DNA from: Quatrionicoccus australiensis
GTDB taxonomy: Bacteria; Pseudomonadota; Gammaproteobacteria; Burkholderiales; Rhodocyclaceae
Reading direction: 5' to 3'
Assembly (NCBI RefSeq): GCF_020510525.1
Contig: NZ_CP075188.1
Location: forward strand, 496,001 to 560,000
Length of the DNA: 64,000 nt
Shown here: piece after piece, positions 1-64,000 of the stretch
How the letters are laid out: every line of letters starts with the position of its first letter
How positions within the stretch are numbered: the first letter of the stretch is position 1
Translations under genes and position numbers: made by a program
Notes under the pieces: generated by a model
What the model was told of the DNA's origin: nothing
What the model saw: the letters and a program-made list of their open reading frames with translations, nothing else
Database searches by the model: none

Positions 1-1
1 G

Positions 2-97
2 CAACTGGTCAGTGCCTGCCAGGTCCGTTTCGATGCCGATGGCGAAGTCTGCTGCTTCGTGCCGCGCCCGCCGCTGGCAGATTCGGGCGAGTCGTAG
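2..97 (+). CDS. C-terminal end of an unidentified protein (partial)
   Basis: An open frame enters from the window edge and stops with TAG at 95-97, giving the last 31 residues. The tail has three cysteines (one separate, then a CC pair) and a proline-rich end. Nothing in it identifies a family. It lies just upstream of the permease on the same strand, so it may be co-transcribed with it. A metal or redox role is only a guess. Confidence 0.4.
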   Translation, partial: QLVSACQVRFDADGEVCCFVPRPPLADSGES

Positions 98-101
98 CGG
101 T

Positions 102-117
102 CGACCGGTTCCGGTCG
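102..117. promoter_or_regulatory. Perfect inverted repeat between the partial gene and the permease
   Basis: CGACCGG and CCGGTCG are separated by two bases. No T-run follows on either strand, so it is not a convincing intrinsic terminator. It could be an operator or a simple stem. About 85 bases of otherwise featureless DNA follow before the permease start. Confidence 0.3.
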
Positions 118-200
118 GCATAAATTAAATGCACCTCCCTGCATCCTTTCGCGGCATGCTGCGTCTTCCGTTCATCTGAACAGAATTCCGGATCGCAACC

Positions 201-1256
201 ATGGGCTCTGCCGACCTCCCTGAAAACTCCCGTCCGTCCCTGCGCGTCTGGCTGCTCGGCCTGGCCGTGGCGACGCTGCTCTGGTTTGCGGTCTACAGTC
301 ATCTGACCGAGTTTGCCGATGCCGTGATTGCCGCCCTCGGTCTGGCGCATGGCACGCCGCTCGGCGAAGCGGTGCATTTCTTCTTTTACGACACGCCCAA
401 GGTCCTGCTCCTGCTGACCGGCATCGTCTTCCTGATGGGCATCATCCAGACCTTCTTCTCGCCCGAGCGCACGCGTGCGCTGCTCTCCGGCAAGCGGGTC
501 GGCGTCGGCAATGTGCTGGCGGCCTTGCTCGGTATCGTGACGCCCTTCTGCTCCTGCTCTGCGGTGCCGCTCTTCATCGGCTTCCTGTCGGCCGGCGTGC
601 CGCTCGGCGTGACCTTCTCCTTCCTGATTTCGGCGCCGATGGTCAACGAGGTGGCGCTGGTCCTGCTCTTCGGCATGTTCGGCTGGAAGGTGGCGGCGCT
701 CTACCTCGGGCTCGGCCTGACGGTGGCGATCATTGCCGGTCTGGTGATCGGTCATCTGAAAATGGAGCGCCATCTCGAGGACTGGGTGCAGGGCATCCTG
801 GCCGGCTCGGCGCCCGAGTTTGCCGGCGAGCAATTGGGCTGGCGCGAGCGCTTCACGGCCGGCGCTCGCCATGTCCGCGAAATCGTCGGCAAGGTCTGGC
901 CCTACATCCTGGTCGGTATTGCGCTCGGCGCAGCGATCCATGGTTACGTGCCGGAAGACTTCATGGCCTCGTTCATGGGCAAGGATGCGCCCTGGTGGTC
1001 GCTGCCCGCCGTCGTGGCGCTCGGCGTGCCGATGTATACCAATGCGGCCGGCGTCATTCCGATTGTCGAGGCGCTGATCGGCAAGGGCGCGGCGCTCGGC
1101 ACCGTGCTCGCCTTCATGATGAGCGTCATCGCGCTCTCGTTGCCGGAAATGATCATCCTGCGCAAGGTGCTGCGCCTGCCGCTGATTGCCACCTTCGTCG
1201 GTGTCGTGGCGGCCGGCATCCTGCTCGTCGGCTACGTATTCAATCTCGTACTTTAA
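201..1256 (+). CDS. DUF318/ArsP-type integral membrane permease
   Basis: A 351-residue hydrophobic protein with about eight to ten membrane segments. It carries the cysteine motif FCSCSAVPL near residue 115 and a second conserved block (VPMYTNAAGVIP) near residue 277, both typical of the PF03773 permeases (YraQ, ArsP, SO_0444). Characterised relatives export organoarsenicals or Zn/Cu, but the substrate here is not determined by sequence. The mini-thioredoxin gene starts 11 bases downstream, a frequent pairing that suggests a joint thiol- or metal-related function. The family call is firm; substrate is open. Confidence 0.85.
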   Translation: MGSADLPENSRPSLRVWLLGLAVATLLWFAVYSHLTEFADAVIAALGLAHGTPLGEAVHFFFYDTPKVLLLLTGIVFLMGIIQTFFSPERTRALLSGKRVGVGNVLAALLGIVTPFCSCSAVPLFIGFLSAGVPLGVTFSFLISAPMVNEVALVLLFGMFGWKVAALYLGLGLTVAIIAGLVIGHLKMERHLEDWVQGILAGSAPEFAGEQLGWRERFTAGARHVREIVGKVWPYILVGIALGAAIHGYVPEDFMASFMGKDAPWWSLPAVVALGVPMYTNAAGVIPIVEALIGKGAALGTVLAFMMSVIALSLPEMIILRKVLRLPLIATFVGVVAAGILLVGYVFNLVL

Positions 1257-1267
1257 GGAGTTGTGCC

Positions 1268-1498
1268 ATGAAAGACATCAAGGTACTCGGCACCGGCTGT
1301 GCCAACTGCAAGAACACGGTTCGCCTGATCGAGGAAGTGGCGGCCGAGAAGGGCGTCAGCATCAGCCTGTCCAAGGTCGAGGATCTGCCCGAAATCATGA
1401 AATACGGCGTGCTGTCCACGCCGGGCGTGGTGGTCGATGGCAAGGTCGTGCATGCCGGCGGTGTGCCCGAGCGCAGCAAGGTGGCCGGCTGGTTGTAA
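1268..1498 (+). CDS. Mini-thioredoxin (thioredoxin_3 family redox protein)
   Basis: A 76-residue cytoplasmic protein, complete for the small redox-active disulfide family. It has GTGCANCKNT near the N-terminus (CxxC, with Cys10 and Cys13 the likely redox pair) and the cis-proline segment STPGVVVDG. The start is preceded by AAGGAG at 1255-1260. It is 11 bases downstream of the permease and almost certainly shares its transcript. In this family the protein commonly accompanies DUF318 permeases, where it may deliver or reduce thiolated or metal-bound substrates; that role is inferred. Confidence 0.88.
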   Translation: MKDIKVLGTGCANCKNTVRLIEEVAAEKGVSISLSKVEDLPEIMKYGVLSTPGVVVDGKVVHAGGVPERSKVAGWL

Positions 1499-1516
1499 GC
1501 CTGCTGAATTACTGGT

Positions 1517-4500
1517 TCAGGCAGGTGTGGTCTGGCGCTCCGGCCGGGCATGCTGGCGGAGCATTTTGAGCAATTCTTCGAGGTCGACCGGTTTGGCGAG
1601 ATGGCCGATCATGCCGGCGGCCAGGCACTTGTCGCGCTCTTCGCTGAAGGCGTGTGCCGTTTGCGCGATGATCGGCAAGTCGGGCGCCAGTTCGCGAATC
1701 AGCCGGCTTGCCTCGTAGCCGTCCATTTCCGGCATCTGGATGTCCATCAGGACATAGTCGTAGGCGGCACCGCCATCCCGGGCAATGCGTTCGACCGCTT
1801 CGCGCCCGTTGCTGACCACGACCACCGTCGCACCATCCTCGATCAGGTTGGCTTCCAGTATGGTCTGGTTGATCGGCTCGTCTTCGGCGACCAGGAAGGA
1901 CAATCCAAGCAGCGGTTTGCCGGCGCTTGCGGCTGGCTCGGCGGCTTTTTCCGGCTCGGCTTCCGTCGGCGCGAAAATGTAGGGCAAAAGGATGTCGACC
2001 GTTGTGCCGACATCGGGCTGGCTCTGCACTTCAATGCTGCCCTGCATCAGTTCGAGGATGCGCTTGCTGATCGCCAGCCCGAGGCCGGTGCCACCGAACT
2101 TGCGGGTTGACGAGGCGTCGGCCTGGTGGAAGGGGTTGAACAGGTCACCCAGTTGCGCCGCTGTCATGCCGATGCCGGTATCGCTGATCCGGAATGCGAG
2201 CTGATCGCCGCGCACCGAGGCGCTCAGGCTGACATGCCCGTGGGCCGTGAATTTGATCGCGTTGGAGAGCACATTGAGCAGCACCTGGCCGAGCCGCAAG
2301 GGGTCGCTCAGGCAACTCTCCGGCAGGTCGGCGGCGAGTTCGGTATGCAGTTCTATTCCTTTTGCTTCGGCCCGGTCGCGCAGCAGATCCAGCGTGTGTT
2401 CGATGACTTCGCCGAGATGGACCCGCGTCTGCTCGATATTCAGTTTGCCGGCCTCTATTTTCGAAAAATCGAGCACATCGTTGATGACGCCAAGCAGGCG
2501 CTTGCCGGAAAGCTGGATCTTGGCGAAGGCGTCGCGCGCCTTGGCCGGGTTCTCGCAATTGCGGAAACCGATGTCGGCAAAGCCGAGCACTCCGTTGAGC
2601 GGCGTGCGGATTTCATGACTCATGTTGGCGAGAAACTCGCTGCGGATACGCGCCAGGTTCTCGGCGGCCATCAGGGCCTGTTCGCGGGCCTGGGCGGTGG
2701 CCCGTTGTTCGCTCATGTCGACGAAGCTGATCACCGCGCCTATCGTCCTGCCGTCGGCCAGCATGGGATGTATGGCATACATCACCGGCACGGCATGGCC
2801 ATCGGCATGCCAGTAGACCTCGTTGTCGGCACGCATCTTGATACCCTGGCACAGGGCGTTGTGACTCGGGCACTCCTCCAGCGGATAGGGGCTGCCGTCC
2901 GGCTTGCTGTGATGGAAGAGGGCGTGGCCAGCCTGGCCGATGACCTGTTCGACCGTGTAGCCGAGCATTTCACAGGCGGCCGGATTGATGAAGGTGATCA
3001 GGCCTTTGGCGTCTACGCCGTATAGCCCGTCGGCACTCGACTGGAGGATGTGTGTGGCGCGCGCTTCGGTTTCCATCAGCGCCGTGGTGCGCTGCTGCAC
3101 CAGTTCTTCCAGATGGCGCCGGTGCAACTCGAGTTCGGCTTCGTTGCGCTTGCGCTCGGTGATGTCGCGGGTGACAGCGAGGATGGAGGTGATCCGGCCT
3201 TCGTTGTCACGCATCGGCACGGCATGGGTTTCCATCTGGCGATGTCCGCCCTTGAGCCCGATGATTTCGAATTCGAGCGAGCCGGCCTTGCCTTGCATGA
3301 CGCCGTCGTTGAGGGCGCGGAAGGCGGCACGGTCCTGCGGCGCGATGACGGTGAGGATGTCGCAGCCAAGTACCTGCTCGGCCGAGTTGGCCTCGATCAT
3401 GCCCAGCCCGGCGCGGTTCATCTGCAGCAGCCGGCCATCCGGTGTCAGCAGTTTGACGCACTCGGGCTCGGTGTCGATGATGGTCTGCAATTGCCGCTCG
3501 TTGCTGGCCAGCAGCTGTTGTGCCTGCTCGCGTTCGATGGCCGAGCCGACCCAGCGCGCCAGCAGGGCCATGAATTCGCGGTCGGTGTCGTCGAATTCGC
3601 GATGGTAGGGCGTGGGGGAACTGAAATTGACGGTTCCGTACGCCTTGCCATTCACCAGGACCGGTGCGCCGATGTACGACTCAAGCCGGAATGCGGTATA
3701 GCAGGGATGGCGGGCATGGCTTGAGCTACCCATACGGGAGATGGCAACGACGCATTCACCTTGCAGCGTGATGTTGCAATAGGTGTTGCCGAAGGGAAAC
3801 TCCTGACCGTCCTGCAGGACGTTGTCCGGCGAGACTTGCGAGACTATATGGTAGATGTCGCCGCTGACCTGGCTGATGATGCCAAACTCGAGTTCCAGCA
3901 GCTTGCTGCCTGCCGTGAGTGCCTGCTGCAATTGTTTGTCGAGCGGCAAATGCGAGAGCGCGGCGATTTCGTTGAGGCGGCGCAGGCTTTCCTGCTGGCG
4001 CAGGCCATGTTCGACGCTGTGGTTGAGCATTGCCTCGCGCAGCTGGGTCAGGCTCAGCTGGCGCAGCATGAAGTAGCCGGACAGGGCGGACAGCAGCATG
4101 AAGGCAAGCGCCATCGCCGAAGTCTGGTAAAGCTCGGTACGCCAGTCCGCCAGATAATCCTCGCTGGCGGCGCCGGCGACAACGATCATCGGTGCCTTGA
4201 CAAGGCGCCGGTAGGTCAGCTGACGATCCTGCCGATCGGGACCGTTCGGGGTGTGATAGCTCGCTGTTGCGATACCGGACTCGACGAGTTGCCGGAGTTC
4301 TGCCGAGACACTGCGGTTGCCGACCTGGCCTGCCGGTTGATCGGGGATGGCTGGAAACCGCGTGATCAGGCCCAGCTTGTCGTCACGCAGCACGATGGTG
4401 CCGTGTGGTCCGAGATCGAAACGGGAAACGATTTTGGCAAAGTGACTGAGCGCAATGGGCGCCGAAATCACCCCGGCAAAGCTGCCGTCCGGTTTGTTGT

Positions 4501-4999
4501 AGCGGCGTGAAAAACCGATGATGTATTGCTGGGCGACGCGCCCCATGCGTGGTTCGGCAATGTGCAGCGTGCTGTCGCTGTGGTCGCGGTGATAAATGAA
4601 GTAATCGCGGTCAGCCCAGTTGATCCTCTTTTCCTTGACCAGGCCCTTGCCGAGAATGACCAGACCGTCTGCATCGGATACCCGGAAGGCTTCGACCTCG
4701 GGCAGGCGCTGTTCGTGCCGGGTCAGGAAGGCCGTCATGCCGGCCTCGTCGATTTTCTTGCCGGCCAGCTGGCGCTCGAGTTCGTCGGCCACCGTGCGCA
4801 AAGCCAGATCGATGCGGGTAATGCTGCCGGAAACGTCCTGATCCAGCGCGCTGGCGATGTTCTGGGTCAGCGATTCGGCGCGCTGTTCATACTGTTCGCG
4901 GCTTTGCTGCAGCGAGAAAATACACAGCAGAACCACCAGCAAATTGGTAAGCACCAGGCTGGAGAGCAGCAGTTTGCGCAGGTTTTGGGGAGGCCTCAT
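1517..4999 (-). CDS. Membrane hybrid sensor histidine kinase (dCache-GAF-PAS-PAS-HisKA-HATPase-REC)
   Basis: This 1160-residue protein has a membrane segment at about 8-28, a periplasmic double-Cache sensor at about 35-285 and a second membrane segment at about 290-312. A GAF domain (about 345-500) and two PAS domains (about 505-625 and 650-775) follow. The HisKA block contains FLANMSHEIRTPLNG with the phospho-accepting His. The HATPase has intact N (NVLSNAIKF), G1 (DTGIGM) and G2 (GTGLGLAI) boxes. The C-terminal receiver has the acidic pair in VAEDEP and phospho-acceptor Asp in LMDIQMPEMDG. No response regulator or HPt gene is adjacent, so output is unknown. It is transcribed divergently from the guanidine operon. 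The ligand could be an amino acid or amine, as for many dCache sensors, but this is not shown. Confidence 0.93.
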   Translation of the reverse strand: MRPPQNLRKLLLSSLVLTNLLVVLLCIFSLQQSREQYEQRAESLTQNIASALDQDVSGSITRIDLALRTVADELERQLAGKKIDEAGMTAFLTRHEQRLPEVEAFRVSDADGLVILGKGLVKEKRINWADRDYFIYHRDHSDSTLHIAEPRMGRVAQQYIIGFSRRYNKPDGSFAGVISAPIALSHFAKIVSRFDLGPHGTIVLRDDKLGLITRFPAIPDQPAGQVGNRSVSAELRQLVESGIATASYHTPNGPDRQDRQLTYRRLVKAPMIVVAGAASEDYLADWRTELYQTSAMALAFMLLSALSGYFMLRQLSLTQLREAMLNHSVEHGLRQQESLRRLNEIAALSHLPLDKQLQQALTAGSKLLELEFGIISQVSGDIYHIVSQVSPDNVLQDGQEFPFGNTYCNITLQGECVVAISRMGSSSHARHPCYTAFRLESYIGAPVLVNGKAYGTVNFSSPTPYHREFDDTDREFMALLARWVGSAIEREQAQQLLASNERQLQTIIDTEPECVKLLTPDGRLLQMNRAGLGMIEANSAEQVLGCDILTVIAPQDRAAFRALNDGVMQGKAGSLEFEIIGLKGGHRQMETHAVPMRDNEGRITSILAVTRDITERKRNEAELELHRRHLEELVQQRTTALMETEARATHILQSSADGLYGVDAKGLITFINPAACEMLGYTVEQVIGQAGHALFHHSKPDGSPYPLEECPSHNALCQGIKMRADNEVYWHADGHAVPVMYAIHPMLADGRTIGAVISFVDMSEQRATAQAREQALMAAENLARIRSEFLANMSHEIRTPLNGVLGFADIGFRNCENPAKARDAFAKIQLSGKRLLGVINDVLDFSKIEAGKLNIEQTRVHLGEVIEHTLDLLRDRAEAKGIELHTELAADLPESCLSDPLRLGQVLLNVLSNAIKFTAHGHVSLSASVRGDQLAFRISDTGIGMTAAQLGDLFNPFHQADASSTRKFGGTGLGLAISKRILELMQGSIEVQSQPDVGTTVDILLPYIFAPTEAEPEKAAEPAASAGKPLLGLSFLVAEDEPINQTILEANLIEDGATVVVVSNGREAVERIARDGGAAYDYVLMDIQMPEMDGYEASRLIRELAPDLPIIAQTAHAFSEERDKCLAAGMIGHLAKPVDLEELLKMLRQHARPERQTTPA

Positions 5000-5139
5000 G
5001 TTCTTGTTCGGGCGGCGGATCTGGCCTGTGCGATGGTGCTATGCAAGGGAAATTTCCGTAGCTTCATGATTTTTATCGGTCGACGCCTGAATACTACGTC
5101 TTTTGGCATAGGTATAACGAATTTTTCAAAGGATAAGCT

Positions 5140-5154
5140 GCACCAAAGTGGTGC
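5140..5154. promoter_or_regulatory. NtrC-type enhancer palindrome upstream of the guanidine operon
   Basis: The 15 bases GCACCAAAGTGGTGC are a perfect palindrome of the form GCACC-N5-GGTGC, the NtrC binding consensus. The centre is about 150 bp upstream of the predicted sigma-54 start near 5297, a normal enhancer distance. A weaker half site (GCACC at 5170-5174) begins 30 bp further on, which would place a second dimer about three helical turns away. It would link the operon to nitrogen limitation. Confidence 0.75.
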
Positions 5155-5179
5155 TTTTTGTAATCCAGGGCACCACGAT

Positions 5180-5191
5180 GCAACGCGGTGC
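5180..5191. repeat. Left arm of a 12-bp inverted repeat flanking the promoter
   Basis: GCAACGCGGTGC here is the exact reverse complement of GCACCGCGTTGC at 5258-5269. The 66-bp interval lies upstream of the predicted sigma-54 start. The right arm touches the -24 element. Each arm contains a GGTGC/GCACC half site like the NtrC consensus, but with too short a spacer for a normal site. Confidence 0.55.
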
Positions 5192-5257
5192 GCTGGCCGG
5201 GTCTCCTTTTTGATGTGTCGCAGAAAGTTATTCGACTGTTTTTAAATGACAATTTTT

Positions 5258-5269
5258 GCACCGCGTTGC
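5258..5269. repeat. Right arm of the 12-bp inverted repeat, abutting the -24 element
   Basis: GCACCGCGTTGC is the reverse complement of the arm at 5180-5191. It ends one base before the TTGGCAT of the sigma-54 promoter. A protein bound here could block or assist the polymerase. Confidence 0.55.
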
Positions 5270-5286
5270 TTGGCATACGACGTGCT
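5270..5286 (+). promoter_or_regulatory. Sigma-54 (-24/-12) promoter of the guanidine operon
   Basis: TTGGCAT at 5270-5276 and TGCT at 5283-5286 give the diagnostic GG and GC dinucleotides with correct phase (first G of GG to G of GC is 12 bases). The match to YTGGCACG-N4-TTGCW is good but not perfect. Transcription would start near 5297 and run through the guanidine-I riboswitch. With the NtrC palindrome at 5140-5154 it makes a coherent nitrogen-controlled promoter. Confidence 0.7.
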
Positions 5287-5337
5287 AAATAGACTGTCGA
5301 GAGGGGCGGAACTGTTGTAGCGCGTTCGCTTCTTCGA

Positions 5338-5476
5338 AGGGTAGCTAGGGTTCCGGTTTCGTCAGTCGATCGCAAGGTCGGGCGGGATGTCTGGTCCGAG
5401 AGCTGCCGGTCATGAAATGCCGGACTCGTTGTCGGCAAGGCATGGCTCCACGGAGGGATAAAAGCCCGGGAGGATC
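5338..5476 (+). ncRNA. Guanidine-I (ykkC) riboswitch
   Basis: The conserved elements of the ykkC/guanidine-I aptamer occur in order: GCTAGGGTTCCG at 5344-5355, TCTGGTCCGAGAG around 5390-5402, and ACGGAGGGATAAAAGCCCGG around 5450-5469 followed by GAGGA. Variable stems lie between them. It is in the leader of the guanidine uptake and degradation operon, 55 bases before the first gene. A hairpin directly after it (GAGG-AT-CGCTT, loop, AAGCG-C-CCTC, about 5469-5494) overlaps the aptamer 3' end and may be the expression platform; no T-run follows, so translational or other control is as likely as termination. Confidence 0.95.
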
Positions 5477-5529
5477 GCTTTGACGAAGCGCCCTCTCGCC
5501 CATTTATCCGATCCGCAAGGGAGTCAGTC

Positions 5530-6579
5530 ATGCACAATCTCGCAGCCCGTTCCGCCCGCCGCTCCATCCTCTCCGGCGAGGCCTCGCAAGTTTCTTCCGT
5601 TTTCTCCCGCCTGCGCCAGGGCGCCGTCGCGCTCGGCGTCGGCTTGTCGCTGATCGCCACCTCGGCGCCGGCGCTGGCCGAAGTCAAGGTCGGCGTGTCC
5701 GACTGGCCGGGCTGGGTGGCCTGGTACGTTGCCGAGCAGAAGGGCTTCTTCAAGAAGCACCACGCCGACGTCAAACTGGTCTGGTTCGCCAACTACACCG
5801 ACTCGATCTCGGCGCTGTCCTCTGGTCAGCTCGATGCCAACTCGCAAACCTGGTCCGACACCATGGGCCCGCTCGCCAAGGGCGTGCCGGTCAAGGCCGT
5901 GCTGGTCAATGACAACTCGGCCGGCAACGACGCGCTGATGGTCAGCCCGAAGATCAAGGGCTTTGCTGATCTCAAGGGCAAGCGCATCGCGCTCGAGGAG
6001 TTCAGCATCTCGCATTTCGTGCTCGCCACCGCGCTGGCCAAGAACGGCATGAGCCAGAAGGACGTCAAGGTCGTCAATCTGTCGGCTGGCGATGCTGCTG
6101 CCGCCTTCATGTCCGGTCGCGTCGATGCCGCCGTGGTGTGGAACCCGTGGGTCAACCAGATCGAGAAGAGCGGCAAGGGCAAGGCGCTGTTCACCTCCAA
6201 GGACATGCCGGGCCTGATCCCCGACCTGCTGGTCGCGCAGGACAAGGCGATCAAGGCAAAGCGCAAGGACCTGGTCGGCATGATCCGCGCCTGGTTCGAC
6301 ACCGAGAAGTTCATCCGCGAGAACCCGGATGAAGCCGCTGCGATCATGTCCAAGGTGGTCAGCATGAAGGCCGACGAATACAAGGTCTTCCTGCCCGGTA
6401 CCAAGTTCTTCGATGCTGCCGCCAACCAGGCTGCTTTCAATGCCGCCGATCCGAAGTCGTTGCAGACCGTGGCGCCGACCATTGCCAAGTTCCTGCTCGA
6501 CAACAAGCTGATCGATGGCAAGCCGGATGCGGCCAAGGGCATCGATGCCTCGCTGCTGACCGAAGCCCTGGCCAAGTGA
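5530..6579 (+). CDS. Guanidine-operon ABC transporter, periplasmic substrate-binding protein (NitT/TauT type)
   Basis: A 349-residue periplasmic binding protein of the NMT1/SsuA-like class. The export signal is unusually long (about 50 residues), with its hydrophobic core at about 32-43 and cleavage expected after APALA. The mature part starts with VKVGVSDWPGWVAWYVAE, a typical first strand of this family. The start codon has AAGGGAG upstream. It heads the operon behind a guanidine-I riboswitch. Transporters of this class are commonly riboswitch-linked to guanidine metabolism, so guanidine or a guanidine-like compound is the expected ligand, replacing the default nitrate/sulfonate/bicarbonate label. 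Confidence 0.88.
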   Translation: MHNLAARSARRSILSGEASQVSSVFSRLRQGAVALGVGLSLIATSAPALAEVKVGVSDWPGWVAWYVAEQKGFFKKHHADVKLVWFANYTDSISALSSGQLDANSQTWSDTMGPLAKGVPVKAVLVNDNSAGNDALMVSPKIKGFADLKGKRIALEEFSISHFVLATALAKNGMSQKDVKVVNLSAGDAAAAFMSGRVDAAVVWNPWVNQIEKSGKGKALFTSKDMPGLIPDLLVAQDKAIKAKRKDLVGMIRAWFDTEKFIRENPDEAAAIMSKVVSMKADEYKVFLPGTKFFDAAANQAAFNAADPKSLQTVAPTIAKFLLDNKLIDGKPDAAKGIDASLLTEALAK

Positions 6580-6586
6580 GCTTGCG

Positions 6587-7399
6587 ATGAGCCGGACTTC
6601 GCGCGGCAGTTCGCTGTGGCAGATCCGCACCGCCATCGACCGGCGCCAGTACTGGCTGCTGGCCGTGGCCGGGCTGGTCGCGCCGCTGCTCGCCTGGGGC
6701 CTGCTGGGCAGCCTGGACGGGGTGGACAAGATCTTCCTGCCCGGGCCGCTCGACGTGCTCAAGCGGGCGCTCGCCTGGGCGACCGAGGACGACCTGGCGC
6801 ACGACGTCGCGATCAGTACCTGGCGCGTCGTCGCGGGCTGGGCGCTGTCCGCCCTGTTCGCGCTGCCGATCGGCCTCTACATCGGCACCTACCGTGCCGT
6901 GCAGGCGCTGCTCGAGCCGCTCACCGACTTCATCCGTTACATGCCGGCCGTCGCCTTCATTCCGCTCGTCATGCTGTGGGTCGGCATCGACGAAGGCTCG
7001 AAGGTGGCGATCATCTTCATCGGTACCTTCTTCCAGATGGTGCTGATGGTCGCCGAGGATGTCCGCCGGGTACCGCTGGCGCAGATCGAGGCGGCGCAGA
7101 CGATGGGCGCGACGCGCGGCGAGATCGTCGACAAGGTGATCATCCCGTCATCCAAGCCGGCCTTGCTCGACACCCTGCGCATCACCATGGGCTGGGCGTG
7201 GACCTACCTGGTCGTTGCCGAGCTGGTTGCCGCCAATTCCGGGCTCGGCTACGCCGTGCTCAAGGCGCAGCGCTTCCTGCAGACCGACAAGATCTTCGCC
7301 GGCATCCTGATGATCGGCCTGATCGGCCTGGTCATCGACCAGAGCTTCCGGCTGATCCATCGCAAGGCCTTTCCCTACCTGAACGGAGGTCGTTCATGA
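6587..7399 (+). CDS. Guanidine-operon ABC transporter, permease
   Basis: A 270-residue inner-membrane permease of the SsuC/TauC/NrtB type with about six helices. The EAA loop is visible as IEAAQTMGATRGEIVDKVIIP at about 167-187, where it would contact the ATPase. It starts seven bases after the binding-protein stop and overlaps the ATPase gene by four bases (ATGA), so translation is coupled. Substrate is inferred from the riboswitch context to be guanidine. Confidence 0.9.
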   Translation: MSRTSRGSSLWQIRTAIDRRQYWLLAVAGLVAPLLAWGLLGSLDGVDKIFLPGPLDVLKRALAWATEDDLAHDVAISTWRVVAGWALSALFALPIGLYIGTYRAVQALLEPLTDFIRYMPAVAFIPLVMLWVGIDEGSKVAIIFIGTFFQMVLMVAEDVRRVPLAQIEAAQTMGATRGEIVDKVIIPSSKPALLDTLRITMGWAWTYLVVAELVAANSGLGYAVLKAQRFLQTDKIFAGILMIGLIGLVIDQSFRLIHRKAFPYLNGGRS

Positions 7400-8244
7400 G
7401 CGCCAGCATTGAAATCCGCGGCGTCGGCAAGACCTTCGGGCGCGGACCGGGGGCGATCACCGCCTTGCAGAACGCCGACCTGCAGATCGGCCGCAACGAG
7501 TTCGTCACCTTCGTCGGCGCTTCCGGCTGCGGCAAATCCACGCTGTTGCGCATGATTGGCGGCCTGGAAACGGTCAGCGTCGGTGAAATCGCCGTTGATG
7601 GCAATCCAATCGAGGGGCCGGGCGTTGACCGTGCCATGGTCTTCCAGCACTACAGCCTCTACCCGTGGTTGACGGTGATCGAGAACATCAAGTTCTGCCG
7701 CCAGCTCAAGGCGCACATCGCCAATCGCACCGATGCCGACGTCGAGAAGGCCTCCGGCCGCGCCGACGCGCTGCTCCGCCTGATGGGCCTGGCGCACGTC
7801 GCGCATGCCTATCCGAACCAGTTGTCGGGCGGCATGCAGCAACGCGTTGCGATCGCCCGCGCCCTGATGAGCCGGCCGCCCATCCTGCTCATGGACGAAC
7901 CGTTCGGCGCACTCGATGCGCAGACGCGCGAAGTCATGCATGACCTGATCCGGCATGTGCATCGCATCGAGGGCAGCACCATCGTCTTCGTCACGCACGA
8001 CGTCGAGGAGGCGATCTACCTCGGTCAGCGCATCGTGCTGATGGCGCCGCGTCCGGGTCGCATCGACACGGTGTACGAGGTGCCGCTGCCGGCCGCACGG
8101 CAGCAGGAAATGAAACTCGCGCCCGAGTTTCTGACGCTGAAGCGGGAGATTCTCGACCGCATCCGCGAGACCTCGGGCATGAAAACCGATCTCGAGCAGC
8201 TTGAACGCCTGTCGGCGCAGGCTGCCGTGGAGGAAAACGCATGA
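7396..8244 (+). CDS. Guanidine-operon ABC transporter, ATP-binding protein
   Basis: A 282-residue SsuB/TauB-like ATPase starting at ATG 7396, inside the end of the permease gene. Walker A is [11 protein letters not shown], the Q-loop is [11 protein letters not shown], the signature is LSGGMQQR, Walker B is [12 protein letters not shown] and the switch His is in [10 protein letters not shown]. All catalytic elements are intact. The stop overlaps the next start by four bases. An earlier in-frame start (6616) would run through the permease gene and is not credible. Confidence 0.92.
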
Positions 8245-9032
8245 ATACCGCTTTGCAGAAAGCCCGCGCCGCCGTCGATATCGACCAGCGCTGGCAGCAA
8301 TTTGCCCCCGATCTGGAGGTCGACCGGGTGCTTTTCTCCGACGTCATTCCCGGCGGCTGCCACTGGTCGTGGCTGCTGCCGCGCGGCGTCACGCTGCGCC
8401 TGACCGCGCTCGACGCCGGCGCCAACCTGTCGCTGGTGCTCTACAACGCGCGCCAGAAGCTCGAGCGCTATAACCCGCCGGACACGCTGAAGGCGCAGCA
8501 CACCGCGCACTTCACGCGCGGTCACGTGCTGATGAGCGACATGGGCTGTTCCCTGGCCTCGATCACCGCCGACAGCCTGGGCTGGCACGACCCGCTCGGC
8601 CTGCTGCTCGACGCCGAGCGGATGCACGCCAAGTACGGCGATCACAATTACCAGCAGTTCCGCAACGGCATGTACCGCTCCGGGCGCGACGGCCTGTTGA
8701 TCGAGATCGGCAAGTACGGCCTCGGCCGGCGCGATCTCGTGGCGCCGGTCAATTTCTTCAGCAAGGTCAGCGTCGATGAGGAAGGCCGTTTCGCCTTCGC
8801 CGAGAAGCATGCCAAGGCCGGCGACTACGTCGATCTGCGCCTCGACATGGACGTTATCGTCGCCGTCTCGGCGGCGCCGCATCCGCTCGATCCGCGCCCG
8901 GGCTACGCACCGGCCCCGGTCGGCGTCGCTGCCTGGCGTTCCGGCCCGGCTGCGGCCGACGACTACTGCCGTGCCTTCCGCCCGGAAGGCGCCCGCGCGC
9001 TGCACAACAGCGATATGCAATACCTGATCTGA
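8241..9032 (+). CDS. Carboxyguanidine deiminase subunit (urea carboxylase-associated family, DUF1989)
   Basis: A 263-residue protein of the longer urea amidolyase-associated type. Conserved features include the GGCHWSWLLPRG segment near residue 38, MSDMGCSLASI near 96 with Cys, and WHDPLG near 114, likely metal or substrate ligands. In guanidine degradation two such DUF1989 proteins form carboxyguanidine deiminase (CgdAB), which removes one nitrogen from carboxyguanidine to give allophanate. I did not assign A or B. The gene is translationally coupled to the ATPase gene (4-base overlap) and lies nine bases before its partner. Confidence 0.85.
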   Translation: MNTALQKARAAVDIDQRWQQFAPDLEVDRVLFSDVIPGGCHWSWLLPRGVTLRLTALDAGANLSLVLYNARQKLERYNPPDTLKAQHTAHFTRGHVLMSDMGCSLASITADSLGWHDPLGLLLDAERMHAKYGDHNYQQFRNGMYRSGRDGLLIEIGKYGLGRRDLVAPVNFFSKVSVDEEGRFAFAEKHAKAGDYVDLRLDMDVIVAVSAAPHPLDPRPGYAPAPVGVAAWRSGPAAADDYCRAFRPEGARALHNSDMQYLI

Positions 9033-9041
9033 GGAGCCGCG

Positions 9042-9695
9042 ATGACCGCCACCGCCATGTGCATCCAGGAAAGCCCGCTCGACCCGGCCGCCGCCGTCTA
9101 CGACGTCACGCTGCCGGCCGGCGAACCCTGGCTGCATGAAATCCGCAAGGGCCAGACCCTGCGCATCGTCGATGTCGAAGGCAACCAGGCTGCCGACATC
9201 ATCTTCTACAACCGGCACGACACCGCCGAGCATTACAGCGTCAGCAACACCATCCTCGGCCAGGGCGGCATCTACCTGACCACCGGTTCGGTGCTGCGCA
9301 GCAACGAGGGCCGGCCGCTGCTGACCATCGTCGCCGACACCTGCGGCCGCCACGACACGGTCGGCGGGGCCTGTGCCGCCGAGAGCAACACGGTGCGCTA
9401 CGCGCTCGCCAAGAAGTTCATGCACAGCTGTCGCGACAACTACCTGCAGGCCATCCAGAACTCGGACGCCGGGCTGGACAAGGCCGATATCGTGCCCAAC
9501 ATCAATTTCTTCATGAACGTGCCGGTCACCGCCGACGGCCAGCTCACCTTTGCCGACGGCGTCTCCGGCCCCGGCAAGTATGTCGAGCTGCGTGCCGAGA
9601 TGGATGTCTGGGCGCTGCTCTCGAATTGCCCGCAACTGAACAATCCCTGCAATGCCTACAACCCGACGCCGGTCCGCCTGCTGATCTGGGACTGA
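9042..9695 (+). CDS. Carboxyguanidine deiminase subunit, partner protein (DUF1989)
   Basis: A 217-residue member of the same DUF1989 superfamily as the preceding gene. It has [12 protein letters not shown] near residue 46, [13 protein letters not shown] near residue 99 (Cys/His set) and [14 protein letters not shown] near residue 153. The start has GAGGAG at 9031-9036. Together with the upstream gene it is expected to make the deiminase step between guanidine carboxylation and allophanate hydrolysis. The segment after its stop (9696-9790) holds a second riboswitch. Confidence 0.85.
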
Positions 9696-9726
9696 CGCAA
9701 GAATCAGCGCTCCGGCTGCGCCGGCC

Positions 9727-9771
9727 CCCGGGACGACCCGGGCGGAACAAGAAGAAAGCGGGACGACCCGC
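9727..9771 (+). ncRNA. Guanidine-II (mini-ykkC) riboswitch
   Basis: Two short hairpins lie in tandem. The first is CCCGGG-ACGA-CCCGGG at 9727-9742, the second GCGGG-ACGA-CCCGC at 9758-9771, with a 15-base purine-rich linker. Paired stems with identical ACGR loops are the definition of the mini-ykkC/guanidine-II class. It sits 19 bases before the ATG of the carboxylase gene, the usual position for control of ribosome access, and the weak GCGAG Shine-Dalgarno follows the second stem. Its presence inside an operon already headed by a guanidine-I aptamer is striking. Confidence 0.85.
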
Positions 9772-9790
9772 GCTCTAGCGAGATAACACC

Positions 9791-12700
9791 ATGTTCAGCA
9801 AAGTCCTCATCGCCAACCGCGGCGCCATCGCCTGCCGCGTCATCCGCACGCTGAAGAAACTCGGCATCGCTTCCGTTGCGGTCTACTCCGAAGCGGATGC
9901 CAATTCCCTGCACGTTGCGCTGGCCGACGAGGCCGTCTGCATTGGCCCGGCCCCGGCCGCCGAGAGCTACCTGCGCGCCGACAAGATCCTCGCCGCGGCG
10001 CAGCAGACCGGCGCCCAGGGCATCCACCCCGGCTACGGCTTCCTCTCCGAGAACCCCGATTTCTCGGATGCCTGCGCCGCCGCCGGCATCGCCTTCATCG
10101 GCCCGACCAAGGCGCAGATGCTCGCTTTCGGCCTCAAGCACACGGCGCGCGAACTGGCCGAAGAAGCCGGCGTGCCGCTGCTGCCGGGCAGCGGCCTGCT
10201 CGCCGATGTCGGGCACGCGCGCGCCGAAGCGGCGCGCATCGGCTACCCGGTGATGCTCAAAAGCACGGCCGGCGGCGGTGGCATCGGCATGCGTCTGATC
10301 TGGTCCGCGGACGAACTCGGCGAAGCCTACGCATCGGTCGACCGCCTGGCGCGGGCCAATTTCAAGGAAGCCGGCATCTATCTCGAGAAATACGTCGAAG
10401 CGGCGCGCCACATCGAGGTGCAGGTTTTCGGCGACGGCGCCGGCCGCGTGCTGGCGCTGGGCGAGCGCGACTGCTCGGTACAGCGCCGTAACCAGAAGGT
10501 GATCGAGGAAACGCCGGCGCCCGGCCTGTCGACCGAACAGCGCGCCAGCCTGGCGGCGACCGCGGTGCGCCTGATGGAATCGGTTGCCTACCGCTCGGCC
10601 GGCACCGTCGAATTCGTCATGGATGCCAACAGCGGCGCCTTCTATTTCCTCGAAGTGAATACGCGTTTGCAGGTCGAGCACGGTGTCACCGAGGAAGTGA
10701 CCGGCGTCGATCTCGTCGAATGGATGGTGCGTCTCGCCGCCGGCGATCTCGAACTGCCGGCCGCCGCGCCGGCACCGCAGGGCGCCTCGATCCAGGTCCG
10801 GCTCTATGCCGAAGACCCGGCCAAGAGCTTCCAGCCGTCCTCCGGCCTGCTCAGCGAAATCGCCTTCCCGGACGGCGTGCGCGTCGAGACGGCGGTCGCC
10901 ACCGGCTCGGAAGTACCGCCGTACTACGATCCGATGGTCGCCAAGATCATCGTTCATGCCGACAGCCGCGAAGCGGCGACCGACCAGCTGATCGCCGCGC
11001 TCGACGCGACGCGCGTGCATGGCATCGAAACCAATCTCGCCTACCTGCGCCAGATCCTCGACGGCGAGGTGTTCCGCGCCGGCCGCCAGACGACGCGCTA
11101 TCTGAACGCCTTCCACTACCGGCCGAACACCATCGACGTGCTCGAATCCGGCGTGCAGACCTCGGTGCAGGACTGGCCGGGCCGCGTCGGCTACTGGGAT
11201 GTCGGCGTGCCGCCTTCGGGCCCGATGGACGATCTGGCGCTGCGTGCCGCGAATCGTCTGGTCGGCAATCCGGAAGGCGCGGCCGGCCTCGAATGCACGA
11301 TGAGCGGTCCGAGCCTGCGCTTCAACTGTGACGTGGTTTTTGCCCTGACCGGCGCGTCGACCGCTGCGACCCTCGACGACCAGCCGCTCGCCTTCTGGCA
11401 GGCGCATGTCGCCAAGGCCGGCTCGGTTCTCCGGATCGGCGCGGTCAGCGATGCCGGTTGCCGCAGCTATCTGGCGATTGCCGGCGGCTTCGACGTGCCC
11501 GATTACCTGGGCAGCAAATCCACCTTCACGCTCGGCCAGTTCGGCGGCCACGCCGGCCGCACGCTGCGTCTGGGCGACGTGCTGCACGTCACGCCGTGCA
11601 GCGAATTGCCGGCAGAAACCCCGGCCTATGTCGCGCCGGACTACGGCCATCACTGGGAAGTCGCGGTCATGTACGGCCCGCACGGCGCGCCCGATTTCTT
11701 CACCGATCCCGACATCGCCACTTTCTTCGCGACCGACTGGGAAATCCACTACAACTCGAGCCGCACCGGCGTCCGCCTGATCGGCCCGAAACCGCAGTGG
11801 GCGCGCAGCGACGGCGGCGAGGCCGGGCTGCACCCGTCGAATATCCACGACAACGCCTACGCGATCGGCGCCATCGACTTCACCGGCGACATGCCGGTCA
11901 TCCTCGGCCCGGACGGCCCCAGCCTGGGCGGCTTCGTCTGCCCGGCCGTGGTCATCCAGGCCGACCTGTGGAAGCTCGGCCAGTTGCGTCCGGGCGACAC
12001 GCTGCGTTTCGTGCCGGTCAGCGCGGCGAGTGCCGCGCAACGTCTGCGTAATGCTGATCTTGCCCTGCGCACGCCGGGGGCGGCTTTGGCCGCGCCGCTC
12101 GTCGCCGAACCGGACAGCGTCACGACGCCGGTGCTGGCCGACCTGCCGGCCGCCGGCGACCGCCCGCGCGTCGTCTATCGCCAGGCCGGCGATGCCTACC
12201 TGCTGGTCGAATACGGCCCGCTGGTGCTCGACATCGAACTGCGCTTCCGCGTGCAGGCGTTGATCAACTGGCTGCAGGCGAATCCGCAGCCGGGCATCAT
12301 CGACCTGACGCCGGGCATCCGCTCGCTGCAACTGCATTTCGACGCGCGCCGCACCGACCGCGCCGCCTTGCTTGCCGCGCTGGTCGCCGCCGAGGATCTG
12401 CTGCCGGCGGTCGACGACATGGAAGTGCCGAGCCGCACCGTCTATCTGCCGCTGTCCTGGGACGACCCGGCGACCAAACTGGCGATCGAGAAGTACATGC
12501 AGTCGGTCAGGAAGGACGCGCCGTGGTGCCCGTCCAACATCGAGTTCATCCGCCGCATCAACGGCCTGGACTCGGTCGAGCAGGTATTCAACACGGTGTT
12601 CGAGGCGAGCTATCTGGTGCTCGGCCTGGGCGACGTCTATCTCGGCGCGCCGGTCGCGACGCCGGTCGATCCGCGGCATCGCCTGGTCACCACCAAGTAC

Positions 12701-13390
12701 AACCCGGCCCGCACCTGGACGCCGGAAAACGCGGTCGGCATCGGCGGCGCCTATATGTGCGTCTATGGCATGGAAGGCCCCGGCGGCTACCAGTTCGTCG
12801 GGCGCACCGTGCAGATGTGGAACCGCTGGCAGAAGACGAAGGAATTCAGCAAGCCCTGGCTGCTGCGCTTCTTCGACCAGGTGCGTTTCGTGCCGGTGAG
12901 CGAGGCCGAGCTGCTGCAACTGCGCAAGGACTTCGTTGCCGGGCGCGCCTCGTTGCGCATCGAGGAAGGCACCTTCCGCCTCGCCGATTACCGCCGTTTC
13001 CTGGCCGACAACGCGGTACCGATCGGCGAATTCAAGGCGAAGCAGCAGGCCGCTTTCGAGGCCGAGCGCGAGCGCTGGAAGGCGGCCGGCCAGGCCGATT
13101 ACATCAGCGAGGCCGACATCGCCGCGGCGGCGCCGGATTCCGAACTCGACCTGCCGCCGGGCGCGCGCCTGGTCGCCAGTGAGGTGCCGGGCAATGTCTG
13201 GAAGGTGCTGGTCGAACCCGGCCAGCAGGTCAAGGCCGGCGAGACGCTGGTCATCGTCGAGTCGATGAAGATGGAGTTTTCCATCCTCGCACCGGTCGAC
13301 GGTGAAATTTTGCAGGTTTTCAGCCGCGAGGCGACGCCGGTCGCGGCCGGCCAGGACCTGCTCGTACTGCAAGCCGCCACGGAGAACTGA
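9791..13390 (+). CDS. Guanidine carboxylase (biotin-dependent; annotated by default as urea carboxylase)
   Basis: A complete 1199-residue biotin enzyme. Residues 1-445 are biotin carboxylase with ATP-grasp ([12 protein letters not shown] near 157; [15 protein letters not shown] near 290). Residues about 455-765 are the KipA-like carboxyltransferase part ([20 protein letters not shown]). About 785-1000 is the KipI-like part. About 1125-1199 is the biotinyl domain with the biotin Lys at about 1160 in ESMKME, a serine replacing the commoner alanine. It carboxylates guanidine (or urea) using ATP and bicarbonate. The two guanidine riboswitches and the two deiminase genes argue strongly for guanidine as the physiological substrate. 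Translation starts 19 bases after the mini-ykkC element. Confidence 0.92.
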
Positions 13391-13391
13391 G

Positions 13392-15206
13392 ATGAACGCC
13401 ACCACTCTGCCCGCCAGCCTCGATCTCGCCACGCTGGCTGCCGCCTACCGCGCCGGCCTCAAGCCGTCGGCGCTGTTCGCCCATCTGCACGATCTGGCTG
13501 CCGCCGATGATCACCACGCCTGGATCAGCCTGCTGCCGCGCGGCGAACTGCTCGCCCGCGCCGCCGCGCTCGATGCCGTCGATCCGGCCAGCCTGCCGCT
13601 CTACGGCGTGCCCTTCGCGGTCAAGGACAACATCGACCTGGCCGGCCTGCCGACCACGGCTGGCTGCCCCGACTACGCCTACGACCCGGCCGACTCGGCG
13701 GTCGTCGTGGCGCGCCTGCTCGCCGCCGGTGCGATCCCGCTCGGCAAGACCAATCTCGACCAGTTCGCGACCGGCCTGAACGGCACGCGCTCGCCCTACG
13801 GCGCCTGCCGCAACGCCTTCAAGCCGGAGTTCATTTCCGGCGGCTCGAGTTCCGGCTCGGCGGTCGCCGTCGCCGCCGGCCAGGTCAGTTTCTCGCTGGG
13901 CACCGATACCGCCGGCTCCGGCCGCGTGCCGGCTGCCTTCAACAACCTGGTCGGGCTCAAGCCGAGTTGCGGCGTGCTGTCCTCGCGCGGCGTCGTGCCG
14001 GCCTGCCGCTCGCTGGATTCGGTGTCGATTTTCACGTTGACCGCTACGGATGCCGCCGCCGTCTTCGCCGTCGCCCAGGCCTTCGATGCCGAGGATGCCT
14101 ACAGCTGGCCGCTCGCGCCGCACGGCCGGCGCTTCCCGGCCGGGGCGCCGTTCCGCTTCGGCGTGCCGCGCCGCGAGCAGCTCGCCTTCTTCGGCGATGC
14201 CGAAAACCCGGCGCTGTTCGACGCCGCCGTGGCGCGCCTGACTGCGCTGGGCGGTACACCGGTCGACCTCGATTTTTCGCCCTTTCTTGAAACCGCGCGC
14301 CTGCTCTACGGCGGGCCGTGGGTCGCCGAGCGTTACCACGCGATCAAGGATTTCATCGAGCGCCAGCCCGAGTCGGTCTTCCCGGTGACGCGCGAGATCA
14401 CGCTGGGCGGCGGCAAGGCGACTGCCGTCGAAGCCTTCGACGCGGCCTACCGCCTGAAGGCCTTGAAGCGCCGCTGCGATGCCGTCTGGCAGGACGTGGA
14501 TCTGGTCATCACGCCGACCGCCGGCCTGCATCCCACCATCGCCGCGGTCGAGGCCGAGCCGCTGCGCATCAACACCGATCTCGGCTATTACACCAATTTC
14601 ATGAACCTGCTCGACTACGCCGCGGTCGCCGTGCCGGCGGCCATGCGCAGCGACGGCTTGCCGTTCGGCGTGACGCTGTTCGCGCCAGCCTTCCAGGATC
14701 TGCCGCTGCTCGAACTGGCCAACCGCTGGCAGCAGGACAGCGGCCTGCCGCTCGGCGCCAGCGGTCAACCCTTGCCAACGAGCGAAATTGCCGCGCCGGG
14801 CGTGCCCGACGGCATGCTGCGCGTCGCCGTGTGCGGTGCGCACCTGTCCGGCCTGCCGCTCAACTGGCAACTGACCCAACGCGGCGGCCGCCTGATCGGC
14901 GCGGTGCGCTCGGCGCCGGAATACCGGTTTTATGCCCTGGCCGGCGGTCCACCGCTACGCCCGGGCATGGTCCGCGTCGCCAGCGGCGGCGCCGCGATCG
15001 AGATGGAAATCTGGGAGCTGCCGGCCCGTGAATTCGGCAGCTTCGTCGCCGGCATCCCGGCGCCGCTCGGCATCGGCAAGGTCAAGCTCGCCGACGGCAG
15101 CCAGGTCAGCGGTTTCGTCTGCGAAAGCGCCGGCCTGGAAGGCGCCGAGGACATCACGCACTTTGCCGGCTGGCGCAGCTGGCTGGCGAGCCGCAGCCAG
15201 GCGTAG
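13392..15206 (+). CDS. atzF: Allophanate hydrolase
   Basis: A 604-residue two-domain enzyme starting at ATG 13392, one base after the carboxylase stop. The N-terminal amidase-signature domain has the catalytic Lys in FAVKDNIDLAG (near 79), the GGSSSGS loop near 153 and the nucleophilic Ser in TDTAGSGRVP near 178. The C-terminal region (about 470-604) is the small allophanate-hydrolase domain. It converts allophanate to ammonia and CO2, the last step of guanidine breakdown. An upstream in-frame start at 13302 would overlap the carboxylase and is rejected. No terminator is evident before the convergent lipoprotein gene. Confidence 0.93.
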   Translation: MNATTLPASLDLATLAAAYRAGLKPSALFAHLHDLAAADDHHAWISLLPRGELLARAAALDAVDPASLPLYGVPFAVKDNIDLAGLPTTAGCPDYAYDPADSAVVVARLLAAGAIPLGKTNLDQFATGLNGTRSPYGACRNAFKPEFISGGSSSGSAVAVAAGQVSFSLGTDTAGSGRVPAAFNNLVGLKPSCGVLSSRGVVPACRSLDSVSIFTLTATDAAAVFAVAQAFDAEDAYSWPLAPHGRRFPAGAPFRFGVPRREQLAFFGDAENPALFDAAVARLTALGGTPVDLDFSPFLETARLLYGGPWVAERYHAIKDFIERQPESVFPVTREITLGGGKATAVEAFDAAYRLKALKRRCDAVWQDVDLVITPTAGLHPTIAAVEAEPLRINTDLGYYTNFMNLLDYAAVAVPAAMRSDGLPFGVTLFAPAFQDLPLLELANRWQQDSGLPLGASGQPLPTSEIAAPGVPDGMLRVAVCGAHLSGLPLNWQLTQRGGRLIGAVRSAPEYRFYALAGGPPLRPGMVRVASGGAAIEMEIWELPAREFGSFVAGIPAPLGIGKVKLADGSQVSGFVCESAGLEGAEDITHFAGWRSWLASRSQA

Positions 15207-15210
15207 CGGC

Positions 15211-15717
15211 TCAGTCGGCGGCGAAGATCAGCTCGACGCGGCGCATCTTCTGCAGGCAGGCCGAGCTCTTGCAGGTGGGCGGGGTCTGCTCGCGCGGCGC
15301 AAAGCCCTTGCGCACCTGGCGCGTCGGGACGCCGAGCGCCTTCAGGTAGCGGGCGACCGCATTGACGCGCTGGTCGGCGATCGCCAGGTTGTAGGCGCGG
15401 CTGCCGGTGTTGTCGGTGTGGCCGACCAGGGTCACGATCTGTTCGCCGTCTTCCTTGAGACGGGCGGCGTGCCGGCGCAGCTTGTCCTTTTCGTCGCGGC
15501 TCAGCGTGCTGGAAGCGAGCATGAAAAAGACGTTCGTCTCTTCGTCGGGGGCGATCTCAGGCTTATCTGCCTGGTGCGTATTGGCTGCCGGGGCTGGCGC
15601 CGGACTGGGGGCGACGACCGGTTCGCTTGCCGGCGCGGGGGCTGGTTGCGAAGCGCAGCCGGCGAACAAGCCGAGGACGACAAAAAGGGCGGTGATCCGG
15701 GAGGTGTTGATGGACAT
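15211..15717 (-). CDS. OmpA-family peptidoglycan-associated lipoprotein
   Basis: A 168-residue outer-membrane lipoprotein. The start at 15717 was chosen because AGAGGA lies eight bases upstream and it gives a clean signal with lipobox LFAGC. A proline/alanine-rich linker (about 22-62) precedes an OmpA-like domain (TLVGHTDNTGSRAYNLAIAD). A cysteine pair (TCKSSAC) near the C-terminus may form a disulfide. It anchors the outer membrane to peptidoglycan in characterised relatives. It converges on the allophanate hydrolase gene with only four bases between, and lies downstream of the MarR gene on the same strand. Confidence 0.85.
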   Translation of the reverse strand: MSINTSRITALFVVLGLFAGCASQPAPAPASEPVVAPSPAPAPAANTHQADKPEIAPDEETNVFFMLASSTLSRDEKDKLRRHAARLKEDGEQIVTLVGHTDNTGSRAYNLAIADQRVNAVARYLKALGVPTRQVRKGFAPREQTPPTCKSSACLQKMRRVELIFAAD

Positions 15718-15803
15718 GTGTTGCATCCTCTTCTGGTGATGGCATGACTGCGACAGGGCGATTAGCCGGCATCTCCGGGAAGGATTTGCCAGCGGCGTTT
15801 CGT

Positions 15804-16307
15804 TCATTTGTTCCGGTTGCCGGCTTTGCCGAGCATATCGGCCAGGGGCGTTGCGGCAAAAGTCTCGTCATGGCCGGGGAGGTGCTGAATCAATTCATCT
15901 AGATTGATATGCAATGTTTTAAGGGCGACTTCCGGGATGTTGGCGAGTGCCTGTGGCAGTACGCCTTCGGCCGGGCCGGGCAGGGCTGCGATCGCCAGCC
16001 GGCCGGCTTCGTCCAGGCAAAGGCCGACCCGCCGCTGGTCGGTGCTCAGGCGTTGCTTGCTCAGGTATTTCTTGTCTACCAGCCGGTCGACCAGTTGGCT
16101 GCAGGTCGACTGGTGAATGCCGAGGCGGCCCGCCAGTTCGGTGATTCCGATTTCCGGATGGCGCTCGACCTCCTGGATCAGCCACATCTGCGAGCCGGGC
16201 AGACCGCAGCATTCCTCCAGTTCGCGAAAGTACTGGCGCATGGTGCCGTAGATGACCCGGAACTGCTGCAAGACTTCCAGGGTCAGGTGGGGAGAAGGTT
16301 CGCTCAT
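15804..16307 (-). CDS. MarR-family transcriptional regulator
   Basis: A 167-residue winged-helix protein. The DNA-binding part is ITELAGRLGIHQSTCSQLVDRLVDKKYLSKQ (about 54-84; recognition helix around HQSTCSQLVDRL) followed by the wing with RLSTDQRRV. It is divergent from the antiporter gene, with two inverted repeats between them that fit MarR operators. It most likely controls itself and the antiporter/gamma-glutamyl cluster. Ligand unknown. Confidence 0.88.
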   Translation of the reverse strand: MSEPSPHLTLEVLQQFRVIYGTMRQYFRELEECCGLPGSQMWLIQEVERHPEIGITELAGRLGIHQSTCSQLVDRLVDKKYLSKQRLSTDQRRVGLCLDEAGRLAIAALPGPAEGVLPQALANIPEVALKTLHINLDELIQHLPGHDETFAATPLADMLGKAGNRNK

Positions 16308-16339
16308 CGAATGAATGCTTGCGCTGGATTGAGGCGCAA

Positions 16340-16375
16340 ATTATATTGCTAAGCAATTCAGTTTTGTGCTGAATT
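16340..16375. promoter_or_regulatory. MarR divergent control region: promoter and two inverted repeats
   Basis: On the minus strand TATAAT (16340-16345) is a consensus -10 for the MarR gene. Immediately upstream are ATTGC-TAA-GCAAT (16345-16357) and AATTCAG-N7-CTGAATT (16355-16375), overlapping by three bases. A plus-strand TACAAT at 16379-16384 could serve the antiporter operon. Palindromes of this size placed over a promoter are what MarR dimers bind; assignment is inferred. Confidence 0.55.
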
Positions 16376-16406
16376 TATTACAATCCTTATCGATGAGGGT
16401 TTTGCA

Positions 16407-16428
16407 GGGGGCTTGCCCCCCTTTTTTT
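16407..16428 (+). terminator. Intrinsic-terminator-like hairpin directly before a start codon (possible attenuator)
   Basis: GGGGG-CTTG-CCCCC is followed by C and seven T residues ending at 16428, one base before the ATG of the antiporter gene. This is a strong terminator shape in the leader of the plus-strand operon. It leaves no room for a Shine-Dalgarno. Either it regulates by premature termination or the real start differs. Confidence 0.65.
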
Positions 16429-16429
16429 C

Positions 16430-17650
16430 ATGTTCAATTCGATTCAGCTTTTCGGTCTGGTTTTGCTCGGCGGCCTGCTCGCCGGCGAACTTGCACGTCG
16501 ATTGTGCGCCTTGCCGCGAACGACCGGTTATGTGTTGTTCGGTTTGCTGATCGGGCAAAGCGGTCTGCAATGGGTGACCCCGCTCCACATCGAGTCGGCG
16601 CAGTTGTTCATCGATCTGGCGCTGGGCCTGATCCTTTTCGAACTTGGCTACCTGGTGCCGCGCAGTTCGCCGCAGTCCGGGCGCCGGCGCTTGCTGGCCG
16701 GCAGCCTCCTGTCCTTGCTGGCCGGATTGCTGGTCCTGCTACTCTTTGTCAGTTGGGGATTTTCCGTCGGTTCGGCTCTGTTCGCCGCGGCGCTGTGTCT
16801 GGCAACGTCGCCGGCCATCACGATTGCCACCTGCAGTGATGTCGGGGCCCGCGGCGAGCGTACCGGCCTGCTTTACAGCATGGTGGCGATCAACGGCGCC
16901 GCAGCCTTTGCGCTCGTCGTCATGCTCGTTCCCTTCCTCATCGACAGCCAGCCGCTCAGCATTTTCCAGCGGGTCAGCGGGGCCCTGGGCAGCATCTTCG
17001 GTTCGCTGCTGCTGGGCGGCGCATGCGCCGGCCTCGTCCTGCTTGGGGTCGATAAACTGGAAAAGCAGGCAGAACATCATCATTTGCTGATCCTGGGCTG
17101 CATTGTGCTCGGCGTCGGGACAGCAATTTATCTCGATATTTCGGTATTTCTGCCCATGCTGGTATTCGGCTTGCTGGTCAGCAACATCGATCGCGAGCAA
17201 AAAGTCATCGCCCTGCGCATCGCCAGCGACGCCCGGGTTTTCCTGGTGATCACCTTCGTTCTTGCCGGCGCCGCACTTGATATCGCCTATTTGCGGGATT
17301 ACTGGTTTCCGGCCCTGCTGATCGCGCTGGCCCGTTTCGCCGGGCAGCTGTTTTCGCTTCTGCTTTGTCGGCGCGAGCTTGGCCTGTCCCCGAAGGAGGT
17401 TGTCCTGATGACGGTCGGCCTGCAGCCGATGTCGAGTATCGCGCTGGTTTTGCTGGTCAATACGCAATTGCTTTACAGCGGCATGGAGGCCGAGTTGGTC
17501 GGCATGTTGATGGCGACCATCCTGTTGATGCAATTGTTCGGCCCTTTCGCCACCCAGACCGCAATCAAGGGGTTCGGCGAGGCAACGCGCCTGCGCGGCA
17601 GACAGCAATCTGTCGCCGAGGCACCAACCACAGGAGGCGGATATGGCTAG
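16430..17650 (+). CDS. Cation/proton antiporter, membrane domain only (CPA2/KefB-like)
   Basis: A 406-residue protein with about twelve membrane helices, PF00999 type. It has RTTGYVLFGLLIGQSG near residue 29, typical of the first Kef helix pair, and ends without the cytoplasmic TrkA-N (RCK) domain of KefB/KefC. It exchanges K+ or Na+ for protons in relatives. It overlaps the C26 hydrolase gene by eight bases. The ATG has no Shine-Dalgarno because a terminator-like hairpin is directly upstream. A second antiporter follows two genes later. Confidence 0.85.
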   Translation: MFNSIQLFGLVLLGGLLAGELARRLCALPRTTGYVLFGLLIGQSGLQWVTPLHIESAQLFIDLALGLILFELGYLVPRSSPQSGRRRLLAGSLLSLLAGLLVLLLFVSWGFSVGSALFAAALCLATSPAITIATCSDVGARGERTGLLYSMVAINGAAAFALVVMLVPFLIDSQPLSIFQRVSGALGSIFGSLLLGGACAGLVLLGVDKLEKQAEHHHLLILGCIVLGVGTAIYLDISVFLPMLVFGLLVSNIDREQKVIALRIASDARVFLVITFVLAGAALDIAYLRDYWFPALLIALARFAGQLFSLLLCRRELGLSPKEVVLMTVGLQPMSSIALVLLVNTQLLYSGMEAELVGMLMATILLMQLFGPFATQTAIKGFGEATRLRGRQQSVAEAPTTGGGYG

Positions 17651-18422
17651 AAGTCCGTTGCGGATCGGTCTGTCCGCCCGAATATTTCATCCCCAGGCCG
17701 GGGCAACCGGTTTGCAGTCCAAGTCGCTGCAATATCTCGAACAATCGGTGGCGCACTGGGTCATGTCGCGCCAGGTCATGGTCTTGATGATTCCTGCGGT
17801 GAGCGGCGATGGCCTGGTGCATCGCAGCAGCATCCGTCTTTCCGATTATGCACATTATCTTGATGGCCTGGTCCTGCAGGGCGGTGCGGATATCAGTCCG
17901 CAATCCTACGGCGAGCAGGCCTTGCAGCCGGCATGGGCCGGCGACCGTCAGCGCGACGCCTACGAAATGGAGTTGCTGCACGAGTTCATGGAAGCCGGCA
18001 AGCCGGTGCTCGGTATCTGTCGCGGTGCGCAACTGATCAATGTCGCGCTGGGCGGAACCCTGTATCAGGATGTCGCGACCCAATACGAGGCACCTGTACT
18101 GCATCTCGATGCCAGCTATGACAAGTTCGCCCACGCGGTAAGCTGGGATGGCGCCTCCGGTCTGGCCCGGCTCTATCCCGAGCAGGGTGGTGGCAATGTT
18201 ATTTCCATTCATCATCAGGGCATCAAGGCGCTCGGCAAGGGCTTGCGCTGCGAAGCGCAGAGCGCGGATGGCCTGATCGAAGCCGTTCGGCTTGAGGGGA
18301 AACCGTATGTGCTCGGCTTGCAATGGCATCCGGAGTTTCATCCGCCCGGCAGTGGCGAGTTGCTGGATTGCAATCCCATTCTGGACGAGTTCCTGACGGC
18401 AGCACGAGGCCGCCGATGGTGA
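17643..18422 (+). CDS. Class I glutamine amidotransferase-like gamma-glutamyl hydrolase (peptidase C26, PuuD-like)
   Basis: A 259-residue cytoplasmic hydrolase. The nucleophile elbow is LGICRGAQLINVALGGTLYQD (Cys near 121) and the catalytic His/Glu pair is in LQWHPEF near 223. LQGGADISP near 78 is the oxyanion-side loop seen in PuuD. Relatives cleave gamma-glutamyl-GABA or other gamma-glutamyl amides. It lies between two antiporter genes and upstream of a carboxylate-amine ligase of the glutamate-cysteine ligase fold, suggesting a synthesis/hydrolysis pair acting on one gamma-glutamyl compound. Confidence 0.85.
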   Translation: MARSPLRIGLSARIFHPQAGATGLQSKSLQYLEQSVAHWVMSRQVMVLMIPAVSGDGLVHRSSIRLSDYAHYLDGLVLQGGADISPQSYGEQALQPAWAGDRQRDAYEMELLHEFMEAGKPVLGICRGAQLINVALGGTLYQDVATQYEAPVLHLDASYDKFAHAVSWDGASGLARLYPEQGGGNVISIHHQGIKALGKGLRCEAQSADGLIEAVRLEGKPYVLGLQWHPEFHPPGSGELLDCNPILDEFLTAARGRRW

Positions 18423-18453
18423 TACCTATGGTCGCCGAGCGGGAGTCAGCCTG

Positions 18454-19734
18454 ATGATTGAACTGCTTGTTTCACCCTTGCGCTCCTTGTGGGAAAACCT
18501 GCTGGTGCGCCTCTTCTTCCTGCCGCCCTTTCCCGAAACTATCGATTCGCTGGCCCTCTTCAGCCTGCTGGTGGTGGTCGGCCTGCTCATCGGTGAATGG
18601 CTGCACGCCAGGTTCGCCTGGCCAAAGGTTATCGGCTATGTCCTGGCCGGCATGCTGTTTGGTCCTTCCCTGCTTGGCTGGATCAGCATCGAAGCCCTGG
18701 CGCAGGCCCGCCCGATCGCTGATGCCGCGCTCGGGTTGCTCATGATGGAGGTCGGCCGGCGTCTCGATCTGTCGTGGTTGAGCCGCAATGCCGAACTGTT
18801 GCGCAGTACCTCGAGCGACATCGGCCTGTCTTTCGTGCTGATCTTCCTCTTCGCTTTCTTCGTGGTCGGCCTGTCGCCGGCCTGGGCGGCGGCCACCGCG
18901 GCGGTGACGATGGCCTCGGCGCCGGCCGTCGTGCTGCTCAGTGTCGAGGAGGCCAAGGCTCAGGGGCAGGTCACCGAACGTATCATCCTGCATACGGCGC
19001 TTGGCTCGGCTGCATCCTTCGTCGCATTTGCCATCGTGCTCGGTGTCGTGCACGCCGAGCAGAATGACGACTGGCTGAGCGCATTGGCGCATCCGCTCTG
19101 GGTTGCGATTGGCGCCTTGTTGCTCGCAGCCGCCGGGGCCCGCCTTGCGCTCGCGATTGCACACCGGCTGCCCAAGCGTTCGCTGGCCCAGGTCTTCGTT
19201 CTCATGGCATCGGCGATGCTGACGGTCGGGGTGGCGCGCATGCTTGCCATACCGGTCTTTCTGACCCTGTTCCTGATGGGGGTCCTGCTGGCGTCGCGCG
19301 ATCGGCGCCAGACCCTGCGCTATACCGAGTTGCCGGATGCCCACTGGTTGCTGGCTATCGTGCTTTTCGTCGTGATTGGCGCGTCTCTGCCCTGGTCCGA
19401 CTTTTCCTGGCTGATCGGCGCCCAGGCAGTGGGCTTGCTGGTGGTGCGGGCGGTCGCGAAAATCGGCGCGCTGGCCTGGTCCGGTGGCAGCCTGGCCTTG
19501 CCCAAGCGTTTGCTGGTCGGGATCGGTATTCAACCCCTGTCGGCAACGGCCGTGTTCATGGCTTATGAAATTGCCAGTCTTTATCCGGAAGTCGGGCGCT
19601 CGGCGCTCAGTCTCCCCTTGTTTGCCGCGGCAATCATGGAACTGGCCGGGCCGGCCTTGTGCCGGCTGGCGCTGCAACGCTCCGGCGAGGGCGAGAACGA
19701 ACGCCGGGCCGCCGGTGACGGAGGAATTGCATGA
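18454..19734 (+). CDS. Second cation/proton antiporter, membrane domain only
   Basis: A 426-residue PF00999-type protein with about twelve helices. FAWPKVIGYVLAGMLFGPSLLG near 52-73 is the family's early helix signature, and no RCK domain follows. It is only distantly similar to the antiporter at 16430, so this is not a recent tandem duplication. It starts 31 bases after the C26 gene and overlaps the ligase gene by four bases. Having two antiporters around a gamma-glutamyl hydrolase suggests a heteromeric or paired transport function. Confidence 0.83.
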   Translation: MIELLVSPLRSLWENLLVRLFFLPPFPETIDSLALFSLLVVVGLLIGEWLHARFAWPKVIGYVLAGMLFGPSLLGWISIEALAQARPIADAALGLLMMEVGRRLDLSWLSRNAELLRSTSSDIGLSFVLIFLFAFFVVGLSPAWAAATAAVTMASAPAVVLLSVEEAKAQGQVTERIILHTALGSAASFVAFAIVLGVVHAEQNDDWLSALAHPLWVAIGALLLAAAGARLALAIAHRLPKRSLAQVFVLMASAMLTVGVARMLAIPVFLTLFLMGVLLASRDRRQTLRYTELPDAHWLLAIVLFVVIGASLPWSDFSWLIGAQAVGLLVVRAVAKIGALAWSGGSLALPKRLLVGIGIQPLSATAVFMAYEIASLYPEVGRSALSLPLFAAAIMELAGPALCRLALQRSGEGENERRAAGDGGIA

Positions 19735-20864
19735 GTAAGCAAGCACTTGGCGAATTCTCGCGCAGCGCGTCGTTCAGCCTGGGGGTCGAACTCGAGTTGC
19801 AACTGGTCTCGCGGCGCGATTTCGATCTGACGCGAGGGGCGACCGACTTGCTGGACAGTCTTGATTACGATGGCCGTTACGGCGAAATCAAGCTGGAAAT
19901 CACCGAGAGCATGATCGAAATCAGCACGCTGGCCCGTTCGACGGTAGACGAGATCGCGGCAGACCTTGGCGGCCTGCGCGATATCCTGATCCGGCAATGC
20001 GCCCGCAACAACATTGCGGTTTGCGGTGGTGGCACGCACCCTTTCCATCGCTGGCCGGAGCGGCGCATTTGCCCGGGGGAGCGCTTCGACGACGTGTATC
20101 GGCGTTACGGTTATCTGGCGAAGCAATTCACCGTTTTCGGCCAGCATGTCCATGTCGGTTGCAGTTCCGCCGACGATGCGATCTGGCTGACCCAGGCGCT
20201 CGGCGTCTATGTTCCCGTGTTCATTGCCCTCTCCGCCTCGTCGCCCTTTGTCGACGGGGTCGACAGCTTTTATCAGTCGGCCCGGCTCAATGCCGTTTCG
20301 GCATTTCCGCTCAGCGGTCAGTGTCCACCGCTGGCGGACTGGCAGCAATTCACCGAGCACTTTGCTTTCCTGCAGGCCTGCGGCATTGCCGAAGGGATCA
20401 AGGATCTGTACTGGGATGTGCGGCCCAAGCCGGAGTTCGGCACGGTCGAGATACGTGTCTGCGATACGCCCCTGAGCCTCGAGCAAGCCTGCGCGCTGAC
20501 CGCTCTGGCCCAGTCGTTGGCGCGCTGGTTGCTGCGCGTGCGGCCACCTTTGCATACCGCGGCGGAGGCTCTGGTTGCCCGTTACAACAAGTTCCAGGCC
20601 TGTCGCTACGGTTTGCAGGCCATGATTTCCGATCCGGTTGCCCAGTGCCAATACCCGCTGCAGGAGCGTCTTGCCGTGCTCCTCGAAAACATCGGCGAAG
20701 ATGCCCGGGCGCTTGGTTGCGAGCATTGGTTGCAAGGCCTTCGGGCGACATCCGGGGAAAACCCGGGCGATGCAGACTGGTTGCGGGCCCGTCAGGAAAT
20801 GCACGGCAATTTGAACGATTTGGTGCGCGATGCCTGCGAACGGCTGCAGGGTAAAGCGAGTTAG
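19731..20864 (+). CDS. ybdK: YbdK-family carboxylate-amine ligase (glutamate-cysteine ligase type 2 fold)
   Basis: A 377-residue ATP-dependent ligase. GVELELQLV near residue 18 holds the metal-binding glutamates, GGGTHPFHRW near 98 and GQHVHVGC near 140 are family signatures, and FGTVEIRVCDTP near 239 closes the active site. E. coli YbdK has weak gamma-glutamylcysteine ligase activity, but the physiological product in most bacteria is unknown. Coupling (ATGA overlap) to an antiporter gene and a nearby gamma-glutamyl hydrolase suggests a small-molecule conjugate linked to ion transport. Confidence 0.9.
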   Translation: MSKQALGEFSRSASFSLGVELELQLVSRRDFDLTRGATDLLDSLDYDGRYGEIKLEITESMIEISTLARSTVDEIAADLGGLRDILIRQCARNNIAVCGGGTHPFHRWPERRICPGERFDDVYRRYGYLAKQFTVFGQHVHVGCSSADDAIWLTQALGVYVPVFIALSASSPFVDGVDSFYQSARLNAVSAFPLSGQCPPLADWQQFTEHFAFLQACGIAEGIKDLYWDVRPKPEFGTVEIRVCDTPLSLEQACALTALAQSLARWLLRVRPPLHTAAEALVARYNKFQACRYGLQAMISDPVAQCQYPLQERLAVLLENIGEDARALGCEHWLQGLRATSGENPGDADWLRARQEMHGNLNDLVRDACERLQGKAS

Positions 20865-20880
20865 CTCAGGAGAAGAAGCA

Positions 20881-22122
20881 ATGATTCGCCGTCTGTCAGT
20901 CGTATCCATCCTGTTCGCGGTCAGCGGCATGTGTTCTGCGGCAGCGCCGGCCTGTCAGTTCGAACGTTTGCCGGTCGGCGCCCAGAAACTGGGGGCGTGG
21001 ATCGACAAGAGCAACTGGCTGGCGCTCGAACACCAGCGCCTCACTTTGCAGTACGGCGAAGTATTCATGCCGGCCTGGCGTTTGCAGCCGCCGGACAAGG
21101 TCGTGCCGCCACCAGCCAGATTGCGGCCGATTGACGATTTCCCGGCGCTCGATCCGCTCGACGGTCGCCCCAACAAGCTGGCTTTCCTGCTCGACAGCCG
21201 CCTTTACGCCGACGGTCTGGTTGTCCTGAGTAACGGTCGCCTCGTTGCCGAGCGTTACCGCAACGGCCTGCAGCCCGAGAAGCCGCGCCTGCTGCTCGAA
21301 GCGACCCGGCCCTGGCTCAATTTGTTGGGGGCGATCAGCATGAGCACCGGCAAGCTGGCGGCCGACAAGGCAGTCAGCCGTTATCTGCCGGCCTTCAACG
21401 GGGCGGCGGGCTTGCGCAAACTGTCGGTGCAGCGCCTGCTCGAAAACGAGGAAGCGCATGCCTGGTCGGCGGAGGACCTGCGCAGTTGGTGGCAGGCAGC
21501 CGGTTGGGTCGGAGCCCAGCCGGCCGCCGTGCGCCCCTGGCTGATGCAAGCGGGGCGTTGGGACAAGCCGCTGGCCGAGCGGCAAGGCAATGATCCGGGC
21601 GCCGGTCCGGACGATGAGCTACTCGCCTGGTTGTTGGCCGAAAGCAATCGGCAGGCACTTTCCCGCCTGTTCTGCGAACAACTGATGGTGCGCAATCGGC
21701 CCGAGCATCCCGTGCTCTGGCTGAGCGATGCCGAAGGGGTGGAGTTGGCAGCCGGTCTGGCCATGTCCCTGCGCGATTTTGCCAAGCTGGGGCAGGAACT
21801 GATCGAGGCGCGGGGCAGCCGGGGTCGTATCCCGGCGTGGTTCATCGAAACCCTGACCGCCTCTTCAGGGCTGCGTTCGGGCGAGATCAAGGGGCTCGCC
21901 AAGGGCAGCGAAGCGCGCTACGGCTTCGTACACCTGGGCGGGACGGCGAACCGGGTGGCCTTGATCGGCAGTTACGGTAGCAGCCTCTATATCGATTTCG
22001 ACCAGCGTTTGGTCGTTGCCATCTATGCCAGTTATCCCGGCGCAAATACGCCGAGTTTGCTGGCGACCCTGAGCGAAGTCTGGAAAACGCTCCGGCATGA
22101 AATTCCGAAACGAGCTCCCTGA
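20881..22122 (+). CDS. Exported serine-hydrolase-fold protein lacking the SxxK motif
   Basis: A 413-residue protein with signal peptide (cleavage near MCSAAAP). The region DGLVVLSNGRLVAERYRNG (about 117-135) and C-terminal YGFVHLGGTANRVALIGSYG resemble class C beta-lactamase-fold serine hydrolases. Where these have the SxxK nucleophile after the RLVAERY strand, this protein reads LEATRPWLNLLGA, without serine or lysine. It is therefore probably non-catalytic or uses another chemistry. It is last in the antiporter/ligase cluster, 16 bases after the ligase gene with AGGAGAAG before its start. Confidence 0.72.
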   Translation: MIRRLSVVSILFAVSGMCSAAAPACQFERLPVGAQKLGAWIDKSNWLALEHQRLTLQYGEVFMPAWRLQPPDKVVPPPARLRPIDDFPALDPLDGRPNKLAFLLDSRLYADGLVVLSNGRLVAERYRNGLQPEKPRLLLEATRPWLNLLGAISMSTGKLAADKAVSRYLPAFNGAAGLRKLSVQRLLENEEAHAWSAEDLRSWWQAAGWVGAQPAAVRPWLMQAGRWDKPLAERQGNDPGAGPDDELLAWLLAESNRQALSRLFCEQLMVRNRPEHPVLWLSDAEGVELAAGLAMSLRDFAKLGQELIEARGSRGRIPAWFIETLTASSGLRSGEIKGLAKGSEARYGFVHLGGTANRVALIGSYGSSLYIDFDQRLVVAIYASYPGANTPSLLATLSEVWKTLRHEIPKRAP

Positions 22123-22348
22123 GGCAGCGATTGCCGGGCCGCGTAGCGGTCGACGGCCAAAAAAAGGCTGTTTTCGTGCCGCTCAAGACATGTGTCATCG
22201 CATGCGGGATGTCTGTCCGTTTTTGGCGGACAAACAAGGAGCCGCGTTTCGTTTGCAGTAAGGTCGATCATGAGTGGTGAGCAGATATCCGGAACGAAAG
22301 CCGGATCTTCCCGTCCCAGTGCAGTGCAACGCTTACAAGGAGAAAACG

Positions 22349-22894
22349 ATGGCGATCAAACTTCTCGGTCTGGCCGGCAGCCTGCGGCAAAAGTCCGCCA
22401 ACAAGGGACTGCTCAGGGCCGCCCAGGCGGTTCTGCCGGCCGATGTCAGCATGGATCTTGCCGATCTGTCCGACGTGCCGTTCTATAACGCCGATCTCGG
22501 TGAAAAGCCGGCGGCCGTGGCGCGCGTGCTGGCGCAGATCGGCGCCGCCGATGCGCTGGTCCTCGCCTGTCCGGAGTACAACTACTCGCTGGCACCGGCG
22601 CTGAAGAACATTCTCGACTGGGCCTCGCGCGAACCCGACAACGCGCTGCTCGCCGGCAAGGCGGTGGCGATCATGGGCGCCGGCGGCGGCATGGGCACCT
22701 CGCGCGCCCAGTACCACCTCCGCCAGGTCTGCGTCTTCCTCGACCTGCATCCGCTCAACAAGCCGGAAGTCTTTGCCAATGCCTTTGCCGGCGCCTTCGA
22801 CGCCGACGGCAACCTGACCGACGCCCGCCTGCAGCAATTACTCGCCGAGCAGATGCAGGCGCTGCTCAAATGGAGTGCAAAAATCCGTTCATGA
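22349..22894 (+). CDS. NAD(P)H-dependent FMN reductase (flavodoxin-like)
   Basis: A 181-residue cytoplasmic flavoprotein. LGLAGSLRQKSANKGLLRA near the N-terminus is the FMN phosphate loop, PEYNYSLAPALKNILDW near 76 is the isoalloxazine loop, and IMGAGGGMGTSRAQ near 109 is typical of the ChrR/azoreductase group. The start at 22349 follows AAGGAG; an earlier in-frame start at 22274 has none. It reduces quinones, flavins or metals in relatives. It appears to be a single-gene unit. Confidence 0.88.
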   Translation: MAIKLLGLAGSLRQKSANKGLLRAAQAVLPADVSMDLADLSDVPFYNADLGEKPAAVARVLAQIGAADALVLACPEYNYSLAPALKNILDWASREPDNALLAGKAVAIMGAGGGMGTSRAQYHLRQVCVFLDLHPLNKPEVFANAFAGAFDADGNLTDARLQQLLAEQMQALLKWSAKIRS

Positions 22895-22958
22895 CTGACG
22901 CGGGCGTGCAATGCAGGTAAAGTTCACGCCCTGCTGACCAATATCACCAAGCCAGATC

Positions 22959-23141
22959 ATGAAACTTGCCAAACGTCGTTACCGTTACCCCGCGCTGTCC
23001 ATGTCGTCCGAAATCCAGTCCGTGCTCGACGCCGACATCGAAAGCCAGGGTTACAGCAATTACCCGCCGGCCATGGCCGCGTGGTCGGCCTGGCTGGCCC
23101 GCTCGATCGCCTTCGAGCGCAAGCAGGCGACCGGTCGCTGA
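22959..23141 (+). CDS. Small hypothetical protein
   Basis: A 60-residue, basic, tyrosine/serine-rich protein with no family I recognise. A strong terminator directly follows its stop, which supports a real transcript ending here. The ribosome site is weak. Confidence 0.5.
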   Translation: MKLAKRRYRYPALSMSSEIQSVLDADIESQGYSNYPPAMAAWSAWLARSIAFERKQATGR

Positions 23142-23187
23142 AAGCGCCGGCAGGAAGCTGATTCCTGCCCGGCGCTTTGGCTTTTTC
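23141..23187 (+). terminator. Intrinsic terminator after the small orphan gene
   Basis: AAAGCGCCGG-CAGGAA, a five-base loop, then TTCCTG-CCCGGCGCTTT form a near-perfect long stem (one bulged C), followed by GGCTTTTTC. Orientation fits plus-strand transcripts. Confidence 0.85.
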
Positions 23188-23214
23188 TCCCGCCCCTCAC
23201 CGGAATCCCTCACC

Positions 23215-23550
23215 ATGGAACAGACGCTCCCGGAAGATCACCCGGACATGCTCCGGATCGTGCAGGCCGCACACCGCGACCTGGCGCCCAAACCCGCGCA
23301 GGGCGAGGGCAAGTCGCTGGCCAGCGCGCTCGCCTCGGCCCTGGGCAAGACGCCGGGCTGCCCCGAGGATCTCGAGAACATCGAGTTCCTGGTCTATGTC
23401 CTGTCGGTCAATCGTGCTGCCGGCGAAATCGACGACGAAGCCTTCGAACGCCTGTTGCAGCGGATTGAAACCTGCGCCGGCCGGGCTGAACTGGCGGCCA
23501 GGTTCGCCGACGAGCTGGAAGCCGAACACGGCTACGAAGACGAGACCTGA
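23215..23550 (+). CDS. Hypothetical acidic helical protein
   Basis: A 111-residue acidic protein predicted to be helical, with no recognised domain. The helices around EDLENIEFLVYVLSVNRAAG and DEAFERLLQRIETCAG resemble small structural or adaptor proteins. It begins 28 bases after a terminator, so it needs its own promoter, which I cannot see. Confidence 0.55.
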   Translation: MEQTLPEDHPDMLRIVQAAHRDLAPKPAQGEGKSLASALASALGKTPGCPEDLENIEFLVYVLSVNRAAGEIDDEAFERLLQRIETCAGRAELAARFADELEAEHGYEDET

Positions 23551-23690
23551 GCGCGAGGCCTGAACGCGAGACCTGAGCGGATGTCATCGATGGTGACAGT
23601 GTCGTTACACGTCGCTACACGATAGACGTCAGCGCAAATGTGGAGATGATCGTTAAGCAGACATAGCAACCAACCATCTGCGAAGAGATC

Positions 23691-23966
23691 ATGATCCACA
23701 ACCCGAACATCGAATCCACCCGCTTCATTGAATCACTCAAAGGCGCTGGCGTCGCGATCAGCAAGGAACACGAAGTGATCGAACGTCTGGAAGAAGCGCG
23801 GGAATGGCACTACGCGTTCAACACGCTGGTGCAGCAGGGCCAGCGCATCGGCATCAGCTTCATCGCCAGGCCGGGCGTGCAGTCTGCCGAAATTCAACGC
23901 CTGTTCGCGCAGTTCCGCTTTCCGGAACAGGCCGAATCGACCTTCGAGGCTCACCTGCTGCACTGA
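23691..23966 (+). CDS. Hypothetical protein, 91 residues
   Basis: A 91-residue protein with no recognised family. A central helical stretch (EHEVIERLEEAREWHYAFNT) is followed by strand-like segments. GAAGAG lies upstream of the start. Nothing in its sequence or neighbours gives a function. It converges on the cupin gene. Confidence 0.6.
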   Translation: MIHNPNIESTRFIESLKGAGVAISKEHEVIERLEEAREWHYAFNTLVQQGQRIGISFIARPGVQSAEIQRLFAQFRFPEQAESTFEAHLLH

Positions 23967-23976
23967 GTTGCCCAAC

Positions 23977-24000
23977 GCGGACGGGCTCCAGCCCGCCCGC
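23977..24000. terminator. Weak hairpin between convergent genes
   Basis: GCGG-A-CGGGCT-CC-AGCCCG-C-CCGC is a symmetrical stem located immediately after both converging genes. No T-run follows on either strand, so termination is uncertain. Confidence 0.35.
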
Positions 24001-24449
24001 TATTGAGCGTTGTCTGGACGGAGCGGTGGCTCCGTTTTTTCCAGGACAACGTTTTCCGTGCCGTCCGCACCCATATGCACGGAAAGAATGCGCACCACGT
24101 CGCTGCCCAGGTTCAGGCCCCGGTGCGCGGCATGCATCGCTTCCATCAAGGCATCGCCCTGGCGATACACGCGCTTGCCGTAACTGCCGTAATCGACGGT
24201 TAATTCGCCGGCCAGGATGTAGGCGAACATCGGCGCCGGATGCCGGTGAACGATGGTTTCCGCACCTGGCGCGATGGTCACGATATTGGCCTTGATCCGG
24301 GCCGGACCGGTGGTCGGATAACTGATCGTCTCGCCGATCACACTGCTTTGCGTATTGAGCAACTCGCGGCTGGGATACGCCTGCGCCCAGCCGGTGAGCG
24401 GGGTGGCCAGGGCGAGGCCGAGCATGACGGCAAGCAAGGGGGATTTCAT
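24000..24449 (-). CDS. Periplasmic cupin-domain protein
   Basis: A 149-residue protein with signal peptide (cleavage after TGWAQA). The cupin part reads PGAETIVHRHPAPMFAYILAGE, with metal-binding His residues, and a second motif near YRQGDALMEAMHAAHRG. The start at 24449 has GGAG six bases upstream; the in-frame ATG at 24461 lacks a site. Function beyond a small metal cupin is unknown. It is divergent from the peptide ABC operon. Confidence 0.8.
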   Translation of the reverse strand: MKSPLLAVMLGLALATPLTGWAQAYPSRELLNTQSSVIGETISYPTTGPARIKANIVTIAPGAETIVHRHPAPMFAYILAGELTVDYGSYGKRVYRQGDALMEAMHAAHRGLNLGSDVVRILSVHMGADGTENVVLEKTEPPLRPDNAQ

Positions 24450-24520
24450 ACACGACTCCATGTGTTCTGACGTGGCGAGCGGCGGTGGCGGCGGGCCGGG
24501 AATGCTTCGGATGTTATACC

Positions 24521-24540
24521 TGCCCGCGTTTTTGCGGGCA
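24521..24540. repeat. Inverted repeat in the cupin / ABC-operon divergent region
   Basis: TGCCCGC and GCGGGCA are separated by GTTTTT. A second stem, AGCGGG-ATGC-CCCGCT, lies at 24605-24620. They may be operators or stems in the cupin leader. Nothing else is evident in 24541-24604. Confidence 0.4.
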
Positions 24541-24630
24541 CGCTCTGCCCGTTTTGAATGATCGCCGGCGTCTGTTGTCGCGCCCCATACTGGTCATTTT
24601 CTGCAGCGGGATGCCCCGCTTGAGTGCATT

Positions 24631-24640
24631 TTGCATGCAA
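24631..24640. promoter_or_regulatory. Palindrome TTGCATGCAA, copy 1 (candidate GntR operator)
   Basis: A perfect 10-base palindrome followed by TCCC. An identical copy lies at 24766-24775 over the -12 region of the operon promoter, 135 bp away. The operon encodes a FadR-type GntR regulator; this class often binds short AT-flanked palindromes. Assignment is inferred from repetition and position. Confidence 0.5.
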
Positions 24641-24757
24641 TCCCGCAGGGCCTTTTCCTGGCAGGCTCCTTCTTCCCGATTTGGCTGCAAAGAACAATCC
24701 ATCAAATTTTTTATACCGAACAGTTCGTTAGGAAATACATTCCGAAAACCGCTTGAA

Positions 24758-24774
24758 TTGGCACATTGCATGCA
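24758..24774 (+). promoter_or_regulatory. Sigma-54 (-24/-12) promoter of the peptide/gamma-glutamyl operon
   Basis: TTGGCAC at 24758-24764 and TGCA at 24771-24774 match the consensus with correct GG-GC phase. Start is expected near 24785, 25 bases before the first gene. No GCACC-N5-GGTGC NtrC site was found in the 300 bases upstream, so another activator or a divergent site may be used. Confidence 0.78.
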
Positions 24775-24775
24775 A
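24766..24775. promoter_or_regulatory. Palindrome TTGCATGCAA, copy 2, overlapping the -12 element
   Basis: Identical to the copy at 24631-24640. Its right half includes the TGC of the sigma-54 -12 element, so a repressor bound here would occlude the promoter. Confidence 0.5.
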
Positions 24776-24809
24776 TCTCTCCAGTGCTTTCACCACTCTG
24801 GAGATCTAC

Positions 24810-26420
24810 ATGAACCCCCAATTCACCAAGCTTTCACGCTGGCTGGCGGCGCTTCCCCTGGCGCTCACCCTGCATAGCGGTTTGCATGCAGAAACCGTCG
24901 CCCGCTACGGCATTTCCATGGCCGACATCCCGCTGACCACCGGTCAGCCGGATCGCGGCGCCGGCGCCTACCAGTTCACCGGCCACACCCTGTACGACCC
25001 GCTGGTCGCCTGGGAGGCCAACGTCGGCAATCGTCCGGGCAAGCTGGTGCCGGGCCTGGCCAGCGAGTGGAAGGTCGATGCCAAGGACAACAAGAAGTGG
25101 GTCTTCACGCTGCGCAAGGGCGTCAAGTTCCACGACGGTTCCGAGTTCAATGCCGACGCCGTGGTCTGGAACCTCGACAAGGTGCTGGCCGACAAGTCGC
25201 CGCAGTTCGATGCCAAGCAGAGCGCCCAGGTGCGCCCGCGCATTCCGTCGATCGCCTCCTATCGCAAGGTCGGTGACTACTCGGTCGAAATCACGACCAA
25301 GGATATCGACGCGCTGTTCCCCTACCAGTTGCCGTGGTTCCTGATTTCCAGCCCGACGCAGTGGGAAAAGATGGGCAAGGACTGGAACAAGGTCGCCAGC
25401 AAGCCGTCCGGCACCGGTCCCTTCAAGCTCGACAAGCTGGTGCCGCGCGAGCGGGCCGACCTGGTCAAGAACACCGCCTACTGGGACAAGGCGCGCATGG
25501 CCAAGACGGATCGCATCGTGCTGGTGCCGATTCCCGACGCGATGACCCGTGCCAATGCACTGCTCAACGGCCAGGTCGATATCATCGAAACGCCGCCGCC
25601 CGATGTGCTGCCGCAATTGAAGGGTGCCGGCTTCAAGCTGGTGCAGAACGTTACGCCGCATGTCTGGCCGTATCACTTCTCGACCCAGCCCGGCTCGCCA
25701 TGGACCGACATCCGGGTGCGCAAGGCCGCCAACCTGGCGATCGACCGTAGCGCCGTGGTCAGCCTGATGAGCGGGCTGGCAACGCCGGCCAAGGGGCAGC
25801 TTGACCAGACCAGCCCGTGGTTCGGCAAGCCGGCCTTCAAGATCGGCTACGACCTGCCCGCCGCGCGTGCCCTGATGGCCCAGGCCGGTTACAGCCAGGC
25901 CAAGCCGCTCAAGGCCAAGGTCATCATCGCCCAGGGCGGTACCGGCCAGATGCTGTCCTTGCCGATGAACGAGTTCATCCAGCAGAGCCTGGCTGAAATC
26001 GGCATCCAGGTGACTTTCGAAGTGGTCGAGCTGGAGAACCTCTACCTGCACTGGCGTAGCGGAGCCAAGGCCGACATGAACGCCGGCAAGGGCATCTCCG
26101 CGATCAACCTCGGTTACGTTACCGCCGACCCGTTCTACGCACTGACCCGCTTTGCCGACAGCCGTTACGTCGCACCGAACGGCGTGAACTGGGGTGGCTA
26201 CAACAACCCGAAGGTCGATGCCGCGATCGACCAGATTCGTACCACCTTCGATACCAAAAAGCAGGACGGGCTGCTCTCCTTCGTGCATCAATCCATGGTC
26301 GACGACGCACTGATGCTGTGGGTGGTGCATGACGTCAATCCGCACGCCATCTCGCCCAAGGTCAAGGAATTCATCCAGGCCCAGCACTGGTTCCAGGACT
26401 TGACCACCATCCGCATGTGA
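24810..26420 (+). CDS. Peptide/opine/gamma-glutamyl ABC transporter, substrate-binding protein
   Basis: A 536-residue SBP_bac_5 (DppA/OppA/GsiB-like) periplasmic protein. The signal peptide ends near HSGLHA. The family block VFTLRKGVKFHDGSEFNADAVVW near 101-123 is clear. The start at 24810 is preceded by TGGAG, whereas the earlier ATG at 24753 lies within the promoter. It heads an operon with two permeases, two ATPases, a GntR regulator and a gamma-glutamyltransferase, so a gamma-glutamyl peptide (glutathione-like) ligand is inferred. Confidence 0.88.
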   Translation: MNPQFTKLSRWLAALPLALTLHSGLHAETVARYGISMADIPLTTGQPDRGAGAYQFTGHTLYDPLVAWEANVGNRPGKLVPGLASEWKVDAKDNKKWVFTLRKGVKFHDGSEFNADAVVWNLDKVLADKSPQFDAKQSAQVRPRIPSIASYRKVGDYSVEITTKDIDALFPYQLPWFLISSPTQWEKMGKDWNKVASKPSGTGPFKLDKLVPRERADLVKNTAYWDKARMAKTDRIVLVPIPDAMTRANALLNGQVDIIETPPPDVLPQLKGAGFKLVQNVTPHVWPYHFSTQPGSPWTDIRVRKAANLAIDRSAVVSLMSGLATPAKGQLDQTSPWFGKPAFKIGYDLPAARALMAQAGYSQAKPLKAKVIIAQGGTGQMLSLPMNEFIQQSLAEIGIQVTFEVVELENLYLHWRSGAKADMNAGKGISAINLGYVTADPFYALTRFADSRYVAPNGVNWGGYNNPKVDAAIDQIRTTFDTKKQDGLLSFVHQSMVDDALMLWVVHDVNPHAISPKVKEFIQAQHWFQDLTTIRM

Positions 26421-26483
26421 TCCACCGGGCCGGGGTTCGCCCCGGCCATTCACCGGCCCCGGCCGGATTGAAGAAAGCGCCTC

Positions 26484-27437
26484 ATGTTTGCCTACATCAT
26501 CAAGCGTCTGATTTACGCCATCCCCATCGCGCTGAGCGTGACGGTGGTTTCCTTCGTGCTGGTCTACCTGGCACCGGGCGATCCGCTCAACGCCATCGCC
26601 CCGGCCGATGCGCCGGAAGAAGTCATCGTCGCCCTGAAGAGCGCCTACGGCCTCGACAAGCCGGTGCCGGTGCAATACGGCCTGTGGCTGCTGCGCGCCG
26701 TACAGGGCGATCTCGGTACCTCGATCGCCTCCGGTCGCGCCGTCACCGCCGAAGTGCTGAGCGCCGTCAGCAACACGCTGCTGCTCGCCGGCATGGCCGC
26801 GCTGGGCGGCGTGCTGATCGGCTGCATCCTCGGCGCCCTGGCCGGCTACCGCCACGGCACCTGGATCGACCGCGTCGCCACCGTGATTTCGGTGATCGGC
26901 GTCAGCATTCCCCACTACTGGCTGGGCCTCGTGCTCACCATCGTCTTCTCCATCTGGCTGCCCTGGTTTCCCGCCATGGGCGCCGGCCCCGGCGGTTCCT
27001 CGGAATGGCTGTGGGATGTCGAGCACCTGCGCCACCTGGTGCTGCCGGCGCTCACCCTGTCGGTGATCCCGATGGGCATCATCACCCGCACCGTGCGCGC
27101 CCTCGTTGCCGACATGCTGGAACAGGAATTCGTCACTGCGCTGCGCGCCCGCGGCCTGTCCGGCGTCGCCGTCTTCCGTCACATCGCCAAGAACACGGCG
27201 CCGACCGTGCTCGCCGTCGCCGGCCTGCAGATCGGCTACCTGATGGGCGGCTCGATCCTGGTCGAAACCGTCTTCGCCTGGCCGGGCACCGGTTTCCTGC
27301 TCAATACCGCGATCTTCCAGCGCGACATCCCCCTGCTGCAGGGAACCATCCTCGTGCTCTGCATGTTCTTCGTCGTCCTCAACCTGCTGGTGGACATCCT
27401 GCAACCGCTGATCGACCCGCGCATGGGCCGCGGCTAA
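26484..27437 (+). CDS. Peptide ABC transporter permease (DppB-like)
   Basis: A 317-residue permease with six helices. The N-terminus MFAYIIKRLIYAIPIALSVT and SYGLDKPVPVQYGLWL are typical of DppB/GsiC. The EAA-type loop is FVTALRARGLSGVAVFRHIAKN near 215. It follows the binding-protein gene by 63 bases, with a short GC-rich repeat (CCGGGCCGGGG...CCGGCCCCGGCCGG) between them that could trim or stabilise the transcript. Confidence 0.92.
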   Translation: MFAYIIKRLIYAIPIALSVTVVSFVLVYLAPGDPLNAIAPADAPEEVIVALKSAYGLDKPVPVQYGLWLLRAVQGDLGTSIASGRAVTAEVLSAVSNTLLLAGMAALGGVLIGCILGALAGYRHGTWIDRVATVISVIGVSIPHYWLGLVLTIVFSIWLPWFPAMGAGPGGSSEWLWDVEHLRHLVLPALTLSVIPMGIITRTVRALVADMLEQEFVTALRARGLSGVAVFRHIAKNTAPTVLAVAGLQIGYLMGGSILVETVFAWPGTGFLLNTAIFQRDIPLLQGTILVLCMFFVVLNLLVDILQPLIDPRMGRG

Positions 27438-27450
27438 ACGGAGACTATCG

Positions 27451-28347
27451 ATGTCTGCTTCTCTCGAACTTTCCCTGCCGGCCGCCGCCGTAGCCGCTCC
27501 GGCGCCGAGCCGCAGCTACTGGCTGGTCGTCTGGCGCCAGCTGCGGCACGATCCGATGGCGCTGGCCGCCGGCCTGGTCCTGCTGATCATCATCGGCGCC
27601 GCCGTCTTCGCGCCCTGGCTGGCGCCGGCCGATCCCTTCAAGGCGAGCATGATCAAGCGCCTGCTGCCGATCGGCAGCCCCGGCTTCCTGCTCGGTACCG
27701 ACGAACTCGGCCGCGACATGCTGACACGGCTCATGTACGGCGGCCGCCTGTCGCTGCTCATGGGCGTCGTGCCGGTACTCGCCGCCTTCGGCATCGGCAC
27801 CGCGATCGGCCTGTTTGCCGGCTACGTCGGCGGCAAGGTCAACATGGTCATCATGCGCGTCCTCGACGTGTTCTACGCCTTCCCCTCGGTGCTGCTCGCC
27901 GTGGCGATTTCCGGCGCGCTCGGGCCGGGCATGAGCAACAGCCTGCTGGCGCTGACCCTGGTCTTCGTGCCGCAGGTGGTGCGGGTCGCCGAAAGTGTCA
28001 CCACCCAGGTGCGCCAGCTCGACTACATCGAGGCGGCGCGGATGAGCGGTGCCGGCGCCTTTTCGATCATTCGCGTGCATGTGCTGGGCAACGTGCTCGG
28101 CCCGGTCTTCGTCTATGCGACCGGCCTGCTCAGCGTCAGCATGATTCTCGCCTCCGGCCTCTCCTTCCTTGGTCTCGGCGTCAAGCCGCCGGAGCCGGAA
28201 TGGGGCCTGATGCTCAACACGCTGCGTTCGGCAATCTACGTCAATCCCTGGATCGCGGCGCTGCCCGGTGCCCTGATCTTCGTCACTTCAATCGCATTCA
28301 ATCTGCTCGCAGACAGCGTGCGCTCGGCCATGGACATCCGTCGATGA
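27451..28347 (+). CDS. Peptide ABC transporter permease (DppC-like)
   Basis: A 298-residue permease of the DppC/GsiD class. LGTDELGRDMLTRLMYGGRLSL near 84-105 and LDYIEAARMSGAGAFSIIRVH near 190 are the family signatures. It starts 13 bases after the first permease gene and overlaps the ATPase gene by four bases. Together the two permeases form the membrane channel. Confidence 0.93.
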   Translation: MSASLELSLPAAAVAAPAPSRSYWLVVWRQLRHDPMALAAGLVLLIIIGAAVFAPWLAPADPFKASMIKRLLPIGSPGFLLGTDELGRDMLTRLMYGGRLSLLMGVVPVLAAFGIGTAIGLFAGYVGGKVNMVIMRVLDVFYAFPSVLLAVAISGALGPGMSNSLLALTLVFVPQVVRVAESVTTQVRQLDYIEAARMSGAGAFSIIRVHVLGNVLGPVFVYATGLLSVSMILASGLSFLGLGVKPPEPEWGLMLNTLRSAIYVNPWIAALPGALIFVTSIAFNLLADSVRSAMDIRR

Positions 28348-29408
28348 ATACCTCCTCCTACTCCCAGGCCCCGGTTCAGGACCGGGGCGGTCCGGCCCAG
28401 CCGCTGCTGGTCGTGCGCAATCTCAGGAAATACTTCGCCGTACGCGGTCAACCGCTGGAAAAGAGCAAAAAGTTCGTCCATGCCGTCGATGGCGTCAGCT
28501 TCTCGGTGCCCAAGGGCAAGACGCTGGGCATCGTCGGCGAATCGGGCTGCGGCAAATCGACCACCGCCCGCCTGATCGCCCGGCTGATGGCGGCCGATTC
28601 GGGCAACATGGTGTTCGACGGCGAAGGCGTCGATGAATTCGGCGGCATCCGTTTGAAGGAATTCCGGCGCAGCCTGCAGATGGTTTTCCAGGACTCCTTC
28701 GCTTCGCTCAACCCGCGCCTGACCATTGCCGAAACCATCGCCTACGGCCCGCGCGTGCACGGCATGCCGGCCGCCGAGGCGATGCGCCAGGCGCACGCAC
28801 TGCTGGCGCGCGTCGGCCTGGAACCGGCGCAGTTCGCCAGCCGTTATCCGCACGAGTTGTCCGGCGGCCAGCGCCAGCGCGTCAATATCGCCCGCGCCCT
28901 GGCCTTCGATCCGCGCCTGGTCATTCTCGACGAGGCCGTCGCGGCACTCGACAAGTCGGTGCAGGCGCAGGTGCTCAACCTGCTGCAGGAACTCAAGGCC
29001 GAGCGTCAGCTGACCTACCTGTTCATCTCGCACGACCTGCACGTGGTGCATTACATCTCCGACTACGTGATGGTGATGTACCTCGGTCAGGTCGTCGAAA
29101 CCGGCCCGGTTGAGCGCATCTACGGCCAGGCGGCGCATCCCTACACGCGGGCGCTGCTCTCCGCCGTGCCCTCGATGGACCCGGACAACCGGACGCAGGC
29201 TTCGCCGCTGGCTGGCGATCCGCCCAACCCGATCAATCCGCCGAGCGGCTGCCGCTTCCACGATCGCTGTCCGCATGCGCATCCGGTCTGCGCCGCCAAG
29301 GCGCCGCTGCTGATCGGCCTGCCCGGCGACCCGGCGCATCAGGCCGCCTGCCATCTCAACGACCCGAGTTCGGGTCATCCCGCTGCCCTTACGGAGGTTC
29401 AGCCATGA
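28344..29408 (+). CDS. Peptide ABC transporter ATPase (OppF/DppF-like)
   Basis: A 354-residue ATPase starting at ATG 28344. Walker A is [13 protein letters not shown], signature [10 protein letters not shown], Walker [14 protein letters not shown] (the usual EPVSALD is EAVAALD here). The C-terminal oligopeptide-transporter domain is seen as [13 protein letters not shown] followed by [14 protein letters not shown], whose Cys residues may bind a 4Fe-4S cluster as in this family. It overlaps the second ATPase gene by four bases. OppF normally follows OppD; here the order is reversed. Confidence 0.92.
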
Positions 29409-30385
29409 CTACCCCCCTGGTTTCCCTGCAGGATCTGTCGGTGCAATTTTGTGGCAGCCGTACCGCCAGCGCGCTGAACGAGGTCAACATCGAACTCGGC
29501 GCCGGCGAAGTGCTCGGTCTGCTCGGCGAATCCGGCTCCGGCAAGAGCGTCACGCTGCGCACCCTGCTGCGCCTGCACCCGGAACGGACGACGAAAATCC
29601 TGGGCAAGATGCTGGTCGACGGCCAGGATGTGCTCGCCCTCAAGGGCCGGGCGCTCGATCTGTATCGCGGTGGCACGGTTTCCATGGTCTTCCAGGAACC
29701 CGGCCTGGCTTTCGATCCGGTCTACACCATCGGCCAGCAGATTACCGAGGCCATTCGCGCCCATGCCGCGGTCGATGAACAGGCGGCACGCGCCCAGGCC
29801 CTGCAGATGCTCGAACGGGTGCAGATTCCGCAGGCAAAACGGCGTTTCGACGCCTATCCGCACGAACTGTCCGGCGGCATGCGCCAGCGCGCGATGATCG
29901 CGCTGGCCTTGGCCTGCCAGCCCAAACTGCTGCTCGCCGACGAGCCGACCACGGCGCTCGACGCCACGGTGCAGATCCAGATCCTGCTGCTGTTGCGCGA
30001 ACTGCAACGCGAAACCGGCATGTCGGTGATTTTCGTGACGCACGACATCGCCGCCGCCGTCGAAGTCGCCGATCGCATCGCCGTCATGTACGCCGGCCGC
30101 ATCGTCGAACAGGGGCCGGTCAGCCAGATCGTCCGCGCGCCGCGGCATCCCTATACGGCCGGCCTGCTGGCCGCGACGGTCGGCACCGAGAACCGCGGGC
30201 AGCCGCTCCTGGCGGTGCCCGGTGCGCCGCCCAATCTGGCCGCATTGCCGCCCGGCTGCAGTTTCGCGCCGCGCTGCGTGCACGCCAGCGAACAATGCCG
30301 GCGCGAAGTGCCGCCCCTGCAATCGGTTGGCACGCAGGCGCTGGCTTGCTGGCATCCGCTCATGCCGTTGGCGGAGGCTGCCTGA
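29405..30385 (+). CDS. Peptide ABC transporter ATPase (OppD/DppD-like)
   Basis: A 326-residue ATPase. Walker A is [15 protein letters not shown], signature [11 protein letters not shown], Walker [12 protein letters not shown] and switch His in [11 protein letters not shown]. The C-terminal domain has [11 protein letters not shown] and the [14 protein letters not shown] cysteine cluster. It pairs with the preceding ATPase. Its stop TGA shares a base with the start of the GntR gene. Confidence 0.93.
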
Positions 30386-31101
30386 TGAGCGTCCTTTCCT
30401 TTGAAGATGGCCGCGGCCGGGGCGGTCTGGCCGATGATGTCTGCCGCCGTATCGCCGATGAAATCGTTCTCGGCAACCTGGCACCCGGTTCGCGTCTCGA
30501 CGAAGTCAGCCTGGCCGCCCGTTTCAACGTCTCGCGGACGCCGGTGCGCGAAGCGCTCAAGCAACTCGCCATCATGGGCCTGGTCGATACCCGGCCGAAC
30601 CGCGGTTCGGTCGTTGCCGAACTGACCGTCGACCAGCTCGACCAGATGTTCGAAGCGATCGGCGAGCTGGAGGCCGCTTGCGCCCGGCATGCCGCGCTGC
30701 GCATGACCGAGGAGGACCGCAGCCGCATGCGCGAACTGCATGCGGAGGGCAGGGCGGCGATGCAGGCTGGCGATATCGATCGCTACGATGCGGCCAACCT
30801 GGAGCTGCACGCGACCATCATCCGCGGTTGCTACAACCCGGTACTGATCGAACTGGCAACCAGCCTGCGCCACCGCGTCTCGCCCTTCCGCCGGACGCAG
30901 TTCCGCAATCTCGAGCGGATGGGCGAATCCTTCGAAGAGCATTCGGTGATCGTCGAAGCCATCCTTGCCCACGATGTCATCACCACTTACCGGGAGATGC
31001 GTTCGCATCTGCTCTCGGCACGCAGCGCCACCAATCGTGTTGCGCCGGCCTGGGGTCTCCCGTCCACCAGCAAACAAAACTTGAAGGGCGAATCGGCATG
31101 A
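30385..31101 (+). CDS. GntR-family regulator, FadR subfamily (FCD domain)
   Basis: A 238-residue regulator. The winged helix covers about 10-75 with RFNVSRTPVREALKQLAIMGLV as the helix-turn-helix region. The C-terminal FCD ligand domain includes DAANLELHATIIRGCYNP and conserved His residues expected to bind a metal and a carboxylate ligand. It overlaps its neighbours on both sides (TGATG and ATGA), so it is co-translated with transporter and GGT genes. It probably senses an imported carboxylate and acts at the repeated TTGCATGCAA palindromes. Confidence 0.9.
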   Translation: MSVLSFEDGRGRGGLADDVCRRIADEIVLGNLAPGSRLDEVSLAARFNVSRTPVREALKQLAIMGLVDTRPNRGSVVAELTVDQLDQMFEAIGELEAACARHAALRMTEEDRSRMRELHAEGRAAMQAGDIDRYDAANLELHATIIRGCYNPVLIELATSLRHRVSPFRRTQFRNLERMGESFEEHSVIVEAILAHDVITTYREMRSHLLSARSATNRVAPAWGLPSTSKQNLKGESA

Positions 31102-32687
31102 AACCCATCCTCGCAACCCGTGGCGCCGTTGTCGCCTCGCATTCCCTCGCGGCCCAGGCCGGCCTCGACATCCTGCGCGACGGCGGCAACGCCATCGAGG
31201 CGACCATCGCCGTCGCCGCCACGCTGGCAGTGGTCTATCCCCACATGACCGGCATCGGCGGCGACGGCTTCTGGCTGATGCATGCGCCGGGCCAGCCGAT
31301 GCGCTCGATCGATGCCTGTGGCGCGGCCGGTGCCGGCGTTACACGCGAACTTTACTGCAGCTTGACGAGCATTCCCTGGCGCGGCCCGCTGGCTGCCAAT
31401 ACGGTGGCCGGTACGCTCTCCGGCTGGGGGGCGGCCTACGAATTCAGCCGCCGCGAATGGGGCGGTCGACTGCCTTTCGCCCGCCTGCTCGAAAGCGCCA
31501 TCCACTATGCGCGGGAAGGCTTCCCTGTCACTCACAGCCAGGAAGAAAACACCCGCAACAAATTGGCGGAACTGCAGGCCCAGCCCGGCTTTGCTGACGC
31601 ATTCCTGGCCGATGGCAAGGTCCCGGCCTATGGTCAGCGGCATCGTTTCCCGGCTCTCGCGGCGACGCTCGAACAACTGGCGCGAGCCGGTGCCGACGAT
31701 TTCTATCGCGGCGAACTGGCGCAGCAGATCGGCGCCGACCTGGCCGCCGTCGGCAGTCCGATTACCGCAGCCGATCTCGCCCGCCACCAGGCCGAAATCA
31801 AGGCGCCGCTCGAGGTGCAGTTGTCCTGCGGCAAGGTCTACAACATGGCGCCGCCAACCCAGGGCCTGGCGTCGCTGCTCATCCTCGGCATCTACGACCG
31901 CATTCGCCAGGCCGGCTGGAGCCCGGACAATGTCGAAGGCATCCATGCGCTGGTCGAAGCCACCAAGCAGGCCTTCATCGTGCGCGACAAGTACGTCACC
32001 GATCCGGCGGCGATGCAGATCGATCCATCCGGCCTGCTCGGCGACTCGACCCTGGATGCGCTGGCTGCCGCCGTGCCGCTCGGCAAGGCCAGTCCGTGGC
32101 CGGCGCCGAACTCGGACGGCGATACCACCTGGATGGGCGTCGTCGATGCCGAAGGCCGTGCGGTGAGCATGATCCAGAGCATCTACTTCGAATTCGGCAG
32201 CGGCGTTGTCCTGCCGCAGACCGGCATCTGGTGGCAGAACCGCGGCTGCTCCTTCGACCTGCGGCCGAACCAGTTGCGCAGCCTGGCGCCGGGGCGCAAA
32301 CCCTTCCACACGCTGAACCCCGCGATGGCGCGCCTCGACGACGGTCGCCTGCTGGTGTACGGCACGATGGGCGGCGAAGGCCAGCCGCAGACGCAGGCGG
32401 CCGTCTTCTCGCGTTACGTCTGGGGCGGCCACAATGTCCGTTCGGCGGTTGCCGCGCCGCGCTGGTTGCTGGGCCGGACCTGGGCGGAGCAGAGTACGAG
32501 CTTGAAGCTGGAGTCGCGCTATGCGCCGGAAATCATCGACAAATTGCGCGCGCTGGGCCACCCGGTCGAAGTGGCGGGCGATTTCGACGAGCGCATGGGG
32601 CACGCGGGGGCGCTTGTCCTGCATCCGGACGGCTGGATCGAGGGCGGCGAAGATCCGCGCAGCGACGGCTGCGTCGCGGCCTGGTAG
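31098..32687 (+). CDS. ggt: Gamma-glutamyltransferase / gamma-glutamyl hydrolase, without signal peptide
   Basis: A 529-residue GGT-family Ntn hydrolase starting at ATG 31098. DILRDGGNAIEATIA near 28, GIGGDGFWLMH near 51 and the self-cleavage site DGDTTWMGVVDAEG (the second Thr is the likely nucleophile) are present. Unlike periplasmic E. coli Ggt it begins directly with the enzyme domain (MKPILATRGAVVASH), so it should be cytoplasmic. That fits hydrolysis of gamma-glutamyl compounds after import by the ABC transporter in the same operon. Confidence 0.9.
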   Translation: MKPILATRGAVVASHSLAAQAGLDILRDGGNAIEATIAVAATLAVVYPHMTGIGGDGFWLMHAPGQPMRSIDACGAAGAGVTRELYCSLTSIPWRGPLAANTVAGTLSGWGAAYEFSRREWGGRLPFARLLESAIHYAREGFPVTHSQEENTRNKLAELQAQPGFADAFLADGKVPAYGQRHRFPALAATLEQLARAGADDFYRGELAQQIGADLAAVGSPITAADLARHQAEIKAPLEVQLSCGKVYNMAPPTQGLASLLILGIYDRIRQAGWSPDNVEGIHALVEATKQAFIVRDKYVTDPAAMQIDPSGLLGDSTLDALAAAVPLGKASPWPAPNSDGDTTWMGVVDAEGRAVSMIQSIYFEFGSGVVLPQTGIWWQNRGCSFDLRPNQLRSLAPGRKPFHTLNPAMARLDDGRLLVYGTMGGEGQPQTQAAVFSRYVWGGHNVRSAVAAPRWLLGRTWAEQSTSLKLESRYAPEIIDKLRALGHPVEVAGDFDERMGHAGALVLHPDGWIEGGEDPRSDGCVAAW

Positions 32688-32732
32688 GCTGCCGCGCCCG
32701 GACTTCATCGAACCCCAACAAGGTCATTCAAC

Positions 32733-33707
32733 ATGAAATTCAAATTCGACTGGTTTCTCAAAGGCATGCTGGTCGCCGTCGCCCTTGCCTTCATCTGGCC
32801 GGCACCCGGCGCCAAGGGCGGCTTCCTGCATCCGGAACTGCTCAACAAGATCGGTATCGCCCTGGTCTTCTTCCTCAACGGCCTGGGCCTCTCGCTGGCC
32901 TCGCTCAAGGACGGCGCCTTGCGCTGGAAGGTGCATCTGCTGATCCAGACCAGCACCTTCCTCGTCTTCCCCGTCCTCGGCTGGCTGCTGCTCAAGGCTT
33001 CCGGCGGCTGGATGGCGGCCGATCTGCAAACCGGCTTCTTTTACCTGTGCGCGCTGCCGTCTACCGTTTCCTCATCGGTCGCGCTCACCGTGGCGGCACG
33101 CGGCAACGTGCCGGTTGCCGTTTTCAACGCCACCCTGTCGAGCCTGCTCGGCGTCGTCCTGACGCCGTTCTGGATGGCCTGGATACTTGGGAGCGGCGGG
33201 GGCGGCTTCGACGTCTGGCCGGTCATCATCGACCTGCTGCTCTGGCTGGTGCTGCCCCTGGTGCTCGGTCAGCTCTCGCGTCCGGCACTCGCTACCTGGG
33301 CCAGCCGCAATAAAGGCCGTATCCAGATCGTCGACCGGCTGACCATCCTGACCCTGGTCTACACCTCCTTTGCCGATACGGTGAAGGAGGGCGTCTGGTC
33401 CAACTACGGCCCGCTCATCCTGCTCGAAACCATCGTCGGCAGTACGCTCCTGTTCGCGATCGTCCTCGCCCTGACCCGCCTGCTCGGTCGCCTGCTCGGC
33501 CTGCCGATCGAAGACCGGATCGCCGCCGTATTCTGCGGTTCGAAAAAAACGCTGGCCTCCGGCGTGCCGATGGCCCATCTCATCTTCGGTGCCAATCCGG
33601 CGCTCGGCCTGATCCTGATGCCGATCATGATCTACCACCCCCTGCAACTGGCGGTCGGCGGCGTGCTGGCGCAGCGCTGGGCCGGGCGGGATACACCGGC
33701 GTCCTAG
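32733..33707 (+). CDS. BASS-family transporter (bile acid:sodium symporter-like, YfeH type)
   Basis: A 324-residue membrane protein of the SBF_like/PF13593 class with about ten helices. YLCALPSTVSSSVALTVAARGN near 107-128 and FCGSKKTLASGVPMA near 268 are conserved motifs. It is 45 bases after the GGT gene on the same strand and before a terminator, so it is probably the last gene of the operon. It may move a product such as glutamate or another organic acid; direction and substrate are unknown. Confidence 0.87.
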   Translation: MKFKFDWFLKGMLVAVALAFIWPAPGAKGGFLHPELLNKIGIALVFFLNGLGLSLASLKDGALRWKVHLLIQTSTFLVFPVLGWLLLKASGGWMAADLQTGFFYLCALPSTVSSSVALTVAARGNVPVAVFNATLSSLLGVVLTPFWMAWILGSGGGGFDVWPVIIDLLLWLVLPLVLGQLSRPALATWASRNKGRIQIVDRLTILTLVYTSFADTVKEGVWSNYGPLILLETIVGSTLLFAIVLALTRLLGRLLGLPIEDRIAAVFCGSKKTLASGVPMAHLIFGANPALGLILMPIMIYHPLQLAVGGVLAQRWAGRDTPAS

Positions 33708-33725
33708 TTGTCCGGCCGGCGATCG

Positions 33726-33758
33726 ACAAAAAGCCCCGCACTTTTGGCGGGGCTTTTT
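33726..33758. terminator. Intrinsic terminator after the BASS transporter gene
   Basis: AAAAAGCCCCGC, loop ACTTTTG, GCGGGGCTTTTT: a strong GC stem with T-run on the plus strand and a matching A/T flank, so it may work in both directions. It marks the left limit of the defence island. Confidence 0.92.
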
Positions 33759-34043
33759 CATTTGGATCATCGGGCGTATTTATAGGGCATATGTCGCGTA
33801 GAGGTATGGTCTGTTGGGGTCTGATATTCGGCCTAAGCGGCCATCCAATCGCACTCTTCGCCCGGCATTTTCGTTGTGGTACAGACGTTCAACGCGATCC
33901 ACAAAACTTCGGCCGATTTGGATCGGCATGCGGAGACACTTCGCTATCCCTGTTCATTCAATTAACATGCCCCCTTTACCAACGGTTTCGTAGGCGAACG
34001 GGTCTCCAAATGCGTCAGCGGTACATAGCCAGCCAGGTAAGTC
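33759..34043. other. Non-coding left flank of the restriction island
   Basis: About 285 bases of lower GC content than the surroundings. I see no gene, tRNA or transposase remnant with support here. An 88-codon frame at 33791-34057 overlaps hsdR, has no ribosome site and shows no protein-like composition. The hsdR promoter should lie here; AGG at 34035-34037 is a weak ribosome site for it. Confidence 0.5.
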
Positions 34044-36842
34044 ATGAGCAAATCTGAAGCACAAACCCGCTCCGATCTTATTGACCAGCATCTGGCCCTG
34101 TCCGGCTGGAACGTCAAGGACCCTACGCAGGTCGTGGAAGAGTTCGACATTCTGACCGCGCTTCCCGAAGGTGTAGCCGAGCCGCGTTCCCGCTACGAAG
34201 GCCATCAGTTCAGTGACTACGTTCTGCTAGGCAAAGACCGCAAGCCACTCGCCGTTGTCGAAGCCAAGAAGTCCAGCCGTGATGCCGCCATTGGCCGGGA
34301 ACAAGCCAAGCAGTACTGCTACAACATCCAGAAACAACTCGGTGGCGAGTTGCCATTCTGCTTCTATACCAATGGCCTGGAAACCTATTTCTGGGATCTG
34401 GAAAATGCCCCGCCGCGCAAGGTCGTCGGCTTTCCGACTCGCGACGATCTGGAACGCTTTGCCTACATCCGACGTAATCGCAAGCCGCTGACACAGGAAT
34501 TCATCAACACCTCCATTGCCGGGCGTGACTATCAGATTCGCGCCATTCGCTCGGTGCTCGAAGGCATTGAGCAAAGAAAACGCAATTTCCTGCTGGTCAT
34601 GGCCACCGGTACGGGCAAGACCCGAACCTGTATCGCCATGATCGATGCGCTGATGCGTGGCGGGCATGCCGAAAGGGTGTTGTTTCTGGTTGATCGTATT
34701 GCTCTACGGGAACAGGCGCTAGGCGCTTTTAAAGAGCACATGCCCAACGAGCCACGCTGGCCGAACCTGGGTGAAAAGCTGATCGCGAAGGACCGGCGTA
34801 TTTATGTCGCCACCTACCCGACGATGCTCAACATCATCCGGGACGAGGTACAGCACCTTTCGCCACACTTCTTCGACTTCATCGTGGTCGATGAAAGCCA
34901 TCGCTCGATCTACAACACCTACGGCGACGTACTCGACTACTTCAAGACCATTACTCTGGGTTTGACGGCGACACCGACCGACATCATCGACCACAACACC
35001 TTCCAGCTATTCCATTGCGAAGACGGCCTGCCGACTTTTGCCTATACCTTCGAAGAAGCCGTCAACAATAAGCCGCCCTACCTCTGCAATTTTCAGGTCA
35101 TGAAAATTCAGACCAAGTTCCAGATGGAAGGCATCAGCAAGCGCACCATTTCGCTCGAAGACCAGAAAAAGCTGATCCTGCAAGGCAAGGAGGTTGAAGA
35201 AATCAACTTTGAAGGCTCTCAACTCGAAAAGCAGGTGATCAACAAGGGTACCAATACGTTGATCGTCCGCGAGTTCATGGAAGAGTCAATCAAGGACGCC
35301 AACGGCGTGCTGCCGGGCAAAACCATCTTCTTCTGTGCCACCAAGGCGCATGCCCGGCGGATGGAAGAAATTTTCGACAAGCTCTACCCGCAATACCACG
35401 GCGAACTGGCCAAGGTGCTCGTCTCCGACGATCCGCGCGTATACGGCAAGGGTGGTCTGCTCGATCAATTCACCAACAATGACATGCCGCGCATTGCGAT
35501 CAGCGTGGATATGCTCGATACCGGCATCGACGTGCGCGAGATCGTTAATCTCGTATTCGCCAAACCGGTCTATTCCTACACCAAGTTCTGGCAGATGGTT
35601 GGACGCGGCACCCGCCTGCTGGAAAGCAACAAACCCAAGCCCTGGTGCACCGAGAAGGATGTTTTCCTGATTCTCGATTGCTGGGACAACTTCGAATATT
35701 TCAAGCTCAATCCCAAAGGCAAGGAACTCAAACCGCAGTTGCCTTTGCCGGTCCGGCTGGTCGGCCTGCGGCTCGACAAAATCGAGAAAGCCGTCGACAG
35801 TGGCCTGGCCGACATTGCGGAGCGCGAAATCACCAAACTTCGCCGGCAGATTGCCGCGCTGCCCAAGACCTCAGTCGTCATCAAGGAGGCCGCTGCTGCG
35901 CTGTCACGGCTAGAAGAAGAAAACTTCTGGATCAGCCTTACCCACCAGAAGCTCGAATTCCTGCGAACCGAAATCAAACCGCTGTTCCGCACCGTTTCCG
36001 AAGCCGACTTCAAGGCCATGCGTTTCGAGCGCGACCTGCTCGAATACTCGCTAGCCTTGCTTAACGAAGAAAAGGAACAAGCAGCGACCATCCAGGAGGG
36101 CATCGTCGAACAAATCAGCGAACTGCCGCTCTCGGTGAGCTTCGTCAAACAGGAAGAAGCCCTGATTCGCGCCGCGCAATCCAGCCACTACTGGGCCAAA
36201 GCCGATGAAGACGCCTACGACGAACTGGTGATCAAACTTGGTCCGCTAATGAAGTTCCGTGAACAGCCAACGGGAGAGGGCCAGACGCATCTCGATCTGG
36301 TCGACGAACTGCACAAGAAGGAATGGGTGGAGTTCGGCCCGCAACACGAGGCGGTCAACATCGCCCGTTACCGGGAAATGGTTGAAGTCCTGATTGCCGA
36401 GCTGACCGATCACAACCCGGTACTACAGAAAATCAAGAACGGCGAAACGGTGAGAGCCGACGAGGCCGATCAACTGGCCGAGCTCCTGCACGAAGAACAC
36501 CCACACATCACCGAAGACCTGTTGCGCCAGGTCTACAAAAACCGCAAGGCACGTTTCATCCAGTTCATCCGCCATATCCTTGGCATCGAAACCCTGAAAA
36601 GCTTTCCGGACGAAGTCAGTGCAGCCTTCGATCAATTCATTCGCGCCCACACCACGCTGAGCAGCCGCCAGATGGAGTTTCTCAAGCTGCTCAAGGACTT
36701 CATCATCGAGCGCGAACGGGTAGAGAAGAAGGACCTGATCAGCGCACCATTCACTGTCATCCACCCGCAAGGCATCCGTGGCGTGTTCAGCCCGGCTGAA
36801 ATCAACGAAATTCTTCAACTCACTGAGCGTCTTGCCGCTTAA
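34044..36842 (+). CDS. hsdR: Type I restriction enzyme, R (motor and nuclease) subunit
   Basis: A 932-residue protein. The N-terminal nuclease has D in FSDYVLLG, the ExK motif in VVEAKKS and a QxxxY motif in EQAKQYCY (residues about 55-100). The SF2 motor follows with Walker A MATGTGKTRT near 188, DESH near 277, LTATP near 306 and motif VI QMVGRGTRLL near 515. The long C-terminal helical part contacts the methylase. Together with HsdM and HsdS it cuts unmethylated DNA after translocation. It is first in the R-dinD-M-S operon. Confidence 0.94.
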   Translation: MSKSEAQTRSDLIDQHLALSGWNVKDPTQVVEEFDILTALPEGVAEPRSRYEGHQFSDYVLLGKDRKPLAVVEAKKSSRDAAIGREQAKQYCYNIQKQLGGELPFCFYTNGLETYFWDLENAPPRKVVGFPTRDDLERFAYIRRNRKPLTQEFINTSIAGRDYQIRAIRSVLEGIEQRKRNFLLVMATGTGKTRTCIAMIDALMRGGHAERVLFLVDRIALREQALGAFKEHMPNEPRWPNLGEKLIAKDRRIYVATYPTMLNIIRDEVQHLSPHFFDFIVVDESHRSIYNTYGDVLDYFKTITLGLTATPTDIIDHNTFQLFHCEDGLPTFAYTFEEAVNNKPPYLCNFQVMKIQTKFQMEGISKRTISLEDQKKLILQGKEVEEINFEGSQLEKQVINKGTNTLIVREFMEESIKDANGVLPGKTIFFCATKAHARRMEEIFDKLYPQYHGELAKVLVSDDPRVYGKGGLLDQFTNNDMPRIAISVDMLDTGIDVREIVNLVFAKPVYSYTKFWQMVGRGTRLLESNKPKPWCTEKDVFLILDCWDNFEYFKLNPKGKELKPQLPLPVRLVGLRLDKIEKAVDSGLADIAEREITKLRRQIAALPKTSVVIKEAAAALSRLEEENFWISLTHQKLEFLRTEIKPLFRTVSEADFKAMRFERDLLEYSLALLNEEKEQAATIQEGIVEQISELPLSVSFVKQEEALIRAAQSSHYWAKADEDAYDELVIKLGPLMKFREQPTGEGQTHLDLVDELHKKEWVEFGPQHEAVNIARYREMVEVLIAELTDHNPVLQKIKNGETVRADEADQLAELLHEEHPHITEDLLRQVYKNRKARFIQFIRHILGIETLKSFPDEVSAAFDQFIRAHTTLSSRQMEFLKLLKDFIIERERVEKKDLISAPFTVIHPQGIRGVFSPAEINEILQLTERLAA

Positions 36843-36870
36843 CAACAAACAGGAATAAAAGGGAGTCACT

Positions 36871-37728
36871 ATGCAATCTGGCGCGATTCAATTACTGACT
36901 AACCAATTTGACGCCCTGGCCCAGCAGACTCCGGACGAAGGCATTGAATTCTGGTTCGCTCGCGATCTCATGGAGCCGCTTGGCTACAACCGCTGGGAGA
37001 ACTTTCAGAATGCGATCAACCGCGCCATCGAGTCCTGTGAAACCACTGGTTACGCGGTTAGCGACCATTTTCGTGGCGTCACGAAAATGGTCAGACTTGG
37101 TAGCGGCGCCGAGCGTCTCATCGACGACTACATGCTCACCCGCTACGCCTGCTACCTGATCGCCCAGAACGGCGACCCGCGCAAGGAGCCGATCGCCTTT
37201 GCCCAAAGCTACTTTGCCATCCAGACCCGCAAGCAGGAACTGATCGAAGATCGCATGCGCCTGCAAGCCCGGCTTGATGCCCGCGAGCGCCTGCGCGAAT
37301 CGGAAAAGACACTTTCCCAGAACATCTATGAACGCGGCGTCGACGATGCCGGTTTTGGCCGTATCCGCTCCCAGGGCGACGCGGCGCTCTTCGGCGGCCA
37401 TACCACCCAGGCCATGAAGGACCGTTTTGGCATCACCAAGACCCGCCCATTGGCCGATTTCCTGCCCACCCTGACCATTGCGGCCAAGAACCTGGCGACC
37501 GAAATCACCAATCACAACGTCAGCCAGGACAACCTGCAAGGCGAGCGCGCCATCACCCGCGAGCATGTGCAGAACAACGAAAGCGTACGCGACATGCTGG
37601 GTCAGCGCGGCATCAAGCCGGAACAACTGCCGCCGGAAGAAGACATCAAAAAGCTGGAACGCCGCGTCAAATCCGAGGAAAGGAAGCTCGTCCAGCAATC
37701 GGGTACACTGCCGGCCCCGAAAGAATAA
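36871..37728 (+). CDS. dinD: DinD-like DNA-damage-inducible protein
   Basis: A 285-residue protein clearly of the DinD/BRO-N-like family: GIEFWFARDLMEPLGYNRWENF near 23-44, RLIDDYMLTRYACYLIAQNG near 82 and the internal IYERGVDDAGFGRIRSQGD. In E. coli DinD is SOS-induced and inhibits RecA filament activity. Here it is inserted between hsdR and hsdM and lacks an evident LexA box (CTGT-N8-ACAG) upstream, so it seems expressed with the restriction system. A role in restraining self-damage or RecA during restriction is a reasonable inference. Confidence 0.9.
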   Translation: MQSGAIQLLTNQFDALAQQTPDEGIEFWFARDLMEPLGYNRWENFQNAINRAIESCETTGYAVSDHFRGVTKMVRLGSGAERLIDDYMLTRYACYLIAQNGDPRKEPIAFAQSYFAIQTRKQELIEDRMRLQARLDARERLRESEKTLSQNIYERGVDDAGFGRIRSQGDAALFGGHTTQAMKDRFGITKTRPLADFLPTLTIAAKNLATEITNHNVSQDNLQGERAITREHVQNNESVRDMLGQRGIKPEQLPPEEDIKKLERRVKSEERKLVQQSGTLPAPKE

Positions 37729-37791
37729 GTCGCTCGCGCGCCATCGCCATCTGCCGGTCAGCGTACACGCTACCGGCCAAGGATCATCAAC

Positions 37792-39492
37792 ATGCTGCAA
37801 AACAACCCCGAACTCAGAGGCAAGATCGAACAGCTCTGGAACAAATTCTGGAGCGGCGGCATCAGCAATCCGCTGACTGCCATCGAGCAGATCACCTACC
37901 TGCTGTTCATGAAGCGCCTCGACGAGCTGGACTTGAAGCGCCAGTCCGACGCTGAATTTACCGGCGAGCCCTACCAATCAAAGTTCGTTGGCTCGTGGAT
38001 TCCACCCGAATACCGTGCGCGGCGCGAAGATAATGATAGCGATGCCGATTGGGCCAGGAAGCAGGAAGACGAAAAGCGCTACGCCATCGACAGGCGCCGC
38101 CTGCGCTGGAGCGAATTCAAGCGCATGCAGGCCGAAGACATGCTGCAGCATGTCCAGAGCAAGGTTTTCCCCTTTCTCAAGGACTTGAACGGCGCCGAAT
38201 CCAACTTCACCCACCACATGAAGAATGCGGTGTTCATCATCCCCAAGCCAATGCTGCTGGTGGAAGCGGTGAAGACCATCGACGAAATCTTCGAGGTCAT
38301 GGAGCGCGACTCGCGGATCAACGGCCAGGCCTTCCAGGACATTCAGGGCGATGTCTATGAAATGCTGCTTTCCGAAATCGCCACTGCCGGCAAGAACGGT
38401 CAGTTCCGCACCCCACGCCACATCATCAAGCTGATGGCCGACCTGGTGCAGCCGCAACTCGGCCACAAGATCGCCGATCCGGCCTGCGGTTCCGGCGGCT
38501 TTCTGCTCGGTGCCTACCAGTACATCGTCACCCAGCTCGCCATCCGGGCAGACACAAAAAATCTTGTCCCCGATGAAGACGGTTTCGTCCGCACTTCGGT
38601 TGCCGCCAGCCTCACCGCCGACGCCCAGAAAATCCTACAGGAATCCCTCTGGGGCTACGACATCGACGCCACCATGGTGCGCCTGGGGCTGATGAACCTG
38701 ATGATGCACGGCATCGACGAGCCGCATATCGACTACCAGGACACGCTCTCCAAGGGCTACACCGAAGAAGCTCAATACGACATCGTGATGGCCAACCCGC
38801 CCTTCACCGGCAGCATCGACAAGGGCGATATCAACGAAAACCTGCAACTCGCCACCACCAAGACCGAACTGCTCTTCGTCGAGAACATCTACCGCCTACT
38901 GAAAAAAGGCGGCACCGCTTGCGTCATCGTGCCGCAAGGCGTGCTCTTCGGTTCCGGCGGTGCCTTCAAGACCCTTCGTCAACTGCTGGTCGAACGCTGC
39001 GATCTCAAGGCCGTCATCACTCTACCCAGCGGCGTCTTCAAGCCCTATGCCGGGGTTAGTACCGCCATCCTGCTCTTCACCAAGGTTTATGGGGCGAAGG
39101 ACAAGGTCGACCGACCAGCCACCGAACAGGTCTGGTTCTACGGAATGCAGGCCGACGGCTACGACCTCGACGACAAACGCAGAAAACGGGAAGGCTATGG
39201 CGACCTGCAGGATATCGTCGCCAGATACCACGCCCGTCATGCCGCAACCGACAACGAGCGCACGGCCCAATGCTTCATGGTGCCGCGCAGCGAAATCGAG
39301 GCAGAAGGCTACGACCTCTCGCTTTCCCGTTACAAGGAAGACGTGTTTGAGGAAGTGCAGTACGACGCGCCCGGCGTGATTCTGGATCGGTTGATTCGGG
39401 CCGAGGTAGGGGATGTAGACGAGATTGAACTTGCCAAGGTGCAGAGCGGGATTGTGCGGGAACTCTTGGAATTAAAAGGAATGGTTGGATGA
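37792..39492 (+). CDS. hsdM: Type I restriction-modification, M (DNA methyltransferase) subunit
   Basis: A 566-residue N6-adenine methylase. The N-terminal HsdM_N helical domain (about 1-150) is followed by the SAM-binding DPACGSGGFLLGAYQY near 227 and catalytic NPPFTG near 338. The C-terminal helical part ends at the HsdS interface. It overlaps hsdS by four bases (ATGA), ensuring balanced synthesis. Length and motifs are normal for the family. Confidence 0.95.
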   Translation: MLQNNPELRGKIEQLWNKFWSGGISNPLTAIEQITYLLFMKRLDELDLKRQSDAEFTGEPYQSKFVGSWIPPEYRARREDNDSDADWARKQEDEKRYAIDRRRLRWSEFKRMQAEDMLQHVQSKVFPFLKDLNGAESNFTHHMKNAVFIIPKPMLLVEAVKTIDEIFEVMERDSRINGQAFQDIQGDVYEMLLSEIATAGKNGQFRTPRHIIKLMADLVQPQLGHKIADPACGSGGFLLGAYQYIVTQLAIRADTKNLVPDEDGFVRTSVAASLTADAQKILQESLWGYDIDATMVRLGLMNLMMHGIDEPHIDYQDTLSKGYTEEAQYDIVMANPPFTGSIDKGDINENLQLATTKTELLFVENIYRLLKKGGTACVIVPQGVLFGSGGAFKTLRQLLVERCDLKAVITLPSGVFKPYAGVSTAILLFTKVYGAKDKVDRPATEQVWFYGMQADGYDLDDKRRKREGYGDLQDIVARYHARHAATDNERTAQCFMVPRSEIEAEGYDLSLSRYKEDVFEEVQYDAPGVILDRLIRAEVGDVDEIELAKVQSGIVRELLELKGMVG

Positions 39493-40997
39493 CTCCGCTC
39501 CTGCTCGGTGATTTGTTTGAACTGAAATATGGGAAATCGCTCCGCAAAGATCAGCGAAACGAAGGTGCGGTTCCTGTATTTGGCTCAAATGGGCAGGTTG
39601 ATAGCCACAATGAAAGCTTAATCAATTTCCCAACGATTATTGTTGGCCGCAAAGGCTCGATTGGGGAGGTTCATTTCGTCAAGACACCCAGCTGGCCTAT
39701 CGATACCACTTATTTCGTAGAACCTCGTGGCGAGCATGAGTTCAGCCTTGATTGGCTCTATCGTCTTTTGCGGACATTACGTCTACAAGAACTTAATCGC
39801 TCAGCCGCTATTCCTGGGTTAAATAGAGATGACGTCTATCGCATTCCAGTTCTTCTTCCATCTTTCGAAGACCAAATCCGCATCGCCCACCTGCTAGGTA
39901 AGGTGGAAGGGCTGATCGCCCAGCGTAAACAACACCTGCAACAACTCGATGACTTGCTCAAGAGCGTATTTCTGGAAATGTTTGGCGACCCTATCGTTAA
40001 TCCGAAAGGATTTCCCATAAGGCGCTTATCGGATTTCTACGTTAATCCGAAAGAAGGAACCAAATGCGGCCCATTCGGTAGCGCCTTGAAAAAGGAAGAG
40101 CTTGTCGAGTCAGGCATCCCCGTCTGGAACATGGACAACATAGGTCCCGCTGGGCAAATAGCTTTGCCTTTCCGCATGTGGATCACCTCCGACAAATACG
40201 CCGAACTAGCTGCGTACAATCTACAAGATGGCGACATTGTCATTTCTCGCGCCGGAACTGTTGGCAAAATGTGCGTGGTACGCATGCAGGGGCAACCGGC
40301 CATCATCAGCACCAATCTGATCCGCCTTCGTCTTGGTGCTGAACTTCGTCCCCTACATTTCGTTTCGCTAATGCTTTACTGCAAGGGCCGGGTGGGACGT
40401 TTGAAGACAGGGGCTGACGGGGCGTTCACCCATATGAACACCGGGGTCCTGGATTCTCTCGAATTCCCGTATCCGCCCATCAAGCTGCAAGATCAATTTG
40501 CTGAAGTTGCCCACAAGGTTGAGGAGATTAAATCCAGCTACCAGCAAAGCCTCGACCACCTTGAAACCCTCTACGGCGCCCTGAGCCAGAGGGCCTTCAA
40601 GGGCGAACTGAATTTGTCTTTGGTAAATATACCAGGCCAAAAAACACAGGCAAACAATCCAAAAGACAACAATCAACAGTCACCAGACCACGAACAGCAC
40701 TTAAAGCACGAGAATTCACGTTTGCTGGCAACCCTTGAGGGCAGAATCAAACTCCTTCGCCAAATGTTTGACGACGCAATTAATGAGTTGTGGCGTGGTG
40801 GTGACTTTGATGTCGACATGTTTTGGATTGACGCATTATCCGATTCGCTTGAATTTGTTGATGAGAATAGTGAACCGTTTGGAGTAGCGGAATGCGAGCA
40901 CTTGAAGAAATGGGTTTTTGAAATGCTTGACTCTGGTCACCTTGAACAGCGTTATGACGAATTTCTTGGATTGACACTATCAAAATCGGCAAAGTAG
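39489..40997 (+). CDS. hsdS: Type I restriction-modification, S (specificity) subunit with C-terminal extension
   Basis: A 502-residue subunit. TRD1 spans about 1-135, first conserved helix about 135-160 (QIRIAHLLGKVEGLIAQRKQ), TRD2 about 175-335, second helix about 335-375 (ending SQRAFKGELN). Canonical HsdS ends about here. The remaining ~125 residues are an additional part: a polar Q/N-rich linker (about 383-410) and an acidic helical domain containing INELWRGGDFDVDMFWID. This tail and the DNA encoding it are noticeably more AT-rich. Recognition sequence cannot be predicted. hsdS ends six bases before the AAA ATPase gene. Confidence 0.92.
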   Translation: MTPLLLGDLFELKYGKSLRKDQRNEGAVPVFGSNGQVDSHNESLINFPTIIVGRKGSIGEVHFVKTPSWPIDTTYFVEPRGEHEFSLDWLYRLLRTLRLQELNRSAAIPGLNRDDVYRIPVLLPSFEDQIRIAHLLGKVEGLIAQRKQHLQQLDDLLKSVFLEMFGDPIVNPKGFPIRRLSDFYVNPKEGTKCGPFGSALKKEELVESGIPVWNMDNIGPAGQIALPFRMWITSDKYAELAAYNLQDGDIVISRAGTVGKMCVVRMQGQPAIISTNLIRLRLGAELRPLHFVSLMLYCKGRVGRLKTGADGAFTHMNTGVLDSLEFPYPPIKLQDQFAEVAHKVEEIKSSYQQSLDHLETLYGALSQRAFKGELNLSLVNIPGQKTQANNPKDNNQQSPDHEQHLKHENSRLLATLEGRIKLLRQMFDDAINELWRGGDFDVDMFWIDALSDSLEFVDENSEPFGVAECEHLKKWVFEMLDSGHLEQRYDEFLGLTLSKSAK

Positions 40998-41003
40998 ATA
41001 CCA

Positions 41004-42785
41004 ATGAAGCTGCTGAGGATTAAAATCACAGACCCAGTGGGCTTTCGCAGCCTGCCCTGTGGCTTTGAGCACCACTTCCGCAATGAATGGACGCTACAGG
41101 ATGAACTGGCCCGGCCCGCCGACTTTTCCCCTTTCGTCTGCGCCGGCCCCAATGGCAGCGGCAAATCCAATCTACTCGAAGCCCTGGCGGCGATCTTCTA
41201 TCAGCTCGAAGTGCTGCGCGTACGCCGCAGCTTTCTGCCCGAAGCCCTGCAGGGTGAAAACCAGGATTCCTCGCCCACGGCTTTTGAGATGGATTATCTG
41301 ATCCGGGTGCCGGCGCAATATCGACGCCAGGATGGCCCGGCGTGGGCCAGGGTTAGTGTCTGGAGAAACCCCGGCGAGTCCGTACGCTTTCGCTGGGATA
41401 ACCAGGCAGATTTCAGTGCCGACCCGAATGAAGCCTTCAAGGGCGGGCACGCCGACATTCTCTTGCCCGAGTATGTGCTGGGCTATTCATCGGGCGAAAA
41501 CGAAATCCTCAGCCTGCCTTTCTTCAAAATGCGCTTTGTGCAGTACGACGAATACTGGCAGGCACTTGCACAGCAACTGCCTTATCCTGGCCACCCGGAA
41601 ACGCGCCTGGCCTATCTCGACAACGGTTTCAGCCAGGCCATCCTGCTCTGCAACCTGTTGTTCCAGGACGAAGCGAGCTTGCAGCCTTTCCGTGAAGATG
41701 TCGGCGTCGAGACGCTGAAGGAATTCCGCATCATCATCCGGCGCAGCATTGAAGTAACGGCCAAGCAGGCGGCGCAATTGACTTCCGGCGACTATGTCTT
41801 GCCAAATGAGTCGCAAGACAGCCGCTTCGCCGACAACCCAGCGATTTCCTTAAACCCAGAAAGCGGCGGCTACATCGTCCATCTGACGCAGCGCCTGGAA
41901 AGCGACGAACGCACCTCGATCATAGAAAAGCTCAAGCGCTGCGCGACCTTGAGCTACAGAGATGAGGAAACCGATTCACTGATCTTCGACTATTGGGTCA
42001 ATAACGCCACCAGGGCGGCATTTCGCAACAATTTCGATGACTCGGCGCTGTCCCTGTTCCAGGCCTTTCAGGTATTGCTGACACTGAACCTCTATGCGGT
42101 CAGCGAAGAACTCAAGACCGACATTTATCGCTCCAACAGCCATTACGTCAGCGAAACGGTTCCAACCCTGGCCTCCGATCAGCGCATCATGCGCTTCAAG
42201 TTCGTCAAGTTCACGAAGCAAGGCGCCAGCGAACCGATGATGCTCAAGGAACTCTCGGATGGCGAACATCAATTACTGCACAGCCTAGGGTTGTGCCTGT
42301 TGTTCCGCAACACCAACAGCCTGTTCCTGCTCGACGAGCCGGAAACCCATTTCAACCCGGACTGGCGGGCCAACTTCATCAGTCAGTTGCGCCAGTGCCT
42401 GCCGGGCAATGGCGATGTCGGGCAGGAAATGCTGATCACCACCCACACGCCGTTCCTGATCTCGGACAGCAAGCCGGACAAGGTGCTGATCTTCAAGAAG
42501 GACAAGACCAGCGGCGCGGTCAGCATCAGCAAGCCCGAGTACAACACTCTGGGTGCCTCGATCAACAAGATCACCATGAGCACCTTCGGCAAACGGGAAA
42601 CCATCGGCGGGCACGCGCAAGCCTTGCTGGAGGCCTTGCGCGCTCGCTTTGAACATGGCGGCGAGAACGAAGAAGAACTGATCGCCGAAATTCAGCGCGA
42701 ACTGGGCGACTCGGTGGAAAAGGTCCTGTTGATCAATGCCATTCTCGACCGCCAGGAGAGAAAAGGCCGAGCGGAGCAAGGCTGA
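41004..42785 (+). CDS. Restriction system-associated AAA family ATPase (PtuA-like, Septu-type)
   Basis: A 593-residue ABC/SMC-like ATPase. Walker A is GPNGSGKSNLLEAL near 50, signature LSDGEHQLLHS near 416, Walker B LFLLDEPETHFNP near 438 and switch His in TTHTPFLISD near 476. It resembles overcoming-lysogenisation-defect/PtuA ATPases and the ATPases found next to type I restriction systems. The stop TGA overlaps the HNH gene start (TGATG), giving tight coupling. It probably senses phage DNA or nucleotide state and controls the nuclease partner; this follows from the Septu parallel. Confidence 0.85.
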   Translation: MKLLRIKITDPVGFRSLPCGFEHHFRNEWTLQDELARPADFSPFVCAGPNGSGKSNLLEALAAIFYQLEVLRVRRSFLPEALQGENQDSSPTAFEMDYLIRVPAQYRRQDGPAWARVSVWRNPGESVRFRWDNQADFSADPNEAFKGGHADILLPEYVLGYSSGENEILSLPFFKMRFVQYDEYWQALAQQLPYPGHPETRLAYLDNGFSQAILLCNLLFQDEASLQPFREDVGVETLKEFRIIIRRSIEVTAKQAAQLTSGDYVLPNESQDSRFADNPAISLNPESGGYIVHLTQRLESDERTSIIEKLKRCATLSYRDEETDSLIFDYWVNNATRAAFRNNFDDSALSLFQAFQVLLTLNLYAVSEELKTDIYRSNSHYVSETVPTLASDQRIMRFKFVKFTKQGASEPMMLKELSDGEHQLLHSLGLCLLFRNTNSLFLLDEPETHFNPDWRANFISQLRQCLPGNGDVGQEMLITTHTPFLISDSKPDKVLIFKKDKTSGAVSISKPEYNTLGASINKITMSTFGKRETIGGHAQALLEALRARFEHGGENEEELIAEIQRELGDSVEKVLLINAILDRQERKGRAEQG

Positions 42786-43927
42786 TGCTGTTTCCCTACA
42801 CCTATGTGCCGCACCAAATGGAGAAGATGCAGAAGTTCATCGATTTCATCTTCTTTGAGGTGTGGAGCAAGGCGCCGATTGGGCAGGAATTCCACACGGA
42901 CCTTTTCATCGGCGAGCCAGACCTGCAAGAGGTCATGTCAGAGTTTGGTTTTTCAAAGCACGCGCCAGAACGGGGAAAAGCGTTTTACAAGGACGTCAAA
43001 GCGATTTATCAGTTGTTTTCATCTCTGCCGCCGCAGGAGATAGACCAGTTCAAGCAGTGGTACTTGGGAAATAACGATATTGAAAAGATCTGCGCCAACG
43101 ATCCTGCAACGCCACTCACTTGCTATGCAGACATTCCTGCCGCCCACAAAGATCTGACAGAAAAGCTTAAGTTATTTTTCAAAGAGCTCTATTCGCCGCG
43201 TTCCTTGCTCGATTTGGCCGCACTAAGGGCAAAAATAGGAAACATCGACGACCACTATCGCGCCTTCTCGTCCGTCAACAAATCGGGCAAATGTCCGTTC
43301 TGCGGAATCAGCTATTTACTGGGTGAGAATCACACCCCGCGCGAAGCCTACGACCATTACCTGCCAAAAGCACTCTATCCTTTCAATTCCATCAACTTCA
43401 GAAATCTTGTTCCCGCCTGCCACCACTGCAACAGCAGTTACAAGACCAGCAAAGATCCGGCGCATGAGAAGAAACCTAGCGCTGGAGGAGCAGTCCGCCG
43501 CAAGATTTTCTACCCGTTCGCAACAGCACCCTACGCCATAGATGTGCAGGTGACGTTCGATCACGCGAATATCGAAAAACTGACGCCTACAGAGATCAAA
43601 CTCACGTTCGGTCCAGCCGCTCTGGTCGAACAGATCGAGACCTGGAAAGATGTTTATGGCATCGAAGAGCGGTACCGGGGAAAGCTATTGAGTGGAGACG
43701 GTAAGGCCTGGCTGGAAGAGGTTTTTACTGAATGGCGTTGGCACGATAAATTTGCAGGGGCGGAAGGACAAACACCTGACAAATACCTGCAAGTCGTGAA
43801 GCGCCACGCGGAGCAATCGCCCTATGCCAATGAAAATTTTCTGAAGAATGGTTTTCTTCAGGCCTGCAAAAATGCGGGGGTATTCGTACCGATTGCGAAA
43901 CAAGAAGCTGCGCCTCAAATACCCTGA
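42785..43927 (+). CDS. HNH endonuclease (PtuB-like partner of the AAA ATPase)
   Basis: A 380-residue protein with a central HNH fold: zinc pair CPFC near 163, EAYDHYLPKALYP near 181 with the catalytic His, and CHHCNSSYKTSKDP near 211. The layout matches retron/Septu-type HNH nucleases. About 155 N-terminal and 150 C-terminal residues have no recognised domain, making it longer than usual PtuB. Translation is coupled to the ATPase gene. It ends the restriction operon; the next recognisable element is the amtB terminator. Confidence 0.85.
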   Translation: MLFPYTYVPHQMEKMQKFIDFIFFEVWSKAPIGQEFHTDLFIGEPDLQEVMSEFGFSKHAPERGKAFYKDVKAIYQLFSSLPPQEIDQFKQWYLGNNDIEKICANDPATPLTCYADIPAAHKDLTEKLKLFFKELYSPRSLLDLAALRAKIGNIDDHYRAFSSVNKSGKCPFCGISYLLGENHTPREAYDHYLPKALYPFNSINFRNLVPACHHCNSSYKTSKDPAHEKKPSAGGAVRRKIFYPFATAPYAIDVQVTFDHANIEKLTPTEIKLTFGPAALVEQIETWKDVYGIEERYRGKLLSGDGKAWLEEVFTEWRWHDKFAGAEGQTPDKYLQVVKRHAEQSPYANENFLKNGFLQACKNAGVFVPIAKQEAAPQIP

Positions 43928-44087
43928 CGGGATACCAGCTTGATGGGGCGATGGGACATTCGATCAAGTTCTCTGGCGTTGTATTCGATTCCTATATCAC
44001 GAGGTCAAAAGGCAGAAATCCAACCGATTGCCGTCATTCTCCTAGACACCGGCTGCCGGCAGCTATTGGCCGAATAGCTGAAGTTGA
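43928..44087. other. Non-coding right flank of the restriction island
   Basis: About 160 bases without a supported gene. It holds the imperfect palindrome AGCTATT-GGCCG-AATAGCT at 44061-44079. I could not find a direct repeat matching the left flank that would define an insertion site. Confidence 0.4.
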
Positions 44088-44121
44088 AAAAGAGAGGCCC
44101 GGCAATCGCCGGGCCTCTCTT
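44086..44121 (-). terminator. Intrinsic terminator of amtB
   Basis: AGAGAGGCCCGGC, loop, GCCGGGCCTCTCT form a perfect 13-bp stem. On the minus strand it is followed by TTTTT, so it ends amtB transcripts; it may also stop the convergent restriction operon. Confidence 0.9.
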
Positions 44122-44180
44122 ACATCGACAGTCCGACAGGCTTTACACGCGCCTGACAGACATTATTTCCAACCAGCGCT

Positions 44181-45383
44181 TTACCAGTTCGGTTCGCGCT
44201 CCGGCGTTGCCGTGATCTTGTGGATGCTGAGGTCGGCGCCGTCGTATTCTTCTTCCTGGTCGAGGCGGATGCCGAACAGGCGCTTCAGGGTGCCGTACAC
44301 CAGTGTGCCGCCGATCAGGGCGACGCAGATGGCCATCGCGGTCATGATCAGTTGTGGCATGAAGGCGATGCCGCCGGCGCCGCCGAGGGCCTTGCTGCCG
44401 AAGATGCCGGCGGCGATGCCGCCCCAGGCGCCGCACAGGCCGTGCAGCGGCCAGACGCCGAGCACGTCGTCGATCTTCCAGCGGTTCTGGGTCAGCGTGA
44501 ACATGATCACGAACAGGGCGCCGGCAATGCCGCCGACGGCCAGGGCACCGATCGGGTGCATGATGTCGGAGCCGGCACATACTGCAACCAGGCCGGCGAG
44601 CGGGCCGTTGTGTACGAAGCCGGGGTCGTTCTTGCCGAGCACCATGGCGACCAGCGTGCCGCCGACCATGGCCATCAGCGAGTTGAGGGCGACCAGGCCG
44701 GAGATCTTGTCGAGCGTCTGCGCACTCATGACGTTGAAGCCGAACCAGCCGACGGTCAGGATCCAGGCGCCGAGCGCCAGGAAGGGAATCGATGACGGCG
44801 GGTGGGCGGAGATGCGGCCATCCTTGCTGTAGCGGCCGTAGCGTGGCCCGAGCAGGAGCACGGCGGGCAGGGCGATCCAGCCGCCCATGGCATGCACGAC
44901 AACAGAGCCGGCAAAGTCGTGGAACTCTTCACCGAAGGTCGCTTTCAGCCAGGCCTGGATGCCGAAGGCCTGGTTCCAGGCGATGCCTTCAAAGAACGGA
45001 TAAACGAAGCCGACGAGCAGGAAGGTGGCGGCCAGTTGCGGGTGGAACTTGGCGCGCTCGGCGATGCCGCCCGAGATGATGGCCGGGATGGCGGCGGCGA
45101 AGGTGAGCAGGAAGAAGAACTTGGTCAGTTCGAAGCCGTTCTTTTCCATCAGCGTTTCGACGCCGGTGAAGAAATGCGTGCCGTAGGCGATGCCGTAGCC
45201 GATGAAGAAATAGGCGATGGTCGAGATGCCGAAGTCGGTCAGGATCTTGACCAGGGCATTGACCTGGTTTTTCTTGCGGACGGTGCCGACTTCGAGAAAG
45301 GCAAAGCCGGCGTGCATGGCCAGCACCATGATGGCGCCGAGCAGGATGAACAGCACGTTGCTGCTGGATTGATACGCTTCCAT
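44181..45383 (-). CDS. amtB: Ammonium transporter
   Basis: A 400-residue Amt/MEP/Rh channel with eleven helices. The pore histidines are in SVVVHAMGGW near 160 and PLHGLCGAWGG near 302. The PRYGRYSKDGRISAHPPSSIPF loop is typical of bacterial Amt. It lacks the signal peptide seen in E. coli AmtB, and no glnK gene is adjacent on either side. Upstream DNA carries two NtrC-type sites and a sigma-54 promoter, so expression under nitrogen limitation is expected. Confidence 0.95.
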   Translation of the reverse strand: MEAYQSSSNVLFILLGAIMVLAMHAGFAFLEVGTVRKKNQVNALVKILTDFGISTIAYFFIGYGIAYGTHFFTGVETLMEKNGFELTKFFFLLTFAAAIPAIISGGIAERAKFHPQLAATFLLVGFVYPFFEGIAWNQAFGIQAWLKATFGEEFHDFAGSVVVHAMGGWIALPAVLLLGPRYGRYSKDGRISAHPPSSIPFLALGAWILTVGWFGFNVMSAQTLDKISGLVALNSLMAMVGGTLVAMVLGKNDPGFVHNGPLAGLVAVCAGSDIMHPIGALAVGGIAGALFVIMFTLTQNRWKIDDVLGVWPLHGLCGAWGGIAAGIFGSKALGGAGGIAFMPQLIMTAMAICVALIGGTLVYGTLKRLFGIRLDQEEEYDGADLSIHKITATPEREPNW

Positions 45384-45414
45384 GAAACCCCCGATTCAAA
45401 AGACCGGGGGAGGA

Positions 45415-45432
45415 AAGCAAGCACCATTCCAG
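45415..45432 (-). promoter_or_regulatory. Sigma-54 (-24/-12) promoter of amtB
   Basis: On the minus strand TGGAATG and TTGCT are spaced so that GG (45429-45430) and GC (45417-45418) are in the correct 12-base phase. Transcription is expected to start near 45405, about 22 bases before the ATG. Confidence 0.72.
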
Positions 45433-45486
45433 TGCGTGCTTTCCTTTTCAAATCAGTGCGTTATTTTTCCGTGCTTGATGAAATAA

Positions 45487-45501
45487 GCACCGACATGGTG
45501 C
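45487..45501. promoter_or_regulatory. NtrC binding site upstream of amtB (strong)
   Basis: GCACCGACATGGTGC is a perfect GCACC-N5-GGTGC palindrome, centred about 89 bp upstream of the predicted amtB start. Confidence 0.82.
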
Positions 45502-45517
45502 GTTTTTTAACTAATGT

Positions 45518-45532
45518 GCAATCGATTGGTGC
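45518..45532. promoter_or_regulatory. NtrC binding site upstream of amtB (weaker second site)
   Basis: GCAATCGATTGGTGC keeps a perfect GGTGC half and a degenerate left half. Its centre is 31 bp from the strong site, three helical turns, as in cooperative NtrC enhancers. It lies just past the mltA stop codon. Confidence 0.6.
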
Positions 45533-45541
45533 GCGCTTGCC

Positions 45542-46786
45542 TTATTTGAGTGCAGCCTCGGGCGGCAGCAGCAACCAGATGCGTCCGGACTGTTTCATGC
45601 GTCCGGCCTGTTCGCCCGCTTCCTTGCCGAAGCCCCAGAAAAAGTCGGCGCGTACGGCGCCCTTGATCGCCCCGCCGGTGTCCTGCGCCATCACCAGGCG
45701 GTTCAGCGGCTGCGCCGAATTGGGGCGGGTGGTGGCGAGGAAGGCCGGCGTGCCGAGTGGCACCGAGCGCGGGTCGATGGCGATGCTGCGCTCGGGCGTG
45801 AGTGGTACGCCGAGGGCGCCGACCGGGCCGTCCTTGCTGTTCGGCACTTCACGGAAGAAGACGTAGCTCGGGTTGCTGTTGAGCAGGTCGTTGAGGCGGG
45901 CCGGATTGGCGCGCGCCCAGTTCTGGATGCCCTGCATCGAGGCTTCTTCAAGCTTCAGTTCGCCACGCTCGACCAATACCCTGCCGATCGACTGGTAGGG
46001 GTGGCCGTTCTGGTCGGCGTAGTTGAGGCGGACCTGGCTGCCGTCCTGGAGCTGGACGCGGCCGGAACCCTGGACCTGCAGGAAGAAGAGCTCGACCGCA
46101 TCGTCAACGTAGAGCAGGGTGCGGCCGGGCAGACGGTCGCCACGCGCGGTGATTTCGGCGCGCGACCAGTAGGGCACGACCTTGTTGCCTTCGAGGCGGC
46201 CACGCACGCGCTTGTCCTTGAGTTCGGGGAAGACGGCGGAGAGGTCGATGGTCAGCAGATCGTCCGGCACGCCGCGCACCGGCTGCTCGAAGCCGCGCGT
46301 CGCCTGCCGGCTGCCGCGCAGCAACGGCTCGTAATAGCCGGTGACCAGGCCATTCGGGTTCGCGTCGGCGGCGAGGATGGCGTAGGGGCGCAGGTGGTTT
46401 TCGAAGAACTGGCGGGCGTCCTTGCTGCTCAGGCTGGGGCCGGCGGCTTTGGCCAGGTCGCAGACGCGCTTCCAGGCCGGGCCGTGCGGCTTGCTCGCCA
46501 TGCCGCGGCAGGATTGCAGGAAGGCGGGCCAGGCGGCAGCGTGGTCGTCCTCGGCCCAGCCCGGCAGCTCGTTCCAGGTGCCCGCTTGCAGGCTGCGCGA
46601 GAAAGCGGTGGGGGCGGTTGGCGCCGGGGCGGGTGCCGATGTGGCGACGGCGGGCGGGCAGCTCGGGCAGGCGGCGCAGGGCGCGCAGGCGGCTGGTGCT
46701 TCACTGAACGGAATGCTGCTGCAGCCGGCGAGCAGGGCGGCCGCGAGTACGGTCAGGGAGAGAAATGCAGCTTGGAGTTTTGGCAT
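45542..46786 (-). CDS. mltA: Membrane-bound lytic murein transglycosylase A
   Basis: A 414-residue outer-membrane lipoprotein starting at 46786: MPKLQAAFLSL with lipobox LLAGCSS. A cysteine/alanine/proline-rich linker (about 30-60) has CAPCAACPSCPP. The MltA barrel includes VTGYYEPLLRG near 145, and the 3D domain holds the catalytic Asp in MAQDTGGAIKGAVRADFFWG near 365-384. It cleaves peptidoglycan glycan strands to anhydromuropeptides. It is divergent from the DUF815 gene. A long in-frame extension upstream is antisense to that gene and is not used. Confidence 0.92.
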   Translation of the reverse strand: MPKLQAAFLSLTVLAAALLAGCSSIPFSEAPAACAPCAACPSCPPAVATSAPAPAPTAPTAFSRSLQAGTWNELPGWAEDDHAAAWPAFLQSCRGMASKPHGPAWKRVCDLAKAAGPSLSSKDARQFFENHLRPYAILAADANPNGLVTGYYEPLLRGSRQATRGFEQPVRGVPDDLLTIDLSAVFPELKDKRVRGRLEGNKVVPYWSRAEITARGDRLPGRTLLYVDDAVELFFLQVQGSGRVQLQDGSQVRLNYADQNGHPYQSIGRVLVERGELKLEEASMQGIQNWARANPARLNDLLNSNPSYVFFREVPNSKDGPVGALGVPLTPERSIAIDPRSVPLGTPAFLATTRPNSAQPLNRLVMAQDTGGAIKGAVRADFFWGFGKEAGEQAGRMKQSGRIWLLLPPEAALK

Positions 46787-46831
46787 GGCTTTCGTTAGAG
46801 TTCGCAATTCGCCGCGAAGTATAAAACGATC

Positions 46832-47716
46832 ATGCCCAACACTCCTCCGCTTGAACGCCTGCTTGCCCGGGCCGAAGCCGTCCTTGCCCGTTTCGAGGCG
46901 ACCCTGCCGCCGCTTTCGCCGCTGCCCGACTGGAATGCCGCCGTCGCCTTCCGCTGGCGCAAGCGCGACGGGCGCGGCTGGCTGCAGCCGGTGCCGCATC
47001 CGCACCCGATCCGTCTCGCCGATCTCGAGAACGTCGACGACCAGAAGGCGCGCATCACGCTCAACACGCAGCAGTTCGTCGCCGGCCGCGGCGCCAACAA
47101 CGTCCTGCTGACCGGCGCCCGCGGTTGCGGCAAGTCGTCGCTGGTCAAGGCGGTGCTCAACGAGTTCAGCGCCCAGGGCCTGCGCCTGATCGAGGTGGAC
47201 AAGGACGATCTGGTCGATCTGCTCGATATTGTCGATGTGCTGGACGGTCGACCGGAAAAATTCATCATTTTCTGCGACGACCTCTCCTTCGAGGCCGGCG
47301 AAACCGCCTACAAGGCGCTGAAGACGGTGCTCGACGGCTCGATCGCGGCGCCGCCCGACAATGTGCTGATCTACGCGACCTCGAACCGGCGTCACCTGTT
47401 GCCGGAGTATTTCTCCGAGAACCTGGAGACGACGCGCGTCAATGAGGAAATTCATCCCGGCGAGGCGACCGAGGAGAAGATCTCGCTGTCCGAGCGCTTC
47501 GGCCTGTGGATTTCGTTTTACCCGTTCAGCCAGGACGATTACCTGGCCATCGTCTATCACTGGCTGCGCGAGTTCGGCGTCAGCGAGACGGTGATTGCCG
47601 CCTGCGAGCGCGATGCACTGAACTGGGCGCTCGGTCGCGGCTCGCGTTCCGGTCGCGTCGCCTGGCAGTTCGCGCGCGATCTCGCCGGCCAGCAGGCGGG
47701 GACGGCTGCGCGATGA
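46832..47716 (+). CDS. DUF815-family AAA+ ATPase
   Basis: A 294-residue cytoplasmic ATPase. Walker A is LLTGARGCGKSSLVKAV near 90-106, Walker B IIFCDDLSFE near 144, and the sensor region YATSNRRHLLPEYF near 180. The family is widespread in proteobacteria but has no defined biochemical role. It overlaps the Nudix-ThiE gene by four bases, a conserved arrangement in betaproteobacteria that hints at a role near nucleotide or cofactor sanitation. Confidence 0.88.
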   Translation: MPNTPPLERLLARAEAVLARFEATLPPLSPLPDWNAAVAFRWRKRDGRGWLQPVPHPHPIRLADLENVDDQKARITLNTQQFVAGRGANNVLLTGARGCGKSSLVKAVLNEFSAQGLRLIEVDKDDLVDLLDIVDVLDGRPEKFIIFCDDLSFEAGETAYKALKTVLDGSIAAPPDNVLIYATSNRRHLLPEYFSENLETTRVNEEIHPGEATEEKISLSERFGLWISFYPFSQDDYLAIVYHWLREFGVSETVIAACERDALNWALGRGSRSGRVAWQFARDLAGQQAGTAAR

Positions 47717-48657
47717 GCAAGATCGTCCAGGTTGCGGCCGCCGTCATGTTGCGTGCCGACGGGCGCGAGTTCCTGCTGGCGCAACGCCCCGAAGGCAAGG
47801 TCTATGCAGGCTACTGGGAGTTTCCCGGCGGCAAGGTCGAGCCGGGTGAAAATTATCGTCAGGCGCTGATCCGCGAATTGCACGAAGAACTCGGCATCAC
47901 GGTGACCGAATGTTCGCCCTGGCTGACGCGCGAATTCACCTATCCGCATGCAACGGTGCGCCTGGAATTCTGGCGTGTCACGGCGTGGACCGGTGAGATC
48001 GGCATTACCGCGCCGCTGGAGCACTCAGCGGTCGACTGGCTGGAAATGGGCAAAACGCCGCATGTCGCGCCCATCCTGCCGGCCAATGGTCCGATCCTGA
48101 AGGGCCTGGCCTTGCCGACCAGCATGGCGATCACGCAGGGCGAAGTCGAAGGTGTCGAGCGTCAGCTCGAGCGCCTCGAAGAAGCCCTGGCTGGCGGCTT
48201 GCGCCTGATCCAGGTGCGTGACAAGGGCTGGCCGGCGGCGCAGCGCCTGTGGTTCGCCGAAAGCGTCGTACGTCTGGCGCATGAGCATGGCGCGCTGGTC
48301 GTCATCAACGATAGCGAGGAAATCGCCCGCATGGTCGGGGCGGACGGTGTGCATTTGTCGGCGACGAGTCTGGCCGCCTGTACGACGCGCCCCGATTTCA
48401 CCTGGGTCGGGGCTTCCTGCCACACGGCTGCGGAAATCCGCCGGGCCGGCGAGCTGGAGCTCGATTACGCGCTGTTCGGCCCGGTTTTGCCGACGCAGAC
48501 GCATCCGGAGGCGAGCGGGCTGGGCTGGGATGAATTCGCCCGTCAGCTGGCCGGCAATACGATTCCGGTCTTTGCGCTGGGCGGGATGCAAAAGGCCATG
48601 CTGGGCGAAGCGCAGGCACATGGGGCGCATGGCATCGCCATGCTGCGCGGCTGGTAA
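47713..48657 (+). CDS. Nudix hydrolase fused to a ThiE-like domain (MutT/thiamine-phosphate-synthase fusion)
   Basis: A 314-residue two-domain protein starting at ATG 47713. The N-terminal Nudix box GGKVEPGENYRQALIRELHEELG (about 37-59) is intact, as in 8-oxo-dGTPase MutT. Residues about 130-314 form a TIM barrel similar to thiamine-phosphate synthase: IQVRDKGWP near 166, INDSEEIARMVGADGVHLS near 197 and ALGGMQKAM near 289. In place of the ThiE TxTK phosphate loop it has PTQTHPEASGLGW, so synthase activity is doubtful. Confidence 0.88.
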   Translation: MSKIVQVAAAVMLRADGREFLLAQRPEGKVYAGYWEFPGGKVEPGENYRQALIRELHEELGITVTECSPWLTREFTYPHATVRLEFWRVTAWTGEIGITAPLEHSAVDWLEMGKTPHVAPILPANGPILKGLALPTSMAITQGEVEGVERQLERLEEALAGGLRLIQVRDKGWPAAQRLWFAESVVRLAHEHGALVVINDSEEIARMVGADGVHLSATSLAACTTRPDFTWVGASCHTAAEIRRAGELELDYALFGPVLPTQTHPEASGLGWDEFARQLAGNTIPVFALGGMQKAMLGEAQAHGAHGIAMLRGW

Positions 48658-48675
48658 TTGCCGGGGGCGACCCGG

Positions 48676-48873
48676 TCAGCCGCGGTCGTCGTCGGGAACG
48701 GTCAGCGCCGGATCTTCGGGATCGACCGCAACCGGAATCCGGTAGCTTTCGCTGGCCCAGGCGCCGAGATCAATCTGCTTGCAGCGCTCGGAGCAGAACG
48801 GGCGCCACGGGTTTTCCGGGGCCCACAGCGCATCCTGGCCGCATTGCGGGCAGCGGACTTTGCGTGCTGTCAT
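48676..48873 (-). CDS. yacG: DNA gyrase inhibitor YacG (zinc protein)
   Basis: A 65-residue protein. The four zinc cysteines are in VRCPQCG near 8-11 and [16 protein letters not shown] near 26-30, with the family's signature LGAW. It binds GyrB and inhibits its ATPase in E. coli. The start codon overlaps the zapD stop. Gene order coaE-zapD-yacG is conserved in beta- and gammaproteobacteria. Confidence 0.93.
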
Positions 48874-49631
48874 CAGAGATTGCAGAAGGTGAGTTTGAAG
48901 CTGACGTCGCGGTCGCAGCCTTTGGCCTTGATTTCCCCGGTCGGCGGCTTGGTGAAGCGGATGTTCAGGAAATACTTGTTGGCGCTGACTTCGGGGATGG
49001 CCTGTTCTTCCGACTCGAGCGTGACGCGCACCATCTGCGCGGCCGAGCCGCCGAGGTTGAGCTGGAACTGGCCATGCACGGCGGCGTGCTGTTTCGGGCT
49101 GCCGCTCGAACGCAGCAGGCGCAGCACGATGGCGGCGGCGTCGCGCAGTGGCAGCAGCGGCTTGGTCCAGCCGTCGAGTGATTCGCGGCGGGCATCCGGG
49201 CTGCGGTGCAGCCACCAGTGATAGGACGGCAGATCGAATTCGCAGACGCCACCGGGAATCACGGCGCGGCTCTTGATGCCCATCAGCCAGTCGTTTTCAC
49301 GCAGGTACTGGCCGATCTTGCCGGTCATGCTGAGCAGGGCGGCGGAAGACTGTTCGATTTCGTAGAGGGCGCCGGACAGCGCTTCTTCGGAAATGTCGGG
49401 GTTGTTGCGGTAGGCGAGCAGCGTCTGGCGCTGGCGTTCGAGTTCCTGGATCAGGTCCATCTTGAGGTCGGCGCGGCCGGCCACTTCAAGAATTTCGAAC
49501 AGGGTGACGAGGGCTGTGTGGTGCTCCAGCTGGCCATCGGCCTGAGCGAAATGGGCGGTTTTTTCGAACAGATCCTCAAGGCGCAGCAGGGTGCGGATGC
49601 GCTCGTTGAAAGGATATTCGTAAGTAATCAC
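48873..49631 (-). CDS. zapD: Cell division protein ZapD (YacF)
   Basis: A 252-residue cytoplasmic protein starting [18 protein letters not shown], the ZapD signature. The helical domain (about 1-110) and beta-rich domain with [14 protein letters not shown] near 150 are intact. It bundles FtsZ filaments at the septum. It lies between coaE and yacG in the same orientation, 59 bases after coaE. Confidence 0.93.
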
Positions 49632-49690
49632 GCGACCTTGGGTCCGAAGATGGAAAATTGTCCTAATTCTGAGCTATTTGCAGGCAAATC

Positions 49691-50314
49691 TCAACAGTTT
49701 GCTTTAGCTATTTCTGCCGATAGTCGTAGATACTTTGCGTGCAGGCGGGAAACCTGTTGCTGCAGGTTGATCAGGTCGGCGTCGTTGTGCACCACGTCGT
49801 CCGCCACGCGCAGGCGTTCAACCCGCGTTGCCTGGGCGGCCATGATCGCGGTGACCTCGGCTTCGCTCAGGCCATTGCGGCTCATCACCCGGTGTACCTG
49901 CAGGCTTTCCGGGCAATCGACAACGACAATGCGCTGGCAGCGTTCGCGATAGCTGTTGCTTTCAACCAGCAGCGGCACGGCGAGAATCACGTAGGGCGTG
50001 CTGGCCGCTGCGCAGCGCTCGGTCGAGATCTGGCGGATCAGCGGATGCAGGATGTCTTCCAGCTGCTTGCGCGCCGTGGTGTCGGAAAAGATCAGCTGGC
50101 GCATCGCATTGCGGTCGAGCGCGCCGCTGGCATCCGCCACGGTCGGGTCGAAGGCGGCGAGCAGCAGCGGCATTGCGGCGCCGCCCGGTCCGGTCAGTTC
50201 GTGCGCGATGGCGTCGGTGTCGACCAGCGCTGCCCCGGCGGCGACAAAGAGATCGCTTACCGTGCTCTTGCCGCTGCCGATGCCGCCGGTCAGGCCGACG
50301 ATGAAGTCGCTCAC
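49691..50314 (-). CDS. coaE: Dephospho-CoA kinase
   Basis: A 207-residue kinase. Walker A is GLTGGIGSGKSTVSDLF near 7-23; DTDAIAHELTGPGGAA and the lid region MRQLIFSD follow the family pattern. It phosphorylates dephospho-CoA, the last CoA step. I chose the GTG at 50314 because GAGGA lies six bases upstream and the reading frame overlaps the SPOR gene stop by four bases (GTGA). In many relatives the upstream gene is pilD; here it is a SPOR protein. Confidence 0.93.
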   Translation of the reverse strand: MSDFIVGLTGGIGSGKSTVSDLFVAAGAALVDTDAIAHELTGPGGAAMPLLLAAFDPTVADASGALDRNAMRQLIFSDTTARKQLEDILHPLIRQISTERCAAASTPYVILAVPLLVESNSYRERCQRIVVVDCPESLQVHRVMSRNGLSEAEVTAIMAAQATRVERLRVADDVVHNDADLINLQQQVSRLHAKYLRLSAEIAKANC

Positions 50315-50988
50315 TTGCAGTCCTCGGGCGGCGGCTTGATCTTGCTGGCCGCAATCAGGGCGTCGCGTTCGGCGAGCGGGCCGCTGGCTTCGACGCGGAC
50401 ACTGCTGTCCTTGCCCGGGCGCGGCCCCGTGCGGGCCGATCTGACGCCCTTGCCCTTCAACTCGGTCAACCTTTCCTGGGCGCCTTTTTCCGCCGAGAAG
50501 ACGCCGAGCGAGATGCCGTACTGGCTGGGGCCGCTTTCCTGGATGATGAAATAGTCCTCGACACCCAGCTGGCGCAGTTCGCCGGCCTTCTTTTCCGCAT
50601 CCGCCTTGCTCGGCAGGGGCGGAATGAAGACCCACCAGCCATTGCCTTCGCCGGCGATGGTTTTCTTGCTGCTCTTGAAGGCGGTGAATTTCTCGCCGAT
50701 CAGTGTGCTCAGGCGATCGGCGGCGGCCGGCGCCAGGTTGTCCCAGCGCAGGCAGGTCTTCTCGATCACCGGTTCCGGCTTGGCTTCCGGTTCCGGCGCC
50801 GGGGCGGCCGGTGCTTCGGCTGCTTTGACCGGCGGTGCTTCGCCGCGCGAGACCAGGTGCATCTTGTCGGGCGCGACCTGCTGGTCGACGCGGGCTGCGT
50901 CCGGGTTGTCGGAGTGACCGAAGTAGCCGCTGCTGAAGGCGTAGAACAGCAGGTTGGCGAGAACGAGCAGGAAGACGAGGGCTTTCAC
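50311..50988 (-). CDS. SPOR-domain membrane protein
   Basis: A 225-residue protein with one N-terminal membrane helix (MKALVFLLVLANLLFYAF). A proline/alanine/glutamate-rich periplasmic linker (about 50-75) is followed by a SPOR-like domain (about 110-190; WWVFIPPLPSKADAEKKAGE, YGISLGVFSAEKGAQ). SPOR domains bind denuded glycan at the septum, which suits its location beside coaE-zapD. It is translationally coupled to coaE and follows trpB2 by three bases. Confidence 0.85.
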   Translation of the reverse strand: MKALVFLLVLANLLFYAFSSGYFGHSDNPDAARVDQQVAPDKMHLVSRGEAPPVKAAEAPAAPAPEPEAKPEPVIEKTCLRWDNLAPAAADRLSTLIGEKFTAFKSSKKTIAGEGNGWWVFIPPLPSKADAEKKAGELRQLGVEDYFIIQESGPSQYGISLGVFSAEKGAQERLTELKGKGVRSARTGPRPGKDSSVRVEASGPLAERDALIAASKIKPPPEDCK

Positions 50989-50991
50989 GGC

Positions 50992-52356
50992 TTAACCGAC
51001 CTGGGGCAAGTGCTTGAGCGACTCGGTGATGGCGGCTTCCGGGTAGGAGTAATCCTCGAGCTGGCCGGAGAAGTACTTGTCGTAGGACGCCATGTCGAAG
51101 TGGCCGTGGCCGGTCAGGCAGAAGAGGATGGTCTTGGCCTCGCCGGTCGCCTTGCAGCGCAGGGCTTCGTCGATTGCGGCGCGGATCGCGTGGCAGGATT
51201 CCGGCGCCGGGATGATGCCTTCGGCGCGCGCGAACTGGACGCCGGCTTCGAAGGTGGCGACCTGCGGCACGGCGATGGCTTCGAGCTTGCCTTCATGCAG
51301 CAGTTGCGAGACCAGCGGCGAATCGCCGTGATAGCGCAGGCCGCCGGCATGGATGCCGGGCGGCATGAAGTCGTGACCGAGCGTGTACATCTTCATGATC
51401 GGCGTGTAACCGGAGACGTCGCCGTAGTCGTAGGCGTAGTGGCCCTTGGTCAGCGTCGGGCAGGAAGTCGGCTCGACGGCGACACAGCGCAGGTTGGTGG
51501 CGCGCTTGTCGCCGGCCGCCTTGTCGGCGAGGAAGGGGAAGGCGATGCCGCCAAAGCTGGAGCCGCCACCGCAGGGCCCGAAGATCACGTCCGGGTAGAG
51601 GCCGATCTTGTCGAACTGCTTCTTGGCTTCGAGGCCGATCACCGTCTGGTGCAGCAGCACATGGTTGAGTACCGAACCCAGCGTGTAGCAGGTGCCGGGA
51701 TCGGCGGCAGCTTCCTCGACCGCTTCCGAGATGGCCAGGCCGAGCGAGCCCTGGTTGTTCGGATCGGCGGCGAGTGCGGCGCGGCCGGCGTTGGTCAGGT
51801 TGGTCGGGCTGGCGAAAACCTCGGCACCCCAGGTCTGCATCATCGAGCGACGGAAGGGCTTCTGCTGGTAGCTGACATTGACCATGAAGACGCGCACCGG
51901 CAGACCGAACATCTGGCCGGCGTAGGCGATGGACGAACCCCACTGGCCGGCGCCGGTTTCGGTAGTCAGCTTCTTGGTGCCGGCCAGCTTGTTGAAATAG
52001 GCCTGCGGCACGGCGGAGTTCGGCTTGTGCGAACCGGCTGGCGAAACGCCTTCGTACTTGAAGAAAATTTTGGCCGGCGTGCCGAGGGCGCGTTCCAGAC
52101 CAAGGGCGCGGCAGAGCGGCGCCGGGCGCCATTGCGCGTAGATCTGGCGCACTTCCTCGGGAATCGGAATCCAGCGTTCGGCGCTCATTTCCTGTTCGAG
52201 GATGGGGTCAGGGAAGATGGCGGCCATCGCTTCCGGCGGCACCGGCTTGCCGTCCGGCCCGAGCGGCGGCGCCGGCGGGTTGGGCATGTCGGCAACAACG
52301 TTGTACCAGTGGGTGGGGATCTCTTCTTGTTCGAGATTGATCCGCAGCGGCGTCAT
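50992..52356 (-). CDS. TrpB2-type tryptophan synthase beta-like PLP enzyme
   Basis: A 454-residue PLP enzyme, longer than TrpB1 and with the TrpB2 N-terminal extension. The PLP lysine is in GSHKPNSAVPQAYFN near 115 and the phosphate loop is CGGGSSFGG near 234. No trpA is adjacent. TrpB2 proteins can join indole and serine, but stand-alone copies may use other substrates or salvage indole. It begins the minus-strand run trpB2-SPOR-coaE-zapD-yacG. Confidence 0.92.
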   Translation of the reverse strand: MTPLRINLEQEEIPTHWYNVVADMPNPPAPPLGPDGKPVPPEAMAAIFPDPILEQEMSAERWIPIPEEVRQIYAQWRPAPLCRALGLERALGTPAKIFFKYEGVSPAGSHKPNSAVPQAYFNKLAGTKKLTTETGAGQWGSSIAYAGQMFGLPVRVFMVNVSYQQKPFRRSMMQTWGAEVFASPTNLTNAGRAALAADPNNQGSLGLAISEAVEEAAADPGTCYTLGSVLNHVLLHQTVIGLEAKKQFDKIGLYPDVIFGPCGGGSSFGGIAFPFLADKAAGDKRATNLRCVAVEPTSCPTLTKGHYAYDYGDVSGYTPIMKMYTLGHDFMPPGIHAGGLRYHGDSPLVSQLLHEGKLEAIAVPQVATFEAGVQFARAEGIIPAPESCHAIRAAIDEALRCKATGEAKTILFCLTGHGHFDMASYDKYFSGQLEDYSYPEAAITESLKHLPQVG

Positions 52357-52527
52357 ATTTTTCTCTCCCTGATGCGATTCGGCAAAGGCGGTAAATTACC
52401 CCAAAAGCCAGGTCGGACCAAGGCCGGCGCGGGCATTTTGTGCCTTTTTGCCGGGTCGACCGCTGCCCGGCGCGAAGACTGCGGGTAAAGTACGGCCTGC
52501 GCCATTTCTTCGCCCGAAACCCACGCC

Positions 52528-53070
52528 TTGTCTGCCCAGAATACTCATTCCCTGCTCTGCCATCCGGCCAGTCCGTGTGCCGGCGTTTTTGCTGTCGAAG
52601 TAGCGGCGAACCTTGATGCCCATGGGGATTTGGCGCTGTGCTATCGCCTGGGTGCGGCACCAGCTGCGCTGCGCCTGCCGGCACCACGGCCGCCCGCCTT
52701 TGCCGACGGCTTGTGGCAACACACCTGCTGCGAGTTGTTCGTAGCGGTCGACGCCGAAAAATACCGCGAATTCAATTTCTCGCCCTCCGGCGAATGGGCG
52801 GTTTATGACTTTGCCGGCTACCGCGAGCGTATCGATTCAGCCATTTCGGTAGCGCCGCAGATCAGTCTGGTGCAAGCGGATGCGGCGGTCGAACTGCGCG
52901 TGTTGATTCCGGCTGCCCTGTTGCCGGGCGGTGCGGCGCTGCAGGTCGGCCTGACGGCTGTGCTCGAAGCGGCCGATGGCAGCAAGACTTACTGGGCGCT
53001 GGCGCATGCCGCCGCGCAACCCGATTTTCATTTGCGGCAGAGCTTTACGCTGACCCTGAAAGCCTCTTGA
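52528..53070 (+). CDS. DOMON-like domain protein
   Basis: A 180-residue soluble protein read from TTG 52528; there is no ATG nearby in frame. The centre GLWQHTCCELFVAVDAEKYREFNFSPSGEWAVYDFAGYRER (about 61-101) is typical of DOMON-like carbohydrate-binding proteins of unknown function. No signal peptide is visible. It precedes namZ by two bases, so a role linked to amino-sugar handling is possible. Confidence 0.75.
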   Translation: MSAQNTHSLLCHPASPCAGVFAVEVAANLDAHGDLALCYRLGAAPAALRLPAPRPPAFADGLWQHTCCELFVAVDAEKYREFNFSPSGEWAVYDFAGYRERIDSAISVAPQISLVQADAAVELRVLIPAALLPGGAALQVGLTAVLEAADGSKTYWALAHAAAQPDFHLRQSFTLTLKAS

Positions 53071-53072
53071 TC

Positions 53073-54290
53073 ATGACTGCTCCCATCCTCTTCGGTATCG
53101 ACCGCCTGCTCGCCGAGCCGGAACTGCGCCGGCCGCTCGCCGGCCGCCGTGTCGCGCTGCTCGCGCATCCGGCTTCGGTGACTGCCGACCTGACACACTC
53201 GCTCGACGCTCTGGCCGCGCTGCCCGACATCACCTTGAGCGCTGCTTTCGGCCCGCAGCACGGCTTGCGTGGCGACAAGCAGGACAACATGGTCGAGTCG
53301 CCCGACTTCCTCGACCCGCAGCTCGGCATCCCGGTGTTCAGCCTGTACGGCGAGGTGCGCCGGCCGACCGACGCGATGCTGGACAGCTTCGACGTGCTGC
53401 TGGTCGACCTGCAGGATCTCGGCTGCCGCATCTACACCTTCATCACCACGCTGCGCTACGTGCTCGAAGCCGCCGCCAAACATGGCAAGACGGTCTGGGT
53501 CCTTGATCGCCCGAACCCGGCTGGTCGCCCGGTCGAGGGCCTGAGCCTGCGCGCCGGCTGGGAAAGCTTCGTCGGTGCCGGCCCGATGCCGATGCGGCAC
53601 GGCCTGACCATGGGCGAACTCGGCCTGTGGTTCATCGACCAGCTCAAGCTCGACGTCGATTACCAAGTCATCGCAATGCAGGGCTGGCAGCTGGAAGCGG
53701 CACCCGGTTACGGCTGGCCGCTCGGCGAGCGGACCTGGATCAACCCCAGCCCGAATGCGCCCAACCTGTGGATGGCGCGCGCCTATGCCGGCACCGTCAT
53801 GCTCGAAGGCGCGACGCTCTCGGAAGGGCGTGGCACGACGCGCCCGCTCGAACTGTTCGGCGCGCCGGACATCAATGCCCGCGCCGTGCTCGCCGAAATG
53901 CGCGCCTTCGCGCCGCACTGGCTGGCCGGCTGCATGCTGCGCGAGATCTGGTTCGAGCCGACCTTCCACAAGCACGCCGGCAAGCTGTGCAACGGCATCC
54001 AGATCCATGTCGAGGACGCCCGCTACGAGCACGCCGCCTTCCGCCCCTGGCGCCTGCAGGCGCTCGCCTTCAAGGCGATCCGCCGGCTTTGTCCCGATTA
54101 CCCGCTGTGGCGCGATTTTGCCTACGAATACGAGCATGACCGTCTGGCGATCGACCTGATCAACGGCTCGCCGCTGCTGCGCGAGTGGGTGGATGATCCA
54201 TCCGCCGGGCCGGAGCAGCTTGATGCGGCGACCTGCTGCGACGAAAAGGCCTGGGAAAATACCCGGAAAGCTTTCTTGCTGTATCGCTGA
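53073..54290 (+). CDS. namZ: Exo-beta-N-acetylmuramidase NamZ-family protein (DUF1343)
   Basis: A 405-residue protein. The N-terminal part has LLAHPASV near 26, FGPQHGLRGDKQDNMVES near 57 and YGEVRRPT near 92; the C-terminal part has WFEPTFHKHAGKLCNGIQIHV near 299. NamZ removes terminal MurNAc from peptidoglycan fragments in Bacillus and Bacteroidetes. No signal peptide is seen, unlike secreted NamZ, which suggests cytoplasmic recycling. It starts two bases after the DOMON-like gene. Confidence 0.85.
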   Translation: MTAPILFGIDRLLAEPELRRPLAGRRVALLAHPASVTADLTHSLDALAALPDITLSAAFGPQHGLRGDKQDNMVESPDFLDPQLGIPVFSLYGEVRRPTDAMLDSFDVLLVDLQDLGCRIYTFITTLRYVLEAAAKHGKTVWVLDRPNPAGRPVEGLSLRAGWESFVGAGPMPMRHGLTMGELGLWFIDQLKLDVDYQVIAMQGWQLEAAPGYGWPLGERTWINPSPNAPNLWMARAYAGTVMLEGATLSEGRGTTRPLELFGAPDINARAVLAEMRAFAPHWLAGCMLREIWFEPTFHKHAGKLCNGIQIHVEDARYEHAAFRPWRLQALAFKAIRRLCPDYPLWRDFAYEYEHDRLAIDLINGSPLLREWVDDPSAGPEQLDAATCCDEKAWENTRKAFLLYR

Positions 54291-54308
54291 GGCGGCAGGA
54301 AGTTTTGG

Positions 54309-54340
54309 GGCGGGAGTGCAACCCCGCCCGATTTTGCGCA
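54309..54340 (+). terminator. Intrinsic terminator after namZ
   Basis: GGGCGGG, eight-base loop, CCCGCCC, then GATTTTG. It lies between the converging namZ and GGDEF-EAL genes. Confidence 0.65.
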
Positions 54341-54352
54341 ATTGCCCCGGGG

Positions 54353-57202
54353 TCAGGTCTTGTCCAGATATTCTGCAAATTGTTCTGCCGGTAATGGCCG
54401 GCTGAACAGATAGCCCTGGAAGGCATGACAGCCATGGAAATCGAGAAACGCCAGCTGCTCTTCATTCTCGACGCCCTCGGCGATTACGTCCATGTCGAGA
54501 CCCAGGCCCATGGTGATGATCGTGCGCGCAATGGTTTCGTCGTTTTTGCGGCCCGGCAGGTTGCGCACGAAGGATTGGTCGATCTTGAGCTGATCGAGCG
54601 GCAACTGTCCGAGATAGGAAAGGGATGAATGGCCGGTGCCGAAATCGTCCAGCGAGAACTTGACGCCCAGCCGCTTGATGGCGTGCATCTTTTCGATACT
54701 GTCGCGGACATCCTCGAGCACCAGGCTTTCCGTCAGCTCGAGCTTGAGGCGGGCTGGATTGGCTGCACTGGCCAGCAGCGTGTTTCTGACCAGGGCAACG
54801 AAGTCCGACTGACGGAACTGGCGGGCGCTGACATTGACGGCCAGTTGCAGCTTGCGGGTGCTTGGGGCGTTTTCCCAGATTTTGAGCTGGGCGCAAGCGG
54901 TTTCCAGGACCCATTGCCCGAGCGGCAGGATCAGGCCGGTATCTTCAGCCAGTGGAATGAAGTCACCCGGCGCGATCAGTCCGCGTGTCGGATGCTGCCA
55001 GCGCACCAGCGCTTCGGCCCCGATGACACGCCGTCCGGCATCGAGTTGCGGTTGGTAATGCAGCAGCAGCTCGCCATTTTTGAGAGCCAGCCGCAGATCG
55101 GCCTCGAGGGCACTGCGCCGGTCCAGTGCTGCCTGCATGGCCGGGTCGAAGAAGCGCAGGGTGTTGCGCCCGGCGTTCTTGGCCTGATAGAGCGCCAGAT
55201 CGGCCTGCTTGAAGAGGTTCTCGACCGTGTCCTGCTGGTGAAACATGCTGACGCCGATGCTCACCCGGCAATGGTGTTCGTAGCCTTTGAGGATGAAGGG
55301 CTGGTCAATGGCAAGGCGCAGTTTTTCACCTAGCGTGTTGGCCAGGCGGGCAGCTTCCTCCGGATTGCTGCCCATGTTCTCCATCAGGACCACGAATTCG
55401 TCACCGCCCTGGCGCGCCACGGTGTCGCTGGCACGGACGGCAGCGGACAGGCGACGGGCGACCTCGACCAGCAGCAGGTCGCCGACATCATGGCCGCGGG
55501 TGTCGTTGAGCGCCTTGAAGTTGTCCAGGTCGATGAAAAATATCACGCCGTACTGGTCGCTGCGGGCCGCGGCAATGATCGCCTGGCCGAGGCGATCGAG
55601 CAGCAGGCGGCGATTGGGCAGGCGGGTCAGGGAGTCGTAATAGGCCAGGCGATGAATTTCGGCCTCGGCCTCCTTGTCTTCGGTGATGTCGGAAAAATTC
55701 CCGACAAAGTGGGTGATGCCGCGGTCAGGCGTGATGACCGCGGTAATGGTCAGCAACTCGGCGTAGATCTGGCCGTTTTTGCGCTTGTTCCAGATTTCGC
55801 CCTGCCAGTAGCCTTTTTCCTGCAGCGACTGCCACATCCGCTGGTAAAAGAGCTTGTCCTGCCGGCCGGAGTTGAGCAGGGCCGGGGTCTGGCCGATGGC
55901 TTCCTCTGCCGTGTAGCCAGTCAGGCGGGTAAAGGCCGGATTGACTCGCAGAATGACGCCGGCGGCGTCGGTAATGACCATTCCGCTTTGCGAGGCAAAG
56001 GCAATGGCGGCGATGCGCAGTTCTTCCTCGGCCTGTTTCTGCCCGCTGATATCGGTAATGAATCCATGCCAGAGTGTCGAGCCGTCGGCCTCACGGTGCG
56101 GCAGGGCGTTGCCGAACAGCCAGCGTACCGTGCCGTCATTGAAGCGGACCCGATACTCCTTGCGCCAGGGCTCGAGAGTTCTGGCTGATTGCAAGATGGA
56201 GGCCTCGACGTCAGCAAGGTCTTCCGGGTGCAATATGGCGAAAACCGCGCTTGCATCGTCACGCACCTCTTCCGGGCTGACCCGGTAGACCTGGCGGATG
56301 GCGTCGCTGGCGAACGGAAAGCAGGCGCTGCCATCGGGCCGCAAACGGTATTCATAGACGACACCGGGGGCCCGGTCGGCAATGTTTTCAAGGCGGCTCA
56401 GCGCTGCTGCCTGTGTCGCAGCCATGCGCTTGCGCTCGGTGATGTCACGGGTGATGCCGATGAAGTGGGTCAGCTGCCCGGCGCCATCGTGGATTGGCGA
56501 GATGTTCAGCTCGTTCCAGAAAGGCTCGCCGCTTTTCCGGTAATTGAGCAATTCCCCGGAAAAGTTGCTCTCCTTGCGCAAGGCTTCGCGGATTGCCCCG
56601 ACCGTCTGCGGATCGCTCAGTGCACCTTGCAGCAAGCGGCAGTTTTTCCCGAGGACTTCATGGAGTGCATACCCGGTGATCGACAGAAATGCTGCGTTGG
56701 CCGTAATGATTTCCTGATTCGGCCCGGTGATGATGACGCCTTGCGAAATGGCTTGCAGGGCGATATTGCTGATGCGGAGTTCGGCCTGGGTTTGCTTGAT
56801 GCTGGTGATGTCGGTTACCAGGACGACAAAGCCGGCCACTTCGCCGGCTACCTTGTGGGCGATGTACTGGGTCCAGGTATGCCTGACTTGACCATCCGTC
56901 TTGATCAACTGGCGCTCGAATTGCTGGTCCTCGCCGCGCAGGGCCGCCTGGATGTGAGCGTGGTTGTCCTGGAACAGGTTCTTGCCGAGCAGTTCCTGCA
57001 TGGGCAGGCCGAGCATCTGCTCGGACGTTCGGCCAAACCAGGCAAAATATTGTTCATTGGCGAAGGCACAGCGCAAGTCCTTCGTCCAGTAGGCCACCAG
57101 CCCCGGCAGATGGTTGGCAATTGTCCTGGCGAACAAGGCGGGTTCCTCGAGGTTCCCTTCCGCGCCGGGATGAGCGAACAGCGGCTTTTGTTGTAGGTCC
57201 AT
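54353..57202 (-). CDS. Cyclic-di-GMP signalling protein: four PAS domains, GGDEF and EAL
   Basis: A 949-residue cytoplasmic protein with no membrane segment. PAS-type domains occupy about 25-135, 145-260, 275-390 and 395-515. GGDEF (about 520-680) keeps RQGGDEFVVLM and the inhibitory RxxD site (RASD) five residues before it. EAL (about 700-945) keeps GAEALVRWQHP, DDFGTGHSSLSYL, KIDQSFVRNL and EGVENEEQL, so both diguanylate cyclase and phosphodiesterase can be active. Several PAS units probably bind haem, flavin or small ligands; which is not evident. Confidence 0.94.
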   Translation of the reverse strand: MDLQQKPLFAHPGAEGNLEEPALFARTIANHLPGLVAYWTKDLRCAFANEQYFAWFGRTSEQMLGLPMQELLGKNLFQDNHAHIQAALRGEDQQFERQLIKTDGQVRHTWTQYIAHKVAGEVAGFVVLVTDITSIKQTQAELRISNIALQAISQGVIITGPNQEIITANAAFLSITGYALHEVLGKNCRLLQGALSDPQTVGAIREALRKESNFSGELLNYRKSGEPFWNELNISPIHDGAGQLTHFIGITRDITERKRMAATQAAALSRLENIADRAPGVVYEYRLRPDGSACFPFASDAIRQVYRVSPEEVRDDASAVFAILHPEDLADVEASILQSARTLEPWRKEYRVRFNDGTVRWLFGNALPHREADGSTLWHGFITDISGQKQAEEELRIAAIAFASQSGMVITDAAGVILRVNPAFTRLTGYTAEEAIGQTPALLNSGRQDKLFYQRMWQSLQEKGYWQGEIWNKRKNGQIYAELLTITAVITPDRGITHFVGNFSDITEDKEAEAEIHRLAYYDSLTRLPNRRLLLDRLGQAIIAAARSDQYGVIFFIDLDNFKALNDTRGHDVGDLLLVEVARRLSAAVRASDTVARQGGDEFVVLMENMGSNPEEAARLANTLGEKLRLAIDQPFILKGYEHHCRVSIGVSMFHQQDTVENLFKQADLALYQAKNAGRNTLRFFDPAMQAALDRRSALEADLRLALKNGELLLHYQPQLDAGRRVIGAEALVRWQHPTRGLIAPGDFIPLAEDTGLILPLGQWVLETACAQLKIWENAPSTRKLQLAVNVSARQFRQSDFVALVRNTLLASAANPARLKLELTESLVLEDVRDSIEKMHAIKRLGVKFSLDDFGTGHSSLSYLGQLPLDQLKIDQSFVRNLPGRKNDETIARTIITMGLGLDMDVIAEGVENEEQLAFLDFHGCHAFQGYLFSRPLPAEQFAEYLDKT

Positions 57203-57306
57203 GGTGCTCCGGGAAGCGTTCGATGTGCCTGGGGCGGTGTCTGCGACGTGAAAGTTCGCGCCGTCTCTACCGGGGCGAGCCTCTGTGTTCTGCTCAGCAC
57301 CGAGGA

Positions 57307-58941
57307 TCAGTTGGTGAGACCTGCCGACTTCATGATTCGTTCCGCAGCCATGATGCCACGATCCATCGCTTCCTCGAATAGTGAAAAACCCGACAGGTCG
57401 GCGTGCGCCAGTGCGATGCGCGGGCTGCGAAAACCGGCCAGTTTTTCGCGTTGACCGCCGAACAGGCTGCCCGGTGTCGGGCGGCGCATGGCGTGGCCGT
57501 TGCGGAAGATGTCGAGGCGGGTGGTCTGGCGGCGGATGTCGGGGTGTACCCGTTCGAGTTCGGCGAGGATGCCTTCGGCCCAGGTTTCGCGTGGCGTTTC
57601 GAGCAGCAGGCGGCGCCCGGCGGCCGGTGCCATGTCATGCAGGGCGCGGTAATACGTGAATACCGTGCCGCGCTGCTGGCGGCGGATCAACTGGTGGGTG
57701 GCGACGATATAGCCGAGGCCGGGGCTGTCGTGGAGCACGTTGTCCCAGGCCAGCGGCGCGCCGTGGCGCTCCTCCGGGAAGTCAGCGAGGTGCAGGTTGG
57801 CAGTCAGCCAGGGCGAGTATTCGCCGGTCTGCGCCGCTGCTTTCAGCTCGCCCGGCATGTCCGGCCAGACGCGCGGCAGGATGAAGGCCGGTGCCGCCCA
57901 GATCAGTTGGCGTGCCTGATAGCGGATGCTTTTATCGTTTTCCAGCACGTCGACCGTCAGGCCGTGCTTGTCTTCCGTGATGCGCCAGACCAGGCTGTTG
58001 CTGCGGATGCGTTCGCCCGCGCTGGCTGCCAGGCCGCGCGCTAGCCAGGCATTGCCTTCGGGCGCAGTGAGCACGGCGTCGGGGGCGGCGTTGGTCGCTT
58101 CGCCGTTGCGGCAGGCAAAGTAATGCAGGCCGGCCCAGGCCGAGGTTTGCCGGTAGTCGCTGCCGTAATCGTCGCGGCAGGCGTAGTTGGCCAGCCAATG
58201 CAGGCTGGGGGCGGTGTAACCGTTGGCGTTCAGCCACTGGCTGAACGGTATGCGGTCGAGGGCGAGCCAGTCGGGGTCGCGGCTGGACAAGGCCATGGGC
58301 AGCGCAAAGCGGCGCCGGCCATCCTTGCCGCGCGCCTGCTTGAGCTCCTGCATGTGCGCGTGAAAGCGCTGCTGCTGTTCGCGTTCGTCAGCTGCCAGGC
58401 CGCGTTGCGGCAGCAGGCCTTCCTGCCACAGGCCGTTGCGGTAGATGCGCTCCTGCGGCGTGGCGCATAGGTAGCGCTCGTCGTAGACCGGTTTGGCGGC
58501 GCCCGGGTCGCCTTGCAGGACGCCGAGTTCGGCGAGCAGTTCGCGCAAGTCGCGGGCCTCGGGGCCGGGCAGCGGCAGGTAGTGGGCGCCCCAGGGATAG
58601 GCGACGAGCGGACTGTGGCCGGCGCGCGAATTGCCGCCGGCTTCGCTTTCCATTTCGAGCACCAGGAAGTCGTCGACCGCTGCGCGCGCCAGTTGTCTGG
58701 CGGCAGACAGGCCGGAGATGCCGCCGCCGACGATCAGCACGCCGGTATGGCGGATTGCATCGGGGGCGGGAAAGTTGCCGCCGAGCAGGCGGTGGCCGAG
58801 GGCTTGCGACATGCCAAAGGTTTCGCCTGGCGGCAGCGCCGGTTTGCCGGCCGGGGCGCAGCCGGCGAGGGCGCCGGCACCCAGGGTGCAGAGAAAGTCG
58901 CGGCGGCTGAAGCCGCCACGGGCTGCAACCGGCTTAGTCAA
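57307..58941 (-). CDS. Tat-exported FAD-dependent amine-oxidase-type lipoprotein
   Basis: A 544-residue flavoprotein. The TTG at 58941 gives MTKPVAARGGFSRRDFLCTLGAGALAGC, a twin-arginine signal with a possible lipobox. The FAD dinucleotide fold is VLIVGGGISGLSAARQLARA near 68-87, and ESEAGGNSRAGHSPLVAYPWGAHYL follows. The C-terminal FAD contact is near RIALAHADLSGFSLFEEAMD. Substrate is unknown. The start lies inside the ftsX stop region, so it is translationally coupled to ftsX, an unusual neighbour. Confidence 0.82.
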   Translation of the reverse strand: MTKPVAARGGFSRRDFLCTLGAGALAGCAPAGKPALPPGETFGMSQALGHRLLGGNFPAPDAIRHTGVLIVGGGISGLSAARQLARAAVDDFLVLEMESEAGGNSRAGHSPLVAYPWGAHYLPLPGPEARDLRELLAELGVLQGDPGAAKPVYDERYLCATPQERIYRNGLWQEGLLPQRGLAADEREQQQRFHAHMQELKQARGKDGRRRFALPMALSSRDPDWLALDRIPFSQWLNANGYTAPSLHWLANYACRDDYGSDYRQTSAWAGLHYFACRNGEATNAAPDAVLTAPEGNAWLARGLAASAGERIRSNSLVWRITEDKHGLTVDVLENDKSIRYQARQLIWAAPAFILPRVWPDMPGELKAAAQTGEYSPWLTANLHLADFPEERHGAPLAWDNVLHDSPGLGYIVATHQLIRRQQRGTVFTYYRALHDMAPAAGRRLLLETPRETWAEGILAELERVHPDIRRQTTRLDIFRNGHAMRRPTPGSLFGGQREKLAGFRSPRIALAHADLSGFSLFEEAMDRGIMAAERIMKSAGLTN

Positions 58942-59833
58942 ACTTCCTGAGCGACAGGCTGACCGAGAGCTGCGCGCCGAGCCAGCCGAGGAAGGCACCG
59001 GCACCGGTCAACACGCCAATCGCGGCAAATCCTGGCGCACGCAGGCTGAAGCTCGCGCCGTAGAGGCCGGCCAGATCGCCGACCGGACCGGCCAGCAGGC
59101 GCAGCGCGCCGATCACCAGCAGCGCGGCAAGCAGGCCGCCGAGCGCGCCCTGCAGGGCGCCGAAGTAGTAGAAGGGGCGGCGGATGAAGGCATCGGTGGC
59201 ACCGATCATGCGGGCGACCTCGATTTCGGCGGCCTGTGCCATGACCTGCAGGCGGATGGTGTTGAAGGTGACGGCAACCAGACCGGCGCCGAAGATGCCG
59301 GCGAGCATCCACAGCGCCAGCTTGCCGAGCTTGAGGAAGGCGTCGAAACGCTTGACCCAGGCCGAGTCGAGCTGGACATGGGCAACCTTGGGCCAGCTGG
59401 TGATTTCGCGGCGCAGGATTTCCAGCTTTTCCGGTTCGGTATTGGCCGGCTCGATGATGAAGGCGTCGGGCAGCGGATTGCGCGGCAGGCTGGCGACGAT
59501 GTCGGCCATGCCTTCGCTGGTCTGCATGCGCTTGAGGGCTTCTTCCTTGGGCACGAAACGCCAGGTGCTGTTCGGGGCCTGGCGCAGGCGGGTGGAAATT
59601 TCATCGACATCCTTCTTGCTCGCATCGATCTGCATGAACAGGCTGATCTGCTGCACGCCGGAGGCGTTGCGGCCGAGGTCGCGCAGGTTGTCGAGCAGGA
59701 CGTAGCCGAAGCCGGGCAGGGTCAGTGCGATGCCGATGACGAGCAGCGAAAGCAGCGTGTTGAGCGGTGTCGACCAGAGGCGGCGCAGGGCCGAGGCGAG
59801 AGCAGCCTTGTGCTGGGAGAGCCAGGCGTTCAT
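58934..59833 (-). CDS. ftsX: Cell division protein FtsX
   Basis: A 299-residue ABC-type permease with four membrane helices. The extracytoplasmic loop (about 50-165) includes VDEISTRLRQAP and WRFVPKEEAL. IEVARMIGATDAFIRRPFYYFG near 205-226 is the FtsX/LolE family motif. With FtsE it activates septal amidases via EnvC-like partners. It overlaps ftsE by four bases. Confidence 0.95.
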   Translation of the reverse strand: MNAWLSQHKAALASALRRLWSTPLNTLLSLLVIGIALTLPGFGYVLLDNLRDLGRNASGVQQISLFMQIDASKKDVDEISTRLRQAPNSTWRFVPKEEALKRMQTSEGMADIVASLPRNPLPDAFIIEPANTEPEKLEILRREITSWPKVAHVQLDSAWVKRFDAFLKLGKLALWMLAGIFGAGLVAVTFNTIRLQVMAQAAEIEVARMIGATDAFIRRPFYYFGALQGALGGLLAALLVIGALRLLAGPVGDLAGLYGASFSLRAPGFAAIGVLTGAGAFLGWLGAQLSVSLSLRKFD

Positions 59834-60483
59834 GCGACGACCCTCCCGTGATCGAGGCGCAGCACGTTCGGATGGTAGCGCTCGACCCAGCTTTGATCGT
59901 GGGTGGCGACGACGACGGTGACGCCGACCTGGTGGAAGGCGGAGAAAATTTCGAGGATGGCGCGGGCCGATTCGGCATCGAGATTGCCGGTCGGCTCGTC
60001 GGCAAGCAGGATGGTCGGGCGATTGACCACGGCGCGGGCGATTGCCAGGCGCTGTTGTTCACCGCCGGAAAGGGCAATCGGCATCGCCTTTTCGCGGGCG
60101 AGCAGGCCGACCTTGTCGAGCGCGGCGCGGGCACGGCGGACCGCTTCGCGATGCGGCAGGCCGACGATCTGCAGCGGCAGCAGCACGTTGTCGAGGGCGC
60201 TGCGGTCAAACAGCAGCTTCTGGTCCTGGAAGACCAGGCCGAAGTTGCGCCGCAGGTAGGGAATGGCGCTGCGGCGCAGGGCCGACAGATTCTGGCCATT
60301 GACCACCAGGCTGCCCGAGGTCGGGCGTTCGACCGACGCCAGCAGCTTGACCAGCGTTGTCTTGCCGGCACCGGAGTGGCCGGTGATCAGCGTCATCTGG
60401 CCGGCCGAAATTTCGAAGCTGACTTCGCGCAGCGCCTCGTGGCCGCCGGGGTAACGCTTGGAAAGATTGCTGGCGAGAATCAT
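59830..60483 (-). CDS. ftsE: Cell division ATP-binding protein FtsE
   Basis: A 217-residue ATPase. Walker A GHSGAGKTTLVKLL near 36, Q-loop VFQDQKLLFD, signature LSGGEQQRLAIAR, Walker B ILLADEPTGNLD and switch His TVVVATHDQSW are complete. It powers FtsX. The region before its ATG (TAACAACTAAAAA on its own strand) has no Shine-Dalgarno. Confidence 0.95.
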   Translation of the reverse strand: MILASNLSKRYPGGHEALREVSFEISAGQMTLITGHSGAGKTTLVKLLASVERPTSGSLVVNGQNLSALRRSAIPYLRRNFGLVFQDQKLLFDRSALDNVLLPLQIVGLPHREAVRRARAALDKVGLLAREKAMPIALSGGEQQRLAIARAVVNRPTILLADEPTGNLDAESARAILEIFSAFHQVGVTVVVATHDQSWVERYHPNVLRLDHGRVVA

Positions 60484-60486
60484 TTT

Positions 60487-60511
60487 TTAGTTGTTAGCTA
60501 TTAGATGTTAG
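60487..60511. repeat. Four TTAG units at 7-base spacing between ftsY and ftsE
   Basis: TTAG occurs at 60487, 60494, 60501 and 60508, each separated by three variable bases. It forms most of the ftsE leader. Two copies of CTCGATCCT lie at 60532-60540 and 60552-60560, so the whole short spacer is repetitive. Confidence 0.6.
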
Positions 60512-60558
60512 GGGGTGAGCTAAAAGCTTACTCGATCCTCTATCCTGGCAGCTCGATC

Positions 60559-61533
60559 CTACTCAAACAGCGCCTCGACAAAATCCCTGGCCGAGAAGGG
60601 GCGCAGGTCGTCGATCTGTTCGCCGACGCCGATGAAGCGGATCGGCTTCGGGCACTGGCGGGCGATGGCGGCGACCACGCCGCCCTTGGCCGAGCCGTCG
60701 AGCTTGGTCAGGACGAGGCCGGTGACGTTGATCGCCTTGTCGAAGGCCTTGACCTGCTGCAGTGCGTTCTGGCCGATGTTGGCGTCGAGCACGAGCAGGG
60801 TTTCGTGCGGGCCGCTCGGTTCGACCTTCTGGATGACGCGGCGCACCTTGGCGATTTCTTCCATCAGGTGCAGCTGGGTCGGCAGGCGGCCGGCGGTGTC
60901 GGCGAGCACGACATCGATGCCGCGCGCCTTGGCCGCCGAGATGGCGTCGAAGACGACGGCGGCCGGGTCGCCGTTGTCCTGGGCGATGACCGTGACGTTG
61001 TTGCGTTCGCCCCAGGTTTCAAGTTGCTCACGCGCGGCGGCGCGGAAGGTGTCGCCGGCGGCGAGCAGCACGCTCTTGCCCCGGTTCTGGAAGTATTTGG
61101 CGAGTTTGCCGATCGAGGTCGTCTTGCCGGCGCCATTGACGCCCGCGATCATGATCACGAAGGGCTTGTGCGTGCCGACGTCGAGCGGCTGCTCGAGCGG
61201 CTGCAGCGTGGCGAGCAGGGCGTTGGCGAGGGCCTGCTGGATGGCGTCAGGGGTGTCCAGCTTGTCGCGCTTGGCGGCTTTTTTCAGTTCGTCGAGCAGG
61301 TGCTGCGTTGCTTCGACGCCGCAGTCGCTGGTCAGGAGCAGGGTTTCGAGTTCTTCGAGGAGTTCGTCGTCGACCTTGCCGCGGGCGAAGATGGATTTGA
61401 GCTTGCCCCCCAGCTGGGCCCGTGTCTTGGCCAGGCCCTTGAACAGGCGTTCGCGCCAGGAAGGGGCGGCTTCCGCCGGGGCCTGTGCGTCGGCCTTGGT
61501 TTCGGGAGCGGATTTTTTCAGGAAACTGAACAT
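60559..61533 (-). CDS. ftsY: Signal recognition particle receptor FtsY
   Basis: A 324-residue GTPase. The N domain covers about 30-115. The G domain has GVNGAGKTTSIGKLAKYF near 130, DTAGRLPTQ near 207, TKLDGSAKGG near 270. The acidic A domain is very short (about 25 residues), near the minimal form. It recruits ribosome-SRP complexes to the membrane. Gene order ftsY-ftsE-ftsX is conserved; M16 peptidase genes lie divergently, as in many betaproteobacteria. Confidence 0.95.
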   Translation of the reverse strand: MFSFLKKSAPETKADAQAPAEAAPSWRERLFKGLAKTRAQLGGKLKSIFARGKVDDELLEELETLLLTSDCGVEATQHLLDELKKAAKRDKLDTPDAIQQALANALLATLQPLEQPLDVGTHKPFVIMIAGVNGAGKTTSIGKLAKYFQNRGKSVLLAAGDTFRAAAREQLETWGERNNVTVIAQDNGDPAAVVFDAISAAKARGIDVVLADTAGRLPTQLHLMEEIAKVRRVIQKVEPSGPHETLLVLDANIGQNALQQVKAFDKAINVTGLVLTKLDGSAKGGVVAAIARQCPKPIRFIGVGEQIDDLRPFSARDFVEALFE

Positions 61534-61654
61534 GGGGGAAGTGGTCTCAAGCCTTGCTGACAGGCGGGCGGCAAGCCGTTAAGATGCCGTCCGATCGATG
61601 CGGAATCAGCGTCCGATTTTAGCAGAAAGACCTCACAGAAAGCCCCGCAATCCC

Positions 61655-63013
61655 ATGCGTATGCAACAACTTCTCCCCTTTTTGCTGGCGCCGTGGCTGT
61701 TGACCGCTGCACACGCCAACCCCTTCGAGACGACGCTGCAAAACGGCCTGCGCATCATCGTCAAGGAAGACCACCGGGCGCCGACCGCGGTGCAAATGGT
61801 CTGGTACCGGGTGGGCAGCATCGACGAGGTGGATGGCGCATCGGGCGTTGCGCACGTGCTTGAGCACATGATGTTCAAGGGCACGCCCAGCGTCGGGCCG
61901 GGCGAGTTCAACAAGCGGGTCGCCGCCGCCGGCGGCAAGGACAATGCCTTCACCAGCCGCGACTACACGGCCTATTTCCAGCAGGTGCCGAAGGAAAAGC
62001 TGGCCGACGTGATGCAGCTCGAAGCCGACCGCATGCGTCACCTCAATGTCGACGCCAAAGAGTTCGCGCAGGAAATCAAGGTGGTCATGGAAGAGCGCCG
62101 CATGCGCACCGATGATGCGCCGGAAGCCAAGCTCTTCGAGCAGATGAATGCCGTCGCCTTCCAGGCGCATCCCTATCGCCGGCCGGTGATCGGCTGGATG
62201 AGCGATCTCGAGCAGATGACGGCGGCCGACGCCAAGGCCTGGTACGACACCTGGTATGTGCCCAACAACGCCTACGTGGTGATCTCCGGCGATGTCGAGC
62301 ATGCCGAGGTGTTTGCACTTGCCGAACAGTATTACGGCCGCCTCGAAGGGCGCGATCTGCCGCGCCGCAAGTCGCAGATCGAACCGCAGCAGGAGGGCGA
62401 ACGGCGGATCACGGTCAAGGCGCCGGCCGAACTGCCGGTCCTGATCATGGGCTACAAGGCGCCGGTGCTGCGCGATGTCGAGAAGGAAAGCGAGCCTTAC
62501 GCGCTGGAAATGCTGGCTTCCGTGCTCGATGGCCACGATGCGGCGCGCTTCAACAAGAAGCTGGTGCGCGAAGACAAGGTCGCGCTCGAGATCGGCATCG
62601 AATACGAAGCCACGGCGCGCGGTCCGGGCATGTTCTATTTTTCCGGCACGCCGTCCGAAGGCCATACGGTGGCTGATCTCGAAGCCGCCATCCGGGCCGA
62701 GATCGCGCGCGTGCAGAAAGAAGGCATCAGCGAGGCCGAACTGAAGCGGGCGCGGGCGCAACTGGTGGCCAGCCAGGTGTACAAGCTCGATTCGATGTTC
62801 GGCCAGGCGATGGAAATCGGCCAGACCGAGTCGGCGGGCATTTCCTATCGCCAGATCGAGCGCATGCTCGACAAGTTGCAGAAGGTTACGGCGGCCGAGG
62901 TGCAGGCTGCTGCCCGCAAGTATTTCACCGACGACCGGCTGACCGTCGGCAGCCTCGACCCGCAGCCGCTAGACAGCAAGCCGCGCCGGTCCGCCTTCGC
63001 CACCCGTCACTGA
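61655..63013 (+). CDS. M16 zinc metallopeptidase, catalytic partner
   Basis: A 452-residue periplasmic peptidase. The start at 61655 gives a signal ending near TAAHA. The inverted zinc motif HVLEHMMFKG near 65 and the downstream Glu region EIKVVMEERRMRTDD near 142 make the active site. It resembles the processing peptidase/pitrilysin family. It is followed after ten bases by a second M16 gene lacking this motif, the usual active/inactive pair. Confidence 0.92.
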   Translation: MRMQQLLPFLLAPWLLTAAHANPFETTLQNGLRIIVKEDHRAPTAVQMVWYRVGSIDEVDGASGVAHVLEHMMFKGTPSVGPGEFNKRVAAAGGKDNAFTSRDYTAYFQQVPKEKLADVMQLEADRMRHLNVDAKEFAQEIKVVMEERRMRTDDAPEAKLFEQMNAVAFQAHPYRRPVIGWMSDLEQMTAADAKAWYDTWYVPNNAYVVISGDVEHAEVFALAEQYYGRLEGRDLPRRKSQIEPQQEGERRITVKAPAELPVLIMGYKAPVLRDVEKESEPYALEMLASVLDGHDAARFNKKLVREDKVALEIGIEYEATARGPGMFYFSGTPSEGHTVADLEAAIRAEIARVQKEGISEAELKRARAQLVASQVYKLDSMFGQAMEIGQTESAGISYRQIERMLDKLQKVTAAEVQAAARKYFTDDRLTVGSLDPQPLDSKPRRSAFATRH

Positions 63014-63023
63014 ATTGCGCAAA

Positions 63024-64000
63024 ATGAGCCTGAAAAAACTGTTGACCGCTGCGCTGGCATTTTTTGCCATGCAGCTTGCCGAGGCCGGCGTGGCCATCGA
63101 GCATTGGGTGACGCCCGCCGGGGCGCGTGTCTATTTCGTCGCCAGCCGGGTGTTGCCGATGCTCGATGTGCAGGTTGATTTCGCCGCCGGCTCGATGTTC
63201 GACCCGGCCGGCAAGTCGGGGCTGGCCGCGCTGACCCGGGCGGCGCTCGATCTCGGGGCGGGCAGTCGCGACGAGAGCGAGATTGCCGAACAGCTTGCCG
63301 ACCTCGGCGCCACGCTTGCCGGCGGCGCCGATACCGATCGTGCCAGCATCTCCCTGCGCACCTTGTCGGCACTGGACAAGCGCGGTGAGGCGCTCGACGT
63401 CCTGCGTGCCGTCCTGCAGGCGCCGCGCTTCGACGCCGCCATCGTGGCACGCGAGCAGGCGCGCACCATCGCCAGCCTGAAGGATGCGGCGACGCGGCCG
63501 GATGCGATTGCCGGCAAGGCCTTCTGGGCGGCCATGTATCCGAAGCATCCCTATGGTCGCCAGGCGACGCCGGAGTCGGTGGCGACGCTGAGCCGTGAGG
63601 ATCTGATCGCTTTCCATGCGCGTTATTACAACGCCGCGAATGCGACGATCACCCTGGTCGGCGACCTGTCGCGGGCCGAGGCGGAGGAAATTGCCGAGTT
63701 GCTGGCGGCCGGTCTGCCGCAGGGTGAGGCCGCCGTCTTGCCGGCGCCGCCGCAGAAGGTGCGCGGCAGCGTCACCAAGATCGCGCACCCGGCCAGCCAG
63801 GCGCATGTCTATATCGGTCTGCCTGCGGTCGAACGCGGCAATCCCGACTACTTTCCCTTGCTGGTCGGCAATTACACCCTGGGTGGCGGCGGCTTCGTGT
63901 CGCGCCTGATGCAGGAAGTGCGCGAAAAACGCGGCTACGCCTACAGCGTGTACAGCTATTTTTCGCCGCTGCGCCAGGCCGGCCCCTTCCAGATCGGCCT
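63024..64000 (+). CDS. M16 peptidase-like, non-catalytic partner (partial, cut by window end)
   Basis: The frame begins at ATG 63024 and runs off the window; 325 residues are visible. A signal peptide (MSLKKLLTAALAFFAMQLAEA) is followed by M16 folds. At the position of HxxEH it reads GLAALTRAAL, so it lacks zinc ligands. The glycine-rich loop TLGGGGFVSRLMQEVREKRGYAYSV near 294-318 is present, as expected for the substrate-binding partner. Confidence 0.9.
   Translation, partial: MSLKKLLTAALAFFAMQLAEAGVAIEHWVTPAGARVYFVASRVLPMLDVQVDFAAGSMFDPAGKSGLAALTRAALDLGAGSRDESEIAEQLADLGATLAGGADTDRASISLRTLSALDKRGEALDVLRAVLQAPRFDAAIVAREQARTIASLKDAATRPDAIAGKAFWAAMYPKHPYGRQATPESVATLSREDLIAFHARYYNAANATITLVGDLSRAEAEEIAELLAAGLPQGEAAVLPAPPQKVRGSVTKIAHPASQAHVYIGLPAVERGNPDYFPLLVGNYTLGGGGFVSRLMQEVREKRGYAYSVYSYFSPLRQAGPFQIG

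Follow-up and report, generated by a model that had tools for sequence, protein, structure and literature searches.

Guanidine-I and guanidine-II riboswitches in series in a guanidine-assimilation operon of Quatrionicoccus australiensis

The analysis of a 64,000-nt stretch of the Quatrionicoccus australiensis genome (NZ_CP075188.1, assembly GCF_020510525.1, positions 496,001-560,000 of the forward strand; Burkholderiales, Rhodocyclaceae in GTDB), referred to below as the window, revealed a guanidine-assimilation operon that is very probably controlled by two successive guanidine-activated switches. The aptamers, their positions, the identities of the enzymes and the repeated occurrence of the layout among relatives are established at the level of sequence. 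The arrangement is real and recurrent in related bacteria, and it has already been described, and in part tested, in other bacteria.

Aptamers and genes of the operon

Scanning of the whole window with cmscan identified RF00442 (E = 3.2e-12) and RF01068 (E = 0.00038, with 4227 families run on 64 kb) as the only two matches above the curators' cut-offs (Table 1). A search of the 4,171,110 bases of the host genome found one copy of each. The initial annotation had proposed two guanidine riboswitch classes in one operon, and this proved correct: both aptamers, including the mini-ykkC element for which a family search had been suggested as a check, lie within a few bases of the positions given there and precede the genes named there.

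The operon runs in the order guanidine-I, importer genes, cgdA-cgdB, guanidine-II, gca and allophanate hydrolase. All seven genes are on one strand, and neighbours overlap or are at most 9 nt apart except at guanidine-II, which occupies the only gap of more than 10 nt. It begins 29 nt after the cgdB stop and ends 19 nt before the carboxylase start. Two starts were set in the present analysis: that of the ATPase gene, from its overlap with the permease stop, and that of the hydrolase gene, which lies 1 nt past the gca stop and leaves a 604-residue reading frame open (the longest ORF begins at 13302). Guanidine as the ligand of the substrate-binding protein is our assignment from gene context.

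The genes for CgdA and CgdB are adjacent, and in profile matches each subunit scores above its family cut-off. Guanidine carboxylases carry Asp at two positions of the K. lactis enzyme, 1330 (diagnostic) and 1584 (required) (PMC11410670). In the window carboxylase, D696 aligns with Asn737 of 3va7, which is K. lactis position 1330 (an offset of 593 between 3va7 and 5i8i), and D948 aligns with Asp991 of 3va7, position 1584 (numbering by counting). Judged by this alignment, both published diagnostic residues of guanidine carboxylase are present. D696, D948 and the presence of cgdAB speak against a urea carboxylase operon, which was rejected; the name that the library gives to the enzyme, "urea carboxylase", misleads in this case.

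Table 1. Features of the operon, in window coordinates
Feature	Position	Strand	Evidence or remark
Guanidine-I (ykkC) riboswitch aptamer	5334..5474	+	RF00442, 78.2 bits, cut-off 63, model 1-107/107
Alternative hairpin sharing the aptamer 3' strand, candidate guanidine-I OFF state	5456..5509	+	-25.0 kcal/mol, z -2.7
Substrate-binding protein of an ABC importer (SsuA family), import of guanidine presumed	5530..6579	+	TIGR01728, 208.6 bits, cut-off 163.5
ABC importer permease	6587..7399	+	top NCBIfam matches are permeases, under equivalog cut-offs
ABC importer ATPase	7396..8244	+	top NCBIfam matches are ABC ATPases, under curated cut-offs
cgdA, carboxyguanidine deiminase subunit (UAAP1)	8241..9032	+	TIGR03425, 339.5 bits, cut-off 205.95
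cgdB, carboxyguanidine deiminase subunit (UAAP2)	9042..9695	+	TIGR03424, 341.9 bits, cut-off 284.7
Extra G+C-rich hairpin directly 5' of P1	9712..9724	+	CCGGC-loop-GCCGG in 10/12 close loci, loops vary
Guanidine-II (mini-ykkC)	9725..9771	+	RF01068, 38.5 bits, cut-off 32, full model
Guanidine-II P1	9725-9745	+	loop ACGA 9733-9736
Guanidine-II linker, purine-rich	9746-9757	+	
Guanidine-II P2	9758-9771	+	loop ACGA 9763-9766
Probable weak Shine-Dalgarno GCGAGA of gca	9778..9783	+	7 nt 5' of start; best anti-Shine-Dalgarno match, -3.0 kcal/mol
gca, encoding guanidine carboxylase (named urea carboxylase in the library)	9791..13390	+	TIGR02712, 1882.9 bits, cut-off 1303.85
Allophanate hydrolase	13392..15206	+	TIGR02713, 839.3 bits, cut-off 511.05, scored on longer ORF

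Guanidine-II in related loci

The pair of switches was sought in the window and in 55 further loci that were fetched. A double hairpin with ACGN loops precedes the carboxylase gene in 37 of the 49 cgdAB-gca loci, and in 27 of these it is located downstream of guanidine-I. The hairpin occurs without a detected guanidine-I in ten loci, guanidine-I without the hairpin in another ten, and neither switch in two. Since loci with only one switch or none exist, neither is indispensable. The total of 37 includes L186, L187, L194 and L201, which were missed by the strict family search and found by pattern; one loop deviates from ACGR in L186, L187 and L182, and L194 has a P1 mismatch. The double hairpin was found at the carboxylase of none of five urea-type loci; loose-pattern matches in two of them (L150 and L189) were excluded, being 138-216 nt before the carboxylase and within the hydrolase gene.

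Covariation of the stems in homologous operons, which had been named as a check on the element, is clear for P1. Its positions are paired in 125 of 132 cells over 22 distinct stems, with changes on both sides at five of the six pairs; 2000 column shuffles, which do not preserve sequence relatedness, gave a mean of 87.0 (sd 4.0) and a maximum of 101. P2 is nearly invariant (36 of 40 cells paired, 8 distinct stems), and because it varies too little some shuffles of the same kind, again not preserving relatedness, match its 36 (mean 34.3, sd 1.1, maximum 38).

The guanidine-II match could in principle be a chance pair of G+C-rich hairpins: its score is 6.5 bits above the cut-off and P2 alone is too invariant to decide the matter. 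We regard this as hardly credible, given the E-value over 64 kb, the double hairpin at the equivalent site in the relatives and P1 pairing above that of every shuffle. A chance match is thus rejected by score, by position in relatives and by P1 covariation.

Possible switching at the two sites

At the head of the operon the alternative hairpin of Table 1 (z-score against 200 mononucleotide shuffles) pairs 14 of 18 aptamer nucleotides with downstream sequence. Its U-tract is weak (AUUUAU), and no terminator passed a simple terminator scan of the operon head. The corresponding z-scores are -2.7 to -4.7 in eight close relatives (L153-L159 and L173) and mixed, from -7.2 to +1.1, over all guanidine-I loci.

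The putative Shine-Dalgarno of gca has a mean unpaired probability of 0.13, which stays at 0.13 when P1 and P2 are forced. An anti-Shine-Dalgarno in the linker was not found: the purine-rich linker contains no complement of GCGAGA. Masking of the Shine-Dalgarno relieved by P1/P2 formation was sought by partition function in the 37 loci and was not supported. Forcing both hairpins shifts mean exposure by at most 0.06 in 35 of them, the exceptions being L170 and L194 (0.12 and 0.14); exposure barely shifts because the hairpins form anyway. This comparison covers secondary structure, and a tertiary switch lies outside its scope.

A conserved linker-tail helix around P2 was also considered and rejected, as a consensus fold computed from 12 close sequences retains P1 and P2 only; the extra hairpin 5' of P1 is likewise dropped from that fold. 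Taken singly, 11 of the 12 sequences can form hairpins with 3 to 6 pairs, either in the tail or between linker and tail; L175 is limited to two helices of 3 bp between linker and tail and lacks a hairpin in the tail. The linker-tail helix stays speculation because the consensus fold lacks it and L175 offers little.

A sigma-70 promoter was sought at the operon head and before guanidine-II and none was found; in 9400-9850 there is no sigma-70-like site, other promoter types being invisible to the scan. These results and the gene spacing would fit one transcript across both switches. By analogy with its class, guanidine-bound guanidine-I would withhold the aptamer 3' strand from hairpin 5456-5509 and, with this hairpin prevented, transcription would proceed into the operon. 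In guanidine-II the ligand would join P1 and P2 via their ACGA loops, again as in the known class, and this would increase initiation at gca and, across the single nucleotide that separates the two genes, probably also at the gene for allophanate hydrolase. More tentatively, the second gate might block synthesis of the ATP- and biotin-dependent carboxylase from leaky transcripts, acting as a one-ligand safety gate and not as a timer. A doubtful extension to the whole order would be that gca, and not the importer or deiminase genes, is recurrently gated by guanidine-II, in close relatives without a linker anti-Shine-Dalgarno, perhaps because the pyrimidines that separate P2 from the Shine-Dalgarno form pairs either with that site or with the linker. 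On this reading guanidine-II would use two or more kinds of expression platform, and gating the costly enzyme twice by one ligand would be a selected safeguard.

Alternatives and published doubly switched operons

Both aptamers of the Vreelandella boliviensis operon were in-line probed in a 2025 study (PMC12508155). The KD for guanidine is 44 uM for guanidine-I and 93 uM for guanidine-II, the operon is induced, and guanidine-II does not discriminate methylguanidine (KD 83 uM) from guanidine. These values bear on the suggestion of the initial annotation that import comes first and catabolism later, with guanidine-I responding to less guanidine than guanidine-II. The order of switches and genes fits such staging and V. 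boliviensis guanidine-I does bind about two times more tightly. However, a twofold difference in apparent KD, in the only affinity pair that we found in print, is small, cgdA-cgdB, which are required for catabolism, are located with the importer genes, and guanidine-II occurs in relatives where guanidine-I was not detected; we therefore consider staging unlikely.

Two further readings are, in our estimate, more improbable still. Guanidine-II could head a second transcript with its own promoter, giving two units and no stacking; it can work where no guanidine-I is detected, and L151, L155, L156, L159 and others have 159 to 812 nt between cgdB and gca, more than the window, but the window offers only the short interval after the cgdB stop and, in the scan of 9400-9850 for this promoter type, no sigma-70-like site. 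Sensing of methylguanidine as well as guanidine by guanidine-II, as in V. boliviensis, would agree with the affinity measured there, but no gene for methylguanidine demethylation is among the seven of the operon. Two successive gates responding to guanidine remain the preferred reading.

The serial arrangement had been thought unstudied, and this is contradicted by the V. boliviensis work and by a 2025 review (PMC12186494), which describes guanidine-I followed by guanidine-II in three guanidine-using enterobacteria. Double guanidine gating recurs in the family and order of Q. australiensis, beyond the enterobacteria and the halophile for which we found it in print, and the loci surveyed, in which both switches, one of the two or none occur, offer natural variation for studying the contribution of the second switch, the added value of which PMC12508155 leaves to further studies. 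The initial annotation envisaged gating first of the transcript and then of translation, and PMC12508155 presumes the same for its own operon.

As described in the review, the enterobacterial operons resemble the present one in having guanidine-I with importer and deaminase genes and guanidine-II directly 5' of the carboxylase and hydrolase genes; they belong to other bacteria, and the likeness is one of described layout. The guanidine-II model with a linker anti-Shine-Dalgarno, described in PMC9094411 and PMC7544219, shares with the window two ACGA-loop hairpins shortly upstream of a start codon, but the window linker is unable to pair with the Shine-Dalgarno. The V. boliviensis operon is like that of the window in that a guanidine-I occupies the 5' leader and a guanidine-II the space between cgdB and gca, and in coding for a guanidine carboxylase pathway and an ABC importer. 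It differs in the additional mgdH and mgdL for methylguanidine, absent among the seven genes here, and in that binding and induction were measured in V. boliviensis, whereas the window operon is known from its sequence.

Two guanidine riboswitches in one operon

The whole 64 kb window was scanned with all Rfam families and only two matches exceeded the cut-offs, a guanidine-I and a guanidine-II (mini-ykkC) riboswitch. The initial annotation had placed one of each in the operon, and its observation of two guanidine switches is correct. Scanning of 5000-15500 with permissive settings gave six further matches, each far under its own family cut-off. In the genome (4,171,110 bases, one contig) RF00442 and RF01068 have one match each.

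Positions of the riboswitches and operon genes in the window
Feature	Position	Strand	Assignment
Guanidine-I	5334-5474	+	RF00442, full-length Rfam match
ABC importer	5530-8244	+	
cgdA	8241-9032	+	
cgdB	9042-9695	+	
Guanidine-II	9725-9771	+	RF01068, full-length Rfam match
gca, carboxylase	9791-13390	+	NCBIfam TIGR02712, named urea carboxylase, 1882.9 bits
Allophanate hydrolase	13392-15206	+	

The starts of the importer ATPase and the allophanate hydrolase were assigned in the present analysis. The operon genes overlap or are separated by no more than 9 nt, the sole exception being the 95 nt between cgdB (with cgdA encoding the carboxyguanidine deiminase) and gca (guanidine carboxylase), and guanidine-II sits inside this gap. 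Only 1 nt separates the gca stop from the allophanate hydrolase start, so control acting on gca translation would probably extend to the hydrolase. A hybrid sensor kinase (1517-4999, minus strand), which carries GAF, PAS, HisKA, HATPase and receiver domains, lies upstream of the operon; an OmpA-domain protein, a MarR-type regulator and a sodium/hydrogen exchanger lie downstream (15211-17650).

Carboxylase type and distribution among relatives

In an alignment to 3va7, D696 of the window gca is opposite Asn737 and D948 opposite Asp991. The same query range was matched in 5i8i, a urea amidolyase of 1829 residues, with an offset of +593 relative to 3va7. Since 5i8i presumably follows K. lactis numbering, D696 and D948 correspond to positions 1330 and 1584. 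According to the available text of PMC11410670, Asp at 1584 is required and Asp at 1330 separates guanidine from urea carboxylases. Asp occupies the 1330-equivalent position in 41 of 42 compared cgdAB-type sequences (all but locus L160), and Asn in 5/5 loci that lack cgdAB and have the hydrolase before the carboxylase. At the sequence level, these diagnostic residues and their split among relatives place the window operon in the guanidine type, despite the NCBIfam name. L160, from genome G290, has Asn at the diagnostic position despite cgdA, cgdB and guanidine-II upstream of its carboxylase.

Of 395 genomes of the family, 70 gave a guanidine-II match, 20 a guanidine-I match and 25 an over-cut-off carboxylase; the figures for 200 genomes of the order were 31, 26 and 30. 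Stricter filters were used in these RNA searches, so that weak matches were lost. The window and 55 fetched carboxylase loci (G232, G566, G029 and the second G091 copy omitted) made a set of 56, with genes in the fetched loci mapped by tblastn. cgdA and cgdB precede gca in 49 of them. Guanidine-I upstream is combined with a double hairpin at gca in 27 of these 49 (two ACGR loops in 24, one deviating loop in three); ten have guanidine-I alone, ten the double hairpin alone and two neither. One hairpin-only locus, L174, is broken by a contig end, and guanidine-I is on another contig of that genome. Of the seven loci without cgdAB, five are of the hydrolase-first urea type, L196 is truncated at the end of its contig and L185 carries only guanidine-I; the double hairpin was found at the carboxylase in none of the seven. 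The distribution of the operon is patchy: among 22 genomes of the genus, including the window's own, only the latter has an over-cut-off carboxylase or guanidine-I.

Several loci differ in arrangement. L185 (G063) has two carboxylase genes on opposite strands with two divergent guanidine-I aptamers between them (7942-8444), and L179 (G091) has three guanidine switches, two serial guanidine-I before the importer and guanidine-II before gca (4107-5558). In L162, L165, L172, L175, L193, L197 and L201 the importer set is a different and distant one that shares about 30-50% identity with that of the window, and 2-3 kb lie between its ATPase and cgdA in all but L201; guanidine-I was not detected in these seven. 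One guanidine-II loop in L182, L186 and L187 is ACGT or ACGC and not ACGR, which may reflect decay or an altered ligand.

Structure and switching of the two elements

The initial annotation had looked to stem covariation in homologous operons as a check on guanidine-II. In hairpin P1, 125 of 132 cells are paired over 22 distinct stems (mean 87.0 and maximum 101 in 2000 shuffles that did not keep relatedness) and both sides change at five of six pairs; judged from these alignments, P1 covaries. Hairpin P2 is almost invariant, and its 36 of 40 paired cells over eight distinct stems fall within the range of such shuffles (mean 34.3, maximum 38, relatedness not kept); the support from covariation comes from P1. 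In the 33 loci with a guanidine-II called by the family search itself, 11-36 nt (median 23) separate its end from the aligned start of the carboxylase; in L151 and L152 this start falls a few codons inside the gene. An additional CCGGC-loop-GCCGG hairpin immediately precedes P1 in the window (9712-9724) and is found in 10 of 12 close loci, with differing loops.

The 3′ strand of guanidine-I can pair alternatively in a hairpin at 5456-5509, with a folding energy of -25.0 kcal/mol and a z of -2.7 relative to mononucleotide shuffles. The z values are -2.7 to -4.7 in eight close relatives and mixed, from -7.2 to +1.1, over all tested guanidine-I loci. A simple scan found no terminator after guanidine-I in the window, where the U-tract is weak. 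Guanidine-I is likely to be a transcriptional ON switch. L177 and L178 have an apparent classic terminator at guanidine-I, as judged by eye.

The gca Shine-Dalgarno, GCGAGA (9778-9783), is weak and is predicted to lie largely in base pairs, which it forms with early codons of gca in the minimum-energy fold. Its exposure is 0.13 with or without forced P1 and P2, a ligand-induced loop contact being beyond such folding. The two switches had been proposed to stage expression, import first and catabolism later. Staging stands as a hypothesis; in our judgement a double gate that would keep the costly enzyme off is more likely.

The initial annotation regarded the serial arrangement as unstudied; two published descriptions show that it is already in print. 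In R. terrigena, E. rhapontici and K. michiganensis, according to the available text of PMC12186494, guanidine-I accompanies the genes for importer and deaminase, and guanidine-II goes with the carboxylase and hydrolase genes that follow directly downstream. In V. boliviensis, as described in the corresponding part of PMC12508155, the 5′ leader carries guanidine-I (KD 44 +/- 9 uM) and guanidine-II lies between cgdB and gca (KD 93 +/- 6 uM for guanidine, 83 +/- 5 uM for methylguanidine); the operon is strongly upregulated. The present work adds the survey of relatives, the assignment of gca to the guanidine type and the absence of an anti-Shine-Dalgarno from the linker between P1 and P2. In the guanidine-II model, as set out in the text available from PMC9094411 and PMC7544219, the linker holds an anti-Shine-Dalgarno that is hidden once P1 and P2 join, whereas the linker in the window is purine-rich and unable to serve in this way.
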